Positions 1 through 58,992 of a stretch of 58,992 nucleotides of DNA are shown here, one piece after another. The stretch covers positions 1-58,992 of the forward strand of contig JAICLE010000009.1 in assembly GCA_025927545.1 (NCBI GenBank). Direction: 5' to 3'. The notes below the pieces were generated by a model, which worked only from the letters and a program-made list of their open reading frames with translations, was not told the DNA's origin and ran no database searches. How positions within the stretch are numbered: position 1 is the first letter of the stretch; each line of letters opens with the position of its first letter. The position numbers and the translations under genes are program-made. Origin of the DNA: Gemmatimonadales bacterium. Its GTDB lineage: Bacteria; Gemmatimonadota; Gemmatimonadetes; Gemmatimonadales; GWC2-71-9.

Positions 1-452
1 CGATCGTGCGGATGTTCCCGGGCCCCGGCGGCAATCGTGGCCGGTTCATCTCCTGGGATCCGATGAAGGGCAAGGTCAACTGGGAGATCAAGGAGAACCT
101 GGCCGCCTACGGCGGGGCCCTCGCCACGGCCGGCGGGCTCGTCTTCTACGGCACCATGGAAGGCTGGCTGAAGGGCGTCGATGCCAAGAGCGGCAAGGTC
201 CTCTGGCAGTACAAGACGCCGTCGGGCATCATCGGTAACCCGATGAGCTACACCGCTCCGGACGGGTCGCAGAACATCGCGGTCTACTCGGGCATCGGTG
301 GCTGGGCCGGTATCGGCGTGGCCGCCGGCATCGGCGCCGAGGATCCGACCGCCGGTCTCGGCGCGCTCGGTGCGTTCGGCGATGCCGGGCAGTTCAGCAA
401 CCAGGGCGGCGTCATGACCGTCTTCGGGCTGAAGAACGTGACCATGAAGTAG
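1..452 (+). CDS. xoxF: PQQ-dependent methanol dehydrogenase, C-terminal part (XoxF-like)
   Basis: Partial gene: the reading frame is already open at the left edge and ends at TAG 450-452. The roughly 150 visible residues carry quinoprotein propeller signatures, with GGALATAGGLVFYGTMEG and LKGVDAKSGKVLWQYKTPSG as a typical blade and then a Gly/Ala-rich tail. The family oxidises methanol or other small alcohols in the periplasm with PQQ. The lanthanide-ligand region that separates XoxF from calcium-type MxaF lies outside the window. The xoxF call therefore rests on the next two genes, which match the XoxJ and XoxG accessory types, and on the absence of an mxaI-like gene downstream. The PQQ dehydrogenase family is near certain; the XoxF subtype is inference. 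Confidence 0.85.
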   Translation, partial: IVRMFPGPGGNRGRFISWDPMKGKVNWEIKENLAAYGGALATAGGLVFYGTMEGWLKGVDAKSGKVLWQYKTPSGIIGNPMSYTAPDGSQNIAVYSGIGGWAGIGVAAGIGAEDPTAGLGALGAFGDAGQFSNQGGVMTVFGLKNVTMK

Positions 453-458
453 GCGGGT

Positions 459-498
459 CCCGACCGGACCGGAGGGGATACCCTCCGGTCCGGTCGGG
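459..498 (+). terminator. Perfect 18-bp hairpin after xoxF
   Basis: The arms at 459-476 and 481-498 are exact reverse complements with a GATA loop. The hairpin starts 7 bp after the xoxF stop codon. No T run follows (GGTACATTA), so it is either a terminator of low intrinsic strength or an mRNA 3'-end stabiliser that would let xoxF be expressed above xoxJ and xoxG. Confidence 0.7.
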
Positions 499-515
499 GG
501 TACATTACAGAATGA

Positions 516-552
516 GCACGGCGCCGGGGCGCGGTCAGCTCCGGCGCCGTGC
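516..552 (+). other. Second hairpin in the xoxF-xoxJ gap
   Basis: A 12-bp perfect stem, GCACGGCGCCGG (516-527) with CCGGCGCCGTGC (541-552), and a 13-base loop. It lies 70 bp upstream of the chosen xoxJ start and 18 bp after the first hairpin. A TACATT box (501-506) sits just before it, so this could be the 5' leader of a separate xoxJ transcript. Its function is unknown. Confidence 0.5.
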
Positions 553-622
553 CGTTCCGGGGCAGGACCGGTCCAACAACGGTTGCCGCCGGCAGGCCCC
601 CAAGCATTGGCAGGGGTATCTC

Positions 623-1537
623 ATGTCGTGGTCCGCATCCCACCTGGCTCGTACTCTCGCGTTGCTGGCGCTCGCTACCCCGGTCGCCACCGTTCCGGCA
701 CGGGCTCAGCGTCCCGCACCGCGCCAACCGGGCCTCATCCGGGTGTGCGCCGACCCGGACAACATGCCCTCCTCGAATGACAAGGGTGAGGGGTACGAAA
801 ACAAGATCGCCACGCTGATCGCCCAGGAGCTCCACTCAAAGCTGGATTATCTCTGGTTTCCCACCCGTCGCGGGTACTTCCGGGTGCTCAACGGCCAGTA
901 CTGCGACATGGCCATCGAGGCACCGGTCGGTCTCGACATGGCGGGCGCCACCAAGCCGTACTTCCGCTCCGGCTACTTCTTCGTGGCCCGCCAGGGCAGC
1001 GGCCTCGAGGACCTGAGTTCGCTCTCCGACCCGCGGCTCAAGAAGCTCAAGATCGGGGTGAACATCTACACCTCCGACGCCGAAAACTCGCCCCCGGCCA
1101 TGGCCTTGAGCCGTCACGGCGTGGTCGGCAATCTCACCGGCTACAGCACCTTCTTCGATGATCAGAACCGGCCCGACGACGTCATCAAGGCGGTGGCGGA
1201 CAAGACGGTCGACATCGCACTCGCCTGGGGGCCGCTCGCGGGCTACTTCGCCAGCAAGTCCGCCGTGCCGCTGGTGCTGACGCCGCTTCCCGCCACCGAC
1301 TCGCTGAGCGAGATCCCGTTCCAGTACAACATCGGGATCGCGGTTCGGCGGGCCGACAAGGAGTTCCGGGACAGCCTGAACGCCGTGCTCGAGCGCAAGG
1401 GTCCCGAGATCCAGGCTATCCTCAAGGAATACCACGTGCCGGTGCTCCCGATGGAGGGACCAAGCCAGGAAAAGGCTGCCCGTTCGACGGCGGCACCGGC
1501 CCCCGCCGACTCGGCCAAGAAGGCCGGGCCGGGCTGA
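623..1537 (+). CDS. xoxJ: XoxJ-like periplasmic substrate-binding protein
   Basis: 304-residue exported protein with a signal peptide (basic start, LARTLALLALATPVATVPARA, cleavage near residue 29). The mature start IRVCADPDNMPSSNDKGEGYENKIA is the hallmark of quinoprotein dehydrogenase-associated solute-binding proteins. XoxJ has a periplasmic binding-protein fold and is thought to help activate or assemble XoxF rather than import a solute. An upstream in-frame ATG at 512 would put 37 unlikely residues before the signal peptide, so ATG 623 is preferred. The C-terminus is Ala/Pro/Lys-rich and probably disordered. The gene sits between xoxF and the cytochrome gene, the usual xoxF-J-G grouping. 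Family call strong; role inferred from characterised methylotroph systems. Confidence 0.85.
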   Translation: MSWSASHLARTLALLALATPVATVPARAQRPAPRQPGLIRVCADPDNMPSSNDKGEGYENKIATLIAQELHSKLDYLWFPTRRGYFRVLNGQYCDMAIEAPVGLDMAGATKPYFRSGYFFVARQGSGLEDLSSLSDPRLKKLKIGVNIYTSDAENSPPAMALSRHGVVGNLTGYSTFFDDQNRPDDVIKAVADKTVDIALAWGPLAGYFASKSAVPLVLTPLPATDSLSEIPFQYNIGIAVRRADKEFRDSLNAVLERKGPEIQAILKEYHVPVLPMEGPSQEKAARSTAAPAPADSAKKAGPG

Positions 1538-1572
1538 GCCCAGCCGAGACCGACGAAAGGAACACTGCACGC

Positions 1573-2013
1573 ATGCGCACGCTCCTCACCGCCGCTCTTC
1601 GCGCCACCGCGCTGGGTGGCGCGGTGCTCCTGGCCGCTTCGACTGTGACCATCCGGGCAGCGGCCCAGGAACTCCGCGATGAGTATCACCAGGCCCCGCG
1701 CGACACCGTGAGCCAGGAGGTGTACGACGGCTGGAAGCAGTACAACCTGAACTGCGCCCGCTGCCACGGCGAGGACGTGCTGGGCACGACCATCGCCCCG
1801 CACCTCATCCTGTCACTCAAGCCCGATGGGCCGATCAATACCAAGGAGTTGTTCGTGCAGACGGTGTGTGCCGGACGCGTGCCCAAGGGGATGCCGGCCT
1901 GGTGCGCGCTCGGCATGGACATCCCGACCATCGACAAGATCTACAGCTACGTGAAATCGCGGAGCGATGCCAAAATGGGACCGGGCCGACCGGCGGTGAA
2001 ACGCGAGGGGTAA
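1573..2013 (+). CDS. xoxG: XoxG-like cytochrome c, electron acceptor of methanol dehydrogenase
   Basis: 146-residue single-haem c-type cytochrome. An N-terminal signal peptide (residues 1-31) precedes the haem site C61-A-R-C64-H65; Met107 (KGMPAW) or Met115 could be the axial ligand. Two extra cysteines (C99, C111) flank that region, as in XoxG/MxaG-type cytochromes. It would take electrons from the PQQ dehydrogenase in the periplasm. AAAGGA lies 13 bp before ATG 1573 and the gene follows xoxJ by 35 bp, so the two are probably co-transcribed. A strong terminator-like hairpin closes the group. Confidence 0.85.
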   Translation: MRTLLTAALRATALGGAVLLAASTVTIRAAAQELRDEYHQAPRDTVSQEVYDGWKQYNLNCARCHGEDVLGTTIAPHLILSLKPDGPINTKELFVQTVCAGRVPKGMPAWCALGMDIPTIDKIYSYVKSRSDAKMGPGRPAVKREG

Positions 2014-2048
2014 TTCCCCCCCCGCCAGATCAGGCCCAGCGGTTGATG

Positions 2049-2090
2049 ACTCCTGCCCAGCTCAACCGAGCCGGGCAGGAGTTCTCGTTT
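2049..2090 (+). terminator. Rho-independent-type terminator after xoxG
   Basis: ACTCCTGCCC (2049-2058) pairs with GGGCAGGAGT (2073-2082). Inside it GCTC pairs with GAGC around an AACC loop. TCTCGTTT follows. This closes the xox transcription unit before the fatty acid synthase gene. Confidence 0.8.
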
Positions 2091-2129
2091 GTGTCACGTA
2101 CGTACATAGCATCCGGAGAGGAGGATCCG

Positions 2130-3611
2130 ATGTCCAGGGAGAGCCGGCCGATATTCCCGGCCGCAACCAATCACACCGAAACTGCCAGGCGGTCAGGGCG
2201 CTGGCGGCACCCGATCCACTTCCGGCCCGAATCCGTCCACTCCCCATCGCACGCGTCCGACGCGATCCTCACGCGCTGCCGAGAGGCCGCGGCGTTGCTG
2301 TTCGGGCAGGTTGAGGAGCGGGAGTTCGCCGTCCGATACTGGGACCAGCATTTCGAAGAGCGCGGAGGCGGCATGCCCGCCCGATATACCCTGACGCTCT
2401 CCGGCCCGTCCGCGCTGCGTCGCATGTTCCTCCCGCCGTCCGAACTGCGCCTGGCGGCGGCCTTCGTCCGGGGCGACTTCGACGTGGAGGGCGATCTCGA
2501 GGCAGCTACGGCACTCCGCGATGAGCTCCGCGCGCGGCTCACCACACCCGGGGTCTGGCCTCGGCTGCTCGCCTGCCTCGCGGGACTTCCGCGGGCCCCG
2601 GCCCGCGTTCCAGCCCACCTGCCGGCCGCTTCCGGCCCTGCGACGGCCTCCCTTCACGGTCGCCGCCACTCCATCCGCCGGGACGCGGCGGCGGTCCGGT
2701 CGCACTACGAGGTGGGTAACGACTTCTACCGGCTGTGGCTCGACCGCGAGCTGGTCTACTCCTGCGCCTACTTCCGGACCGGGCAGGAGGACATCGACAC
2801 CGCCCAGCGCGATAAGATGGAGCACATCTGCCGGAAGCTGCGTCTTCGGCCGGGCGAGCGGCTGCTCGACATCGGCTGCGGCTGGGGTGGCCTGCTGCGC
2901 CACGCCGTGCGGCAGTTCGGGGTCGAAGGGCTGGGGATCACACTGAGCGAGGAGCAGGCGCGCTGGGCGCGGCAGCGGATCGCCGAAGAAGGACTGGCGG
3001 GCCGCTGCCGGGTCGAGGTGCGGGACTACCGGGAGCTTCCCGATGACGCGCAATTCGACAAGGTGGTGAGTGTGGGCATGGTGGAGCACGTGGGCCTGGA
3101 GCAGCTGCCCGCGTACTTCGCGCGAGCATTCCGCCTCACCCGCCCCGGCGGCGTCTTCCTCAACCACGGAATCACGGGCAGCCTCGAGGCCGCGACCCCC
3201 GGCGTGGTGCCGCGCATCGTGAGCCGGGTCTGGGACACGGGATCCTTCATGCAGCGCTACGTTTTCCCGGACGGCGAGCTGCCGCCGCTCGACCGGATCG
3301 TGGGCGCCGCGCGGAACGCCGGATTCGAGGTCCGCGACGTCGAGACCTTGCGCGAACACTACGCCCGGACCCTCCGCCGCTGGCGGCAGCGGCTCGAGCG
3401 CGCACGGGCGGCGGTCACGGCGGTCGTCGGCGACGAGACCTTCCGCACCTGGCGGCTGTACATGGCCGGGTGCGCCCGCTCCTTCGCCAGCGGCTACATC
3501 GACGTGGCGCAGACGGTGCTGGGGCGGCCGGATGCGAATGGCCACGTCTCGCTCCCACTGACCCGTGCGGACCTGTACGCCGGTTTAGCCGAGGGAGCGG
3601 GTCGAGGGTAA
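2130..3611 (+). CDS. cfa: Cyclopropane-fatty-acyl-phospholipid synthase family methyltransferase
   Basis: 493-residue SAM-dependent enzyme that adds a methylene bridge to unsaturated phospholipid acyl chains at the membrane. The N-terminal third has the substrate-side domain (AAAFVRGDFDVEGDLEAA). The SAM site is LLDIGCGWGGLLRHA, followed by GITLSEEQ and VSVGMVEHVG, all typical of Cfa/MmaA enzymes. The length is longer than E. coli Cfa (382 aa), mainly from the N-terminus. ATG 2130 is chosen for the purine-rich GGAGAGGAGG at 2115-2124; the frame is open further upstream but has no better site. It probably belongs to its own unit after the xoxG terminator. Whether the product is cyclopropane or a methyl-branched lipid cannot be told here. 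Confidence 0.88.
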   Translation: MSRESRPIFPAATNHTETARRSGRWRHPIHFRPESVHSPSHASDAILTRCREAAALLFGQVEEREFAVRYWDQHFEERGGGMPARYTLTLSGPSALRRMFLPPSELRLAAAFVRGDFDVEGDLEAATALRDELRARLTTPGVWPRLLACLAGLPRAPARVPAHLPAASGPATASLHGRRHSIRRDAAAVRSHYEVGNDFYRLWLDRELVYSCAYFRTGQEDIDTAQRDKMEHICRKLRLRPGERLLDIGCGWGGLLRHAVRQFGVEGLGITLSEEQARWARQRIAEEGLAGRCRVEVRDYRELPDDAQFDKVVSVGMVEHVGLEQLPAYFARAFRLTRPGGVFLNHGITGSLEAATPGVVPRIVSRVWDTGSFMQRYVFPDGELPPLDRIVGAARNAGFEVRDVETLREHYARTLRRWRQRLERARAAVTAVVGDETFRTWRLYMAGCARSFASGYIDVAQTVLGRPDANGHVSLPLTRADLYAGLAEGAGRG

Positions 3612-3642
3612 GTTGAGGAGGGCCCAACCGCCAGGGAGCGCC

Positions 3643-4524
3643 ATGAGCAACGACCGCCGCAACCCCCGCCGGCTCGGCACGAGCCGCTCCGCCCGTGCCC
3701 TCGGGTGCGCGGCGCTGACCCTGCTGCTCGCCGGCGGCGTGGCATCGGCGACGGCGGCGCAGGCCGCGCCGGCGCAGGGCACGCCGCGTGTCCGGCTCGA
3801 CCTTGCCGGCCTCAAAGCGCGCCTGGCGACCGCAACGGCGTCGAAGACGCCCGATCTCTCGCATGCGGACTTGCGGGGGCTGGATCTCGAGGGCGTGGAT
3901 TTCCACCACGCCGATCTGTCCGGCGCCTCACTCGACAGCGCCCGACTGGCCGGCGCCAACCTGTTCAGTTGCAATCTCACCGATGCCACCGCGGTGGGTG
4001 CCGATCTGCGCAAGGCCAACCTGGACGGGACCGTGCTGCGCCGGGCCGACTTTCGCCGGGCCAACTTGGCGGGAGCGAGCCTGTTCGCCACCATCATCGA
4101 AGCTGCCGACCTGAGTGGGGCCAACCTTTCGGGAACGCGGATCATCGGCTATCTGCACAAGGCCAGGCTCGTCGGCGCCACGCTGGTCAACGCCAACATC
4201 GGGGCCGATCCGGGCAACCAGTCCATGGGGGTCATGCGCGCCACCTTCGTCAGCGCCGATCTCTCCGGTGCCGACCTCTCCGGCGCCAACCTCTACAAGG
4301 CTGATTTCTCGTATGCCACGCTGGCCGGCGCGAAGCTCGACCACGCGGACCTCCGGAACGCGGACCTCATCCAGACCGACCTCACCCGCGCCGACCTCAC
4401 GGGAGCCAAGCTCGCCAAGGCCGACATCGACGGCGCGGACTTCACCGGCGCCATCGGCGTGGACCGTATCGAGGGCCTCGCCGAGGCTCGCCACCGGGAG
4501 AAAGCGACGTTCGATGCCCACTGA
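3643..4524 (+). CDS. Exported pentapeptide-repeat protein
   Basis: 293 residues. A signal peptide (SARALGCAALTLLLAGGVASA) is followed by about 40 residues and then a long run of A(D/N)LxX pentapeptides such as DLSHADLRGLDLEGV and ADLSGADLSGANLYKADF. These fold as a right-handed quadrilateral beta helix. A break near residues 185-200 (IGADPGNQSMGVMRA) divides the helix into two parts. Pentapeptide proteins have no single function; here export and overlap with a propeller lipoprotein gene suggest a periplasmic scaffold. Start ATG 3643 has CAGGGAG upstream. The stop overlaps the next gene start by 11 bp, so translation is likely coupled. Confidence 0.85.
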   Translation: MSNDRRNPRRLGTSRSARALGCAALTLLLAGGVASATAAQAAPAQGTPRVRLDLAGLKARLATATASKTPDLSHADLRGLDLEGVDFHHADLSGASLDSARLAGANLFSCNLTDATAVGADLRKANLDGTVLRRADFRRANLAGASLFATIIEAADLSGANLSGTRIIGYLHKARLVGATLVNANIGADPGNQSMGVMRATFVSADLSGADLSGANLYKADFSYATLAGAKLDHADLRNADLIQTDLTRADLTGAKLAKADIDGADFTGAIGVDRIEGLAEARHREKATFDAH

Positions 4525-5605
4525 CACCTTGCTCCGCACCGTTTCCCTTACCGCGCTCGTCCTCGCCGCCGCCTGCCAGGGCCGCGAGCCCGCCGCCCGC
4601 GCCGGCGGCGACAGCTCGGCGAGCGCCACCCAGGCGCCGGCCGGGCCCGGCCTGCTCGCCTACGTCACCAACGAGGACTCGCAGGAGCTCAGCGTCATCG
4701 ACACGCGCAGCGACAGTGTGGTGGCGACGATTCCGGTCGGCACCCGCCCGCGCGGCGTCCGGGTGAGCCAGGACGGGAAGAAGGTGTTCGTGGCACTGAG
4801 CGGCTCGCCCAAGTGCCCGCCGACGATGCCCGACGCCGAGTGCGACAAGCTCAAGGCGGACAAGTCCAAGGACGGGATCGCGGAGGTGGATGCGGCGAGC
4901 CGGAAAGTCACGCGCGTGCTTCCGGGCGGCTCCGATCCGGAGACCTTCGACATCAGCCGCGACGGCGCCACGCTCTTCGTCTCCAACGAGGATGCGGGCG
5001 AGGCATCGATCGTGGACATCGCGAGCGGCAAGATCCGCTCGACCGTGGACGTCGGCACGGAGCCGGAGGGTGTCACCGTCGCGCCCGATGGCAACACGGT
5101 ATGGGTCACCGGCGAGACCGCCCACAACCTGACGATCATCGACACGAAGAGCGGCAAGGTCCTCGGCCACATCGAGGTCGGAAAGCGGCCGCGTTCCCTC
5201 GCGTTCACGCCGGACGGCTCGCGCGCGTTCGTCACCTCGGAGGTGGACGGCACCGTGTGGGTGATCGACGTTCCCGCCCGGAAGGCCCTCAAGGTGCTCG
5301 AGATGCCCAAGGGGTCGCGGCCCATGGGCACGGCCATGTCGCCCGACGGAACGCGGGTCTACGTCTCCAATGGCCGCGGCGGCACGGTCTCGGTGATCGA
5401 TGTGGCCGCCGACTCGGTGATCACGTCGATTCCAGTGGGGACCCGCCCGTGGGGAATCGCGCTCACCCCCGATGGCCGGAGGCTCTACACGGCCAACGGA
5501 CCTTCCAACGACGTCAGCGTGGTGGACACCGACAAGCTCACGGTGGTCCACAAGATCCCGGTCGGCAAGCTCCCCTGGGGGGTCGCGATCGGCCAGACGC
5601 CGTGA
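4514..5605 (+). CDS. YVTN-family beta-propeller lipoprotein
   Basis: 363 residues with a possible lipoprotein signal (LTALVLAAAC, Cys21) and then seven or so YVTN repeats: AYVTNEDSQELSVIDT, VFVALSG, LFVSNEDAGEASIVD, VYVSNGRGGTVSVIDV, LYTANGPSNDVSVVDT. Repeats share the PVGTRPRGVRVSQDGKKV pattern. Family members bind ligands or act as surface scaffolds, and some sit beside PQQ dehydrogenases (the PQQ-associated propeller proteins). That would fit the xox genes 2.5 kb upstream, but the link is inference. An insertion with two cysteines (KCPPTMPDAEC) breaks the first blades. It overlaps the pentapeptide gene by 11 bp. Confidence 0.88.
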   Translation: MPTDTLLRTVSLTALVLAAACQGREPAARAGGDSSASATQAPAGPGLLAYVTNEDSQELSVIDTRSDSVVATIPVGTRPRGVRVSQDGKKVFVALSGSPKCPPTMPDAECDKLKADKSKDGIAEVDAASRKVTRVLPGGSDPETFDISRDGATLFVSNEDAGEASIVDIASGKIRSTVDVGTEPEGVTVAPDGNTVWVTGETAHNLTIIDTKSGKVLGHIEVGKRPRSLAFTPDGSRAFVTSEVDGTVWVIDVPARKALKVLEMPKGSRPMGTAMSPDGTRVYVSNGRGGTVSVIDVAADSVITSIPVGTRPWGIALTPDGRRLYTANGPSNDVSVVDTDKLTVVHKIPVGKLPWGVAIGQTP

Positions 5606-6084
5606 GAGCCCGGCTGGTGGCGGCGCTGGCCGCCGCGCCGCTGCTGGCCGGCCTCCAGGGGCCACCCAGCGCCTTCCGGGTGGATCCGGCCGCGCGGGGC
5701 CCGCTGCAGCAGCTCTGGGCAGCGAGCGTGGCGGCCGGGGCCGAGCGGGTTGCCTGCCTCGCGAGCACGGTGGACGGCGACACGCTCCGCATCACCCGGA
5801 TCATGCCCCTATCCGCCGGCGCCGATTCCATGGCCGTCTCCGCCAAGGGCTCGCTCGAGGCCTGCGGGCCGCCGACATGGCAGGGGACGGTGCACACGCA
5901 CATCGCGCTCGACGGCAACGGCCGCCCGTTCAGCATGTTCTCCGGCTCAGATCGGGGGGTCATGCTGATGTGGTGGCAACGCTGGAAGGCCGACGGTACG
6001 TTCTGTCTGCTGTACGGCGAGGACCAGGCGCACTGCGAGATCGACGGATCGCGCGTGCTGATCCTGCCGAGCGCGAAATTCTGA
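5602..6084 (+). CDS. Exported JAMM/MPN-like protein, first copy
   Basis: 160 residues, starting at GTG 5602 that overlaps the propeller gene stop (GTGA). A short signal peptide (LVAALAAAPLLAGLQG) precedes a domain with AERVACL, then about 50 residues, then VHTHIAL and SGSD. This matches the JAMM metalloprotease layout: a Glu before a short strand, His-x-His, then Ser-x-x-Asp. Four cysteines (ACL, EACG, TFCLL, AHCE) recur at the same places in the next gene, suggesting two disulfides. JAMM enzymes are usually cytoplasmic deubiquitinase-like or cell-wall amidase-like proteins. The assignment rests on motif spacing only; an inactive fold is possible. Confidence 0.6.
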   Translation: MRARLVAALAAAPLLAGLQGPPSAFRVDPAARGPLQQLWAASVAAGAERVACLASTVDGDTLRITRIMPLSAGADSMAVSAKGSLEACGPPTWQGTVHTHIALDGNGRPFSMFSGSDRGVMLMWWQRWKADGTFCLLYGEDQAHCEIDGSRVLILPSAKF

Positions 6085-6089
6085 TCTCC

Positions 6090-6608
6090 GTGCGCGCCGT
6101 GTGGCTGGTGCTCGCGCTCGCGCTCGCGCTCCTGGGTGGCCGCGCGGAGGCGCAGGCGGACAGCCTCCGCCGACCGGAGCCCGCATTCCGGTTCAGCCGG
6201 GAGGCGGGGCTGGGAATCCGGGCGCTCTGGACCGAGAGCGTGGCCGCCAAGGAGGAGCGGGTGGCCTGCCTCGGTGCCTCGGTCCGGAACGACACCGTCT
6301 TCGTGAGCCGGATCCTGGCGCTCGCGCCCGAGGGCGCCGACTCGATGAGCATCGCGTCGGAGGCGTCGGTGGCGCGGTGCGGCCCGCCGGAGTGGAGCGG
6401 CACGCTGCACACGCACGTGGCGCTCTACACGGCCGAGCTTCCCTCGACCCGCTTCTCCGCCCAGGACCGGGGCGTCATGCGCCGGTGGTACGAGCGATGG
6501 CACTCGGACGGCGTGTTCTGCGTGGTCTACAGCGCGCGGGACGCCCACTGCGAGGCTGACGGCGTCGTGGGCGGGATGCGGCGAGCGCCGCCGAGCATGG
6601 GACGGTAA
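6090..6608 (+). CDS. Exported JAMM/MPN-like protein, second copy
   Basis: 172-residue paralogue of the preceding gene, 5 bp after it, with likely start GTG 6090. The signal peptide is VWLVLALALALLGGRAEAQ. It keeps EERVACL, LHTHVAL and SAQD at the same spacing (H-x-H, 13 residues, S-x-x-D) and the same cysteines (ACL, ARCG, VFCVV, AHCE). GVMRRWYERWHSDGVFC closely matches GVMLMWWQRWKADGTFC of the first copy. Conservation of the presumed Glu, His, His and Asp while the rest diverges suggests that the metal site is under selection. Substrate unknown. The stop is followed 18 bp later by the convergent doxX-like gene. Confidence 0.6.
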   Translation: MRAVWLVLALALALLGGRAEAQADSLRRPEPAFRFSREAGLGIRALWTESVAAKEERVACLGASVRNDTVFVSRILALAPEGADSMSIASEASVARCGPPEWSGTLHTHVALYTAELPSTRFSAQDRGVMRRWYERWHSDGVFCVVYSARDAHCEADGVVGGMRRAPPSMGR

Positions 6609-6626
6609 GAGAGGGCGGAGCCGACT

Positions 6627-7169
6627 TCAGGAGAACGGTCGTCGGGCGAAAAGCGACCTTGGCCGTGCGCTCCAGAGCAACGCATCGAGCCCCCACGTCC
6701 GCCCGGCCCGGGCAAAGAAGAACGCGATCATCATGGCCACGAGCATGATGTGGAGGCCCTGCTGTCCGGACGACATCCATTGGGTGGCGAGGCCGTAATT
6801 GATCGCCAGTACGAGGCCCACGATCGAGGCAACCCCGGTCAGCAGGCCCAGGGTAAGGCCGATTCCCGTGATCGTCTCGCCCCAGGCGGTCAGGTGGGCA
6901 AAGGTCTCGGGGTGGGTCAGCACGGTGTTGTCGAGAAAGTGCTTGTAGAACAGGATCGGGTTAGCCGACGCCTGTTTGGCGATGATCTTGGGCATCACGC
7001 CGATCCACCGGTCCGACACCCCGGGCAGCGGCAGTATCCCACCCACCATGAAGATGCCGAGCTTGGTCACCACGGCCTTCGCGAAGTAGAGTCCGACCAC
7101 CACGCGCAGGAAGGCGAGCCACCGGTCGGGGCGGGACATGCTGGCGGCGGGGCGGGACTCATAGGCCAT
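6627..7169 (-). CDS. DoxX/DoxD-family membrane protein
   Basis: 180 residues with about four hydrophobic segments (FLRVVVGLYFAKAVVTKLG, ITGIGLTLGLLTGVASIVGLVLA, HIMLVAMMIAFFFARA). The RxxxGxxFxxxGxxK-like first helix and the GLDALL tail are typical of the DoxX superfamily of quinone-linked or redox-associated membrane proteins. ATG 7169 is preferred over 7190 because GGGAG lies 7 bp before it. Leftward gene, 26 bp downstream of the prolyl oligopeptidase stop, so possibly the last gene of that operon. Precise function unknown. Confidence 0.75.
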   Translation of the reverse strand: MAYESRPAASMSRPDRWLAFLRVVVGLYFAKAVVTKLGIFMVGGILPLPGVSDRWIGVMPKIIAKQASANPILFYKHFLDNTVLTHPETFAHLTAWGETITGIGLTLGLLTGVASIVGLVLAINYGLATQWMSSGQQGLHIMLVAMMIAFFFARAGRTWGLDALLWSARPRSLFARRPFS

Positions 7170-7195
7170 GACGGTACTCCCAGGTGGCATCAGGC

Positions 7196-9259
7196 CTAAA
7201 CCTCGACCCCAAGCTCCGAAAACACAAATGTCCAGATGTCGGTGAGCTCGTCGAGCTGCTTGGAGAACGGCTTCCCGGCACCGTGTCCGGCTCGCGACTC
7301 CAGCCGGAGCAGCACCGGCCGCGGCGATGTAGTGGCGGCCTGCAGCCGCGCCGTCATCTTCCGCGCGTGCATCGGGTCCACCCGCGTGTCGCTCTCCGCG
7401 GTCGCGATCAGCACGGCGGGATAGGCGGTGCCGGGCCGCACATGGTGGTAGGGCGAATACGCCCGAAGCCACGCGAACTCCTCCGGCTTGTCCGGCGAGC
7501 CGTATTCGGGGATCCACAGCCGGGCGATCTGGAAGAGGTGGTAGCGCAGCATGTCGAGCAGCGGCACCTGGACGACCAGCGCCCGGAAGAGGTCCGGCCG
7601 CTGGGTCAGCGCCGCGCCCATCAGCAGCCCGCCATTGGATCCGCCGGCGGCCGCGAGCCGCTCGGGCCGGGTGTACCCCTCGCGGATGAGCCACTCCGCC
7701 GCGGCGACGAAGTCATCGAAGCTGTTCTGCTTCCGGCCGAGCATGCCCGCCTGATGCCAGCTCTCGCCGTATTCGCCGCCGCCCCGGATGTTCGGCACGG
7801 CCACGAGGCCACCATGCTCCAGCCAGAGCAGGAGCGAGCGGGAGAACGCGGGGGTCATGCTGATGTTGAAGCCGCCGTAGGCGGTGAGATAGGTCGGGGT
7901 GTCGCCCGTGCGGCCCAGGCCGCGGGCGTGCACCAGGAACATGGAAACGCGCGTCCCGTCGCGCGAGGGCACCATCACCTGGCGCACCTCGAATCGCGTC
8001 GGGTCCACATCCGCCTCGACCCGGCGCCACAGCGTCTCCTCGTCGCGGTCGAGGTCGATCCGGTACACGCTCGGCGGCACGGTGTAGGAGGAGAAGCCGA
8101 AGAACAGCTCGTGCCCGTCCCACTCGGCGCCGAGCCCGAAGAGGCTGCCAAGCGTCGGCAGCTCGATCTCCCGCCGGAGGCCGCCGTCGAGGTCGGCGAG
8201 CCGGAGACGGGATGAGGCGCGTTCCAGATAGCTCAGGGCCAGCCGGTCGCCGGTGACGGCGAAGCCGTCGAGCACGGCGTCGGGCCGGGAAGGCACCAGC
8301 TCGCGCCAGTGGCCTCGCGCCGGTCGCGCGGGGTCGACCTCGTAAAGCCGGTAGGTGGGCGCGTCGAGATCGGTGCGCAGAAAGAGCCGGCCGTGCGCGA
8401 TCTCGCCGCCGAACGACGCGGGCAGGCCTTCGGCGACGGCGACGAGCGGCGGGACGGGGACGACCTCGACTCCCCGGCGTCGGTCGCCCAGATACAGATC
8501 GGTCTGGTCGAACGTGCGGGCTACGGTGATCAGCAGCCAGCGCCCGTCAGGCGACAGGCCCACACCGGGCCAGTACTCCTTCTGCGCCGGCCGGTAAACC
8601 AGCGGATCCGCCGCGGGATCGGCACCGAGCCGGTGGAAATGGACGGCCCGATGGTAATGCTCCTCGCCCTCGGCCACCTCGCCCGGCGCGGGGTAGCGGG
8701 TGTAGTAGAAGCCGGAGCCATCCGGCAGCCATGCGAGGTCCGCGGCGCGGGTGTGGGGAATCAGGTCGGGGAGATCGACGCCCCGATCCACGTCGCGCAC
8801 GCGGAGCACGCTCTGCTCGCTCCCGTTCTCCGACAGACCATAGGCGAGGAGGCGACCGTCGTGGCTCGGGAAGAACCAGTCGAGCGCGGTGGTGCCTGCG
8901 GGATCGAGCGCGTTGGGATCCACCACCGGCCGATCGTCGCCCTCGCGGCCGATGCGGACATACAGCACCAGTTGGTTCCGTCGGCCCTCGCGCCGCGGGT
9001 AGAAGTAGCGGCCGCGCACCGGTGTCGGCACCCCCAGCACGTCGATGGCCAGCAACTGGTCGAGCCGCCGGCGAATCCGCTCGCGCGCCGGCTGCCGGCC
9101 CAGCCATTCCTGGGTCAGCGCGTTCTGCCGCTCGGTCCACGCCACGGTGTCGGCATCCTCGCCGCGCTCCAGCCAGCGATACGGGTCCGCGATCGGCTCG
9201 CCGTGCAGCACGTCCACCACGTCCACCGTGCGCGCGACTGGATAGCGGGGCTCAGTCAC
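7196..9259 (-). CDS. Prolyl oligopeptidase family protein (S9A)
   Basis: 687 residues, the usual length for the family. The N-terminus has the signature DPYRWLE near residue 25, then a seven-bladed propeller (about 75-420) and a C-terminal alpha/beta hydrolase. The catalytic triad is visible: Ser541 in GGSNGG, Asp624 in ESDTRVDP and His659 in SRAGHGAGKP. It cleaves short peptides after proline, generally in the cytoplasm or periplasm; no signal peptide is seen, so cytoplasmic is likely. The start overlaps the phosphofructokinase stop by 8 bp, so it is translationally coupled to that gene. Confidence 0.93.
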   Translation of the reverse strand: MTEPRYPVARTVDVVDVLHGEPIADPYRWLERGEDADTVAWTERQNALTQEWLGRQPARERIRRRLDQLLAIDVLGVPTPVRGRYFYPRREGRRNQLVLYVRIGREGDDRPVVDPNALDPAGTTALDWFFPSHDGRLLAYGLSENGSEQSVLRVRDVDRGVDLPDLIPHTRAADLAWLPDGSGFYYTRYPAPGEVAEGEEHYHRAVHFHRLGADPAADPLVYRPAQKEYWPGVGLSPDGRWLLITVARTFDQTDLYLGDRRRGVEVVPVPPLVAVAEGLPASFGGEIAHGRLFLRTDLDAPTYRLYEVDPARPARGHWRELVPSRPDAVLDGFAVTGDRLALSYLERASSRLRLADLDGGLRREIELPTLGSLFGLGAEWDGHELFFGFSSYTVPPSVYRIDLDRDEETLWRRVEADVDPTRFEVRQVMVPSRDGTRVSMFLVHARGLGRTGDTPTYLTAYGGFNISMTPAFSRSLLLWLEHGGLVAVPNIRGGGEYGESWHQAGMLGRKQNSFDDFVAAAEWLIREGYTRPERLAAAGGSNGGLLMGAALTQRPDLFRALVVQVPLLDMLRYHLFQIARLWIPEYGSPDKPEEFAWLRAYSPYHHVRPGTAYPAVLIATAESDTRVDPMHARKMTARLQAATTSPRPVLLRLESRAGHGAGKPFSKQLDELTDIWTFVFSELGVEV

Positions 9260-10331
9260 CGAGGGAGATCCCCAGGTCGCGCGCCGTGCGGATGGTATCG
9301 GAATCGAGCGGAACGTTCTTGGCGCGGCCGACCACCTGCTCCAGCGGCACTCGCGTGATGTCCGGCCCGTTGAGGCCCACCATCGTCCCGAAGGCGCCGT
9401 CCGCGATGGCGCGCACCGCGGCTGTCCCGAAACGGAGCGCGAGCAGCCGGTCGTAGGTGGTGGGCGAGCCCCCGCGCTGGAGATGGCCCAGCACGAGGGT
9501 TCGCGTCTCCTTGCCGGTGTGATGCTCGATCGTGCGGGCCACCTTGCTCGCGATCCCGCCCAGCCGGTCCACGGTGCCGACGCCGCGCCGTTCCACCAGC
9601 TCGACCGTCCCGTCCCGCGGGCGGGCCCCCTCCGCCACCACCACGATGCTGAAGTGCCGGCCGGCGGCCTCGCGGCTCCGGATCTTGTCGCACACCTTCT
9701 CGATGTCGAACGGGATCTCGGGAAGAAGGATGACGTCGGCGCTGCCGGAGAGGCCGCTGTACAGGGTGATCCACCCGGCGTAGCGCCCCATCAGCTCGAC
9801 GACCATGACCCGGTCGTGGCTTTCGGCGGTGGAGTGCAGCTTGTCGATCGCCTCCGTGGCCGTAGCCACCGCGCTGTCGAAGCCGAAGGTGCGCTGGGTG
9901 CCGCTCACGTCGTTGTCGATCGTCTTGGGCACGCCCACGATGGGCAGTCCCTTGCGCCACAGATCGTGGGAGATCTGGAGGCTGCCGTCGCCGCCGATCG
10001 AGATCATCGCGTCGAATCCGCTGGCCCGGAACGCAGCGACGAGATCGTCCGAGCGGTCGAGCTCGTACTCCTCCCCGCTCTCACGTCGCATCACGTAGCG
10101 GAATGGATTGCCGCGGTTGGTGGTGCCGAGGATCGTGCCGCCGAGGTGGGTGATCCCGCGAACCTCGGGCGGCCCCAGGGGCACGACGCCGTTGAAGGAG
10201 AGCAGCCCCTCGTAGCCGCGTTGGATTCCGTAGCACTTCCATCCACGGTAGTACGCGGACAGCACGACGGCGCGGATGACTGCATTCAGCCCGGGGGCAT
10301 CGCCGCCGCCGGTCGCGATGGCCACGCGCAT
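9252..10331 (-). CDS. pfkA: 6-phosphofructokinase family enzyme
   Basis: 359 residues. The phosphate-donor loop TGGGDAPGLNAVIRA, IGGDGS, PKTIDND and the substrate motif MGRYAGWIT are all present. The enzyme phosphorylates fructose-6-phosphate in glycolysis. Gly in GGDGS favours ATP as donor, but Lys before TIDND (E. coli PfkA has Gly there) is the state seen in PPi-dependent and mixed-clade enzymes, so donor choice is uncertain. It starts 1 bp after the selW-like stop and overlaps the oligopeptidase start, giving a compact three-gene operon. Confidence 0.92.
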   Translation of the reverse strand: MRVAIATGGGDAPGLNAVIRAVVLSAYYRGWKCYGIQRGYEGLLSFNGVVPLGPPEVRGITHLGGTILGTTNRGNPFRYVMRRESGEEYELDRSDDLVAAFRASGFDAMISIGGDGSLQISHDLWRKGLPIVGVPKTIDNDVSGTQRTFGFDSAVATATEAIDKLHSTAESHDRVMVVELMGRYAGWITLYSGLSGSADVILLPEIPFDIEKVCDKIRSREAAGRHFSIVVVAEGARPRDGTVELVERRGVGTVDRLGGIASKVARTIEHHTGKETRTLVLGHLQRGGSPTTYDRLLALRFGTAAVRAIADGAFGTMVGLNGPDITRVPLEQVVGRAKNVPLDSDTIRTARDLGISLGD

Positions 10332-10332
10332 C

Positions 10333-10560
10333 TCAGCGCGGAGACTTGATCAGGGCAATGATCTCGCCCGGCTGGGCCTGCCGCCGGAGCGCCTTCTTGG
10401 AAAATACCAGGTTGCCGTCCACGGTTACCTCGAAAACGCCGCCCGACGAAGGCACCAGCCGGATCTCGGCGTCGGGAATCTCGACCTTCAGCTCAGCCGC
10501 CAGACCGGTGGCTCGAGGCTCGTAGTTTCAGACGACGCAGTATTCGATGACCACGCGCAT
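10333..10560 (-). CDS. SelW-like (Rdx family) selenoprotein with in-frame UGA
   Basis: 75 residues if TGA at 10528-10530 is read as selenocysteine. The N-terminus RVVIEYCVV-Sec-NYEPRA has the CxxU redox motif (Cys8, Sec11) of the SelT/SelW/SelH domain. The downstream sequence fits the family: LAAELK, PSSGGVFEVTVDG, LVFSKKAL and the ending GEIIALIK. Rdx proteins are small thioredoxin-fold oxidoreductases. Homology on both sides of the UGA and a hairpin directly after it argue against a pseudogene. GGAG lies 7 bp before ATG 10560. The true stop (TGA 10333-10335) is 1 bp from the phosphofructokinase start. Automatic callers would miss or truncate this gene. Sec machinery (selA, selB, selC) is not in the window. 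Confidence 0.85.
10490..10520 (-). promoter_or_regulatory. Candidate bacterial SECIS element in the selW-like gene
   Basis: On the minus strand, bases +8 to +38 after the UGA fold as a stem. AG pairs with CT, CTC with GAG, GCC with GGC and CC with GG, interrupted by small internal loops and closed by the apical loop GGTCT. The loop equals GGUCU of the E. coli fdhF SECIS that SelB binds, and begins at +22 after the UGA (about +19 in fdhF). Stem and loop are seen in the sequence; SelB recognition is inference. Confidence 0.72.
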
Positions 10561-10653
10561 ACGCACGCTCCACGACTCGGGGTGAGAACCGTGCGAATCG
10601 TAGCGCTCCCCGTCGGCGAAGCCAAGGGCGCCCGCACATCCCGGCGCGAGTCC

Positions 10654-10682
10654 TTGTCAGACACTCCCGGAAGTCGTATCTA
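10654..10682 (+). promoter_or_regulatory. Sigma70-like promoter for the OmpA/TSP3 gene
   Basis: TTGTCA (10654-10659), a 17-bp spacer and TATCTA (10677-10682). The -10 box ends 8 bp before ATG 10691 and there is no Shine-Dalgarno, so transcription may begin at or next to the start codon (leaderless). Confidence 0.5.
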
Positions 10683-10690
10683 TTTGATCC

Positions 10691-12226
10691 ATGCGAACCT
10701 ATCCACAGCCCGCGGGGGGCCGGGCCCGGGGGCTCCGGCTCCTGGCCGGCCTCGCCCTGCTGCTCGCGTACGCCCATCCCGGCGCCGCCCAGCAGCGCAA
10801 GTACCTCGTCGAGCTCGGTGCCGCCGGCGCCTACCAGTCCTTCGACAACGCCACCGACCTCGGGGGCGCCCCCGGCGGCGTGGCACGGGTCGGCGTGTGG
10901 CTGCCGCTCAACTTCTCGCTCGAGCTCGAAGGCGGGATCGCTTCGCCGAAGACGCAGACGGGCGATGAGGGCGTGAGCGTGAAGACCTTCGCCGGGTCGG
11001 CACTCTACAATATTCTGGTGGGCCGGTCGAGCTCGTTCTATTTGAAGGCCGGAGCCGGCACGACCAAGTACGGCAGCAGCTGCCCCACCTCGGCCACTCC
11101 CGGCGCCCCGATCTGCGGCAGCAGCGGCGCGCTGCTCGCGGGCCTCGGATTCCGCGCGGCGGTCTCCCCGACGCTGATGATCCGGAGCGAGGGGCTCTAC
11201 AGCCGGAACAAGAGCACTCCACCCAGCGGGGAGCCGGTCTCGCTCTCCAATTTCGGCCTGAACGTGGGTGTCAGCCTGATGCTGGGCAGCCGGCCGATCC
11301 TCGACGAGGACGCCGACGGCGTGCTCGACAACCGCGACCGCTGCCCGGGCACGCCGGCCGGCGCCAGCGTGGACGGGCGCGGCTGCCCGCAGGACAGCGA
11401 CAATGACGGAGTGCCCGACGGCGTGGACCGCTGCCCCAGCACGATCGCCGGGGCCGCCGTGGACACCCGCGGCTGCTCTCAGGACTCCGACGGCGACAAC
11501 ATCCCCGATGGACTCGACAAGTGTCCCGATACGCCCGCGGGCGTGCTGGTGGATCCGCGCGGCTGCCCCCGGGACAGCGACGGAGACAAGATCCCCGATG
11601 GCCTCGACCGGTGCTCCGACACTCCGTCCGGGGCCACCGTGGACGCCCTCGGCTGCCCGGGTGACGAGGACGGCGACGGGGTGCTCGACGGCCTCGACCG
11701 CTGCCCCCGTACGCCGACCGGCGCCACGGTGGATACGCGCGGGTGCAGCAGCACGCAGCAGCCCGCAAAGCCCGCCCCGGAGTCCAGCGCCGCCCAGCCG
11801 CCGCCTCGGGTCCAGCCCGACACCGTGGGTCGCCCCCTCCGGCGCCCCAACGTGCAGGTGCCGACCCCCGGACGGATTGCCGCGGGGATCCTCCCCGCGG
11901 TGAGCTTCGTCCCGGGAACGGCGCGGCTGCAGCCGTCATCGTACGTGGCACTCGACTCGCTGGCCGACCTGCTCCACGCCGATCCGAAGGCGCGGGTCGA
12001 GATCGGCGCGCACACCGACAATACCGGCTCCGCGTCGGACGACCTGCGGATCTCCTCGCTGCAGGCGGAGGCGGTGCGCGACTACCTGGTGGTGAAGGGC
12101 GTGGGCTACCAGCAGGTCGTGCCGAGGGGATACGGCTCCTCGGTGCCGCTCACGCCGGACACCACGCCGCGCGGCCGCGCGGCCAACCGCCGGGTGGAGG
12201 TCCGGCCGGTGGCACCGGGCCCCTGA
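10691..12226 (+). CDS. OmpA-family outer membrane protein with thrombospondin type 3 repeats
   Basis: 511 residues. A signal peptide (LLAGLALLLAYAHPGAA) precedes an N-terminal beta-barrel-like domain (about 35-200; VELGAAGAYQSFDNATDLGG, LNVGVSLMLG). Five calcium-binding TSP3 repeats follow (about 205-355, each DxDxDGxxDxxDRCPxTPxGAxVDxxGC), then a Pro-rich linker. The C-terminal OmpA domain (about 395-505) has GHTD-like AHTDNTGSA and the ending RRVEVRP. It would tie the outer membrane to peptidoglycan. A promoter-like element and leaderless start lie upstream; a hairpin follows. Confidence 0.92.
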   Translation: MRTYPQPAGGRARGLRLLAGLALLLAYAHPGAAQQRKYLVELGAAGAYQSFDNATDLGGAPGGVARVGVWLPLNFSLELEGGIASPKTQTGDEGVSVKTFAGSALYNILVGRSSSFYLKAGAGTTKYGSSCPTSATPGAPICGSSGALLAGLGFRAAVSPTLMIRSEGLYSRNKSTPPSGEPVSLSNFGLNVGVSLMLGSRPILDEDADGVLDNRDRCPGTPAGASVDGRGCPQDSDNDGVPDGVDRCPSTIAGAAVDTRGCSQDSDGDNIPDGLDKCPDTPAGVLVDPRGCPRDSDGDKIPDGLDRCSDTPSGATVDALGCPGDEDGDGVLDGLDRCPRTPTGATVDTRGCSSTQQPAKPAPESSAAQPPPRVQPDTVGRPLRRPNVQVPTPGRIAAGILPAVSFVPGTARLQPSSYVALDSLADLLHADPKARVEIGAHTDNTGSASDDLRISSLQAEAVRDYLVVKGVGYQQVVPRGYGSSVPLTPDTTPRGRAANRRVEVRPVAPGP

Positions 12227-12231
12227 TTTGC

Positions 12232-12280
12232 GTGGGGACGGCGGGCGCGGATCGGCTCAGCGTCCGCTGCCGTCTCCCAC
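12232..12280 (+). terminator. Terminator-like hairpin after the OmpA gene
   Basis: GTGGGGACGGC (12232-12242) pairs with GCCGTCTCCCAC (12269-12280) with one bulged T and a 26-base loop; AAACTC follows. No clear T run, so it may be weak or Rho-assisted. Confidence 0.45.
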
Positions 12281-12295
12281 AAACTCAGGACTTCG

Positions 12296-13474
12296 ATGCG
12301 CCGCGTTTTCGTCTGTGGTGTTCTGGCGGTCTCCCTGCACATTGCATCGCTGTCCGCGCAGCAGCCGGCGGTATGGGGTGACGAGCTCCCCCCGGCGCCG
12401 GCACTCCCCGATACACTGCTGGCGATTCCCCGGATCGATTTCCCGCTCGTGCCGCCGGCGCCGCCCCTCACGCGACCGCCGAGCCCGGTGCGCGCCATCT
12501 ACGTCAACGCGTGGTCGTTCGGCAGCCGGCGGTTCTACGATCTGGTTCGCCTGGCCGAGCGAACCGAGATCAACGCGTTCGTCGTGGACGTCAAGGACGA
12601 CACCGGCTATCTGACCTATCGATCCGAGGTGCCGACCGCGATCGCCATCGGCGCCATTGGTCAGCCCCGCGCGCGCGACGTGCGCGAGCGGCTCCGGGTC
12701 ATGCGGGAGCACGGGATCCACCCGATCGCCCGCATCGTGGTGGCCAAGGACCCGCTACTCGCCTCACGAAAGCCGAGCTGGTCGGTCCGGCACGTGGATG
12801 GCGGCCTGTGGCACGACCGGCTCGACTTCGCCTGGGTGGACGCGTTCAACGATTCGGTGTGGGTCTACGCTGCCGAGCTGGCGGCGGAGGCGGTGCGGGT
12901 GGGCTTCGCGGAAGTGCAGTACGACTACGTCCGGTTTCCCGACGAGCCCGAGAGCCGGCTGGCGAGCGCCGTATTCGCCGGCCGGCACCCGGGCGAGACC
13001 AAACGGCAAGGCATCACCCGGAACCTCCGGCTGCTCGGCGAGCGTACCCGGGCCCTCGGCGTGCCGTTCACCATCGACGTCTTCGGACTCACCACCAGCG
13101 CGCCGACGGACATGGGCATCGGGCAGATGTGGGAGGATCTGGTCACCTCCGCGGACGTAGTCCTGCCGATGGTGTACCCCAGCCATTACTTCGGCGGATA
13201 CTACAGCCTCAAGCATCCGAACGACGAGCCTTACAAGGTGATCCGCCGCGCCATGCAGGACGCCATTCGCCGGTCGGCGCCGCTGGGGAAGACGGCCGAG
13301 ATCCGGCCGTATCTGCAGGCGTTCACCCTGGGGCCGCCGCGCTACACCCCGGCGCTCGTGCGCGAGCAGATCCGGGCCGCCGAGGAGCTGGGAATCACCT
13401 CGTGGGTGCTGTGGAATCCGCGAAGCGCGTACGACGCGGAGATCTTCCGCCCGCGCCCCGTGGGGACGAACTGA
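12296..13474 (+). CDS. Putative glycoside hydrolase (DUF4015 type), exported
   Basis: 392 residues. A signal peptide (VFVCGVLAVSLHIASLSAQ) and Pro-rich stretch precede a TIM-barrel domain beginning RAIYVNAWSFGSRRF. Motifs such as NAFVVDVKDDTGYLTY, HPIARIVVAKDPLL, VQYDYVRFPDE and TSWVLWNPRSAY match the DUF4015 putative glycosyl hydrolase family. The acids in VDVKDD and YDYVRFPDE are the likely active-site residues by analogy with other TIM-barrel hydrolases. Substrate unknown; cell-envelope or exopolysaccharide glycans are plausible. CAGGA precedes ATG 12296. Confidence 0.82.
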   Translation: MRRVFVCGVLAVSLHIASLSAQQPAVWGDELPPAPALPDTLLAIPRIDFPLVPPAPPLTRPPSPVRAIYVNAWSFGSRRFYDLVRLAERTEINAFVVDVKDDTGYLTYRSEVPTAIAIGAIGQPRARDVRERLRVMREHGIHPIARIVVAKDPLLASRKPSWSVRHVDGGLWHDRLDFAWVDAFNDSVWVYAAELAAEAVRVGFAEVQYDYVRFPDEPESRLASAVFAGRHPGETKRQGITRNLRLLGERTRALGVPFTIDVFGLTTSAPTDMGIGQMWEDLVTSADVVLPMVYPSHYFGGYYSLKHPNDEPYKVIRRAMQDAIRRSAPLGKTAEIRPYLQAFTLGPPRYTPALVREQIRAAEELGITSWVLWNPRSAYDAEIFRPRPVGTN

Positions 13475-13489
13475 ACCGGGCCGCCCTCC

Positions 13490-13517
13490 TTGACCGCCCC
13501 TTCCGGGGCTGTATTCT
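13490..13517 (+). promoter_or_regulatory. Sigma70-like promoter with an inverted repeat in the spacer
   Basis: TTGACC (13490-13495), a 16-bp spacer and TATTCT (13512-13517). The spacer holds the palindrome GCCCC-TTCC-GGGGC, which could be an operator or the remains of a terminator of the gene before. It lies 45 bp upstream of the cytochrome c start codon. Confidence 0.55.
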
Positions 13518-13562
13518 CAAGAGTTCGCATGCCCGATCCGGTCGTCAGCCACAGGAGCCACG

Positions 13563-13946
13563 ATGGACACCAGGACCCGTGCCGTTCTGCTGCTCGCGCT
13601 CACCGCGGTCGTCGGAAGCCGCACCGCCCTTGCGCAGGCGCCCGCGGCCCTGACGCCGGCGCTCATCGCGCAGGGCGACAGCATCTTCCACAGCAAAGGA
13701 AATTGCTACGCCTGCCACGGCGCCAACGCGCAGGGTGCGGTCGGCCCCAACCTCACCGACGCGGAATGGATCCACAGCGACGGCTCCTACGACGCGATCG
13801 TGAAACAGGTGACCACCGGCGTCCCCCAGAACGAGTCGAAGAGCGGAATCATGATGCCGCCCAAGGGCGGCTCCTCCATCACCGACGATGAGGTCAAGGC
13901 GGTAGCGGCATACGTCTATTCGCTGAGTCACAAGACCGGATCCTGA
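13563..13946 (+). CDS. Periplasmic monohaem cytochrome c
   Basis: 127 residues: signal peptide to about residue 25, then a class I cytochrome c fold with haem site C48-Y-A-C51-H52, GPNLTD, and a probable axial Met in GIMMPPKGG. The C-terminal helix is DDEVKAVAAYVYSLS. It carries electrons in the periplasm; the partner is not evident. ACAGGAG lies before ATG 13563. It appears monocistronic, with its own promoter upstream and an intrinsic terminator 30 bp after the stop. Confidence 0.92.
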   Translation: MDTRTRAVLLLALTAVVGSRTALAQAPAALTPALIAQGDSIFHSKGNCYACHGANAQGAVGPNLTDAEWIHSDGSYDAIVKQVTTGVPQNESKSGIMMPPKGGSSITDDEVKAVAAYVYSLSHKTGS

Positions 13947-13976
13947 CGCCGGCCTGATGGGCGGCGGGTAAATGCG

Positions 13977-14003
13977 GAGGGCGCACTTTCGTGCGCCCTC
14001 TTT
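13977..14003 (+). terminator. Rho-independent terminator after cytochrome c
   Basis: Perfect 10-bp stem GAGGGCGCAC (13977-13986) and GTGCGCCCTC (13991-14000) with a TTTC loop, followed by TTTGCT. Confidence 0.82.
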
Positions 14004-14017
14004 GCTACCTTCCAGCC

Positions 14018-16117
14018 ATGAGCTCGAACCGCCTCGCCGCCTCGTCGTCCGCCTACCTGCAATCCGCGGCTCACCAGCCGATCCACTGGTTCCCCTGGAG
14101 CGAAGAGGCCTTCGCGGCGGCCCACGTCGATGACCGGCCGGTGCTGCTCGACATCGGCGCGGTCTGGTGCCACTGGTGCCACGTCATGGACGGCGAGTCG
14201 TACGAGAACCCCGAGCTCGCCCGCTTCCTGAACGAGCACTTCATCTGCATCAAGGTGGACCGGGACGAGCGCCCCGACGTGGACGCGCGGTATCAGCGGG
14301 CGGTCCAGGCGCTCACCCGCCAGGGCGGCTGGCCGCTCACCGCGTTCCTCACGCCGGCGGGTGAGGTGTTCTACGGCGGCACCTACTTCCCGCCGGACGG
14401 GGCGTACGGCCGGCCGGGGTTCCGGACGGTGCTCGAGAGCGTGCTCGAGGCGTACCGCGCGCGCCGCGGGCAGGTGCAGTCGCAGGCGGACGCGATCCGC
14501 CGTGTCGTGGCCGACGATCTCGACGAGGCGGCGCCCGGGGAGGTGACGCCGCGGATACTCGACGCGGCGGTGGATCAGATGGCGCGGGTGTTCGATCCGG
14601 TGAACGGCGGCTTCGGCAGCAGCCCCAAGTTCCCCCATCCGGGCGCCATGACGTTCCTGCTCCACCGCTGGTTCGATCAGCCCGGCGACCGGACGCGCCG
14701 CATGCTCGACCGGACGCTCGAGGGCATGGCCCGCGGCGGTGTCTATGACCAGCTCGGCGGCGGGTTCCACCGCTACAGCGTGGACGCCGAGTGGATCGTG
14801 CCCCACTTCGAGAAGATGTCCTACGACAACTCCGAGCTGCTGAAGGCGTATCTGGACGCGCACGCGCTGTTCGGCACGGCGGAGTACGGGTCGGCGGCGC
14901 GCGGCATCGTGCGCTGGGTGCGGGAGGTGCTCGCGGACCCCGGTGGCGGCTACGGCGCGAGCCAGGACGCCGACGTGGGCCTCGACGACGACGGCGACTA
15001 CTTCACCTGGACCCGGGACGAGGCCGCGGCGGTGCTGACTCCGCCGGAGCTCGAGGTGGCCGCCGCGTACTACGACATCGGCACCGCCGGGGAGATGCAC
15101 CACAATCCCGCCAAGAACGTCCTGTTCGTCGCGGCCACGGTACCGGCGCTCGCGCTCCGGCTGGCGCGTCCCGAGGATGAGGTGCGCGCCACGCTCCGCC
15201 GCGGCCAGGCGAAGCTGCTCGCGGCCCGCGCGGCTCGGCCCGCGCCGTTCGTGGACCGCACCCGCTACACGAGCTGGAACGCCATGCTGGCCTCGGCGAT
15301 GCTCCGCGCGGGCGCCGTGCTGGGCGACGGCGACGCCCGGCGCCACGCGCTCCTGACCCTGGAACGGCTCCGGTCGGAGCGCGCGGCCGAGGACGCGGTG
15401 GCGCACACGCCGGGCGGGGTGAGCGGGTTGCTGGACGACCAGGTGCAGGTGGCGGCCGGGGCGCTCGATGCCGCCGAAGCCACGGGCGATGTGGCGTGGA
15501 TCGCCTGGGCCGAGCGGCTGATGGACCGGGTGTGGGCGGACTATTGGGACGAGGGCGGCGGGGGCGGCCTGTTCGATGCCGCCCGCGGACGGCGGGACGA
15601 GCTGGGCCTGCTGCCCGCGCGCGCCAAGCCGGTGCAGGACGCGCCGGCACCCTCGCCCAACGGCGTGGCGGGCATAGTCTGCGCGCGCCTGCACGAGCTC
15701 ACCGGCGATGCACGGTGGCGGGAGCGCGGCTTGGCGCTGGTGCGGGCGTTTGCCGGCCGGGCCGAGGCGCTCGGGCTGCACGCCGCCGCGTACCTGTTGG
15801 CGGTGGACTGGCAGCTCTCGCCCACCACGCACCTGGTGATCGTCGGCGAACCGGGCGATCCCGTAGCCGAGGCCATGCACGCCTGCGCGCTCCGCGCATT
15901 CATACCGCGGCGCGTGGTGCGGCGTATCATCCCCAGCCAGGCGGCGGCCGACACGCTCCCGCCGGCGATGGCGGGAATGGTGGCGGCGGGGAGGGCGCCC
16001 TCCGGGTATGCGTGCACGGGAATGAGCTGCCGCGCGCCGGCGGGAAGCGAAGAGGCGTGGCGAGCCGTTCTGGCGAGCCTGGCTCCCCCGGTGGGCGCGA
16101 GTGCTCCCGCCGGTTGA
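14018..16117 (+). CDS. Thioredoxin-domain protein of the YyaL/SSP411 (DUF255) family
   Basis: 699 residues. The N-terminal thioredoxin-like domain has the strong family signature SAAHQPIHWFPWSEEAF and the redox motif C51-H-W-C54 in GAVWCHWCHVMDGESYENP. It is followed by an (alpha/alpha)6 barrel like that of N-acylglucosamine epimerases (GGVYDQLGGGFHRYSVDAEW, VPHFEKMSYDNSELL). Eukaryotic homologues are SPATA20. The function is not established; a redox or nucleoside-linked role has been suggested. ATG 14018 has no Shine-Dalgarno, but TACCTT ends 6 bp before it, fitting a leaderless message. Confidence 0.92.
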   Translation: MSSNRLAASSSAYLQSAAHQPIHWFPWSEEAFAAAHVDDRPVLLDIGAVWCHWCHVMDGESYENPELARFLNEHFICIKVDRDERPDVDARYQRAVQALTRQGGWPLTAFLTPAGEVFYGGTYFPPDGAYGRPGFRTVLESVLEAYRARRGQVQSQADAIRRVVADDLDEAAPGEVTPRILDAAVDQMARVFDPVNGGFGSSPKFPHPGAMTFLLHRWFDQPGDRTRRMLDRTLEGMARGGVYDQLGGGFHRYSVDAEWIVPHFEKMSYDNSELLKAYLDAHALFGTAEYGSAARGIVRWVREVLADPGGGYGASQDADVGLDDDGDYFTWTRDEAAAVLTPPELEVAAAYYDIGTAGEMHHNPAKNVLFVAATVPALALRLARPEDEVRATLRRGQAKLLAARAARPAPFVDRTRYTSWNAMLASAMLRAGAVLGDGDARRHALLTLERLRSERAAEDAVAHTPGGVSGLLDDQVQVAAGALDAAEATGDVAWIAWAERLMDRVWADYWDEGGGGGLFDAARGRRDELGLLPARAKPVQDAPAPSPNGVAGIVCARLHELTGDARWRERGLALVRAFAGRAEALGLHAAAYLLAVDWQLSPTTHLVIVGEPGDPVAEAMHACALRAFIPRRVVRRIIPSQAAADTLPPAMAGMVAAGRAPSGYACTGMSCRAPAGSEEAWRAVLASLAPPVGASAPAG

Positions 16118-16172
16118 GCGCCGCATCACGCTGTTAGATTGACTGAGGCACCCACCCAGGAGAGACCTCCCC

Positions 16173-16622
16173 GTGGCCAAGACCGCGACCATCGAGACCA
16201 GCAAGGGCACCATCGTCGCCGACCTGTTCGACACCGAGGCGCCCAATACCGTAGCCAACTTCGAGAAGCTCGCCAACAGCGAGTTCTATGACGGCACCCG
16301 GTTCCACCGGGTCATCAACAACTTCATGATTCAGGGCGGGGACCCGCTCTCCAAGGACGCGAACAATCCCCGCGTCGGCACCGGCGGCCCCGGGTACCAC
16401 ATCAAGTGCGAGACCCATCTCAACACCCACAAGCACGAGGCGGGAACGCTCTCGATGGCGCACGCCGGGAAAGACACCGGTGGAAGCCAGTTCTTCATCT
16501 GCCACTCGCCCCAGCGGCACCTCGACGGGGTGCACACGGTGTTCGGCCAGGTGCGCCAGGGGATGGACGTGGTGAACGGCATCAAGCAGAACGACGTCGT
16601 CACCTCGATCCGGGTGGCCTGA
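16173..16622 (+). CDS. Cyclophilin-type peptidyl-prolyl cis-trans isomerase
   Basis: 149 residues, short single-domain cyclophilin. Catalytic-site motifs [42 protein letters not shown] and [11 protein letters not shown] are all present. It speeds proline isomerisation during folding; no signal peptide, so cytoplasmic. Start GTG 16173 follows AGGAGAG at good spacing. The stop TGA 16620-16622 abuts, in the same frame, the open frame of the next gene. Confidence 0.95.
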
Positions 16623-17027
16623 CTGCATCTCGACTTTGCCATCGTCGCCGACTACGCCCTGATCGACCAGCAGGGCAAGCTGAGCGTGCTCGGCATGTTC
16701 CAGCACGTCTGGCTCACCAGCTTCCCGGCGGTCTGTCCCCGCACCCATCTGGTGCTCCGGGTGCGAGGGCGCCGCACCGAGATCGGCATCCACACCATTC
16801 GCATCCGCTTCGTGGACGAGAGCGGGGCGGAGCTGCTCGGCGGCGACGGCACGGTCCAGTTCGGCGAGCCGCCGGCCGGCATCGTGGACGTCGAGGCCGG
16901 CGCGGTCCTGGTCTTCGACATCCCGCTCCCCCGCCCCGGCACGTTCGCCTTCGAGATCTCGCTCGACGGCGAGCTCGCCACGAGGGTGCCGCTGACGGCG
17001 GGATATGCGCAAAACGGTGAGAGATAA
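16623..17027 (+). CDS. DUF6941-type small beta protein, probable CTG start
   Basis: 134 residues if read from CTG 16623; 113 if from the first conventional start, GTG 16686. The longer form begins with LDFAIVADYALIDQQGKLSVLGMF, which looks like the conserved N-terminus of a family of small bacterial proteins (DUF6941). GTG 16686 would delete that region. CTG follows the cyclophilin TGA with no gap, so ribosome re-initiation is the likely route. The rest is beta-rich (RVRGRRTEIGIHTIRIRFVDESG). Function unknown. Family memory is moderate; the protein-coding call is firmer. Confidence 0.65.
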   Translation: MHLDFAIVADYALIDQQGKLSVLGMFQHVWLTSFPAVCPRTHLVLRVRGRRTEIGIHTIRIRFVDESGAELLGGDGTVQFGEPPAGIVDVEAGAVLVFDIPLPRPGTFAFEISLDGELATRVPLTAGYAQNGER

Positions 17028-17141
17028 TGTCACGTGAGAGGTAAGAGGTGAGAGGCGAACGCAGACTCACCTCTCACCTCTCACCTCTTACCTCTCACCT
17101 CTTATCTCTCACCTCTTATCTCTCACCTCTTACCTCTTACC
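17017..17141 (+). repeat. Heptad repeat array with inverted copy (long hairpin)
   Basis: From 17066 to 17141 there are nearly eleven units of CTYAYCT (CTCACCT, CTTACCT, CTTATCT). From 17034 to 17054 there are three reverse-complement units (GTGAGAG, GTAAGAG, GTGAGAG), with a further GTGAGAG at 17017-17023. The 21 bases at 17034-17054 are perfectly complementary to 17078-17098. The array ends 5 bp before the HD gene start codon and so occupies its whole 5' leader. Confidence 0.85.
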
Positions 17142-17146
17142 GTCTC

Positions 17147-17722
17147 ATGACCCGCGACCACGCCCTCGCCCTCCTGCTCGAGTACACCGCCTCGGAGCCG
17201 CTGCGGCGGCACATGTATGCGGTCGAGGTGGCCATGCGCGCCATGGCGGAGCGGGCCGGGGAGGATGTGGAAGCGTGGGGCCTGGTGGGGTTGCTGCACG
17301 ACTTCGATTACGAGCGCTTCCCCAACGCGGCCCACTCGCCCACGGAGGAGCACCCGGCAGAGGGGGTGCGGATCCTGACCGCCTTGGGGCTGCCCGAGGC
17401 GAGCGGCCGCGCGATCCTCGGACACGCGAGCTACACGGGCGTCCCCCGCGACACGCCGATGGCGCGCGCGCTCTTCGCGGTGGATGAACTCTGCGGGTTC
17501 CTCGTGGCCTGTGCGCTGGTGCGGCCGTCCCGAAGCCTCGCCGACCTCGAGGTGCCGAGCGTCCGGAAGAAGCTCAAGGACAAGGCATTCGCCCGCGGCG
17601 TCAGCCGGGAGGACGTGATTCAGGGCGCGGCCGAGCTGGGCGTGCCGCTGGAGGAGCACATCGCGTTCGTGCTCGGCGCCCTCCGGCCGCACGAGCGCCT
17701 CCTCGGCCTCGGCGCCGCATGA
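17147..17722 (+). CDS. HD-domain protein
   Basis: 191 residues. The metal-binding HD pair is in GLLHDFDYERFP, with the first His probably in RRHMYAVEVAM; the later GHASYTGVPRD and FAVDELCGFL complete the usual HD metal-site pattern. Such proteins are often phosphohydrolases; this short cytoplasmic form resembles the HDIG-type hydrolases. No Shine-Dalgarno is seen because the leader is the pyrimidine heptad array. Its ATGA stop/start overlaps the cardiolipin synthase-like gene, so the two are co-translated. Confidence 0.82.
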   Translation: MTRDHALALLLEYTASEPLRRHMYAVEVAMRAMAERAGEDVEAWGLVGLLHDFDYERFPNAAHSPTEEHPAEGVRILTALGLPEASGRAILGHASYTGVPRDTPMARALFAVDELCGFLVACALVRPSRSLADLEVPSVRKKLKDKAFARGVSREDVIQGAAELGVPLEEHIAFVLGALRPHERLLGLGAA

Positions 17723-19131
17723 CCGGAGGATCGGCCGGCCCGCTCGTGGTCAGCGCCGAGCAGACAGTCACCAGCGCGATCAACCGCGCGGCCGGCGGCC
17801 GGCCGATCCCGGGCAACGCGGTCCGGCTGCTCATCGACGGGCCCGACGCCTACCAGGCCATGCTCGAAGCCATTGCCGGCGCCACCAGATGGATTCACTT
17901 CGAGAACTACATCATCCGCTCCGACGCGGCCGGGTGGCGCTTCGCCGATGCGCTGGCGGCGCGAGCCCGCGAAGGGGTCCACGTGCGCGTGCTCTACGAC
18001 GGGCTGGGGTCGCTCGCGACCAAACGGGCGTACTGGCGGGCTTTGCGCGAGGCCGGCGTCGAGGTGCGACCGTTCCGGCCGCTCTCGCCCGTGGACCTGG
18101 TCTCGAACTTCTCCCGCAACCACCGGAAACTGGTCGTCGCCGACGGATCGCGTGCGGTGATGGGCGGCCTCTGCATCGGCTGCGAGTGGACGGGCGAGGA
18201 CGACGCGGGGGGACATCCCTGGCGCGATACCGCGGTCGAGATCGCCGGACCGGCGGCGGCCGTGCTGGACCAGGCTTTCGGCCGGACCTGGGCCGTGGCC
18301 GGCGGGACGCTGCCGGAGGGTGATGTCGCCGGCCGAGTCACCCCGCAGGGTGACGCGGAGGTGCGGGTCATCGGGGGGGAGCCGGGCCGCGAGCGGGCCT
18401 ACCGCGTCATCGAGCTGCTCGCGGCCGGGAGCATCAGCCGGCTGTGGATCACCGACGCGTATCTCGTCGCGCCGCCGCGCCTCTTCCAGGCGCTGCGTGA
18501 CGCCGCGCGCGACGGAGTGGACGTCAGGCTGCTTGTTCCAGGGTCGAGCGACCTGCCGCTGGTCCGGAACCTCTCCCGCATCGGCTACCGTGACCTGCTC
18601 CGGAGCGGCGTGCGAATATTCGAATGGGAGGGCCCGATGCTGCACGCCAAATCGCTGGTGGCGGACGGTCGCTGGACCCGCGTCGGGTCGAGCAACCTGA
18701 ACCCGTCCAGCCTGGTGGGCAACTGGGAGCTCGACGTGCTGATCGAGGACCAGGCTATGGCGGACGCGATGGAGCGGCAGTTCCGGCTCGACGTGGCCCG
18801 AAGCCGGGAGGTGGTTCGCCGCCCGGTGCGCGGGCCGCACCGGATCAGCGCGGCGCTTCCCACGGTGCTCTGGCGCGAAGACCCCGAAGTCGCCGAGGCG
18901 GCCCACCGCCCCACCCGCCGGGAGCGCCGCCGGTGCGCCGGGCTCGCCGTCCGGACGCTGATCGCGAGCGCCCGACGCTCGATCTTCCTGCCCCTCAGCG
19001 CGGTGCTCGTCTCGCTCGGCGTGCTTTTCTTCGCCCTGCCGACGATCACGGCGTACGTCTTCGGTGCGCTGTGCGGCTGGCTGGCGCTGAGTGCCTGGCG
19101 CGAGGCGTTCCGGCGGCGGGCGGACCGGTGA
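17719..19131 (+). CDS. cls: Phospholipase D-like cardiolipin synthase
   Basis: 470 residues with two HxK(x)4D motifs: His135/Lys137/Asp142 (NHRKLVVADG) and His309/Lys311/Asp316 (LHAKSLVADG), each followed by a Gly/Ser stretch. WIHFENYIIRSD is a standard cardiolipin synthase element. The family joins two phosphatidylglycerols or uses phosphatidylethanolamine. Unlike E. coli ClsA there is no N-terminal membrane anchor; instead a hydrophobic segment lies near the C-terminus (LPLSAVLVSLGVLFFALPTITAYVFGALCGWLAL, about 420-455). It overlaps the HD gene by 4 bp. Confidence 0.88.
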   Translation: MTGGSAGPLVVSAEQTVTSAINRAAGGRPIPGNAVRLLIDGPDAYQAMLEAIAGATRWIHFENYIIRSDAAGWRFADALAARAREGVHVRVLYDGLGSLATKRAYWRALREAGVEVRPFRPLSPVDLVSNFSRNHRKLVVADGSRAVMGGLCIGCEWTGEDDAGGHPWRDTAVEIAGPAAAVLDQAFGRTWAVAGGTLPEGDVAGRVTPQGDAEVRVIGGEPGRERAYRVIELLAAGSISRLWITDAYLVAPPRLFQALRDAARDGVDVRLLVPGSSDLPLVRNLSRIGYRDLLRSGVRIFEWEGPMLHAKSLVADGRWTRVGSSNLNPSSLVGNWELDVLIEDQAMADAMERQFRLDVARSREVVRRPVRGPHRISAALPTVLWREDPEVAEAAHRPTRRERRRCAGLAVRTLIASARRSIFLPLSAVLVSLGVLFFALPTITAYVFGALCGWLALSAWREAFRRRADR

Positions 19132-19246
19132 GTCCGCGGCGTCCTGCCTGCGACCAAGCCCTGCCGCCGCGAATCTGACGATGATGCCGTCCCGCACTAT
19201 CTTTCGGCGCTACCCTGTTCGGCATCGGCCCCGTCCCCGGGATCGC

Positions 19247-20545
19247 ATGAACCGCGTGCCTCTGCTCGTGCTGGCGTCTGCCCTGACCTGCTCTCCGCTG
19301 CTGGCGCAGGGACGGACCGTCACTCTGGCGGAGGCAATCCGGCTGGCCGAGCAGACCCAGCCGGGGGTGGTCCAGGCGCGCGCCGGCGTCACCACCGCGG
19401 CCGCCCAGCGCCGGAACGCCTGGGGCGCCTTCCTCCCCTCGGTGACGGCCGGCTCGTCGGCCAGCGAATTCTTCTCCGAGGGGGCCAACCGGATCGATCC
19501 GCTCACCGGCCTGCTCACGTCGGGCAACTCGAGCAACCGGAGTCTCACCACGTCGCTGAGCGCGAGCGTCGACCTCTTCACCGGCTTCCGCCGGGGCGCC
19601 GAGCTCCAGGCGGCGCGCGCCGGCGAGGACCAGGCCGGCGCCAGCCTGGTGGACGCCCGGTTCCAGCAGGCCCTCACCACCACGAACCAGTTCTTCGACG
19701 CGCTCGCCGCCGCGCAGCTCGTGGGCGTGCGCGAGGCCAGTGTCCGGCGCGCGGAGGAGCAGCTCAAGGTGTCCATCGCGAAGCTCCAGGCCGGCTCGGC
19801 TACGCGGTCGGACTCGCTGCGCTCGCTCGTCACCCTGGGAAATACCCGTCTCGACCTGATCCAGTCGCGGACCGACCTGGCCACGGCCGAGGCGGGTCTC
19901 GCACGACTGGTCGGCGAGGTGGGCCGGGTCCAGGCGGCGGACGACTCGAGCTTTCACCGGATGGTCGCCGCCGTCGATACGCAGGCGCTCCGCAGCGAGG
20001 CCGAAGCGCGGTCCCCGCGGATTCAAAGCGCGGTGGCCAGCGCGCGCGCCGCCAGCGCCGACATCCGCGCGGCTCGCTCGGCCTACTGGCCCAGCCTCAC
20101 GCTCGGCGCCAATACCGGCTGGAACGCGAGCCGCGCCAACGACTATACGTTCTTCAACCAGCGGCAGGTCAGCCTCCAGTTGAGCTGGAATCTGTTCAAC
20201 CGGTTCGACCGCGAGCTCGCGATCACCCAGCGGGAGGCGAGCTACGAATTCGCCCAGGCCACCGCCGAGGACGAGCGGCGCGCGGTGCAGGCGGAGCTCA
20301 CCCAGCGGCTGGCCGAGCTCGATGCGGCGCGGTCCAAGATCGAGATCACCCAGACCAGCGTCGTGGCCGCCACCGAAGACTTGCGGGTGCAGCAGGAGCG
20401 CTACCGGCTGGGCGCCTCGACCATCGTGGACGTGCTGACCTCCCAGGAAGCCCTCGATCAGGCAGAGGTGAACGTCGTGACCGCCCGGTTCGACTACCTG
20501 CGGGCCAGGGCGCAGATCGAAGCGCTCATCGGACGCACGCTGTGA
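19247..20545 (+). CDS. TolC-family outer membrane efflux protein
   Basis: 432 residues. A signal peptide ([18 protein letters not shown]) precedes two OEP repeats: [22 protein letters not shown], and long coiled-coil helices rich in Ala, Gln and Arg ([37 protein letters not shown]). It would form the outer membrane channel of the tripartite exporter encoded by the next three genes. Start ATG 19247 is chosen because the signal peptide begins there. Its stop overlaps the ATPase start by 4 bp. Confidence 0.92.
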
Positions 20546-21297
20546 CGGCGAGCCTGGGCGACACAGCCGAGCGGATGGCCGCGCTGCCGCCGGACATCCC
20601 GGCGGACGCCGTCATCGTCACCCGGAACCTCCAGCGGGAGTACGACATGGGGGGCGAGGTGGTGCACGCACTGGCCGGCGTGGACCTGGTGATCCGGAAG
20701 AACGAATTCGTGGCCATCATGGGCCCATCGGGCTCGGGCAAGTCCACCCTGATGAACCTGATCGGCTGCCTCGACAGCCCGAGCGGTGGCGAGTACTGGC
20801 TGAATGGCCATCGCGTCTCCGAGCTGGGTGACGACGAGCTGGCGCGGATCCGCAACAAGGAGATCGGGTTCGTCTTCCAGACGTTCAACCTGCTGCCGCG
20901 GGCCACCGCGCTTCACAACGTGGAGCTGCCGCTGGTCTACGCGGGGCTGGGCTCGAAGGAGCGGCGCACCCTCGCCATGGAGGCGCTCACCCGGGTGGGG
21001 CTCGGCGACCGGGTGCAGCACCGGCCCAATGAGCTCTCGGGCGGCCAGCGGCAGCGCGTGGCGATCGCCCGCGCGCTGGTGAACCGGCCGAGCATCCTGC
21101 TGGCCGACGAGCCGACCGGCAACCTCGACAGCGCCACGAGCGAAGAGATCATGGCCCTGTTCGAGGCACTCTATCAGGATGGCCAGACCATCGTCCTGGT
21201 CACTCACGAGCCCGACATCGCCGCCCACGCACGCCGGCAGATCCACCTCCTCGATGGACGGGTCGAGCGGGACTTCGCGACGGAGGGCAGAAAGTGA
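20542..21297 (+). CDS. MacB-type ABC transporter ATPase
   Basis: 251 residues. Walker [10 protein letters not shown] (61-69), Q-loop [10 protein letters not shown], signature [15 protein letters not shown], Walker [14 protein letters not shown] and H-loop LVTHEPD are all intact. [20 protein letters not shown] is typical of the LolD/MacB branch, which powers periplasm-to-outside export through mechanotransmission. GTG start overlaps the TolC-like gene, and its own end overlaps the adaptor gene by 4 bp. An N-terminal extension of about 25 residues precedes the usual start of this family. Confidence 0.94.
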
Positions 21298-22655
21298 AGC
21301 CGCCGACGCCCGTCGCCGTCGAGCTGGGGCTGACGCTGCTGGTACTGCTCGCCCCGGCATGCAAGAAGGAAGCGCCCCAGATCGTCTACCGGGCCGTGCC
21401 GGTGGAGCGGCGGGACATCGTAGTCACCGCCCAGGCCGCCGGCGCCATTGAGCCGGACACGACGGTGGAGGTGAAGTCCAAGGCATCGGGCGAGATCCTG
21501 GAGCTCGACGCCGAGACCGGCCAGCACGTCCAGCGGGGCGCGCGCCTGGTGCGCATCGACCCGCGGAACGCCCGCAACGCGCTGGCGCAGGCCCAGGCCG
21601 ATCTCGACGTCGCCCAGGCGCAGCTCACCAACGCCACCAGCCAGAAGCGCCGGGCCGACGAGCTGTTCAAGTCGCAGTCGATCACCGAGCAGGAGCATGA
21701 GCAGGCGCTGCTCGACTATGCCAACGCGAGCGCGGCCGTGGTCCGGGCAAAGGTATCGGTGGACAATGCCCGCATTCAGCTCGAGGACACCGATGTTCGC
21801 GCACCGGTGACCGGCACGATCATCGAGAAGGACGTGGAGCGCGGCACGGTGATCGCCTCCGCCACGTCCAATGTGAGCGGTGGCACTACGCTGCTCAAGA
21901 TGGCCAACCTCAATCTGGTGCAGGTCCGCACGCTGGTGGACGAGACCGACATCGGAAAGGTGCAGCCCGGGCAGGAGGCGACGATCACGGTGGACGCCTA
22001 TCCCAATCGCACCTTCGAGGGAACGGTGCTCAAGATCGAGCCCCAGGCACAGACGGAGCAGAACGTGACCGTCTTCCCGGTGCAGGTCCGGATCCAGAAC
22101 CAGGAAGGCCTTCTCCGGCCCGGGATGAACACCGAGGTCGAGATCCACGTCGGCAGCCGGCTGCAGGTACCCGCCGTCCCGAACGAGGCGCTTCGAACGC
22201 CGCGCGACGTGGCCTCGGCGGCGCAGGTGCTGGGACTCTCGCCCGAGGCGGTCCAGCAGGAGCTGGCGGCCACCGCGCAGCCCTCGGCCAGCTCCGCCGG
22301 GGCGACGCCGCGCGCCACCGACGGCCAGCCCTCCGCGCGCGGCGACAGCACCCGGTCGCGCAGGGCCGGCCGGGGCCGCGCGACACGGGGCACCGACGCC
22401 GGCGGCGGCCGCTACATCGTGTTCGCCAAGCGAAACGGACAGCCTACACCCGTCTGGATCCGGACCGGGCTCACCGACCTCGACTACAGCGAGGTGCTGC
22501 AGGGACTCCAGGTCGGCGACTCGGTGTACGTGCTGCCGAGCGCGAGCCTGGTGCAGTCGCAGCAGGACATGCAGCAGCGGATGAACCGTGTCACCGGAGG
22601 GGGCGCGGTGCCCGGAATGCGCCAGCAGACGGGCGCGACGACGCCGGGCCGATAG
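21294..22655 (+). CDS. Periplasmic adaptor (MacA/HlyD-type) of the tripartite exporter
   Basis: 453 residues. An N-terminal membrane or lipid anchor ([10 protein letters not shown]) leads to a lipoyl half-motif ([24 protein letters not shown]) and a coiled-coil hairpin (about 85-150). A second lipoyl half ([23 protein letters not shown]) and a beta-barrel domain follow. An Ala/Ser/Arg-rich low-complexity stretch (about 325-370) is inserted before the membrane-proximal domain, longer than usual. GTG start overlaps the ATPase stop. It would bridge the permease to the TolC-like channel. Confidence 0.92.
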
Positions 22656-22657
22656 CC

Positions 22658-23872
<1,215 letters not shown>

Positions 23873-23885
23873 CCGGCGGGCACTG

Positions 23886-25193
23886 GTGCGCGCGGCCGAT
23901 GCCCTGGTGGTCGGCGCGGGGCTCGCCGGGCTCGCCGCGGCGGAGCGGCTGGCGGCCGCGGGCCGGCGCGTCGTAATCGTCGAGGCACGGGACCGGACCG
24001 GCGGCCGCATTCACACCGTGGAACGCCCCGGCCCGGACCCGCCGGTCGAGCTGGGCGCCGAGTTCGTCCATGGGCACTCGGCCGAGCTGCTCGAGCTGAT
24101 CCGCGCCGCCGATCTCACCCTCGAGGATGTGCCCGAGCGGCACCAGCCGGGCCCCGGCGTAGCTGGGTGGCCGCACCCCGACCCGCGGGCGTTGCTCGCC
24201 CGACTGCTCCGGCGCCCGAGCGAGGCACTCCCGGACCGTCCAGTGGCAGAGCTGCTTCGCGAGCTGCCGGGCGAGCTCGGCCGCTCCGGCGACCTCGAGG
24301 CGGTGGCCGGCTATCTCCAGGGATTCCATGCTGCCGACCTTGCGCTTCTGGGCACCCGCGCCCTGGCCGAGAACGAGGCCGCCGAAGACGCGGAAGGCGA
24401 CGAGCCGCACCGGCTGCGCGAGGGCTACGGCGCGCTCGTCCGGTGGCTGGTGGACCGGCTCGACCCGGGTCTCGTCGAGATCCGGCTCCGGACCGTGGTG
24501 AGGGCGGTGCGCTGGCGTGAGGGCGAGGTGCGGCTCGAAGTCCGCCCGCCCGATGGTGCGACGAGCGACATCGTGGCGCCCCGCGCCATCCTGACGCTCC
24601 CGCTGCCGATGCTCCGGCGCCCGCCCGACGATCCCGGCGCGGTGCCGGTGGATCCCGCGCCGGCCGGCTGGCCGGCGGCGCTCGCGGCACTCCACAGGGG
24701 GGCGGCGGAGCGGATCGTCCTCCGCTTCGACGAGCGCTGGTGGATGTCCGGCCCGGGGGCCAACCCCGGCTTCGTGCATGGCACCAGCGAACCGTTTCCG
24801 GTCTGGTGGACCTCGCTTCCTTCGCTGGCGCCGGTGCTGACCGGCTGGACCGGCGGTCCGCGCGCGGCGGCCCTTGCCGGCCATGGCATGGAGACCGTCC
24901 TGCGGGCGGCACTCGAATCGCTCGCCTCCGTGTTCGCCCGCGACGCGGCGGGGCTGCGCTCGCTGCTCCGTTCAGCGGACCGGCATGACTGGACCGCCGA
25001 TCCGTTCTCGGGCGGCGCCTACAGCTATGGCGGCGTGGGCGCGATCGAAGCGCGCGCCGCCCTCGCGCGCCCCGTCGCCGGCACCCTGTTCCTGGCCGGT
25101 GAGGCCGTCGCCGAGCGGGGCCGGAACGGCACGGTGCATGGCGCGCTCGCGTCCGGACGGGAGGCGGCGGCCAGGCTGCTGGGCCAGGAGTAA
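23886..25193 (+). CDS. Flavin amine oxidase / monoamine oxidase-like protein
   Basis: 435 residues from GTG 23886. Dinucleotide-binding motif ALVVGAGLAGLAAAERLAAAG, then VIVEARDRTGGRIHT and GAEFVHG, all diagnostic of FAD amine oxidases and related carotenoid or protoporphyrinogen enzymes. The C-terminal FAD motif is LFLAGEAVAERGRNGTVHGALASG. It would oxidise an amine with oxygen. Substrate unknown. The start lies 13 bp after the permease stop, so it may share that transcript, though its function looks unrelated. Confidence 0.88.
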   Translation: MRAADALVVGAGLAGLAAAERLAAAGRRVVIVEARDRTGGRIHTVERPGPDPPVELGAEFVHGHSAELLELIRAADLTLEDVPERHQPGPGVAGWPHPDPRALLARLLRRPSEALPDRPVAELLRELPGELGRSGDLEAVAGYLQGFHAADLALLGTRALAENEAAEDAEGDEPHRLREGYGALVRWLVDRLDPGLVEIRLRTVVRAVRWREGEVRLEVRPPDGATSDIVAPRAILTLPLPMLRRPPDDPGAVPVDPAPAGWPAALAALHRGAAERIVLRFDERWWMSGPGANPGFVHGTSEPFPVWWTSLPSLAPVLTGWTGGPRAAALAGHGMETVLRAALESLASVFARDAAGLRSLLRSADRHDWTADPFSGGAYSYGGVGAIEARAALARPVAGTLFLAGEAVAERGRNGTVHGALASGREAAARLLGQE

Positions 25194-25283
25194 CGGGGCT
25201 GACCAGGCCGGCGGAGAACCGCGGCCCCGCCGGCGTCGTTGGAAGGACAGCGTGCAGGATCATCATCGACCCGCGGAGCCCGC

Positions 25284-25961
25284 GTGAACGCACCCGTCAT
25301 CCATCCTCCCGTCACACGACATCGCGGCATCGTCCGGCTGGCGCACTGGCTCAACGCCATTTTCCTCGTCGGCATGATCGCGAGCGGGCTCCAGATATAC
25401 GCCGCGTTCGCGCACTTCGGCCCACGAGGCGCGCCATACCCCAACCCGCTCGACGGCAGGATGCTGCCCGAGTGGTCGCGGCTCGGCGGCTGGCTCGCAG
25501 GGGGGCTCAACTGGCATTTCGCGCTGGCCTGGCCGTTCGTGCTGACCGGGCTGGTCTACCTCGTCTTCCTGGCGCTCTCGGGCGAGTGGCGCTCGCTGCT
25601 CTTCCGGCCACGGGACGTGGGACCCGCCGTCCAGATGCAGCTCTACTATCTGCGCCTCCGCCCCACGCACCCGCCCCAGGGAAAGCACAACGCGCTCCAG
25701 AAGGCTGCGTATACCGCCATCGTGCTGCTCGGGGTGCTCTCGGTGCTAACCGGATTCGCCATCTACAAGCCGATCCAGTTCGGCTGGCTCACCCGGCTCT
25801 TCGGCGGGTACGAACTGGCTCGCTACTGGCACTTCTGGGCGGTCTGGATCTTCGTCGGCTTCACCCTCCTGCATGTGGCGCTGGTATTTCTGGTAGACCC
25901 CGCCTCGCTCAGGGCGATGATTACGGGCCGCTACTACGGGAGGTTCCCCAGCCATGACTGA
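25284..25961 (+). CDS. Cytochrome b561-type membrane protein
   Basis: 225 residues with four membrane helices (LNAIFLVGMIASGLQIYAAF; FALAWPFVLTGLVYLVFLALSG; YTAIVLLGVLSVLTGFAIY; WAVWIFVGFTLLHVALVFLV). Conserved His residues near helix ends (RLAHWLNA, NWHFALAW, YWHFWAVW, LLHVALVF) fit two b haems, as in NiFe-hydrogenase cytochrome b and formate dehydrogenase gamma subunits. It overlaps the molybdopterin enzyme gene by 8 bp, so the pair probably forms a membrane-anchored redox complex that exchanges electrons with quinone. Start GTG 25284 chosen at the first residues resembling the family. Confidence 0.85.
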   Translation: MNAPVIHPPVTRHRGIVRLAHWLNAIFLVGMIASGLQIYAAFAHFGPRGAPYPNPLDGRMLPEWSRLGGWLAGGLNWHFALAWPFVLTGLVYLVFLALSGEWRSLLFRPRDVGPAVQMQLYYLRLRPTHPPQGKHNALQKAAYTAIVLLGVLSVLTGFAIYKPIQFGWLTRLFGGYELARYWHFWAVWIFVGFTLLHVALVFLVDPASLRAMITGRYYGRFPSHD

Positions 25962-26688
25962 CCGTGCCGCCGGGCTCAATCGCCGGGACTTCGTCCGGCT
26001 CGGATTGGTGGCGGGCCCTGCGTCACTGGCTGCGGCGTGCGGGTGGGACGGCGGCCCGGCTATCGCGCCGCGGCTCCGCGCCATCAGCCGGCTCAACGAC
26101 TGGGTGGGGGAGAAGCTCCTGCTCTCGCCCACTCGGCTGGCTCCGGAGTACCCGGTCTCATCCCGCACCCCCGCGGCGCAGTTCCCGATGTACTCCATCA
26201 CCTTCAATCGCACTCGGCACTTTCCCGTGCCTCCGGAGGGGTGGGCGCTCGAGGTCGGCGGCCTCGTGCGCGCGCCGGTGCGGCTCACCCGGCCGATGCT
26301 CGAGGCACTGCCTCGGGTGACGTACACAGTGAAGCACCACTGCGTGGAAGGCTGGACCGCGGTGGGGACCTGGACCGGCGTTCCGGTCTCGGCCATCGCC
26401 GACATGGTGCGGCCCACCCACGAGGCGCGATACCTGAGGTTCGACTCGTTCGACCGCCGCTACAGCAACGGGTGGGACCTCACCAGCGCCATGCACCCGC
26501 AGACCATCCTGGCGTACGGATTCAATGATCGTCCGCTCATGGCCGAGCACGGGGCGCCGCTCCGGCTGTACTCGCCGATCAAGCTGGGGTACAAGCTCAC
26601 GAAGTATCTCACCGGCATGACGTTCACCCGGGAGCGGCCCGGCGGCTACTGGGAGGACCAGGGCTACCCCTGGTTCGGCGGCGTCTAG
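25954..26688 (+). CDS. Tat-exported sulfite-oxidase-fold molybdopterin oxidoreductase
   Basis: 244 residues. A twin-arginine signal (LNRRDFVRLGLVAG) is followed by a possible acylated Cys (LAAAC). The catalytic Mo-ligand Cys130 lies in KHHCVEGWTAVGTWTGVPV, the sulfite oxidase-family signature, with the C-terminal SPIKLGYKLTKYLTGMTF. With the cytochrome b gene before it the arrangement parallels MsrPQ (YedYZ), which repairs methionine sulfoxide in periplasmic proteins, but the membrane partner here is of a different cytochrome type. Substrate unknown. Confidence 0.88.
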   Translation: MTDRAAGLNRRDFVRLGLVAGPASLAAACGWDGGPAIAPRLRAISRLNDWVGEKLLLSPTRLAPEYPVSSRTPAAQFPMYSITFNRTRHFPVPPEGWALEVGGLVRAPVRLTRPMLEALPRVTYTVKHHCVEGWTAVGTWTGVPVSAIADMVRPTHEARYLRFDSFDRRYSNGWDLTSAMHPQTILAYGFNDRPLMAEHGAPLRLYSPIKLGYKLTKYLTGMTFTRERPGGYWEDQGYPWFGGV

Positions 26689-26930
26689 CGGAGGTCGTCG
26701 GCCTCCACCGAGACGTCGGCGGTGCCGTCCGGCAGATAGGTGACGACGAGGCGCCACGGCCGGCAGCAGACCTGACAGTCTTCCACATACTCCTGCTGCC
26801 GGCCGCTTCCCGGGTCGAGCGCGATCTCGTTGATCTCGCCGCAGTAGGGGCACAGTACGGTGGCTTCGGTCTCCACCGTCCCATTGCCCAGCGGGAACTC
26901 CTCGTCCAGCTCGTCGTCGTGCTCGCTCAT
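26685..26930 (-). CDS. Small CPxCG cysteine-rich zinc-ribbon protein
   Basis: 81 residues. An acidic N-terminus (EHDDELDEEFP) precedes LCPYCGEINEIALDPGSGRQQEYVEDCQVCCRPW, a CPxCG...CxxCC metal site, and then a beta-hairpin. It matches the CPXCG-motif cysteine-rich family of unknown function. GGAG lies upstream of ATG 26930. The 3' end overlaps the molybdopterin enzyme stop by 4 bp on the opposite strand. Confidence 0.85.
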   Translation of the reverse strand: MSEHDDELDEEFPLGNGTVETEATVLCPYCGEINEIALDPGSGRQQEYVEDCQVCCRPWRLVVTYLPDGTADVSVEADDLR

Positions 26931-27055
26931 GGCCGCTCCGCCCTGGCAGTATATTCTCCAACATTCACTCGCGACGACCGGAGTACCAGCGTCCGGGCCA
27001 CCCCGGACTCCTCCTGCCACTCGGGCTGACGGCCGGACTGCTCGCCGGCCGGGCG

Positions 27056-28222
27056 GTGGCGGCGCCGCCGCTTACCGATCCGCTGGGCGCGGCGCTGCCG
27101 CCGTCGCTCCACCTGGCCTACCCGCCACTCTACGTGCTGCTGGCACCCCTCTTCACGCTGTGGGACGGGGTGTCGATGCTGTCCATGAGCCGCCTCAGAG
27201 GCTTTCTGCTGGGGCTGCTCGCGCTCTACGTGGTGTGGCGGACCGGGCGGATGCTGTGGCGGCGCGTCGCGTGGAGCGACCGGCCTCCGCCGCGGACCCC
27301 GATTCGGCGCGAGCTGGGCATCCTGGCCGCGACGCTCCTCGCCCTCGTGCTGTTCGTGGGGGTAGGCATCCTGTGGCATCGGCCGATGGCGGCGCTCGCC
27401 GGCACCGGACCGGACGAGGTGGTGTTCGACATCCACAGCCATACCAACGCCTCTCATGACGTCCACGGTACCCTGATGGGTGGCTTCGATACGGAGGCGG
27501 ACCTGCGCTGGCACCGTCGCGCGGGCTTCGACGCCGTCTTCGTCACCGACCACAACACCGTGGCCGGGCTCCGGCCGCATACCGGCCCCCCGGCGCTCTG
27601 CCCCGGGATCGAGGTCAGCGCGTGGAAGGCCCACGTGGTGCTGCTCGGCGACTCGGTTCCGGTGGACCGCGCGCGCTACAACGGCTCGCTCGCGGCCCTC
27701 CGAACGCTGCTCGCCGAAAGCGATTCGCTGTACGGCGCGCTGAGCGTACTGTCGCTGCCCGAGTACGAGCGCAATCACTGGGCTCGGCTCGACACGCTGG
27801 CGGCGGCGGGCGCGGACGGGTTCGAGATCGTGAACGCGGCGCCTAAGGCCAACGAGCTCTCCCGCGCGCGGCGGGACTCGGTCGTGGCACTGGCGCGGCG
27901 GACGAACCGGTTCGTGGTCGGCGCGAGCGACAGCCACGGGTGGGGGGCCACCAGCATGGTCTGGAATGTCATGCGCGTGCCGGGCGGCAAGGCCATGGGT
28001 GCCGCGGCGTGCCCCGCCGTGCTGGACGGACTCCGCCGTGGGTTCGGATCGTCGCGCATCGTGGAGCGGCATCGGCTCCGGGCGGACAGCGGGTGGCCGA
28101 TCCTGCTCACCCCGGCCGGCGTGGTCTGGGAGAGCTGGCGCGCGATGGACTGGACGCTCACCCTGGCCTGGCTGGGCTGGGTGTGGCTCGTGTGGACGGC
28201 CGTGCGCCGACGCCACTCCTGA
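27056..28222 (+). CDS. Membrane-anchored PHP-domain phosphoesterase-like protein
   Basis: 388 residues from GTG 27056. Membrane segments at the N-terminus (YPPLYVLLAPLF, LLGLLALYVVW, ILAATLLALVLFVGVGILW) and C-terminus (TLAWLGWVWLVWTAV) flank a PHP domain: DIHSHTNASHD, RAGFDAVFVTDHNT, CPGIEVSAWKAHVVLLG and GASDSHGW. These His/Asp sets bind a trinuclear metal centre. The true start may be further left: the frame is open and hydrophobic (GLLLPLGLTAGLLAG) back to about 26963. There an ATT codon sits 7 bp after TATATT, but no ATG, GTG or TTG is available. Function: hydrolysis of a phosphoester, substrate unknown. Confidence 0.8.
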   Translation: MAAPPLTDPLGAALPPSLHLAYPPLYVLLAPLFTLWDGVSMLSMSRLRGFLLGLLALYVVWRTGRMLWRRVAWSDRPPPRTPIRRELGILAATLLALVLFVGVGILWHRPMAALAGTGPDEVVFDIHSHTNASHDVHGTLMGGFDTEADLRWHRRAGFDAVFVTDHNTVAGLRPHTGPPALCPGIEVSAWKAHVVLLGDSVPVDRARYNGSLAALRTLLAESDSLYGALSVLSLPEYERNHWARLDTLAAAGADGFEIVNAAPKANELSRARRDSVVALARRTNRFVVGASDSHGWGATSMVWNVMRVPGGKAMGAAACPAVLDGLRRGFGSSRIVERHRLRADSGWPILLTPAGVVWESWRAMDWTLTLAWLGWVWLVWTAVRRRHS

Positions 28223-28248
28223 CGCCGTTTCCCTCAACCGGACCCGCC

Positions 28249-29241
28249 ATGTCCCGCGCCCGCTTCCTCGGCACCGGCTTCGCCGTGCCCGACCGCGTCG
28301 TGACCAACGACGACCTCTCGGCACTCATGGACACGAGCGATGAATGGATCCGGACGCGCACCGGGATCCAGGAGCGCCGCTGGGTACGCGAGGGCGAGAC
28401 CGGGGCCGGACTGGCGGACCAGGCAGCGCGGCGCGCGCTCGAGGCCGCCGGGCTCGAGCCGGGAGAGCTCGACGCCATCGTCTACGCCACCTCGACACCC
28501 GACCACTTCGCTCCCGGCAACGGGGTATACCTGCAGCGGCTGCTCGGTGTCGGCGGCATCCCGTCCATCGACATCCGGAACCAGTGCAGCGGATTCATCT
28601 ACGCGCTCTCGGTGGCGGATGCGTTCATCCGCTGCGGCCAGTTCCGCCGGGTGCTCGTGGTGGGCGCGGAGCTCCAGTCCACCGGCATGGACGTGAGCAC
28701 CCGAGGCCGCAACACGGCCGTCATCTTCGCCGACGGCGCGGGCGCGGTGGTGCTGGGGCCGGGGAACGACGAGCGTGGCCTCCTCGCCTTCGACCTCCAC
28801 GGCGACGGGACGTACGCCGAGAAGCTCTGGGTGGACGCTCCGGGCTCGATGTACCACCCACGCGTATCGCACGAGCAGATTGAGGCGGGGCGCCACTTCC
28901 TGGACATGGATGGGAAGGAGGTGTTCCGGCACGCCGTGGCCCGGATGCCGGAATCAGTGCTGGCGGTGCTGGCGGCCACCGGCCAGACCCCGGCCGATCT
29001 CCGTCTGCTGGTGGCGCATCAAGCCAACCTTCGCATCACGGAGATGATCCAGCGGACGTTGCAGCTCCGCGACGACCAGGTCTACAACAACATCATGCGC
29101 TACGGCAACACGACGGCGGCCTCGATTCCGATCGCGCTGGACGAGTGCGTGCGCGCGGGACGGGTGCGGGCCGGAGACCTGGTGGCGCTGACGGCGTTCG
29201 GGTCGGGGTTCCTGTGGGGGAGCGCGCTGGTGCGGTGGTGA
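28249..29241 (+). CDS. fabH: 3-oxoacyl-ACP synthase III family protein (FabH-like)
   Basis: 330 residues with the KAS III triad Cys113 (NQCSGF), His257 (VAHQANLRI) and Asn287 (YGNTTAASIP). TSDEWIRTRTGIQERR near the N-terminus and ALTAFGSGFLWGSALVRW at the end are standard. It condenses acetyl- or branched acyl-CoA with malonyl-ACP to start fatty acid synthesis. It stands apart from other fab genes, so it could be a specialised copy rather than the housekeeping one. Follows the PHP gene by 26 bp, same strand. Confidence 0.92.
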   Translation: MSRARFLGTGFAVPDRVVTNDDLSALMDTSDEWIRTRTGIQERRWVREGETGAGLADQAARRALEAAGLEPGELDAIVYATSTPDHFAPGNGVYLQRLLGVGGIPSIDIRNQCSGFIYALSVADAFIRCGQFRRVLVVGAELQSTGMDVSTRGRNTAVIFADGAGAVVLGPGNDERGLLAFDLHGDGTYAEKLWVDAPGSMYHPRVSHEQIEAGRHFLDMDGKEVFRHAVARMPESVLAVLAATGQTPADLRLLVAHQANLRITEMIQRTLQLRDDQVYNNIMRYGNTTAASIPIALDECVRAGRVRAGDLVALTAFGSGFLWGSALVRW

Positions 29242-29265
29242 CAGCCGCTTACTGGTGACCGCCGC

Positions 29266-29646
29266 TTACGGCTGATCGCCTTCCAGCGTCAGCCGCCGGT
29301 GGCAGTGGGCGCAATCCACGGTGCGCGGCAGCCGGTACCGGCCGAACAGCGCGAACTGCTGCTCCGTGCCGCAGAAGGGGCAGCGCCCCTCGACCCCGCG
29401 AAAGATCTCACCATCCCTGAGCCGCAGCAGCCCGAGCACGACGGCCAGCAGCAGGCCGGTCGGGACTACGACGAAGTGCACGAGCGGAATCGGCAGGGCG
29501 ATGAGCGCCACCGCGATGAACGCGCCGAACACGATCGCCGCTCGCTTGAGCCGCTCGGACGGGGTGAGCACCGCGACCTCCGCCCGCGCCTCCGCGGGCG
29601 CGGCGCCGAAGCCTTCGAGATGGAGCCGCTCGGTTCTGGTCGTCAC
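29266..29646 (-). CDS. Membrane protein with a C-terminal zinc ribbon
   Basis: 126 residues from GTG 29646. Two membrane helices (AAIVFGAFIAVALIALPIPL, HFVVVPTGLLLAVVLGLLRL) are followed by CPFCG and CAHC, a four-cysteine zinc ribbon. Not recognised as a named family. The start overlaps the stop of the gene upstream (29643-30074) by 4 bp, so the two are probably co-expressed. Confidence 0.72.
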   Translation of the reverse strand: MTTRTERLHLEGFGAAPAEARAEVAVLTPSERLKRAAIVFGAFIAVALIALPIPLVHFVVVPTGLLLAVVLGLLRLRDGEIFRGVEGRCPFCGTEQQFALFGRYRLPRTVDCAHCHRRLTLEGDQP

Positions 29647-30074
29647 TCTGCGTCGAGCGGATACTTCCGCAGGTAGTACTCCTGGGTGCGGGTGGCCCGC
29701 GCCCGATAGAGCTGCTCGTCGTCGTCGTCGGCATCGCTCACGAACAGGTGCAGCGACCCCGGCCACATCGTCGCCTGGAGCGACCAATTGGTGCTGGGCG
29801 CGTGCAGCACCCACTGCAGCGCGCCGCCCCCGGCGTCCGTCAGATGGATCTCACTCGCCCGCTCCAGCGGCACGCTCGAAGGAATCCCGGCGATCGCCGC
29901 CTCGATCGGATCGAGCATGAGCTCCGCGTCGGTCCAGGAGCGGAACGTCACTTTTCCGTGCACGGGGGATTCGGTCTCCGGCAACTCGAATTCCGTCTGC
30001 CACTCGCCCAGCAGGTCCCATGCATGGTCCATGGGGCCGATGTTGGGCACCTGCACCGTCGGATGTCTAGGCAT
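29643..30074 (-). CDS. Conserved-looking hypothetical cytoplasmic protein
   Basis: 143 residues with no signal peptide or membrane segment. It is beta-rich with aromatic residues (HAWDLLGEWQTEFEL, GALQWVLHAPSTNWSLQATMW) and an acidic loop SDADDDDEQL. Possibly a lipocalin-like or ligand-binding barrel, but I do not recognise the family. GGAAGGAG lies before ATG 30074, a strong ribosome site. Confidence 0.7.
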   Translation of the reverse strand: MPRHPTVQVPNIGPMDHAWDLLGEWQTEFELPETESPVHGKVTFRSWTDAELMLDPIEAAIAGIPSSVPLERASEIHLTDAGGGALQWVLHAPSTNWSLQATMWPGSLHLFVSDADDDDEQLYRARATRTQEYYLRKYPLDAE

Positions 30075-30218
30075 CGGTGTCTCCTTCCAGTATGCTGACT
30101 GGGTAAGGACACGATCACATGCACCCGCGATACGTACTCTCACAGTAGCGACCCGAACGCTCGCCGTCACCGCCACTGAATCTTTCCGATATACGTTCCG
30201 TACTGTAACGCGGCCTCC

Positions 30219-30524
30219 ATGTCCTCCACCTCGGGGTTCGCCATGCTTCAACTGTTGCTGACTCTGGCCGCCGGTCTCGGCGGCTACCTGATCGCCCGGC
30301 GCTTCGTGGCTCGCCGGCTCCGCTTCGTCGATGCGATTCACGCGCCGTGGGCGCCGGTGCTGGCGGGGATCGCCGGATTTGTGCTCGCCTGGCCCGTGGC
30401 GCTGCTCCCCATTGTGAGCGCCGTGCCGGCGGTGATCTTCGGCCTCGGCATCGGGCTGGGGACGGCCAGGGGCGCAAGGCTCGTCCGCCGCTCGACCGGG
30501 ACCCACAGCCGGCTCACGCCATGA
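30219..30524 (+). CDS. Small hydrophobic membrane protein
   Basis: 101 residues (93 if ATG 30243 is used). Three hydrophobic segments: MLQLLLTLAAGLGGYLIA, WAPVLAGIAGFVLAWPVALL and IVSAVPAVIFGLGIGLG. A basic loop RRFVARRLRF lies between the first two. Family and function unknown. Neither start has a clear Shine-Dalgarno. A 7-bp palindrome GAGCGCG-C-CGCGCTC at 30540-30554 follows the stop and may act in termination. Confidence 0.55.
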   Translation: MSSTSGFAMLQLLLTLAAGLGGYLIARRFVARRLRFVDAIHAPWAPVLAGIAGFVLAWPVALLPIVSAVPAVIFGLGIGLGTARGARLVRRSTGTHSRLTP

Positions 30525-30597
30525 TTGCAAGCTAACAGCGAGCGCGCCGCGCTCCTGTAGACTGGATCACACTCCGGGAGACGTCTATCTTGACCGC

Positions 30598-30843
30598 ATG
30601 ACGACCGTGCACTGCGTCCGCTGCGGCCAGGACCGGGAGCGAATGGCGTTCCAGCCATTCCAGAACGAGATCGGCAAGCGGGCCTACCAGGAAATTTGCG
30701 GGCTGTGCTGGGGCGAGTGGTTGCAGATGCAGCAGCAGCTCATCAACCACTACGCCTTGAACCTCCGCGACCCGAAGGCCAAGGAGTTCCTGTTCCGGAA
30801 CATGGAGCAGTTCCTCTTCTCCGGAGGACAGGTCGGGGCGTAG
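30598..30843 (+). CDS. YggX-like Fe(II)-trafficking protein with CxxC pairs
   Basis: 81 residues. The core EIGKRAYQEICGLCWGEWLQMQQQLINHYALNLRDPKA...MEQFLF matches the YggX pattern (E-x-GKRxYxEIxxxxWxxWxxxQxxLIN, then xxFLF). E. coli YggX protects iron-sulfur proteins from oxidative damage. Unlike that protein, this one carries CVRCGQDRERM at the N-terminus and CGLC in the core, which together could bind zinc or iron. No Shine-Dalgarno is present; TATCTT ends 6 bp before ATG 30598, consistent with a leaderless transcript. Confidence 0.82.
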   Translation: MTTVHCVRCGQDRERMAFQPFQNEIGKRAYQEICGLCWGEWLQMQQQLINHYALNLRDPKAKEFLFRNMEQFLFSGGQVGA

Positions 30844-30868
30844 GTCCCATCCGGCTCCCTCCCCTGCC

Positions 30869-31834
30869 TCACTGCGACACCCCCAGCCGGAAAACCAGGT
30901 CCACCGCCGGCCCGCCCGGCTCGAGGTCCTCCGTCAACCCGAGCCGCCACTCCCGTCCTGCCCGCGTCGCCAGAATCCACCCGAAGTCGAGCGACAGCTC
31001 TCGCCGGTCGAGTGCGGGGATGGTCGTATCGTGATAGTAGGGGCTGTGGTAGATCAGGTTGGCATAGAGCGACTGGCGTCCCCAGAAGCGCCAGCGCGCG
31101 CCCGAGCTCGCCGAGAGGAACGTCGTTCGTTGGAACGGCGCCAGCGCACCGTACGCCGGGGTGGCGCCCAGGCCGAGGCTGCCCTCGTAGACGAGCGGCC
31201 GAGCGACCGGCAGATGCACGGTCGTGACCACTCCGGCGGCCGGGACCCCGCGGCCGTATCCGGCCGGCGCAGTAGACGTCGGGAGCGTGAGCGACAGCAC
31301 GGTCTGCACACGGCTGCTGTGGCGCAGGCCGACAGCCGCGCGGACGTCGCCCAGGAAGAGGGCGCTCGGACGGCGCTGCAGCGCGACCCCGTTCGGCAGC
31401 TCGATCCGGTAGAGGAACGCATCATTGGGCCGGCGGTCCCGCTCCTCCAGGGTGATCCCCAGTGTGCGGTGATACCAGTTGAGGAAGCCGTCGAGGAAGC
31501 CGGCGTACGCCCCGCCGACCGAGGCGTCGAGCTCGAGGAACGCGCCCGGGCTCAGGTCCCGAGCCGCGCGGAGCCTGAGGCGCAGGATCTCGGCGTCCAG
31601 ATTGTAGTCGGCGCGCGGCAGCGTCGCGTGCTCGATGACGCTCGCGTAGTCGAGCGCCAGCGCGCCCGACCAGCCGCCGGGATGGGGCGGCCGGAGCGGC
31701 TCGAAGCCAAGCCCGGTCCTCGAGTCGGCTACCGGGTTGATGGGCGCATACGCCGGGAGGCCCTGGGCGCTGGCCATGGGCGGGATGAGGCAGCAGGCGG
31801 CGAGGGCGGCGAGGGCGAAGGCGCGGGGGGTCAC
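30869..31834 (-). CDS. DUF3187-like outer membrane protein
   Basis: 321 residues from GTG 31834 (TTG 31864 would add 10). A signal peptide (AFALAALAACCLIPPMASAQG) is followed by alternating beta-strand sequence typical of porin-like barrels: LALDYASVIEHA, LRLRLRAARDLSPGAFLELDASVGGAYAGF, YANLIYHSPYYHDT, and a final DLVFRLGVSQ. It resembles the DUF3187 family of outer membrane proteins of unknown role. It diverges from the leader-peptide promoter of the aromatic gene, with promoter regions back to back. Confidence 0.72.
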   Translation of the reverse strand: MTPRAFALAALAACCLIPPMASAQGLPAYAPINPVADSRTGLGFEPLRPPHPGGWSGALALDYASVIEHATLPRADYNLDAEILRLRLRAARDLSPGAFLELDASVGGAYAGFLDGFLNWYHRTLGITLEERDRRPNDAFLYRIELPNGVALQRRPSALFLGDVRAAVGLRHSSRVQTVLSLTLPTSTAPAGYGRGVPAAGVVTTVHLPVARPLVYEGSLGLGATPAYGALAPFQRTTFLSASSGARWRFWGRQSLYANLIYHSPYYHDTTIPALDRRELSLDFGWILATRAGREWRLGLTEDLEPGGPAVDLVFRLGVSQ

Positions 31835-31857
31835 GTGGTGGAGAAGATAATGCTCGC

Positions 31858-31887
31858 TTGACAAACGCGCGGGCGGCCCCGTACGTT
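31858..31887 (+). promoter_or_regulatory. Sigma70-like promoter of the aromatic leader
   Basis: Consensus -35 TTGACA (31858-31863), an 18-bp spacer and -10 TACGTT (31882-31887). The predicted transcription start falls at about 31894, the A of the leader ATG, so the leader peptide would be translated from a leaderless message. Confidence 0.7.
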
Positions 31888-31893
31888 GTTTCC

Positions 31894-31983
31894 ATGATCC
31901 GGTCGAACCGTGGGTGGTTCTACTTCTACTTTACCAGCGCCGGCGCGGCTCGATGCCCGTCCGGAGTCGGCAGGGTGCTGTAG
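31894..31983 (+). CDS. Aromatic amino acid leader peptide (WFYFYF)
   Basis: 29-residue open frame, ATG 31894 to TAG 31981. Residues 8-13 are Trp-Phe-Tyr-Phe-Tyr-Phe, six consecutive aromatic codons (31915-31932), a density hard to explain by chance in a short peptide. It is followed by a 13-bp terminator and then a gene for phenylalanine/aromatic synthesis. The layout is that of pheA, pheST and trp attenuators: ribosome stalling for lack of charged tRNA(Phe), tRNA(Tyr) or tRNA(Trp) would change RNA folding. Too short for standard gene calling. Confidence 0.82.
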   Translation: MIRSNRGWFYFYFTSAGAARCPSGVGRVL

Positions 31984-31999
31984 CGCTCACCGACCGGAC
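31959..31999 (+). promoter_or_regulatory. Leader hairpin enclosing the leader stop codon
   Basis: GTCCG-GA-GTCGG (31959-31970) can pair with CCGACCGGAC (31990-31999), ten pairs with a two-base bulge; the loop holds the leader TAG. A competing antiterminator is also possible: CCGGCGCGGC (31940-31949) can pair at nine of ten positions with GCCCCGCCGG (32009-32018), the 5' arm of the terminator. The pairings are computed by eye, not by energy. Confidence 0.55.
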
Positions 32000-32006
32000 C
32001 CCATCG

Positions 32007-32046
32007 ACGCCCCGCCGGAGCGATCCGGCGGGGCGTTTTTCTATTT
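32007..32046 (+). terminator. Attenuator terminator upstream of the PDT-DAHP synthase gene
   Basis: Perfect 13-bp stem: ACGCCCCGCCGGA (32007-32019) and TCCGGCGGGGCGT (32024-32036), with a GCGA tetraloop, followed directly by TTTTCTATTT. The strongest intrinsic terminator in the window, yet it lies between a promoter and its gene, as an attenuator should. Confidence 0.88.
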
Positions 32047-32064
32047 CACCAGCGGAGCAGATTC

Positions 32065-33786
32065 ATGCGCGTAGCGATTCAGGGCACCTACGGCTCGTTC
32101 AGCGAAGCGGCCGCTCGTCGACGGTGGCCGGACCTCATCACGGTGCCCTGCCGGGAGGCCCGGGACGTAGTCACCGCCGTGCGGACCGGGGGGGCGGAGG
32201 CAGGGTGTCTCCCGATCGAGAACTCGCTCATCGGCTCGGTCACCACCACGTACGATCTGCTCGAGGAGGCCTTCGGCGACGGTACGCTCCGCCTGACGCA
32301 TGAGATCCTCTATCCCGTCCACCACACCATCATGGGTCTGCCGGGCGCCCGGTTGGACGGGATCAAGCGCGTGCTCTCGCACCCCGTCGCGCTCGGGCAG
32401 TGCCAGGTCTGGCTCTCCGAGCATCTGCCGGCCGTCGAGCTGGTGAGCGCGTGGGACACCGCCGGCAGCGCCGAGCAGGTGGCCCGGGAAAAGAATCCGG
32501 CGCTCGCGGCGATCGCCGCCCGCCACGCGGCCGACGCCCACGGCCTGGTGCCCCTGGCGGAGCGGATCGAGGACGACCCCACCAATCAGACACGGTTTCT
32601 CACCTTCACTCCGGCGGCGGCCGCGCCCCTTCCCGTCGGCAACGCCGGGGCGAGCCGCTACAAGACATCGCTGATCGTCCTCATCGACCACAGGCCCGGC
32701 ATGCTGGCGCTCACGCTTCAGGCGTTCGGCGTACGTGGCGTCAACCTGATGGCACTGCAGTCCCGGCCGGAGCGTTCGGCCCCGTGGACCTACCGGTTCT
32801 ACGTGGACATCGACGGCGCGGCCAGCGATCCGAGAGTGGCTGAAGCGCTGGAGGAGGTCGAGGCGCTCGCGGCGAGGGTCGTGGTGCTGGGCAGTTACGA
32901 GGCGTGGATCGAGGGCTCCAGGCTCTCGGCGCCGCCGCCCACCCCGGCGCACCACACCCGGAAGCCGGACATCCCGCTGGTGGATCGGCGCCGCGCACCC
33001 GAGGGCACGCGCGTGCAGGTCGGACCGGTGACGTTCGGCGGGAGTGAGCGGGTGCTGATTGCCGGCCCCTGCTCCGTGGAGAGCGAAGCGATGATCCTGG
33101 AGACCGCGGAGGCGGTGGCGCACGCGGGAGCAGACATGCTTCGCGGCGGCGCCTACAAGCCGCGCACCTCGCCCTACGACTTCCAGGGACTGGGCGTCAA
33201 GGGCCTTCGCTATCTGGCGGAGGCGCGCGCGCGCACCGGGCTGCCGGTGGTCACGGAGGTGCTGAGCTGGGAGGAGGTCGCGGTGGTCGGGCACTTCGCC
33301 GACATGCTCCAGATCGGCGCGCGCAACATGCAGAACTTCACCCTGCTCCGCGCCGCCAGCCGGAACGGCAAGCCGATTTTGCTCAAGCGCGGAGCGGGCG
33401 CCACCATCGAGGAGTGGCTGATGGCGGCGGAGTATATCCTGGCGGAGGGGAATCCCCACGTGGTGCTGTGCGAGCGAGGCATCCGGACCTTCGAGCGCGC
33501 TACCCGGCACACGCTCGACCTCAATGCGGTCGCTATGGTGCTCGAGCGGACCCACCTGCCGGTCATCGTGGACCCGAGCCACGGGGCCGGCGTGCGCTCG
33601 CTGGTGACGCCACTCAGCCTGGGGGCGCTCGCCGTGGGCGCGGGCGGCCTGATCGTCGAAGTGCACCCCGACCCGGCCCATGCCATGAGCGACGGGGCGC
33701 AGAGCCTCGACATCCCCATGTTCGCCGCCCTTGCCCGCCAGGTCCATCCGGACCGACCGGCGCGGGCGCGAGTGGCGCTCGCATGA
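32065..33786 (+). CDS. Prephenate dehydratase-ACT-DAHP synthase fusion
   Basis: 573 residues. Residues 1-185 are prephenate dehydratase (IQGTYGSFSEAAA, CLPIENSLIGSV, TRF at 176-178). About 195-290 is an ACT domain (DHRPGMLALTLQAFGVRGVNLMALQSRP), the usual phenylalanine sensor. After a Pro-rich linker, about 315-565 is a DAHP synthase of the AroF/KDO8P-like type (IAGPCSVESEAMILETAE, GGAYKPRTSPYDFQGLG, DPSHGAG). The protein would catalyse both the entry step to the shikimate pathway and the phenylpyruvate-forming step, with one ACT domain able to sense Phe. No chorismate mutase domain is present, unlike the E. coli P-protein. GGAG precedes ATG 32065. Expression is probably set by the upstream attenuator. 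Confidence 0.93.
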   Translation: MRVAIQGTYGSFSEAAARRRWPDLITVPCREARDVVTAVRTGGAEAGCLPIENSLIGSVTTTYDLLEEAFGDGTLRLTHEILYPVHHTIMGLPGARLDGIKRVLSHPVALGQCQVWLSEHLPAVELVSAWDTAGSAEQVAREKNPALAAIAARHAADAHGLVPLAERIEDDPTNQTRFLTFTPAAAAPLPVGNAGASRYKTSLIVLIDHRPGMLALTLQAFGVRGVNLMALQSRPERSAPWTYRFYVDIDGAASDPRVAEALEEVEALAARVVVLGSYEAWIEGSRLSAPPPTPAHHTRKPDIPLVDRRRAPEGTRVQVGPVTFGGSERVLIAGPCSVESEAMILETAEAVAHAGADMLRGGAYKPRTSPYDFQGLGVKGLRYLAEARARTGLPVVTEVLSWEEVAVVGHFADMLQIGARNMQNFTLLRAASRNGKPILLKRGAGATIEEWLMAAEYILAEGNPHVVLCERGIRTFERATRHTLDLNAVAMVLERTHLPVIVDPSHGAGVRSLVTPLSLGALAVGAGGLIVEVHPDPAHAMSDGAQSLDIPMFAALARQVHPDRPARARVALA

Positions 33787-33790
33787 GGGA

Positions 33791-33885
33791 AGGACGGAAA
33801 GACGGAAGGACGGAAGGGGCTGAAAGACGGAAGGACGGACAGGGAGGCGATCTCCCTTCCGTCCTTCCGTCCTTCCGTCTTTCCC
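33791..33885. repeat. Octad purine repeat with inverted copy between convergent genes
   Basis: Units of GGAAGGAC and GGAAAGAC run from about 33789 to 33840 and their reverse complements from 33855 to 33883. The 21 bases 33797-33817 are perfectly complementary to 33863-33883; a second left copy (33822-33839, then AGGGAG) can pair with the same right arm. It lies between the stops of two convergent genes, so it may be a bidirectional terminator. It shares its design, not its sequence, with the heptad array near 17.1 kb. Confidence 0.82.
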
Positions 33886-33888
33886 CCG

Positions 33889-34155
33889 TCAAGGAACCGT
33901 CGTCCCCCTGCGCCCCACGAACAGCCGGTAGAGCAGGAGCAGAATCATCGCGCCGATGATCGAGGCAATGATTCCGGGCCCCTCACCCGCGTTCTGATAC
34001 CAGCCCAGCGCCCGGCCCAGGAACCCGGCCAGCAGGGCACCCACCACGCCGATGATCATGGTGATGATGAACCCGCCCGGATCCTTTCCGGGCATCAGCA
34101 GCTTGGCAATCGCTCCGACGACCAACCCGATTATCAAGGTCCACAGGAAATTCAT
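33889..34155 (-). CDS. GlsB/YeaQ/YmgE-family small membrane protein
   Basis: 88 residues with three glycine-rich helices: WTLIIGLVVGAIAKLLMPG, FIITMIIGVVGALLAGFLG and GIIASIIGAMILLLLYRLFVG. The GLVVGxIAKLLMPGxDPGG motif defines the family, once called transglycosylase-associated proteins, often stress-induced. GGAGG precedes ATG 34155. It ends at the octad repeat. Confidence 0.92.
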   Translation of the reverse strand: MNFLWTLIIGLVVGAIAKLLMPGKDPGGFIITMIIGVVGALLAGFLGRALGWYQNAGEGPGIIASIIGAMILLLLYRLFVGRRGTTVP

Positions 34156-34222
34156 AGTGCCCTCCAAGGGTGGGCCGAACATATACAGCCGGGCCGTTTG
34201 GACATCTGTGAGGCGGCGCACA

Positions 34223-35065
34223 TCAGCGCTCGCCCGGGCCGAGGCGCGCGGTGATGGTCGCCCGCCTCCGGTTGCGAAGGATGTCCAGCTTGAAGGTTTC
34301 GCCCCGATCGTAGCTGCGCAAGATGCGGAGCAGGTGGGCCGGGCTGGCCGGCTTCCGGCCGTCCACGGCCTGCACCACGTCGCCACCCTTGAGACCCAGG
34401 CTGCTGTCCTCCGGGGCGCGGATGACCAGGACCCCGTCGGTGGTGCCGAAGTACTGTCCCAGATCGGGGTTGAGAGGTGCGAGCTCCAGGTCGGCCAGGG
34501 GCGACCCGGCCATGAACTCGAACCGTCCGCCGGGCCCGAGGTCCAGCATACCGGCCGCGGGCATCGGCATCCCGTCTCCCATGCCGCGCTGGCGGAAGAA
34601 GCGCATGGCGACCGGCTCCTCCTCGCTCACCACCGACACGGTTCGGCGGTCCTTCCCCCGGAGGAACTCCACCTGGACGGTGTCGGCCGGCTCGAGCCGG
34701 GCGGCGAGCTCGATCAGCCGGAGACCGGGGAGCGACTGCCGCTGGTCACCGTCCCGCTCGGCGCTCCCGCCGGCCAGGACGGACTGTCCGTTGAGCCGGG
34801 TGATCACGTCACCGGACTCCAGACCCGCCTTGGCGGCGGGGCCGTTGGGCGTGACGGACTCCACGTAGGCGCCGAGCGAGTCGGTGTCACGAGCCTGGAG
34901 GTTCACCTTGATACCCAGGCGGGCGCGGCGGTTCATGACGATCTGCATGAGCTGATCCGGCCCATCCATCCGCGCCTCGTCCGGCTGCTGAGCGGCGAGC
35001 GGCTGGGGGGGAACGAGACCGATCACGGCGGCGAGCGCGGCGACGAGGACGAAGGAGTAATGCAT
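34223..35065 (-). CDS. Exported protein with two PDZ domains
   Basis: 280 residues. A signal peptide (FVLVAALAAVIGLVPPQPLAA) is followed by PDZ-1 (about 45-150; LGAYVESVTPNGPAAKAGLESGDVITRLNGQSV) and PDZ-2 (about 195-275; DGVLVIRAPEDSSLGLKGGDVVQAVDGRKP). There is no protease domain, unlike DegP or RseP. Third gene of a sigma factor - anti-sigma - PDZ operon; by analogy with envelope-stress systems it could sense misfolded outer membrane proteins, but this is inference. GAGGAG precedes ATG 35065. Confidence 0.88.
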   Translation of the reverse strand: MHYSFVLVAALAAVIGLVPPQPLAAQQPDEARMDGPDQLMQIVMNRRARLGIKVNLQARDTDSLGAYVESVTPNGPAAKAGLESGDVITRLNGQSVLAGGSAERDGDQRQSLPGLRLIELAARLEPADTVQVEFLRGKDRRTVSVVSEEEPVAMRFFRQRGMGDGMPMPAAGMLDLGPGGRFEFMAGSPLADLELAPLNPDLGQYFGTTDGVLVIRAPEDSSLGLKGGDVVQAVDGRKPASPAHLLRILRSYDRGETFKLDILRNRRRATITARLGPGER

Positions 35066-35082
35066 GGCTGGCTCCTCGGGGC

Positions 35083-35685
35083 TCAGAGCCCCACGTTGCT
35101 TGCGCGGGTGACGTGGACGTCGACCAGGGCGTCGAGCAGTCCCACCCGTTCGCGCCAGAGCTTGAGGAGCTGCTGGTCGCGTGTCTGCTGCTCCTCGAGC
35201 TCCGCCATCTCCAGCTCCCGGTCCACCCTGGCGATCCGGTCCTCGAGCGCCTCGGCGATCCCCGCGGTACGGCCGTCCAGCACGCGCTCGTCCGGGTGAT
35301 ACTGGTTGAGCGCGCTCTCGAGCGCCTGGGACCGCGCCATCTGGAGCTGGATTTCCTGTTCGCCCGCAGCGCCCGCCGGGCGGGCGGGGCCGCCGAGGGC
35401 GACCGCGAGGGCAATCGACGCCGCCGCCGCCAAGCCGACCAGGCCACCGGCCCGGAGCCGGCGCTGCCGGCGCTCCGCCCGCACGCGCTCGGCCACCCGC
35501 GGCCAGCGGTCGCGGGCAGGGCGAAGCGCTGGCAGCGCCTTGAGCCGGGCCACACGCTGGTGCAACCGCTCCAGCTCGGCGCGGCAGCCGGCACAACACT
35601 CCAGGTGCTCGCGGGCGGCGGCCTCCCCCGGCTCCACTCCCGATTCGCGGAGGCCGAGGAGAGTCTCCATCGACAGATGCGTCAT
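35083..35685 (-). CDS. Anti-sigma factor with N-terminal zinc finger
   Basis: 200 residues. HLECCAGC near residues 27-34 gives the H-x3-C-x2-C zinc-binding anti-sigma motif. One membrane helix follows (LVGLAAAASIALAVALGG, about 80-97), then a long, Gln/Glu-rich periplasmic helix (about 110-190) likely to be coiled-coil. It would hold the upstream sigma factor inactive at the inner membrane. Start overlaps the sigma stop by 4 bp. Confidence 0.9.
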   Translation of the reverse strand: MTHLSMETLLGLRESGVEPGEAAAREHLECCAGCRAELERLHQRVARLKALPALRPARDRWPRVAERVRAERRQRRLRAGGLVGLAAAASIALAVALGGPARPAGAAGEQEIQLQMARSQALESALNQYHPDERVLDGRTAGIAEALEDRIARVDRELEMAELEEQQTRDQQLLKLWRERVGLLDALVDVHVTRASNVGL

Positions 35686-36236
35686 ATCTCCACCTCCTCC
35701 CCGAGCCAGCGCCGGAGCCGGTGATGCGCCCTGGCGAGCTGCGACTTTGAGAAGCTCGGGGTCTTGCCCATCATGCCTGCGATCTCTTCGTGGGTATAAC
35801 CTTCGACATCGTGCAGCCAGACCACCGCGCGGGAGGTCTCGGACAGCCGCTCCAGCGCCGCCTCGAGGTCCATCCGGAGGGCGGTGTCCTCGCGGCGGTG
35901 ACCGGTGACCTCGTCCCGCAGCTCGTCTGTCTCACGGTACTTGTTCCGCCGGAGCCGCATCAGCGCCTTGCTGGCCGCGATGGTGCGCACCCATCCCCAG
36001 AGGCTGCCTTCCTCGCGATACCGGCCGATGCTCCGGCAGACCTCGAAAAAGGTCTCCTGGAGCACATCCTCGGCGTCCTCGGTGGTGCGGCAGATTCGGC
36101 GGGCCAGATTGTAGACCGGGATCTCGAAGGCTCGGTAGAGCTCTTCGAGGGCGCCCTCGTCTCCGCTTCTGGCACGCGCCACCACCGATTCGGCGTCGGC
36201 GACCGTGTACAAGTCCATGGAGATCAACCGTGTCAT
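35682..36236 (-). CDS. ECF-type RNA polymerase sigma factor
   Basis: 184 residues from ATG 36236 (possible starts also at 36218 and GTG 36275). Region 2 is YNLARRICRTTEDAEDVLQETFFEVCRSIGRYREEGSLWGWV; region 4 is VVWLHDVEGYTHEEIAGMMGKTPSFSKSQLARAHHRLR. It would redirect RNA polymerase to a stress regulon and is probably autoregulated with the anti-sigma gene. AGGAG is only 2 bp from ATG 36236, so the start is uncertain. Divergent from the VIT1-type transporter gene. Confidence 0.93.
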   Translation of the reverse strand: MTRLISMDLYTVADAESVVARARSGDEGALEELYRAFEIPVYNLARRICRTTEDAEDVLQETFFEVCRSIGRYREEGSLWGWVRTIAASKALMRLRRNKYRETDELRDEVTGHRREDTALRMDLEAALERLSETSRAVVWLHDVEGYTHEEIAGMMGKTPSFSKSQLARAHHRLRRWLGEEVEI

Positions 36237-36300
36237 GACTCCTGCAAGATGCACTGACCGGGGGAACGGTCGCACGGGGCCGGAGGGATTACCTTAGGGC

Positions 36301-37425
36301 ATGGTTCAACCATCCGACACGCTCGGAATCTGGCTGCATCACCTCGAGGACGAGGCGGACGCAGCCTTCCTGTACCGCGAGTTGGCCCAGGCGGAGCGGG
36401 ACGCCCACAAGGCCGACCTCTACCGCCGCCTCGCGGGGGTGGAAGACCGCCACGTGGAGATGTGGCGCAAGCTGCTGGCGGAGCACGGGCACCAGGTAGA
36501 GACGCCGCCTCCCTCGCGCGGCGCCCGGCTTCGGGCATGGCTGGCCCGGCGGGCCGGCTCGGGGCTCCTGCTCCCGATGCTGCTCCAGGAGGAGGGCCGG
36601 GAGGTGAAAGGCTACCTCAACCTCTACCGTGAGTCCCCCGACGGGGCGGTGGGGCCGACGGCGCTCACGCTGGCCAAGGAGTCGAAGGAGCACGCGGAAA
36701 CGCTGGCGGCGATGAGCGGGTCCGAGGGCGAGCCGTGGCACAAGACCGGCGCGGGCGGGTTCCTCCGCAACGTGGTCTACGGGTTCAACGACGGGCTCAC
36801 GGCGAACTTCGGGCTGGTGGCGGGAATGATCGGGGCGCAGGGCGGCCTCGACGTGGCGAGCCATGCTGTCGTGGTCGCCGGGCTGGCCGGGATGGCGGCC
36901 GACGCGCTCTCGATGGGCTCCTCCGGCTATCTCGCGGCCAAGAGCGAGCGCGAGGTCTTCGAGCACGAGATCGCGATGGAAAAGGAGGAGATCCGGCTCA
37001 TGCCGGAGCTGGAGCAGGAGGAGCTGAACCTGCTCTACCAGGCCAAGGGGATCCCCGAGGCCCAGGCTGAGGCGCTCGCCGCACAGATCATGCAGGACCC
37101 GTCCCGCGCGCTGGAGGAACAAGTGCGCGAGGAGCTCAAGATCGGCGAGGCGACGAGCACACCGATGCGCGAGGCGTGGGTCACCGGCATCGCCACGGCG
37201 CTCGGCGCCTTCATTCCGGTGGCGCCGCTGCTGGTGAGCCGCGGGCCGGCGGCAATCTGGACGTCGTTCGCGCTCGCGATGGTCTCCCACTTCGCCGTCG
37301 GGGGCGCGCGAAGCTTCTTCACCGGCCGGGGCGTCTTCAGGAGCGGGCTGGACATGTTCCTGGTCGGCCTCGGCGTGGCCGGCATCGGGTATCTCATCGG
37401 CGACTGGATCGTGCGGCTCCTGTGA
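36301..37425 (+). CDS. Ferritin-like-VIT1 family metal transporter
   Basis: 374 residues. The N-terminal rubrerythrin-like helical domain (1-140) has ExxH-type metal ligands in LEDEADAAFLYREL, GVEDRHVEMW and KESKEHAETL. The C-terminal VIT1/CCC1 domain has NVVYGFNDGLTANFGLVAGMIGA, LAGMAADALSMGSSGYLAAKSE and further helices to the end. Homologues such as MbfA export or sequester iron or manganese. TACCTT ends 5 bp before the ATG and no Shine-Dalgarno is visible. The stop overlaps the OPT transporter start (GTGA). Confidence 0.9.
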   Translation: MVQPSDTLGIWLHHLEDEADAAFLYRELAQAERDAHKADLYRRLAGVEDRHVEMWRKLLAEHGHQVETPPPSRGARLRAWLARRAGSGLLLPMLLQEEGREVKGYLNLYRESPDGAVGPTALTLAKESKEHAETLAAMSGSEGEPWHKTGAGGFLRNVVYGFNDGLTANFGLVAGMIGAQGGLDVASHAVVVAGLAGMAADALSMGSSGYLAAKSEREVFEHEIAMEKEEIRLMPELEQEELNLLYQAKGIPEAQAEALAAQIMQDPSRALEEQVREELKIGEATSTPMREAWVTGIATALGAFIPVAPLLVSRGPAAIWTSFALAMVSHFAVGGARSFFTGRGVFRSGLDMFLVGLGVAGIGYLIGDWIVRLL

Positions 37426-39176
37426 GCGGCGCGACCAAGCCGGCGCACATCCGCGAGTTCACGCTCCGGTCCGTCCTGGTCGGCCTCCTGGTCGCGCTGG
37501 TCATCGGCGCCTCCTATCCCTACATCGTGCTCAAGTTCGGCTTCGGGCCGAACATCTCCGTCGTCTCGGCCTTCTTCGGCTTCCTGGCGCTGGGGCTCTT
37601 CTCGCGGAGCTACAACCGCTGGGAGAACAACGTCGTGCAGACGGCCGGCACCACGGCGGGGCAGATCGCCTTCCTCTGCTGGCTCCTGGCGGCATTCGAT
37701 ATTCTGGGGGCCGAGCCGGGAAGCGGCTTCGACGTCCACCTCACCCGGATGCAGACCTGGATCTGGCTCTCGGCCTCGGGACTCCTCGGCGTGTTCCTGG
37801 CCGTGCCGCTCCGGCAGCACTTCATCGAGGACGAGCAGCTCCGCTTCGCCGACGGCGTGGCGGCGGGCGAGACGCTCATCATGCTCGACTCGCGGGGACC
37901 GGAGGCGCGGCGGTCGGCGTTCGTGATGGTGGGCTCGCTCGTGGTCTCGGGCCTGACGTTCCTGGCCACGCAGCTCCGCTGGATCGTCGACGCGGTGCCG
38001 GTGGCGCTCAACGCCTTCTCGCCCCGCGCCGGCATCGGCCTCGCGGTCTCGTTCCTCAATCTCGGCTCCGGCATCATCATCGGCCCGCGGGTCAGCGCCA
38101 GCATGATGCTGGGAGCGGTGATCGGATGGGTGCTGTTTCCGCCCTGGCTGCTGCGGCACGGTCTCATCGGGCCGGACGCGAATCGGGTGGACATCCTGCT
38201 CACCGTCATGTGGCCGGCGGTGGGGATGCTGGTCGCCGCCGGGATGGCCGGCCTGCTGTTCCGGTGGCGGGTGCTGCTCAAGAGCTTCCGGGGCCTCGCC
38301 GGATCGCACCCCCAGCGGGGCGACCTGCCGCTCCGCTGGGTGTGGCTCGGGAGCGGGGCATCGGCGGTGTTCCTGGTGGTGGTGCAGCGGCTCTTCTTCC
38401 GGACGCCGGTGTGGCAGTCGGTGGTCGCCATCCTGCTCTCCGTGCCGCTCGGCCTCGTGGCGCTCCGCGTCCTGGGCGAGACCAACTGGGGCCCGATCAG
38501 CACGATGGTGAATCTGGTGCAGGCGGTCTTCGGCGGCCTCGCGCCCGGCGATCTCCGCGCGAGCATGATCTCGAGCGGCATCACCGGAGCGGTAGCGGCC
38601 GAGTCGGAGGGGCTGATGCAGGACTACAAGGTAGGCTGGATGATCGGGTCCACACCGAGGATCCTGACCTACATGCAGCTCCTGGCGGTGCCGGTCGGCG
38701 CGCTGGCGCTGGCCGTGATGTACCCGCTCATCCGCGACACATACGGGATCGTGGGAGAGCACGCGGAGCTCCTGAGCCCGACGTCGCAACGCTGGGTCGG
38801 GTTCGCCAAGGTGGTGACGAACGAGCTGTCCGGCGGCGGCCCACTCTCCGCCGCCGCCGCCGCGAGGTTTGCGTGGATGAAGGAGTCGTTCATTTGGGGA
38901 GCGGCGGTGGGAGTGCTGCTCACCGTGTTCGAGCTGCGGAAGGAGTGGCGCGGCTTCATCCCGTCACCCACCGGCATGGGCATCGCCATGCTGATCCCGT
39001 TCAACGCGGTGACGGGAATCTTCCTCGGGTCGATGGTGGATGTGGCCTGGGCGCGCCTGGCGCCGCGGAGCCACGCGCAGTACTCGATTCCCTCCGCGTC
39101 GGGGCTCATCGCCGGCGAAGCGCTGGTGGCGGTGGTGATCCCGCTGCTGGTCACGCTGGGGGTGCTCAAGCTTTGA
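37422..39176 (+). CDS. OPT-family transporter
   Basis: 584 residues, about 14-15 hydrophobic segments from the N-terminus (EFTLRSVLVGLLVALVIGASYPYIVLKFG) to the end (AGEALVAVVIPLLVTLGVLKL). LRFADGVAAGETL, the cytosolic loop motif, is typical of OPT transporters, which import oligopeptides or metal-chelate complexes. Translational overlap with a VIT1-type iron/manganese protein suggests metal-chelate transport; inference. The 3' end overlaps the convergent ROK gene by 11 bp. Confidence 0.88.
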   Translation: MSGATKPAHIREFTLRSVLVGLLVALVIGASYPYIVLKFGFGPNISVVSAFFGFLALGLFSRSYNRWENNVVQTAGTTAGQIAFLCWLLAAFDILGAEPGSGFDVHLTRMQTWIWLSASGLLGVFLAVPLRQHFIEDEQLRFADGVAAGETLIMLDSRGPEARRSAFVMVGSLVVSGLTFLATQLRWIVDAVPVALNAFSPRAGIGLAVSFLNLGSGIIIGPRVSASMMLGAVIGWVLFPPWLLRHGLIGPDANRVDILLTVMWPAVGMLVAAGMAGLLFRWRVLLKSFRGLAGSHPQRGDLPLRWVWLGSGASAVFLVVVQRLFFRTPVWQSVVAILLSVPLGLVALRVLGETNWGPISTMVNLVQAVFGGLAPGDLRASMISSGITGAVAAESEGLMQDYKVGWMIGSTPRILTYMQLLAVPVGALALAVMYPLIRDTYGIVGEHAELLSPTSQRWVGFAKVVTNELSGGGPLSAAAAARFAWMKESFIWGAAVGVLLTVFELRKEWRGFIPSPTGMGIAMLIPFNAVTGIFLGSMVDVAWARLAPRSHAQYSIPSASGLIAGEALVAVVIPLLVTLGVLKL

Positions 39177-40071
39177 CGTCCGACGGCCACAGCCACGCCG
39201 CCCCCCGTACGCCGCTGGAATCCCCGTGAACGTTCGGCACCACCTTCGTCAGCACGCTATCGGAGAAGACGTATCGGGCCAAACGGGCGGAGACGGCCGA
39301 CGGGAGGCCCGGCAGGTTGGACATGCCGCCCCCCAGGACGATGGAGTCGGGGTCCAGCAGGTTGACGACGGCGGCGAGCGCGCGGGCCAGCCGATCGGCG
39401 TATCGCTCGAGTGCCCGGACGGCGTGCGGGTCGCCGGCGGAGGCGGCGCGAACGATCTCCCGGCTCGAACGCTCCACGCCGGATAGGAGGGCATGGTCGC
39501 GCTCGAAGCCGGGGCCGGACAGGAACGTCTCGATGCAGCCACGCTTCCCGCAGTAGCACTCGGGCCCGGTGGCGCGCTCCTCGTCGGTCATCCAGGGGAG
39601 CGGGTTGTGGCCCCACTCTCCTGCGATCTGATTGGGTCCGTCGTGGATGCGCTGCCGGATCGCGATGCCCCCGCCGACACCGGTACCGAGGATTACGCCG
39701 AACACCGTCTCGAAGCCCTGCCCCGCCCCATCGATCGCTTCGGAGAGCGTGAAGCAATTGGCGTCGTTGGCCACGCGCACCGGGCGGCCCAGCCTGGCCC
39801 CGAGATCGACCAGCAGGGGCCGGCCGATGAGCCAGGTGGAATTGGCATTCTTGACCAGGCCGTTGGCATGGCTGACCACCCCGGGAATGCCGACGCCCAC
39901 GGAGCCGGTGCGGCCGGTCTCGGCCTCGAGACCGGCGACGAGACCGACGATGGCGTCCAGCGTGCCGTTGTAGTCGCGCGGAGTCGGCACCCGGCGGCGG
40001 AGGTCGGGTGTGCCGACGTCGAGGGCGATGGCTTCGATCTTGGTGCCGCCGAGGTCAATGCCGAATCGCAT
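39166..40071 (-). CDS. ROK-family sugar kinase
   Basis: 301 residues. ATP site GIDLGGTKIEAIAL, substrate motif WGHNPLPW, zinc site ECYCGKRGCIETFLSG and C-terminal IVLGGGMSN. ROK enzymes phosphorylate glucose, fructose, ManNAc or allose; ROK kinases with this ExGH and CxCGxxGCxE pattern are often glucokinases or fructokinases. There is no DNA-binding domain, so it is a kinase rather than a ROK repressor. A very strong purine-rich Shine-Dalgarno (GGGAGGAAGGGGGAG) precedes ATG 40071. Confidence 0.92.
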   Translation of the reverse strand: MRFGIDLGGTKIEAIALDVGTPDLRRRVPTPRDYNGTLDAIVGLVAGLEAETGRTGSVGVGIPGVVSHANGLVKNANSTWLIGRPLLVDLGARLGRPVRVANDANCFTLSEAIDGAGQGFETVFGVILGTGVGGGIAIRQRIHDGPNQIAGEWGHNPLPWMTDEERATGPECYCGKRGCIETFLSGPGFERDHALLSGVERSSREIVRAASAGDPHAVRALERYADRLARALAAVVNLLDPDSIVLGGGMSNLPGLPSAVSARLARYVFSDSVLTKVVPNVHGDSSGVRGAAWLWPSDVKA

Positions 40072-40187
40072 CTCCGCTCCCCCTTCCTCCCTTTGGTGAT
40101 CTGCGTCGCCGCGGCGGATACGATATCGTCCAAGGTTTGAGCGTTTCCGGCAGGGGAACGACGGGCACACTCGGGAAGGAGGCGGCC

Positions 40188-40748
40188 ATGCTGCAGCGGC
40201 AAGACCCGGAGTGGATGATCTGGCCGGTTTCGTGGAGTGCCGTCTGGGTGGGCGCGCTGACGGCGCTCGCCGTCGGGCTCCTGATCGGGCTGGTGGGACT
40301 CGCCCTGGGGGCCAATGAATCGGCCCAGTACGTGGACTGGAAGAAGCTGCACCTCATCGGTCTCATCTTCTCGGTCGGCGGCGCCTTCTTCGGCTACGTG
40401 GCCGGTGGCTGGGTGGCGGCACGGATTGCCGGACGGGTCCGCTCGGAGCCCGCGATGCTCCACGGCGCCATCGTCTGGCTGCTGACCATCCCGATTCTGC
40501 TGGTCCTCGGCGCCATGGGCGCGGCGGGCCATGTCGGCGGATGGTACGGCGGCCTCTCCAGCGTTTCCGCCGGGGCGACGCCCCTCTCCGACGCGGACAT
40601 GGCGACCGCCGTTCGCAACAACGCGCTCGCGACGGCGCTGGCGCTCTTGATCGGCCTGATCGGCGCGGTGCTGGGCGGCTGGATGGCGTCCGGTGAGCCG
40701 ATGACGTTCACCCACTACCGCACGCGTGATCGCGTGACGGCAGCCTGA
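40188..40748 (+). CDS. Four-helix membrane protein of unknown function
   Basis: 186 residues with hydrophobic segments WVGALTALAVGLLIGLVGLALG, LIGLIFSVGGAFFGYVAGGWVAA, IVWLLTIPILLVLGAMGAAG and ALALLIGLIGAVLGGWMASG. Start WMIWPVSWSAVWVGALTALA resembles a family of small bacterial inner membrane proteins seen near stress genes, but I cannot name it. GGAAGGAGG lies before ATG 40188. The 26-residue gene follows 30 bp later. Confidence 0.78.
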   Translation: MLQRQDPEWMIWPVSWSAVWVGALTALAVGLLIGLVGLALGANESAQYVDWKKLHLIGLIFSVGGAFFGYVAGGWVAARIAGRVRSEPAMLHGAIVWLLTIPILLVLGAMGAAGHVGGWYGGLSSVSAGATPLSDADMATAVRNNALATALALLIGLIGAVLGGWMASGEPMTFTHYRTRDRVTAA

Positions 40749-40778
40749 CCGACCTTCTCGCGCAGACAGGAGCTACCA

Positions 40779-40859
40779 ATGGGTCTCATTCTCCTCTGGC
40801 TGCTCGGAGTGCCGGGCATCATTATCCTGGTGCTGTTCCTGCTCGGTGTGGGCCACTGA
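40779..40859 (+). CDS. 26-residue single-helix membrane peptide
   Basis: ATG 40779 to TGA 40857, with ACAGGAG at 7 bp spacing. Apart from a few end residues it is one hydrophobic helix (LLWLLGVPGIIILVLFLLG) ending Gly-Val-Gly-His. The upstream ribosome site and the tight placement after a membrane protein gene argue that it is real. Similar tiny proteins act as regulators of membrane complexes; no function is claimed. The 260 bp after it, up to the DinB gene, hold nothing I can identify. Confidence 0.6.
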   Translation: MGLILLWLLGVPGIIILVLFLLGVGH

Positions 40860-41120
40860 TGGGCTCGGTCAAAGTTGCGTGACCGGGCCGCTCGCTGACT
40901 CGAAGACACCGATGGTACAGCCTTCCCGCAGCGTTCGGAGCAAGCTCGAGAGCAGCCGGCGCGGGAGGCGCAGCATGTCCAGCTCCGCCACCCGGCCGAC
41001 GTAGCTCGGCCCAGTTGCGTCGGCCAGGCCGAAGCGGCACAACAAGACCGCGAAGGGCCGGGCTCACACCGGCCCAGCGCCCTTCATGATCGAATCACGA
41101 CCCGCCCCCCCCAGGAGAAG

Positions 41121-41648
41121 ATGATGGCGCCCGTGAACGAGCTGGACCTGTTCCGTAAAGTGTGGGACAACGAAGCCCAGCTCACGATCGCGCTCCTCGA
41201 GGCGCTCCCGACCACGCAGTACGACTTCCGTCCCGACCCCGGCGGCCGCTCGCTCGGCGAGCTGGCCTGGCACCTGAGCGAGCTCGAGGGCTACATCAGC
41301 TTCGGCATCACCAAGGGCGCGGTCACGGTCCAGGAGGCCCCGCCCAACCTCCAGCGCCCGCGGGAGGTCCGGCTTCTGGCGCCGGGGTACCACCGAGTGC
41401 ACCAGGAAGCCGCGGCACGGCTCGCGGACCTGACCGAGGCGCAGCTCGACCGCGACATTCCGTTCGCCGACCGACGAATGCCTCTTCGCGACGTGCTGTG
41501 GGGCGCGATCCTGATGCACCTCATCCATCATCGCGGGCAGCTATCGCTGATGTGCCGGCTGGCGGGCGGCACGGCGCCGGGGATCTACGGGCCGAACCGC
41601 GAGGAGATGGCGGCAATGCGGGAGCGGGTGCGGACGGCCAACGCGTAG
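41121..41648 (+). CDS. DinB-family protein
   Basis: 175-residue four-helix bundle. Metal-binding histidines are likely in LAWHLSELEGY and ILMHLIHHRGQLSL, the latter being the DinB signature. Members are metal-dependent thiol transferases (bacillithiol or mycothiol linked) or damage-inducible proteins. CAGGAGAAG precedes the double ATG (41121 and 41124). It is convergent with the dienelactone hydrolase gene, whose stop is 1 bp away. Confidence 0.9.
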   Translation: MMAPVNELDLFRKVWDNEAQLTIALLEALPTTQYDFRPDPGGRSLGELAWHLSELEGYISFGITKGAVTVQEAPPNLQRPREVRLLAPGYHRVHQEAAARLADLTEAQLDRDIPFADRRMPLRDVLWGAILMHLIHHRGQLSLMCRLAGGTAPGIYGPNREEMAAMRERVRTANA

Positions 41649-41649
41649 G

Positions 41650-42387
41650 TCAGTGCGCGGTGGTGGCGTCGAGCAGCGCCGGCAGCGTCCGCCAGTGACG
41701 CTCCGCGGCGGCCGGATCGTAGGCGAGCGTGTCGCTCAGCACAAACCCATGCCTCGCGGGGTACGTCTCGATGGTGTGCTCCACGCCTGCCTCGCTCAGC
41801 GCCCGCTCGAGCCGCTGCTTCATCTCGTCGGTGAACGTCTGGTCCTCCACGGCGCCGGCGACATAGACGCGGGCCTGCATCCGCGGCGCAAGCCGGTGCG
41901 GGCTCTCCGGCGCGTCGGTGGCGAGCCGGCCGCCGTGGTACGAGGCGGCGGCTGCGACGCGCTCGGGGAAGGTGCCTGCCGCGGTGAGAGACATGAAGCC
42001 GCCAAGGCAATAGCCCGTGGTGCTGATGGGCCCGGGACGGACGTCGGGCTGCGCGGCCAGCCAGCCGATGAAGGCCGCCGTGTCGGACATGACGTTGGCC
42101 GGGGTGGCCAGCGCGAGGAACTTCTCCATCAGGACCTTGCGCTGCGCGGGGTCGCTGAACACCGTGCGCGCGTCCATCGGCGCGTAGGGACCGGAGCGAT
42201 AGAAGAGGTCAGGGAGCAGGACGAGGTAGCCGTACGTCGCCAGGCGCTCGCCGACGGCCAGCATCGCGGGGCGGATGCCGATGCCGTCCATGTAGACCAG
42301 GACGGCCGGCCACGGGCCCCCGCCGGCCGGACGATACACGAAACTCCGGCAGGTGCCGTCTCTGGTCTCGATCCCGAGCTCGCTCAC
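41650..42387 (-). CDS. Dienelactone hydrolase family protein
   Basis: 245 residues from GTG 42387. Alpha/beta hydrolase with a cysteine nucleophile in TTGYCLGGFMSL and catalytic His in YPARHGFVLSD; the Asp is probably in AGAVEDQTFTDE. Early motif PAVLVYMDGIGIRPAM replaces the oxyanion segment. It would open lactone rings or hydrolyse esters in aromatic or terpenoid breakdown. Start overlaps the SDR gene stop by 4 bp. Confidence 0.88.
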   Translation of the reverse strand: MSELGIETRDGTCRSFVYRPAGGGPWPAVLVYMDGIGIRPAMLAVGERLATYGYLVLLPDLFYRSGPYAPMDARTVFSDPAQRKVLMEKFLALATPANVMSDTAAFIGWLAAQPDVRPGPISTTGYCLGGFMSLTAAGTFPERVAAAASYHGGRLATDAPESPHRLAPRMQARVYVAGAVEDQTFTDEMKQRLERALSEAGVEHTIETYPARHGFVLSDTLAYDPAAAERHWRTLPALLDATTAH

Positions 42388-43976
42388 CAGTCGGTCGGCC
42401 GGAAGTCCTTGAGGAACCTGCCCCAGACGTGCACGCCGCTGTTCACTCCGTCGATGATCGGGTCCACGATCCGCGCCGCGCCGTCCACGATATCGAGCGG
42501 GGGATGGAACCGGTGCTCCGCCGTCTTCCTCGCGGCGATCTCCGCGGGATCCTCGTCGGTCACCCATCCCGTGTCCACCGCGTTCATGTGGATGCCGTCC
42601 TGCTGGTAGTCGGCCGCGGCGGTCCGGGTCATCATGTTGAGCGCCGCCTTGGCCATGTTGGTGTGCGGGTGGCGGGTTGTCTTGAAGTTGCGGTAGAACT
42701 GCCCCTCCATGGCCGACACGTTCACGATGTGGCGGGCCCGCCGGGGCGTCCGCAGCATGAGCGGCTTGAGGCGGGCGTTCAGGACGAACGGCGCCACCGC
42801 GTTCACGAGCTGCACCTCGAGCAGCTCGACCGACGGCACATCGGCCATCAGCATGCGCCAGGAGTTCCGCTCCCGAAGATCCACCTGCTGGCCGTCCGCG
42901 TCCAGGCGCCCCGATGGAAAGAGGTGAGCCGCGACGTCGTGCTCGTCCGGCAGGAGCGGCACCTGCGAGAGCTCGGCGGCGCTTGCGATGCCGGCGAGGC
43001 TCGGCAACCGCCGGTCGAACGCCGCGGGCCCGACGCTCGTCACGCCCTGGGGCTCGGAATGCCCGCCCCGCCAGGCTTCGTAGTGGCCCAGGAGCGCCTG
43101 AGCCGGCGGCGGCAGCATTCCCGCCGCGGCGCGCTCGGCCGCCAGCATGTGCGCATAGAATGCCGGCGGCCGGCGGACGGTCTGGCAGGCGTTGTTCACG
43201 ATAAAGTCCAGGCGCTCCCGGGTCGACACCAGCTCGTGGCAGAACGCTTCGACGCTCGGCGTGTGACGGAGGTCGAGCCCGAAGATCTCGAGCCGATCAC
43301 CCCAGTCGGCGAAGTCCGGCTCCCGCGCGTAGCGGGCGGCGGAATCGTGGGGGAACCGTGTCGTCACGATCAGGTGCGCGCCGGACCGGAGCAGCTTGAG
43401 TCCCGCCTGGTAGCCGATCTTGATCCGGCCGCCCGTCAGCAGCGCCACGGTGCCGCGCAGGTCGGCGAGCTCGGTGCGCTTGGCGAAGTTGAATTCGGCG
43501 CACGGGTGACAGAGCTGGTCGTAGAAGTGATGCAGCGTGGTGTAGTGCGCCTTGCAGACGTAGCAGTGCTGCCGGTCGATCGGCTCGCGGGGCGCGTCGG
43601 GATGGTGGACGTCCCCGGGATCGAATGTCTCGGGCGCGACCGGCGGGAACACGTTCGGGCTGGTGAACACCGGCTGCCGGCGGAGAGTACGGATGCCCGT
43701 GCTCTCCCGGACGGATTCTTCCCGCGCCACGCGTTCCGCCTTCCGCCGTCGGGCGGTGGCGCGGACGAGCTGGCGCCGGCTCGCGGCATCGGGCGCGTAG
43801 ACCTGGCCCGCGGCCTGGAGCAGGCGGCGCTGGTCAGCCGGGGGGACGTGGGCGAGCAGCGTCCGGTCGGCCACGATGCGCTCGAGGAGGACGACGGCGG
43901 CGCGCAGGTCGGCGATGAATGCGGCGTCGGCGGCGGGCGTCGGCGCCGGCTCGGCGATCTGCGTCGGGCTATTCAC
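42384..43976 (-). CDS. SDR oxidoreductase with an N-terminal four-cysteine motif
   Basis: 530 residues, twice the usual SDR length. A helical N-terminus (1-110) precedes a probable zinc site C138-Y-V-C141...C156-H-P-C159. A Rossmann domain follows with LLTGGRIKIGYQAGLKLL (about 180-197) and DFIVNNACQTVRR. The catalytic Ser is in VNVSAMEGQF, but the canonical Tyr four residues before Lys is Thr (TNMAKAAL). Either the active-site Tyr is supplied differently or the enzyme is atypical. Start GTG 43976 follows GGAG. Co-translated with the dienelactone hydrolase. Substrate unknown. Confidence 0.82.
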   Translation of the reverse strand: MNSPTQIAEPAPTPAADAAFIADLRAAVVLLERIVADRTLLAHVPPADQRRLLQAAGQVYAPDAASRRQLVRATARRRKAERVAREESVRESTGIRTLRRQPVFTSPNVFPPVAPETFDPGDVHHPDAPREPIDRQHCYVCKAHYTTLHHFYDQLCHPCAEFNFAKRTELADLRGTVALLTGGRIKIGYQAGLKLLRSGAHLIVTTRFPHDSAARYAREPDFADWGDRLEIFGLDLRHTPSVEAFCHELVSTRERLDFIVNNACQTVRRPPAFYAHMLAAERAAAGMLPPPAQALLGHYEAWRGGHSEPQGVTSVGPAAFDRRLPSLAGIASAAELSQVPLLPDEHDVAAHLFPSGRLDADGQQVDLRERNSWRMLMADVPSVELLEVQLVNAVAPFVLNARLKPLMLRTPRRARHIVNVSAMEGQFYRNFKTTRHPHTNMAKAALNMMTRTAAADYQQDGIHMNAVDTGWVTDEDPAEIAARKTAEHRFHPPLDIVDGAARIVDPIIDGVNSGVHVWGRFLKDFRPTDW

Positions 43977-44147
43977 GACAAGGGCTCCGGGGATGTGAGA
44001 TCGGGTGGCGGAATATACAGGGGCGCGCAGCCCGCGACGGCGATTCGCCGCGTGGCCCCGCGCCAGCACGGAGCTGAAGTCGAACCATAGTCGTGGCGGT
44101 CAGTTGCAGCGTGCCGCCGATCACGACGCGACGGGGTCCACTCCGAT

Positions 44148-45143
44148 ATGGGCCCCTGCGGATCGCCGCCGCAGGCCGCGCCGAGTGATTTCGACGAGTA
44201 CACGTTCACGGGCGCCAGGGGCGACGTGCTCACGGGATGGCTCCGGCCCGGCAGCGGGGTCACGGGCGGAGCTCTCGCCTTGTCGGTGCTTCCGGTCGGT
44301 GGGTTCTCCACGATAGCATCGGTGGGCCAGAACTTCGGGCGCGATTCGGCCGAGACCGGTCGGTTCATCCTGCCGGCGAACGGCTCGTACATGATCAGCG
44401 TGGGCGGGGCCGAGGGCCCCTATAGCTTCTCGATGCACCGGCTCGACACCCAGCCCGAGCACTCGGCCGCCGCCATTGCGCCCGGCACCAGCGTGACGTC
44501 CGAGCAGCTCGATTGGCCCGGCGACGTGGACGAGTTCGTGCTCTCGGCTGCGCCCGGCAGCGAGCTGCAGGTGATGCTGCAGGCCATGTCGAACGTCCTG
44601 GTCAGGCTCGAGGTAGACATGCCGGTGACATACGACAGCCTGAAGGGTGCTGAATCTCTTGGCTTCCTTCAGCCCACCGGACGGTTCCTCATGCCCGACG
44701 GCGGGGAGGCACGCATCCGGATCTACAATTCGGGCGGCAGCGGCGGGACGATCGGACCCTACAGCTTCAGTGTCATCCCGGTGGTGCGCGCGCCTGAGAG
44801 CGTAGGCGCGCCGTTGACCCGCGGAGCCGTTGTGCAGGGAGAGTCCCTCGACTACCCTGGCGACATCGACGAGTTCACCTTTCCGGCCAGCGCGGGCGAG
44901 ACGATCACCGCGTTTCTGCAGACTCCGCAGGGGTTCAACGGTTCCGGAGAAGCACTGCTCGAGGTGGTTGAGCCTGGCACCGGCGCCGTACTCGGCACGG
45001 CCGCGAGCTATAACCCCACGCCGGGGCCGTTCGGGGCGTCCACGGGGCCCATCACGCTCACGGCCTCGGGCACGTACCGATTGCGGGTCAGGTGTACGAA
45101 CGATCGGGGAGGCATGGGAGTATACGAGGTGATGGTGCAGTAA
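44148..45143 (+). CDS. Triple-repeat pre-peptidase-like protein, probably 5'-truncated
   Basis: 331 residues. Three repeats of about 100 residues each begin with a DE(Y/F)xF/VxAxxG motif (FDEYTFTGARGDVLTGWL; VDEFVLSAAPGSELQVML; IDEFTFPASAGETITAFL) and end with PYSFSVI-like strands. This resembles bacterial pre-peptidase C-terminal (PPC) domains of exported proteins. There is no signal peptide: the frame is closed by TAG about 60 bp upstream of the only ATG (44148), which has no ribosome site. The gene may have lost its 5' end, so it could be a remnant. Confidence 0.6.
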   Translation: MGPCGSPPQAAPSDFDEYTFTGARGDVLTGWLRPGSGVTGGALALSVLPVGGFSTIASVGQNFGRDSAETGRFILPANGSYMISVGGAEGPYSFSMHRLDTQPEHSAAAIAPGTSVTSEQLDWPGDVDEFVLSAAPGSELQVMLQAMSNVLVRLEVDMPVTYDSLKGAESLGFLQPTGRFLMPDGGEARIRIYNSGGSGGTIGPYSFSVIPVVRAPESVGAPLTRGAVVQGESLDYPGDIDEFTFPASAGETITAFLQTPQGFNGSGEALLEVVEPGTGAVLGTAASYNPTPGPFGASTGPITLTASGTYRLRVRCTNDRGGMGVYEVMVQ

Positions 45144-45168
45144 GAGAGTGCGTCACAAGGAGATCTCG

Positions 45169-45552
45169 ATGAGCACGACCTGGGAGCAGGACGTCCGCGC
45201 GCGCGAGGAGGAGAATCGCCTCGCGTTTCTCGCCGCGGACCTCGACGCCCTCGACCGGCTGTGGACCGACGACTTCCTCGTCAATTCGCCGATCAACGTG
45301 GTGAATGACAAGCGGCGGACACTCTCGCTGCTCGAGGCCGGCCGCGTCCGGCACACGTCCATGGTGATCGACATCGAGCACATGGCGCGCCACGGCGACG
45401 TGGTCGTCGTGATGGGAAGCGACCGGGTGACCGACGGGCCGGACGGCAGAGTATCGCACCGGCGGTTCACCAACCTCTGGCGACTCGACGGCGGCGCGTG
45501 GCGATGCTTCGCCCGGCACGCGAACGTGGTCGCGCGGGAGCCGGCGGCCTGA
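45169..45552 (+). CDS. NTF2-like (DUF4440-type) protein
   Basis: 127 residues. NRLAFLAADLDALDRLWTDDFLVNSP, VVVVMGSDRVT and FTNLWRLDGGAWRCFARHANVV fit the cone-shaped NTF2 fold common in small bacterial enzymes and binding proteins. Function unassigned. AAGGAG precedes ATG 45169. Confidence 0.85.
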   Translation: MSTTWEQDVRAREEENRLAFLAADLDALDRLWTDDFLVNSPINVVNDKRRTLSLLEAGRVRHTSMVIDIEHMARHGDVVVVMGSDRVTDGPDGRVSHRRFTNLWRLDGGAWRCFARHANVVAREPAA

Positions 45553-45575
45553 GCGGATGGCCAGGCCGGCGGCTG

Positions 45576-45974
45576 CTAAGCAGGCTGCGCGAACAGCACC
45601 ACGTTCCCGCCGGGCTCCCGGATGCCGATCTCGTCGGCACCGTAGAATGTCTGCCGCCGCGGCACCACGACTTCCATGCCCTCGATTGCCCGCTCGACCG
45701 CCGAGACGTCGCTCACCTCGATGTAGAGCGTGGCACCGGGCGGCGTATCGGCCAGCGCCGGGATGTCGTTCCGGACGCTGTCGCGGCTCTGGTACATTAC
45801 CTCGACGCCGTCCCGCGTGAGGATCACGAAGCCGAGCCGGTCGCCCTCGGGCACCTCGACCACCTTCGCGAAGCCCAACCGCTCCGTCCAGAACGGCAGG
45901 CATGGCTCGATGGCGTCCACGATGAGGACGGGGGAGAGCTTACGGAACTGGACCGATGACACGCGGGCCTCCAT
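45576..45974 (-). CDS. VOC/glyoxalase-fold protein
   Basis: 132 residues with two beta-alpha-beta modules: LSPVLIVDAIEPCLPFWTERLGFAKVVEV, VILTRDGVEVMY, LYIEVSDVSAVERAI and GIREPGGNVVLFAQ. The C-terminal Glu in IREPGGN is the usual metal ligand. Could be a lyase, dioxygenase or resistance protein. GGAAGGGA precedes ATG 45974. Confidence 0.87.
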   Translation of the reverse strand: MEARVSSVQFRKLSPVLIVDAIEPCLPFWTERLGFAKVVEVPEGDRLGFVILTRDGVEVMYQSRDSVRNDIPALADTPPGATLYIEVSDVSAVERAIEGMEVVVPRRQTFYGADEIGIREPGGNVVLFAQPA

Positions 45975-46119
45975 GGTTGGTTCCCTTCCGGTCTAGAGTA
46001 TCGGGGAGCCGTCCTCATGTCCATCAGCGCACACTATAGTTCTCCGGATGGACGCCTGCGGGCTCGACCGGCTCCAGGAGCCGCCGGAACTGCGCATGCC
46101 AACCGGGGGTGAGCGCGCC

Positions 46120-46581
46120 ATGCAGATCGTCGAAGGAGGCCTGGACGATCCGAGGGTCACCGGGCTGATCGATGTCCATCTGACCCGGGCACAGGAGGAG
46201 ACGGCACGGGGGAGCGCGCACGCCCTCGATCACTCCGGGTTACGGGCCCCCGAGGTGAGCTTCTGGTCCGCGTGGGAGGGCGACACGGTGGTCGCTGTCG
46301 GCGCGCTCAGGCGGTTGAGCGCGGATCACGGGGAGCTCAAGTCCATGCACACGGCGGAGGCGGCGCGCGGGCGGGGCGTGGGCTCGGCGATGCTGCGGCA
46401 CATCATGGCGGCCGCGCGGGCGCGCGGGATGTCGCGGCTGAGCCTGGAGACGGGGTCGTGGGCGTACTTCGCGCCGGCGCGGGCGCTGTACGTGCGGCAC
46501 GGGTTCGTGGAGTGCGGCCCGTTCGGGGAGTATCGGGCGGACCCGAACAGCGTATTCATGACGCTGACGCTGGAGAGGTGA
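46120..46581 (+). CDS. GNAT-family N-acetyltransferase
   Basis: 153 residues. The acetyl-CoA pyrophosphate loop is TAEAARGRGVGSAML; later strands SRLSLETGSWAYFAPARALYVRHGFVECGPFGEY are typical of the PhnO/YsnE-like branch. Acceptor unknown. ATG 46120 has GGGGGTGAG upstream and matches the family start. An alternative is ATG 46048, 7 bp after TATAGT, which would add 24 residues and be leaderless; that box may instead mark the transcription start. Confidence 0.85.
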   Translation: MQIVEGGLDDPRVTGLIDVHLTRAQEETARGSAHALDHSGLRAPEVSFWSAWEGDTVVAVGALRRLSADHGELKSMHTAEAARGRGVGSAMLRHIMAAARARGMSRLSLETGSWAYFAPARALYVRHGFVECGPFGEYRADPNSVFMTLTLER

Positions 46582-46926
46582 GGCGAAGCCAGGCGGGTGG
46601 AGTCGATCGGCTGCGGAACGCATGGTCGGCCACGCGCGTTCTGAATAATGGGCTGTTGGCATGTGGCTGCACGATACGTGGCAGCGGCACTGTTGAGTCC
46701 ATGTCATCCGAAGCGAACACGAGCGATCTCACCCGGGAATGGGTCGAAGCTCGCCGCCAAGATCCCTCGCTCCGCTCGGGATGACATCACGCCGCTCGGG
46801 ACTACATCACAGCGGTCGGAATGACATCACAACGTCAGGATGACGCGACAGTGATGGGGATGATCCGGGCTCAGGCAACTTTCGCCTCACCTGAGACTGC
46901 AGGCAGAACCGAAGGGAGAATCGCCA
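46582..46926. repeat. Gene-free stretch with degenerate palindrome and 20-bp direct repeats
   Basis: 345 bp without a credible gene. 46702-46732 (starting TGTCATCCGAAGCGAA) and 46760-46785 (GATCCCTCGCTCCGCTCGGG) form a degenerate inverted pair. From 46773 four 20-bp units follow (CGCTCGGGATGACATCACGC, then CGCTCGGGACTACATCACAG and two weaker copies) to 46851. The layout resembles the dispersed GTCATCCCGAGC/GCTCGGGATGAC palindromic repeats seen between genes in many high-GC genomes. The last 75 bp lead into msrA with a Shine-Dalgarno GAAGGGAG. Confidence 0.65.
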
Positions 46927-47460
46927 ATGGAAGAGCTGGAGAGAGGAAACCGCTCAGCCGTCGCCGGCCAGCGCACCGAGGTGGCCGTGCTGGCCGGCGG
47001 CTGCTTCTGGGGGGTGGAGGAGATCCTGCGCGCCGTACCCGGCGTGCTCGACACCGACGTGGGCTACACCGGCGGCTGGCTGCCGAACCCGACCTACGAC
47101 GACACGCACGAGAGCAAGTCGGGCCACGCGGAGGCGATCCGGGTCACCTTCGATCCGTCAGTGCTCAGCTACGAGGACCTGCTCGAGCAGTGGTTCTTCC
47201 GACTGCACGACCCGACCACGCTCAACCGCCAGGGCAACGATATCGGGACGCAGTATCGCTCGGCGATCTTTCCGCAGACGGAGGAGCAGCGGGAGATTGC
47301 GGAGCGGGTGAAGGCCCGGGTGGAGGCATCGGGCAAGTGGAAGCGGCCGATCACGACGACGATCGAACCGGCCGGCGCGTGGTACAGTGCGGAGGGATAT
47401 CACCAGGATTATCTGCGCAAGCATCCCGGCGGCTATAGCTGTCACTATCTGCGCGAGTAG
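46927..47460 (+). CDS. msrA: Peptide-methionine (S)-S-oxide reductase MsrA
   Basis: 177 residues. Active-site GGCFWG with Cys26, then GVLDTDVGYTGGW, GHAEAIRVTFDP, QYRSAIF and the C-terminal HQDYLRKHPGGYSCHYLRE. The C-terminal Cys (YSCH) is the likely resolving cysteine. It reduces methionine sulfoxide in damaged proteins in the cytoplasm. GAAGGGAG precedes ATG 46927. It stands alone, without msrB. Confidence 0.95.
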   Translation: MEELERGNRSAVAGQRTEVAVLAGGCFWGVEEILRAVPGVLDTDVGYTGGWLPNPTYDDTHESKSGHAEAIRVTFDPSVLSYEDLLEQWFFRLHDPTTLNRQGNDIGTQYRSAIFPQTEEQREIAERVKARVEASGKWKRPITTTIEPAGAWYSAEGYHQDYLRKHPGGYSCHYLRE

Positions 47461-47493
47461 CGGGTCTCGGCGTGCACGGCTGCCGTGTATCCG

Positions 47494-49434
47494 TCACCGG
47501 CAGCCGGAGAACGGGAGAGGCACGATGAGCTGGAACGGGCTTCCCCCGACTGGCTTGTCGCGCAGGGTGATGTCGATCCGCCAGACGCCGACCAGCAGAT
47601 TCAGCCGTGCGGAGTAGGTGCCGTCGCCGTTGTCGGCCGGGCGGACGGGGGTGGTCTGGTTGATTCGGATCTCGAACTCGTCACCGCCCCGCGTCACCCG
47701 GTTCCCGAAGGCGTCAAAGGCCGTGATGCCGACCGGAGCCGGGAGCTGGTTGAACTCGACGCAGGCCGGCACGATGGCGCGGCTCGCGCCCGCATCGGCC
47801 GCGCCCGGCCGCACCGCGCTGGCAAAGGGTGCGCCGGGCACCGCCGTCCGGGACACCTGGACCTGCACCCGATCGGTGCCGGCCTTGGACGGGGTATAGC
47901 TCGCGGTGTATCGCCCGCCGCCCTGATCGCTCGCTTTCACGGCGCCCCTGGGATTGGCCCCCGCCACTGAAACGGCAATCGTTCCCGCCTCCCCCACCAC
48001 ATCATTGCCCTGCGCGTCCCTGAGCCGGATCTCGACCGTGGTCGGCGCGCCCGCCGTGCCGTCGGGCACGGTGGCGCTGCTCTTCGCGGCGCTGGGAGTG
48101 CCGGGGGCGACGGTGACCTCGGCGGTTTCGGTCACGGCCGTCTCGGCGATCATGGCGGAGACCACGAGGCTGCCCGGCGTCGCGCCGCTCACAAGCCCTG
48201 TGGTCGATCCGTCGCCTCCCGTCGGTCGCGATGGTTGGGCCAGCGCGCTCCCGTCGCCGGTGGCGGAAAGCGTGACGTCCATCCCGGGGATTGGGTTGTC
48301 GAACCCGTCGCGGGCGGTAACCGTGATCGTGCTCCGGTTCGACCCTTCGGACGCCTTGATGGTCGCGGGAGCGGCGGTCACGGTGCTCTTGTCCGCGCTG
48401 ACCGGACCTGGGGTCCCGGTGGCGGTGAACACCACGGGACTCCCGCCCACGTTCAGACCGGAGAGGGTGGCCTCGAGGGTGTTGGCGCCGGCCGTTTGAC
48501 CCAGCGTCCAGTCGCCCGCGGTGGCCACGCCGTCGGTACCGGTCACGGGCGTGCGGTGATCCAGCGAGCCGCCGCCGCCGGTCACGGTGAATGCCACGGG
48601 GATGCCCGCGAGCGGATTGCCGCTCCGGTCGCGGACGGTCACCGCCGGCCGAACCGCCACAGCGGTCGCCACGACCGCCGACTGGCCGTCGCCGGCCGCG
48701 GCCTCGATGGAGCCCGGCGCGCCGACGCCGAGCGCGACCGTCGCGGTGGCGGGCGCGAACCCGTCGGCGGCGACGATGAGGGTACGGGTGCCGGGCGTGC
48801 CCTGGAGGGCGAGGCCGGCGAAGACGACTCCGCCGGCCGCGTCACTGGTCGCGGTGGTCGTGCCGGCCAGGCTGCCGTCGCCCACGAGGATCTGCGCCGT
48901 CACCACCACCCCATCGCGGGCGAGCGCATTGCCGGCAGCGTCGAGGAGCTGGAGCGCGGGCGCGGGATCGAGCGGCACGCCGCTGGTGGCTGTAGCAGGC
49001 GGCGTGACGGCGAAGGCCAGACGCGCGGCGACGCCGACCGTGGTGAACACTGCCGGCTCGGGAGTCTCGCCCACGCTGGCCAGGGCAGCGGTGGTGACGT
49101 AGGTGCCGAGCTCGGAACCCAGCACGCGCTCGGTTGCCGCGCGGCCATCGGTTAGCGTCAGGACGGCGGCGGGGTTCACGCTCCCGCCCGTTTCCGCGGT
49201 CCAAGTCACCTCGACCCCCGCCACCGGCGCGCCGAACGCGTCGACCACGCGCACCACGAGCGAGTCGCCCACCGGCTGGCCGATGGTGCCGCTCTGGCGG
49301 TCACCCCGCACGACCTGAATTTCGGACGGCTGGCCCTGATTCGGGAGCGCGAGATCGCCCGACCCGCAGGCCGCGAGGCCACCGAGGACGACGGGCAGGA
49401 ACGAGCGGACCTGCAAGGGACCGGAACGCGTCAT
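47494..49434 (-). CDS. Large Ig-like (Big/filamin-type) repeat lipoprotein
   Basis: 646 residues. Lipoprotein signal VVLGGLAACGSG, then about five or six Ig-like domains recognisable by DAFGAPVAGVEVTWTAETGGSVNP, LDAAGNALARDGVVVTAQ, RDRSGNPLAGIPVAFTVTGGGG, DGFDNPIPGMDVTLSATGDGS and RLRDAQGNDVVGEAGTIAVSV. The final part looks like a filamin-type repeat (DNGDGTYSARLNLLVGVWRIDITLRDKPVGGSPF). Such proteins are surface adhesins or scaffolds. It follows the kinase gene on the same strand after 156 bp. Confidence 0.85.
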   Translation of the reverse strand: MTRSGPLQVRSFLPVVLGGLAACGSGDLALPNQGQPSEIQVVRGDRQSGTIGQPVGDSLVVRVVDAFGAPVAGVEVTWTAETGGSVNPAAVLTLTDGRAATERVLGSELGTYVTTAALASVGETPEPAVFTTVGVAARLAFAVTPPATATSGVPLDPAPALQLLDAAGNALARDGVVVTAQILVGDGSLAGTTTATSDAAGGVVFAGLALQGTPGTRTLIVAADGFAPATATVALGVGAPGSIEAAAGDGQSAVVATAVAVRPAVTVRDRSGNPLAGIPVAFTVTGGGGSLDHRTPVTGTDGVATAGDWTLGQTAGANTLEATLSGLNVGGSPVVFTATGTPGPVSADKSTVTAAPATIKASEGSNRSTITVTARDGFDNPIPGMDVTLSATGDGSALAQPSRPTGGDGSTTGLVSGATPGSLVVSAMIAETAVTETAEVTVAPGTPSAAKSSATVPDGTAGAPTTVEIRLRDAQGNDVVGEAGTIAVSVAGANPRGAVKASDQGGGRYTASYTPSKAGTDRVQVQVSRTAVPGAPFASAVRPGAADAGASRAIVPACVEFNQLPAPVGITAFDAFGNRVTRGGDEFEIRINQTTPVRPADNGDGTYSARLNLLVGVWRIDITLRDKPVGGSPFQLIVPLPFSGCR

Positions 49435-49590
49435 GGGGGAAGCCCCGACGCCGAGCGTCGCTAGGCGGTGCGAATGGTGGCGGAGTCGTCTGGGCACGTA
49501 CTGCCGTCCCCAAAGGCTAGCGTGGAGGGCGCCCCGGGACCAGGACCGCGGGCAGCAGGGAGGCCGAGGCGGAGCATGGCGGGGAGGAGC

Positions 49591-52494
49591 CTATCGCGTT
49601 CCTTCCAGATCGCCCACGGCGCTCAGCTCCGCCCGCACGCTGTCGAGCTGTGGGACGCGGGACGGCTCGGGGTCCACCCGCATCCGAAGATAGTTCCGGT
49701 AGGCGCGGAGGGCGCCGATGCGGTCATCGGCCAGGGCTGCGAGCCTGCCCTCCAAGCGGTACGACTCGGCGAGGCCGGCGGACTCGGGCTCGCCCAGGGG
49801 GAGCCAGCGGCGCCGCAGCGCGCGGAGGGCGCGGTCGACCCGGCCCTGCCGCTCGTAGAGGCGCGCCAGCTCGAGCGAGGCCCAGCTCGCCCCGCCCTCG
49901 CGCCCGCGCCAGAGCGAATCGGCGACGTCGACCAGATGCGCGGCCTCCGGGTCATGGCGATCGAGAGCCAGCTTGGCCTGGACGATGGCAGCCCCGCGGC
50001 CGTAGAAGCCGTCCGTCGAGTCCTTCGCAGCCAGGTCCCGCCAGCGCTCCAGCAGCCGCCGGCCCGCCGCTGCGTCTCCCCGCCAGGTGCGCCAGATGTC
50101 GAGCTGTTCGGCGTCCATGATCGTGGTATCCGCCGGGCCGCCGCCGAACCAGAAGGCGCCGAGGTCCGAGACCTGTCCGGCGCCGTGCTGGTCCAACGTC
50201 GCCAGCGTGTCGATCCACTTTGCGGCCTCGGCGGGGCGACCCACGTTCCAGAGGTAACGCGCGCGGTCGGCGGCCATGACGATCCGTTCCGCCTTCGTCG
50301 CGGAGAGACGATGGACGGCATCCAGGAAGCTGTCGCGATGCGCGATCGTGACGCTGTCGAGCGGAGTGAAAAACAGGATTCCTCGCGGAACCTGCGCGGA
50401 CCCGGAATCGAGGCCGGAGAGAAACGCCGCGATTCCCGCCCCGTCCCGGTCGGCCTGGAGCAGATTCCACCGCGCCATCGGCACGCCCTCCGCGGCCGAA
50501 TCGAGTGCGATCAACCGGCGGGTCCAGAGCCGCTGCGCGGCCGTATCGCCCGCCGCGTGGGTCAGGGACGCGAGATGCTGGATCGGGCCGCCATAGAGCG
50601 AGTCGCGCTGGAATGCCTGCTCGAACGCTTGCCGGGCCCTGAGCTCCGGCTCGGGAATCTCCGCCAGACGGCCGAAATGGAACAGGTCATCGCCCAGGTA
50701 ATACCAGGCATCGGCGCTCTCGGGAATGGCTTGCACGGCATGCTCGGCGTCCGCGATCCGCACGGTCCAGGGCGTCGTCTTCGGATAGCGTGAGCCGAGC
50801 CGAAGCGACAGGAAGAGCTGGTCCTGCGGATTCAGCCGGTCGCGGTACTGCCACGCAAGCCGCTGGATCCGCCGGATGTCCGTAGTCGCGGGGTGCCAGC
50901 CGTCGGACTCGACGAGGGCGGACAGCGCGAGCGCGAACGTCGAATCCAGCTCCACCGCGCGGGCGAGCAGCGGCGTGGAGTTCTGGAACGCACCGCGGCG
51001 GTAGGCGGCGACGCCGTCGAGGTAGGCGCGGAGGGCATCGAGGTTGGTCGTCGTGAGCGCACTCAACTGCGCGGAGCTCGCGCCGGCGCCGAGGGCCAGC
51101 AACTGCGCCGTGAGCCGGTCGATCAGGATGAAGAGACTGTCCTTCGACCCGGCCACGCTGGTCTGCGTCAGGGTCTTGCCCCCTGGAACGGAAACGAGCG
51201 ACGCGTTCATGACCAGATGATCCGCCGATCCCACGATACTGCCCTGCAGCACTCGCCCGGCACCAACCTTCCGCGCCACGCCGGCAACGGCGTCCTCCGG
51301 TAAATCCTGGGCATCGCCGCCGCCGGCGTCGCGCACGGCGGCCAGCACCGAGCGGGTGTCGGCGGCGCGTGGGCCGCCTTCGCCGGTGAGCTTCGCCTGC
51401 AGCAGATCCACCATGCCCTGCCGCAGGTACTGCACGCTCGGGTCGGCGCCGGCGGTGCGGAACGGCAGGACGGCGACGAGATTGGGGTCGAGTGGACGGG
51501 CAGCAGTGCGCGCCCAGGGCTTCCACACAACGAGCGCGACGGCGGCCAGCAGCGCCGCCGCCGCCGCCGCCCAGCTCCAGCGGAATTTCCCCGGCGATTT
51601 CACCGGACGGGCCGCCACGGGCCGCGTCTGGGTCGGCGTTATCCCGCCGCTCGGCAGGGCCAGCGGCTCGAGTGCCGCCACCAACTCGTCCGCGGTCTGA
51701 AACCGGTCGGCGGGCCGCTTGGCGAGGCAGCGCATCACCAGCGCCTCGAGGGCGGGGGAGAGCCCGTCGCGCTGGTGGCCCACCGGCACCGGGGCGCGGG
51801 TCACATGGGCCGCCAGGGTCTGCTGCGGGCTGAGCCCGGCAAAAGGAGGCGCGCCGGTGAGCATCTCGTAGCCCATCACGCCGAGGGCATAGATGTCCAC
51901 CCGTCCGTCCATCTGCGGGTCGGCCGTGGCCTGCTCCGGCGCCATGTAGGCCGGCGTACCAAGCGCCACACCGGCCGACGTAAGCTGGGGGCCGCTCACG
52001 GCCTCGGTCACCGCCTTGGCCACGCCGAAGTCCATGACCATGGCGTGCCGGCCCGACAGCATCACGTTTTCCGGCTTGATGTCGCGATGGACCACGCCCG
52101 CCTGGTGAGCTGCGGAGAGTGCCTCGGCGATCTCGCCAAGCAGCCGCACCGCCTCGGGTACCGGCAGCTCGCCGCCGCGGGTCAGGCGGTCGCGCAGCGT
52201 CTCGCCCTCGACGTACGGCATCACGTAATAGAAGAAGCCGCTTGCGTCGCCCGAGTCGAGCAGGCCCAGGATGTGGGGATGCTGGAGCCGGGCCGCGACC
52301 TCGATCTCCCGGGCGAAACGCTCGGGGCCGAGCGTGGCGGCCAGCTCCGGGCGCAGCACCTTCACCGCCACCCGGCGGTGGTGCTTCAGGTCCTCGGCGA
52401 GGTATACGGTCGCCATGCCGCCTTGGCCGAGCTCCCGCTCGATGCGGTAGCGATCGGCGAGGGCCGCCTGCAGTCGGGACATCGGCTCGGTCAT
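49591..52494 (-). CDS. Membrane Ser/Thr protein kinase with extracytoplasmic TPR-like region
   Basis: 967 residues. The N-terminal Hanks-type kinase (16-280) is intact: GQGGMATVY, Lys45 in VAVKVL, HRDIKPEN (136-143), DFG (155-157) and APE. A Pro/Lys linker leads to one membrane helix (about 306-325). Outside, a TolB-like segment (VAVLPFRTAGADPSVQYLRQGMVDLLQAKLTGEGG) is followed by long helical TPR-like sequence to the end. This architecture recurs in Gemmatimonadota, Acidobacteriota and Myxococcota kinases and suggests signal sensing outside the membrane; ligand unknown. Divergent from the DUF4142 gene. Confidence 0.93.
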   Translation of the reverse strand: MTEPMSRLQAALADRYRIERELGQGGMATVYLAEDLKHHRRVAVKVLRPELAATLGPERFAREIEVAARLQHPHILGLLDSGDASGFFYYVMPYVEGETLRDRLTRGGELPVPEAVRLLGEIAEALSAAHQAGVVHRDIKPENVMLSGRHAMVMDFGVAKAVTEAVSGPQLTSAGVALGTPAYMAPEQATADPQMDGRVDIYALGVMGYEMLTGAPPFAGLSPQQTLAAHVTRAPVPVGHQRDGLSPALEALVMRCLAKRPADRFQTADELVAALEPLALPSGGITPTQTRPVAARPVKSPGKFRWSWAAAAAALLAAVALVVWKPWARTAARPLDPNLVAVLPFRTAGADPSVQYLRQGMVDLLQAKLTGEGGPRAADTRSVLAAVRDAGGGDAQDLPEDAVAGVARKVGAGRVLQGSIVGSADHLVMNASLVSVPGGKTLTQTSVAGSKDSLFILIDRLTAQLLALGAGASSAQLSALTTTNLDALRAYLDGVAAYRRGAFQNSTPLLARAVELDSTFALALSALVESDGWHPATTDIRRIQRLAWQYRDRLNPQDQLFLSLRLGSRYPKTTPWTVRIADAEHAVQAIPESADAWYYLGDDLFHFGRLAEIPEPELRARQAFEQAFQRDSLYGGPIQHLASLTHAAGDTAAQRLWTRRLIALDSAAEGVPMARWNLLQADRDGAGIAAFLSGLDSGSAQVPRGILFFTPLDSVTIAHRDSFLDAVHRLSATKAERIVMAADRARYLWNVGRPAEAAKWIDTLATLDQHGAGQVSDLGAFWFGGGPADTTIMDAEQLDIWRTWRGDAAAGRRLLERWRDLAAKDSTDGFYGRGAAIVQAKLALDRHDPEAAHLVDVADSLWRGREGGASWASLELARLYERQGRVDRALRALRRRWLPLGEPESAGLAESYRLEGRLAALADDRIGALRAYRNYLRMRVDPEPSRVPQLDSVRAELSAVGDLEGTR

Positions 52495-52677
52495 CCGTGG
52501 GCTTTGCGTGGGGAGGGGTGAAAGATGGGGGGAAAGGGGTTGGCGGGCCAGCACCGGACCCCGGAGAGCCACATCCGGCGGGACGTCACCAGCAGACGAA
52601 ACCATCTGGGGCAATCGTCCGTCTAAAGCTGGAGCCCGGATCGAGTCCACTTCGGCATTACACGAAAGGATCAGAGT

Positions 52678-53241
52678 ATGGTCGTCAAGTTTCTGGCCCC
52701 CGCAGCGGTTGCCGGCCTCCTGCTGAGCGCGATGGCGGCCCCGGCGCCGGTAGCGGCGCAGCAGGCGGGGCTGGCCACGGACAGCAGCTTCATCCAGATG
52801 GCCGGCAGCCTTGGTCTCTTGCAGGTGAAGCTCGGGAAGCTGGCGGAGAAGAAGGGTTCGAGCGCCGGCGTCACCGATTTCGGCAAGCGGATGGTGGCCG
52901 AGTACTCCCGGACAAACGAGGAGCTCGCGGCCGCGGCGAAACAGGCGGCGTTCCCCGCGCCCGTCGTGCTGCGAGAGCACAAGCAGGTGGTCGACCGGTT
53001 TCTGGGAACGAGCCGTTCCTCGTTCGACAAGAACTACATGGCCGCCATGGTGGATTACGACCGCCAGGCCGTCGATCTGTTCAAGCAGGAAGCCGAGAAC
53101 GGACGGGTGGCGTCGCTGAAGGCGCTGGCCTCGCGGATGCTGCCCGCGGTGCAGCAGCATCTGGCGCTGGCCACGCAGACAGCGGGGTCGGTCGGGGCAG
53201 ACCTCACCGCGTCGACGTCGAGCCGGCGGCAGGGGTCCTGA
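52678..53241 (+). CDS. Exported DUF4142 protein
   Basis: 187 residues. A signal peptide (LAPAAVAGLLLSAMAAPAPVAAQ) is followed by a ferritin-like helical domain: DSSFIQMAGSLGLLQVKLGKLAEKKGSSAGVTDFGKRMV, FDKNYMAAMVDYDRQAVDLFKQEAENG and LPAVQQHLALA. The motif FGKRMVxxYSxxN is standard for DUF4142. Possibly envelope stress protection. AAAGGA precedes ATG 52678. The 183 bp between it and the divergent kinase gene hold both promoters but no clear consensus. Confidence 0.88.
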   Translation: MVVKFLAPAAVAGLLLSAMAAPAPVAAQQAGLATDSSFIQMAGSLGLLQVKLGKLAEKKGSSAGVTDFGKRMVAEYSRTNEELAAAAKQAAFPAPVVLREHKQVVDRFLGTSRSSFDKNYMAAMVDYDRQAVDLFKQEAENGRVASLKALASRMLPAVQQHLALATQTAGSVGADLTASTSSRRQGS

Positions 53242-53283
53242 ACGAGCTCTGGGCAGCCGGTCAGCCCAACATCTAATCCTCAT

Positions 53284-53350
53284 CGAACGCGAGGGATCTT
53301 GCCCCGGGAACAAGTCGCTCCCGGCGGCCAGGATCCCTTCGCTGCGTTCA
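53284..53350. repeat. Degenerate palindromic intergenic repeat
   Basis: CGAACGCGAGGGATCTTG at 53284-53301 and CAGGATCCCTTCGCTGCGTT at 53329-53348 form an imperfect inverted pair around CCCCGGGAACAAGTCGCTCCCGG-like sequence. It shares the GAGGGATC and GATCCCT(T)CGCT cores with the repeat region near 46.76 kb, so the two may be copies of one dispersed element. It lies between convergent genes. Confidence 0.5.
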
Positions 53351-53357
53351 AGTCACA

Positions 53358-54003
53358 TCAGTACGCCACCCCGAAGCGCTCGCCGATGTGCCGCGGGCGC
53401 TCCAGCTCGTCCAGCACCGCGACCGCGTAGTCCTCGAACGAGATGACTTCCCCGCCGAGTCGGTCAGCAGCCGGTCTCCCGTCGTCCGGTACTTCCCGGT
53501 GCGCTCACCCGGGCCGAGCTCTTCGGCCGGGCTGAGGTAGGTCCAGTCGAGTCCCTCGGCCTCGCTGCGCCAGACGGACAGCGCCTGGCGTCCCTCGCGC
53601 GCCTCGGCCTTGGAGGCGTCGGGGAAGCCCGGCTGATCGGCCAGGACCTTTCCGGGGGCGACCTCGAGACTGCTGGCGCCGCCCACATGGAGGACGCGCT
53701 TCACGCCGGCGGCCCGGAGGCCGGCGATGAGGGCGCGCGCGTTCGCGGCGAGGGAGGGCGCGGGGAGCCCGCGTGCGTTGGGCCGGGGCGAGATCGCGCT
53801 CACCGCCGCGTCGGCACCCCGGACGACTCGGGCGACGTCCTCCGCCCGGGTGGCATCGCCTTTCACCAGGCGGACGCGCGGATCGGGTGGCTGGACGGCG
53901 GCGGGATCCCGCACGACGCCCACGACTTCATGGCCGCGGCTCAAGGCTTCCTGCGAGATGCGCCGCCAATGTTCCCGGTGGCGCCGATGACGACGATTTT
54001 CAT
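53358..54003 (-). pseudogene. NAD(P)-binding (NmrA/epimerase-like) gene with two frameshifts
   Basis: ATG 54003 opens a normal start (MKIVVIGATGNIG), but the frame then hits a TGA. Skipping one base near 53966 restores RRISQEALSRGHEVVGVVRDP and most of the protein. A second slip near 53457 is needed to reach [25 protein letters not shown] and the stop at 53358. Both are single-base losses in GGC/GGG-rich spots; with both corrected the protein would be 215 residues, normal for this NAD(P)H-binding family. Either a decaying gene or sequencing errors. Confidence 0.8.
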
Positions 54004-54010
54004 GACACCC

Positions 54011-55096
54011 CTACCCGACCGACGCGGCCGTCCCCTGCTCTGCCGATCTCTGGGTTGCTGCGCCGACCAGCTCCCGTACGCGGGGGATTACCTCGCGGCC
54101 GTAGAGCTCGATGCTCCGGAGCATGGTCTCGTGCGGCAGCGTGCCGGCGCTGTACTTGAGATCGAAGCGGGAGGCGCCGAGGACGCCGACGGTCGCAGCG
54201 ATCTTCCGTGCGACGGTCTCTGGCGAGCCGACGTAAAGCGATCCCACGGCAATCTCGCGGTCGAACTCCGCCCGGCTGGTGGGGCCCCAGCCGCGCTCGG
54301 CGCCGATCCGATTGCGCATCACCTGGTAGTGGGGCCAGAGCTGTTCGCGGGCCTCGGCGTCGGTGTCGGCGATGTGGCCCGGCGAGTGGACGCCGACGAG
54401 CAGCGGCGGGCGCCCGAGCCGGGCGAGCGCCTGGTGGTAGAGCTCGACGTAGGGTGCGAAGCGGCGCGGATCGCCGCCGATGATGGCGAGCGTGAGCGGG
54501 AAGTTGTATCGCGCCGCCCGGACGACCGACTCGGGGCTCCCGCCGACGCCCACCCAGACGCTGAGCGGCTGCTCCACTCGGGGAGTGACGGAGGCCACGT
54601 CGAGCGGCGGACGCACGGTGCCCTTCCAGCGCACCGGCCGGCCGGTCTGGTCGGCATCCCGGATGGCCGCGAACAGCGCGAGCTTCTCCTCGAAAAGGAC
54701 TTCGTAGTCATCGAGCGAGTAGCCGAAGAGCGGGAACGACTCGGTGAACGAGCCGCGGCCGAGGATCACCTCGGCGCGGCCGTTGGAGACGGCATCGAGG
54801 GTGGCGAAGCGTTCGTAAACGCGGACCGGATCGTCGGTGCTGAGCACAGTGACGGCGGTGCCTAGGCGGATGCGGGCGGTGCGTGCGGCGATGGCGGCGA
54901 GAACGACTTCCGGGGCGCTGATGGCGAAGTCGGGGCGGTGGTGCTCGCCGAGGCCGAAGGAGTGGACGCCGAGCTGGTCGGCGAGGGCGGCCTCGGCGAG
55001 GACGTCTCGGAGGACGCGGGCCTGCGATCGGGGGCGGCCGGCCGCATCCGCGGAGACGTCGCCGAAGGTGTCGAGGCCGAGCTCGATGGATGACAT
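54011..55096 (-). CDS. LLM-class flavin-dependent oxidoreductase
   Basis: 361 residues, bacterial luciferase-like TIM barrel. LGVHSFGLGEHHRPDFAISAPEVVLAAIAARTARIRLGTAVTVL is a close fit to family members, as are DDPVRVYERFATLDAVSNGRAEVILGRGSF and VWVGVGGSPESVVRAA. It would use FMNH2 or F420 to oxidise an organic substrate. ATG 55096 preferred to GTG 55102. Same strand and 7 bp from the frameshifted gene, so they probably formed an operon. Confidence 0.92.
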   Translation of the reverse strand: MSSIELGLDTFGDVSADAAGRPRSQARVLRDVLAEAALADQLGVHSFGLGEHHRPDFAISAPEVVLAAIAARTARIRLGTAVTVLSTDDPVRVYERFATLDAVSNGRAEVILGRGSFTESFPLFGYSLDDYEVLFEEKLALFAAIRDADQTGRPVRWKGTVRPPLDVASVTPRVEQPLSVWVGVGGSPESVVRAARYNFPLTLAIIGGDPRRFAPYVELYHQALARLGRPPLLVGVHSPGHIADTDAEAREQLWPHYQVMRNRIGAERGWGPTSRAEFDREIAVGSLYVGSPETVARKIAATVGVLGASRFDLKYSAGTLPHETMLRSIELYGREVIPRVRELVGAATQRSAEQGTAASVG

Positions 55097-55299
55097 GGGC
55101 ACGTAACGGACGGGCTAGCGGAAGGGTTCCCCGGGCGAGGGCGTCGCGCTTGACATGGGCTTGACGTCGCCCGCGTAGCCTGGATTGCAAAGAGCCTGGG
55201 CCGAGCTGCATGTTCTCTCCACCGGTCCCTACATCATACACGGGCTTGCCGGCCCCTTGACGTGCTCGCTCGATGACGAGACGGGCACTGGTATTTCCC

Positions 55300-57969
55300 A
55301 TGTCCAACTCGACCTTCCCCCGCCTTCTGTCGAGCCTTGCCGGCGTCCTAGTGGTGGGCCTGACCGCCACCTGCGTCGAGCAGCCCACCGACCCACCCGA
55401 AGCTGCCGGCGCCCCGGCGCGCGGGGCGCCATCAGCCGCGGAGATGGCGGAGGCCGGGGCCACCAGCATCGTCCACACCCGGCTCACGTCGGGGAACAGC
55501 GCGGTGAATGCAAAGGTCTGCGCCACCGCGAGCATCGCGCCGGCAGCCAACGCGCTCGTCACGGTCGCCGTGCTGGGCCATAATGGCACCGCGGCCGCGC
55601 CGAGTCCTACCGTCACGGGCGGCGGCATGGCGGCGTGGACCCAGGTCGCGACCGTGACCTTCGACGGTATGGCCAGCCCACACAAGCGACTGACCGTCTT
55701 CCGCGCGCTCAGCTCCTCCCCCGGCAGCGGGCCGCTCAGGATCACGTTCACCACCATGCAGGCCAACTGCGAGTGGATCGTCTCGCAATGGAAGGGGGTG
55801 GAGACGTCCGGCACGAATGGCGGCAACGCCATCGCGCAGTCCGCCCCCGCCCGCGGCGACAACGTCACCGGACTGGTCGTGACGCTCGGCGCCTTCGCGA
55901 GCCCTGGCAACGTTGCGTACGGGGTCATCGGCGTCCGGAGGAGCGCGGCGGGCATCACTCCCGGCGCGGGGTTCACCGAGATTGCCGAGCGCCCGTCCGG
56001 CGAGACGCCGCCCTCCGACCTCCAGGCCGAGCGGTCGACCGGCGACCGCACGATCGACGGCCGGTGGTCCAGGGCGAACGGCGGCGCGCTGGGTCTCGAG
56101 ATCAAGGCCGCATCGTCGTCGAGCCCGGTGGCGTCGGTCGACGTGTCGCCGGATTCGGCGAGCGTGGCGGTCGGGGGGACCCTGCAGCTCGCGGCGGCTC
56201 TAACGGACGCGGGAGGCGAGCCGCTGACCGGCCGTGCCGTGACCTGGGCGAGCGGGGATGCCGCGGTGGCGACCGTATCGGGCGCCGGCCTCGTCACCGC
56301 GGTGGCGGAGGGGACCACGACGATCACGGCGACGAGCGAAGGGAAGAGCGGCACGGCGCGAATCACGGTCAGCGCCACTCCTCCGGGCGTGGCCTCGGTG
56401 GAGGTCACGCCGTCGGCGCCGACCATCGCCGCCGGCAGCACGGTGCAGCTCACCGCCACGCCCAAGGACGCGCAGGGCCGGCCGCTGAGCGGGCGCACCG
56501 TGACCTGGGCGACCAACGCCCCTCGGGCGGCCACCGTCTCGAGCACGGGCCGGGTGACCGGCGTGGCCGCCGGCACGGCGATCATCACCGCGACGAGCGA
56601 GGGTATTCAGGGCACGTCCAGCGTGACCGTCACCGCACTCTCCCCATCAGCGCTGGCCGGGGAGTGGTCATCGGTGAGGCGTTCGCCCATCGTCCAGCTC
56701 CATCTCCATCTGCTGGCGAACGGCCGGGTGCTGAGCTGGGGCCTCGCGGGCTCGCCCCAGGTCTGGGATCCGGCGACGGAAATCTTCACGGCCGTGCCCA
56801 GCCCTTCGCTCCTGTTCTGCGCCGGCCACACGTTCCTGCCCGATGGCAAGCTGCTCGTGGCCGGCGGGCACATCAGCAACGGCCACGGCCTGCCCAGCAC
56901 CAACATCTTCGACCCGGCCACCGGCTCGTGGCAGGCGGCCGCGCCGATGGCGGCGGGCCGCTGGTATCCGACCACCACTACCCTGCCAAACGGGGAGGTG
57001 CTGGTGCTCTCGGGACAGGACGAGTCGGGCGCGGTCAACGCCATCCCGGAAATCTGGAACGGAAGTGCATGGCGCAAGCTCACGACGGCGAGCCGGACGC
57101 TGCCGAACTACCCCCGCACGTTCGTCGCGCCCGACGGCCGGGTGTTCTACGCCGGGGCGGCGCAGCAGTCGCGCTGGCTCGACGTCACGGGGACCGGCGA
57201 GTGGTCCAACGGCCCTCGGTTGAACTTCGGCGCCCGTCCCTATGGCTCCGCGGTCATGTACCTGCCCGGCAAGATCCTCTACGTCGGCGGTGGCACTCCG
57301 CCGACCAGCACCGCCGAGGTCATCGACCTGAACACCCCCTCACCCCAGTGGACGTACACCGGCTCCATGGCCTACGCCCGCTGGAACACCAATGCTACCC
57401 TGCTGCCGACCGGGGACGTGCTGGTCACCGGCGGCACCAGCCTCGCCGACCGCGCGGACCCGGCCGGCGCCGTCAACGTGGCCGAGCTGTGGAGCCCGGC
57501 CACCGGACAGTGGACCCAGCTCGCGAGCGCCGCGCCGCTGCTCCGCGGCTATCACTCGACGACGGTGCTGCTGCCGGACGGCCGGGTGCTCCACAGCGGC
57601 GGCGGCGACGGCGGCGGGGTCCCCAACAACCTCAACTACGAGCTGTACTCGCCCCCGTATCTGTTCAAGGGCGTGCGCCCGGTCATCAGCGGAGCGACCC
57701 CGGATGACGTGGGGTACGGGCAGGCTCTCGCGTTAGCCACGCCGGACGGTCCGGCCATCGCCAAGGTGACGCTGATCCGGACCGGGTCCGTCACGCACGC
57801 GTTCGACCAGGCCCAGCTCCTCGTGCCGCTCGAGTTCTCGCAGGCGTCGGGCGGACTTTCCGTGACACTGCCCGCGAGCCGGACCGCGGCACCGCCGGGG
57901 CCGTATCTGCTGTTTCTCGTCAACTCGGACGGGGTGCCATCGGGCGGGCGGATCATGCGGCTGCGGTAG
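55300..57969 (+). CDS. Exported galactose/glyoxal-oxidase-like radical copper oxidase
   Basis: 889 residues. Signal sequence, an N-terminal beta domain (about 45-270), two Big_2 Ig-like domains (VASVDVSPDSASVAVGGTLQL; VASVEVTPSAPTIAAGSTVQL), a kelch-type propeller and a C-terminal Ig-like DUF1929 domain. The residues that build the Tyr-Cys cofactor and copper site of galactose oxidase have counterparts: Cys in LFCAGHTFLPDGKLLVAGG, Tyr in GRWYPTTTTLPNGEVLVLSG, Tyr-His in GYHSTTVLLPDGRVLHSGGG, and His in SVTHAFDQAQ. It would oxidise an alcohol or aldehyde to yield H2O2 outside the cell. An upstream ATG (55273) is possible. Confidence 0.88.
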   Translation: MSNSTFPRLLSSLAGVLVVGLTATCVEQPTDPPEAAGAPARGAPSAAEMAEAGATSIVHTRLTSGNSAVNAKVCATASIAPAANALVTVAVLGHNGTAAAPSPTVTGGGMAAWTQVATVTFDGMASPHKRLTVFRALSSSPGSGPLRITFTTMQANCEWIVSQWKGVETSGTNGGNAIAQSAPARGDNVTGLVVTLGAFASPGNVAYGVIGVRRSAAGITPGAGFTEIAERPSGETPPSDLQAERSTGDRTIDGRWSRANGGALGLEIKAASSSSPVASVDVSPDSASVAVGGTLQLAAALTDAGGEPLTGRAVTWASGDAAVATVSGAGLVTAVAEGTTTITATSEGKSGTARITVSATPPGVASVEVTPSAPTIAAGSTVQLTATPKDAQGRPLSGRTVTWATNAPRAATVSSTGRVTGVAAGTAIITATSEGIQGTSSVTVTALSPSALAGEWSSVRRSPIVQLHLHLLANGRVLSWGLAGSPQVWDPATEIFTAVPSPSLLFCAGHTFLPDGKLLVAGGHISNGHGLPSTNIFDPATGSWQAAAPMAAGRWYPTTTTLPNGEVLVLSGQDESGAVNAIPEIWNGSAWRKLTTASRTLPNYPRTFVAPDGRVFYAGAAQQSRWLDVTGTGEWSNGPRLNFGARPYGSAVMYLPGKILYVGGGTPPTSTAEVIDLNTPSPQWTYTGSMAYARWNTNATLLPTGDVLVTGGTSLADRADPAGAVNVAELWSPATGQWTQLASAAPLLRGYHSTTVLLPDGRVLHSGGGDGGGVPNNLNYELYSPPYLFKGVRPVISGATPDDVGYGQALALATPDGPAIAKVTLIRTGSVTHAFDQAQLLVPLEFSQASGGLSVTLPASRTAAPPGPYLLFLVNSDGVPSGGRIMRLR

Positions 57970-58054
57970 AACTATCTTGACCGCGCTTGGGTGAAAGCGC
58001 ATTTGGGGATCTCCGGCCGCTCCCCTCAACCGGGACCGCCTATCAACTCAGTGA

Positions 58055-58086
58055 ACCGCCGCCAAGAGGTCGCGACTCTCGGCGGT
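58055..58086 (+). terminator. Hairpin after the copper oxidase gene
   Basis: ACCGCCG (58055-58061) pairs with CGGCGGT (58080-58086), with inner AGAG/CTCT pairs; GGTTTCG follows. It lies 86 bp after the stop. No other feature was recognised in the 259-bp gap to the next gene, apart from CTATCTTGACCGC at 57972-57984, which repeats the sequence just before the YggX-like start. Confidence 0.45.
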
Positions 58087-58228
58087 GGTTTCGCGTTCGA
58101 GGACCGTCGTGGGTTGCAACCACGCGAACCCGCGCTATGCTGCAATTGGGAGTGCGCTCCGCTGGAGCGCCGGGCACGCGCCGGCTGCGCGCGCCAGGGC
58201 AGAACCCGCAATAACATGGAGTCGAACG

Positions 58229-58957
58229 ATGGCAAAGGTCCTCATGGTACTCACGTCCCACGACCGGCTGGGCGATACCGGTCAACCCACGGGCTTCTGG
58301 CTGGAGGAGCTCGCGGCGCCGTATTACGTCCTTAAGGACGCGGGTGTCGACATCACCCTCGCGTCACCCAAGGGGGGCCAACCGCCGATCGACCCCAAGA
58401 GCGATGACCCCGAGGCCCAGACTCCAGCCATGCGGCGATTCAGGAAGGATCCGGACGCGCAGCGCGCGCTGGCGAACACGGCCAAGCTCTCGACCGTCTC
58501 GGCGGACGATTACGACGCGGTCTTCTATCCGGGCGGCCACGGGCCGCTGTGGGATCTGGCGGAAGACCGGGATTCCATTTCGCTGATCGAGCGGCTGTAC
58601 GCCGCGGGGAAGCCCGTAGCGGCCGTGTGCCATGGTCCGGCGGCGCTTCGCCACGCGAAGGCCGCCGACGGGACGCCCCTGGTCAAGGGGAAGGTAGTCA
58701 CCGGCTTCGCCGACAGCGAGGAAGCCGCGGTCGGCCTCACGAACGTGGTGCCGTTCCTGGTGGAGGACGCCCTCCGTGCCGACGGCGGCAAGTACTCCAA
58801 GGGCGCGGATTGGGCGGATCATTCCGTGACGGACGGCAACCTGATCACCGGGCAGAATCCGGCATCCTCGGAATCGGCGGCCCGGGCGCTGCTGGAACAA
58901 CTCGAAGCCAGGCTCGGAACGGCGCCAGCCACACGTGGGGCGCACCCCGGATCGTAG
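58229..58957 (+). CDS. DJ-1/PfpI-family type 1 glutamine amidotransferase-like protein
   Basis: 242 residues. The nucleophile elbow AVCHGPAAL carries the catalytic Cys; TGFWLEELAAPYYVLKDAGVDITLASPKGGQPPIDP at the N-terminus gives the Glu and the shape of the Hsp31/glyoxalase III-like branch; the His may be in GGHGPLWDL. Members detoxify methylglyoxal or act as chaperones/deglycases. The N-terminus and PGGHGPLWDLAEDRDS match the branch of about 230 residues. GGAG precedes ATG 58229. Confidence 0.9.
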   Translation: MAKVLMVLTSHDRLGDTGQPTGFWLEELAAPYYVLKDAGVDITLASPKGGQPPIDPKSDDPEAQTPAMRRFRKDPDAQRALANTAKLSTVSADDYDAVFYPGGHGPLWDLAEDRDSISLIERLYAAGKPVAAVCHGPAALRHAKAADGTPLVKGKVVTGFADSEEAAVGLTNVVPFLVEDALRADGGKYSKGADWADHSVTDGNLITGQNPASSESAARALLEQLEARLGTAPATRGAHPGS

Positions 58958-58992
58958 CGGCGGCATGGTGGCGGGCGACGGGTCGAGGGGTC

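Follow-up and report, generated by a model that had tools for sequence, protein, structure and literature searches.

The window analyzed here, a 58,992-nucleotide stretch of a contig from a Gemmatimonadales bacterium, contains a gene in which prephenate dehydratase and DAHP synthase are fused, with an ACT domain between them, preceded by a compact upstream region (Table 1). What a preliminary description had read from the letters of this region is borne out. The sequence TTGACA, 18 bp, TACGTT matches base for base, with the leader ATG at position 31894, 6 bp past the -10 box; the frame of 29 codons with its Trp-Phe-Tyr-Phe-Tyr-Phe run ends at a TAG codon (31981-31983); and the hairpin around this stop, as well as the terminator stem with its T tract (TTTTT at 32036-32040), both lie where they had been placed. 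The fusion gene also begins as described, its ATG at 32065 lying 28 bp past the terminator stem. Upstream, the listed TTG start of a divergent open reading frame with a DUF3187 domain (30869-31864) overlaps the -35 box of the leader, and the frame probably begins at a more internal codon.

Table 1. Features of the leader region and the gene behind it (positions within the window).
Feature	Positions	Strand	Details or basis
Sigma70-type promoter	31858..31887	+	-35 TTGACA 31858-31863, 18-bp spacer, -10 TACGTT 31882-31887
Leader peptide ORF MIRSNRGWFYFYFTSAGAARCPSGVGRVL, 29 codons	31894..31983	+	ORF found in all 15 orthologues
Control codons Trp-Phe-Tyr-Phe-Tyr-Phe (TGG TTC TAC TTC TAC TTT)	31915..31932	+	Phe run in 15/15
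Segment 2, antiterminator 5' arm	31939..31955	+	core 31939-31949 = GCCGGCGCGGC; pairs with 32009-32018
Hairpin enclosing the leader stop	31959..31999	+	arms 31959-31970 and 31990-31999; -23.5 kcal/mol
Segment 3, terminator 5' arm or antiterminator 3' arm	32002..32019	+	folding and comparison
Intrinsic terminator	32006..32040	+	stem 32006-32019/32024-32037, U tract 32036-32040; -32.1 kcal/mol
GGAG, likely ribosome binding site of the structural gene	32054..32057	+	sequence
Prephenate dehydratase, ACT and DAHP synthase fusion, 573 aa	32065..33786	+	type I, B. subtilis-like; full-length orthologues 71-91% identity

The full fusion occurs in 15 genomes of the family, the window's own included (in one, L096, a contig end cuts the gene and the DAHP synthase part is unseen). 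It is an uncommon arrangement, found only in this clade; elsewhere the two functions are encoded by separate, sometimes neighbouring, genes. When these relatives are aligned, as the preliminary description had suggested, none lacks the aromatic run or the terminator: promoter, leader, hairpins and terminator are complete in all 15, the terminator always stands between the leader and the structural gene, and the gene starts 160 to 191 nt downstream of the leader ATG. A covariance model of the leader, searched against 288 genomes of the order, recovers the 15 fusion leaders at E values of 1e-36 to 1e-20 and nothing else nearly as good, the weak matches elsewhere being mostly terminators. Apart from one (G037, E 3.5e-4), leaders before unfused genes escape the model, and the wider set described below was therefore gathered by gene synteny.

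Across the fusion orthologues the leader ORF is 26 to 29 codons long. Its frame, start position and aromatic run are kept while the nucleotides and the other residues drift. Phenylalanine is the only invariant aromatic residue, with at least two in every leader; tyrosine occurs in 12 of the 15 and tryptophan in 10, and the same number (10/15) contain all three. All 15 orthologues have TTT as the final Phe codon of the run (31930-31932 in the window). This codon is rare in a set of long ORFs taken from the window, where 60 Phe codons comprise 3 TTT and 57 TTC, and it outnumbers TTC (49 to 29) in the other leaders. As the last TTT sits at the folding switch described below, it may have been selected for slow decoding or to avoid pairing.

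The RNA between the run and the gene can fold in two mutually exclusive ways. Segment 2, which in most orthologues begins 7 nt past the end of the aromatic run, had been proposed to pair through 31940-31949 with the 5' arm of the terminator. This pairing holds up: 9 of 10 positions of the core match, the helix can be extended to 15 pairs (31940-31955/32002-32018), and in the alignment of the 15 sequences 93% of the cells of the core are paired with 32009-32018. When the 3' arm of the terminator is omitted, all 15 leaders adopt much the same shape, with segments 2 and 3 paired around the stop-codon hairpin; in the window this antiterminator (31939-32021) has a predicted energy of -50.8 kcal/mol. 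The 153-nt leader as a whole folds with a z score of -4.3, and none of 200 dinucleotide shuffles folds equally well. The stop-codon hairpin is kept in all orthologues and shows a few compensatory changes. Covariation within the fusion clade is not above that of shuffle controls (15 sequences, counts based on a MAFFT alignment) because the cores hardly vary, and we therefore place the weight on diverged leaders and on shuffled spacers.

To follow translation, a ribosome was stepped through the leader with one codon after another in the A site; the RNA that it covers and the RNA 5' of it were deleted, and the rest of the transcript made up to that point was folded. Over the 15 species, segment 3 is sequestered at 0.82 as long as the ribosome is within the run and short of its last codon, and at 0.48 afterwards. 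Shuffling the spacer between the run and the terminator abolishes this switch (0.67 and 0.63). In most species the steepest drop falls at or beside the last aromatic codon with ribosome footprints of 12 to 17 nt; in two fusion orthologues the switch comes 9 codons too late when the footprint is 15 nt. In these models, formation of the antiterminator thus depends on the position of the ribosome at the control codons.

The termination state differs from the E. coli trp-type geometry, as a ribosome at the leader stop covers 0% of segment 2 in 15/15 orthologues. Before segment 3 is made, the accessibility of segment 2 is 0.40 with the ribosome stalled in the run and 0.20 once it has reached the stop codon (a decrease in 13 of the 15 and an increase in none), and this loss of access comes from pairing, not occlusion. 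Since the ribosome at the stop codon leaves segment 2 uncovered, termination would rely on a segment 2 tied up in other pairing, or on timing. Equilibrium folding that allows pairing across the ribosome restores the 2:3 helix. Folding at equilibrium with no ribosome at all also prefers this helix (0.78 in the fusion clade), which makes the uninduced ground state uncertain.

We conclude that the region is, with high probability, a ribosome-mediated transcription attenuator with a leaderless leader peptide, a prediction from comparative sequence analysis and modeled folding. The pheA- and trp-type logic that had been claimed for it is supported by the conservation in 15 of 15 orthologues and by the folding results. 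According to this model, RNA polymerase would begin the transcript with the A of the ATG, and its 5' end would be loaded directly by a ribosome. When aminoacyl-tRNA for phenylalanine, and probably also for tyrosine or tryptophan, is scarce, the ribosome would halt in the run and hold the upstream RNA off segment 2; the free segment 2 would then join segment 3 in one long antiterminator that encloses the stop-codon hairpin, and the gene would be transcribed. With a good supply, the ribosome would clear the run, cover segment 2 and then sit at the stop codon, where it would block the stop-codon hairpin while segment 2 is tied up by neighbouring RNA. Segment 3 would then be left to pair with the 3' arm of the terminator (segment 4), ending transcription.

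Leaders with the same organization also precede unfused DAHP synthase genes. Among 160 genomes drawn evenly from the phylum Gemmatimonadota, we collected the regions upstream of 74 type A (the leader type) and 46 type B DAHP synthase genes, the latter a paralogue used as a control, and scored an aromatic run as at least four aromatic residues in ten. Such runs occur in 43 of the 74 type A regions, in 2 of the 46 type B regions and in 12 of 370 shuffled controls. Examples of mixed runs before unfused DAHP synthase genes are YSWYWY, YYFAFWF and RFYYYASYW, met ahead of this sampling, and FYAFYYYF and FFFGYFWFSY from the sample itself. A terminator is present in 39 of the 43 type A leaders. One of these leaders (L237), which has a TTG start and no promoter, was left out as spurious, leaving 42. 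The type A leaders span about 28 genera in five families of one class; none was seen in the other class, from which few genomes were sampled. Their terminators differ in sequence from that of the window, so that complementarity has been kept through sequence change.

The type A leaders repeat the folding behavior of the fusion leaders. In 38 leaders, segment 3 is sequestered at 0.82 with the ribosome stalled and at 0.48 after the run, compared with 0.68 and 0.64 in shuffles (p of about 5e-19, uncorrected for relatedness, as the leaders are related and not fully independent). The switch point lies between -1 and +2 codons from the last aromatic codon in 84% of the type A leaders versus 14% of the shuffles. 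In the gene tree, the leader-bearing unfused DAHP synthases fall into one clade (100/99), together with two for which no leader was seen, and the fused enzymes form a clade of their own (100/100). The DAHP synthase domain of the fusion does not group with support with the leader-bearing unfused clade, and we therefore do not claim common descent of the two sets of leaders.

The preliminary description held that one leader senses all three aromatic amino acids, a reading that is unproven for this locus: across the fusion orthologues phenylalanine alone never varies, and tyrosine and tryptophan are missing from some. A purely Phe-sensing attenuator of the pheA or AroR kind, in which the Trp and Tyr codons are incidental neighbours, is a serious competitor, with a probability only a little short of even. 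The residue totals of the 15 fusion leaders (51 Phe, 14 Tyr and 10 Trp) speak for it, as does the prephenate dehydratase encoded by the same gene, and in Corynebacterium glutamicum the AroR leader, with Phe-Tyr-Phe before aroF, responds to Phe and not to Tyr (PMC11802643). Against a Phe-only switch, tryptophan heads the run in 10 of the 15 fusion leaders despite being a rare residue, and in the 42 type A leaders Tyr residues (127) exceed Phe (75), with 36 Trp. Tyrosine is present in all 42 of these leaders, phenylalanine in 34 and tryptophan in 27, and 21 contain all three.

We infer that in the fusion clade, whose gene also makes phenylalanine, sensing is mainly for Phe, and that the leaders of unfused DAHP synthases in the wider phylum read mixtures of Tyr, Phe and Trp. 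Since mixed runs are the rule before unfused DAHP synthase genes in other genera, sensing of several aromatic amino acids, up to all three, is plausible for the wider family on the basis of codon content. A more far-reaching interpretation, held with moderate confidence, is that Gemmatimonadota possess a family of leaderless attenuators that read tryptophan, tyrosine and phenylalanine together, so that a shortage of any one opens the DAHP synthase gene, with a codon mix tuned by lineage to the enzyme: Phe-biased with the fused prephenate dehydratase, Tyr-rich elsewhere and Trp-rich at some of the other DAHP synthase copies. The two type B leaders, with the runs LWYWSW and LWWRW, both look real, and each Trp-rich leader has a promoter and a terminator (MSYPIRPTLWYWSWRDIRGGPGCV, L285 in G074; MTSVAFRHLWWRWRGFSRGRPWCA, L298 in G282). 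They are possibly a Trp-tuned version of the device on the other DAHP synthase copy.

Leaderless initiation of the leader peptide is well supported as a prediction from promoter position. The predicted transcription start is 31894 or a few bases off, so that the start codon coincides with +1 and a Shine-Dalgarno sequence has no room. All 15 fusion orthologues carry TTGACR, a spacer of 17 to 18 bp and a TANNNT-like box, followed by 6 bp to the ATG in all except two, where the gap is 8 to 9 bp; the promoter spacing is thus kept throughout, and in no orthologue would the promoter exclude the leader from the transcript. The same leaderless geometry is predicted for all 15 fusion leaders and for nearly all of the other leaders, with the -35 element of the type A leaders 34 to 42 nt ahead of the start in nearly all cases. 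A short 5' untranslated leader ahead of the ATG, in an otherwise identical attenuator, is improbable. Real start sites may deviate from the prediction by 1 to 5 nt, and the two orthologues with the wider gap would fit such a leader, but the usual distance from the -10 box puts the start 0 to 3 nt ahead of the ATG, too little for a Shine-Dalgarno sequence, and the spacing is kept here and in the other leaders (35 to 38 nt from -35 to start in most).

A mechanism in which read-through is set by a protein, a small molecule or T-box-like tRNA binding, with the ORF incidental, is very improbable: ribosome-free equilibrium folding does already sequester segment 3, but Rfam gives no riboswitch or T-box match, the frame, start position and aromatic run are retained in an ORF that otherwise drifts, and in diverged leaders the folding switch follows the position of the last aromatic codon, an effect that shuffling abolishes. 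More broadly, the Rfam search of the leader returned no Phe or Trp leader or other family above the gathering score; a match to ctRNA_pGA1 (23.6 versus 45 bits) was rejected as a chance hit below threshold.

The predicted attenuator shares elements with several known systems. Like E. coli pheA (pheL) and pheST (pheM), it combines a Phe-rich leader with competing antiterminator and terminator hairpins, and with pheA it shares control of a prephenate dehydratase. Unlike it, pheL and pheM read phenylalanine alone, no Rfam match links them to the leader of the window, and the enteric Phe leaders carry a Shine-Dalgarno sequence. The E. coli ilvGMEDA and thr leaders are similar in that a single leader reads several amino acids of the downstream pathway; those amino acids are branched-chain ones or Thr/Ile, whereas here they are aromatic, and both E. 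coli leaders are led by a Shine-Dalgarno sequence.

The closest precedent is C. glutamicum AroR, in which a leader with Phe and Tyr codons also stands before a DAHP synthase gene; the likeness is one of arrangement only. The aroR-aroF attenuator was described by Neshat et al. in 2014 (as cited in PMC11802643), and the leader had been seen earlier (PMC4046766). A response to ribosome stalling at aromatic codons, which is predicted here, would be shared as well. AroR differs in its three reported aromatic residues, compared with 4 to 8 here, often including Trp, and the present leaders belong to a different phylum, include a clade with a prephenate dehydratase fusion and are spread over many genera. 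In Actinobacteria, a comparative study turned up no RNA element for phenylalanine or tyrosine that was conserved (PMC1262725).

Contrary to the preliminary description, leaderless translation of a leader peptide is not unusual, with precedents in Streptomyces lividans (TrpL1, LeuL and IlvL; PMC8079986), at ilvB of C. diphtheriae (PMC5784534) and at trpL of Sinorhizobium meliloti (PMC7298713). In those leaders, as predicted here, the start codon is the 5' end of the RNA; the leaderless leaders of S. meliloti, Streptomyces and Corynebacterium are specific for Trp, Leu, Ile/Val or Thr and do not precede a DAHP synthase gene. For Gemmatimonadota, a little-studied phylum, we found no attenuator with a leader peptide described in the openly accessible literature. 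The switch is therefore of a known type, ribosome-mediated attenuation, in a new variant at the entry enzyme of the pathway and in a new phylum.

If the prediction is true, leaderless initiation with coupled transcription and translation would be a working regulatory device in Gemmatimonadota, and one leader reading three tRNA charge states would form a natural OR gate at the step that opens the common aromatic pathway. At this step, enteric bacteria use three enzyme copies and repressor proteins instead. Because dozens of diverged leaders share one geometry, reporters could directly probe the spacing between codons and segment, the loading of leaderless RNA and the sensing of several amino acids.

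Other leaders and upstream elements came to light in the family. Eleven unfused prephenate dehydratase genes (L148-L158) have no convincing Phe leader. They share blocks such as CCCGAATATATCCCGAA and CTATCGGCAAGG directly upstream, perhaps a repressor site or another control. Two further unfused prephenate dehydratase genes are preceded by Phe-rich leaders, one in G086 (L159) with a GTG start, a promoter and a terminator (VTRAFTFAFFFFGFP, TFAFFFFGF) and one in G059 (L160) with promoter-like boxes and a terminator (LFAYSLWFAF). Within the window's own genome (G000), where other leaders were sought by promoter pattern, the regions upstream of trpE and leuA yielded no leaderless Trp or Leu leader with the one filter used. 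A leader-like ORF on contig C60 (MLLLRNLSLTSSASPCRST; L167:1501, - strand), which has leaderless promoter geometry and a terminator and stands before an apparent gene for a secreted protein, is probably due to chance. Another candidate for a leaderless attenuator in the same genome (G000:C80:1639-1870; L169:1501-1733; L328) consists of a promoter, the ORF MIMRSAVCSRSAAVPLFSGAMACCCMRNLLPDRTT with a Cys-Cys-Cys run and a terminator, and precedes cysH (PAPS reductase) and an apparent sulfite reductase gene. Three relatives (L329, L330 and L331) have the same ACCC core and promoter spacing ahead of cysH.
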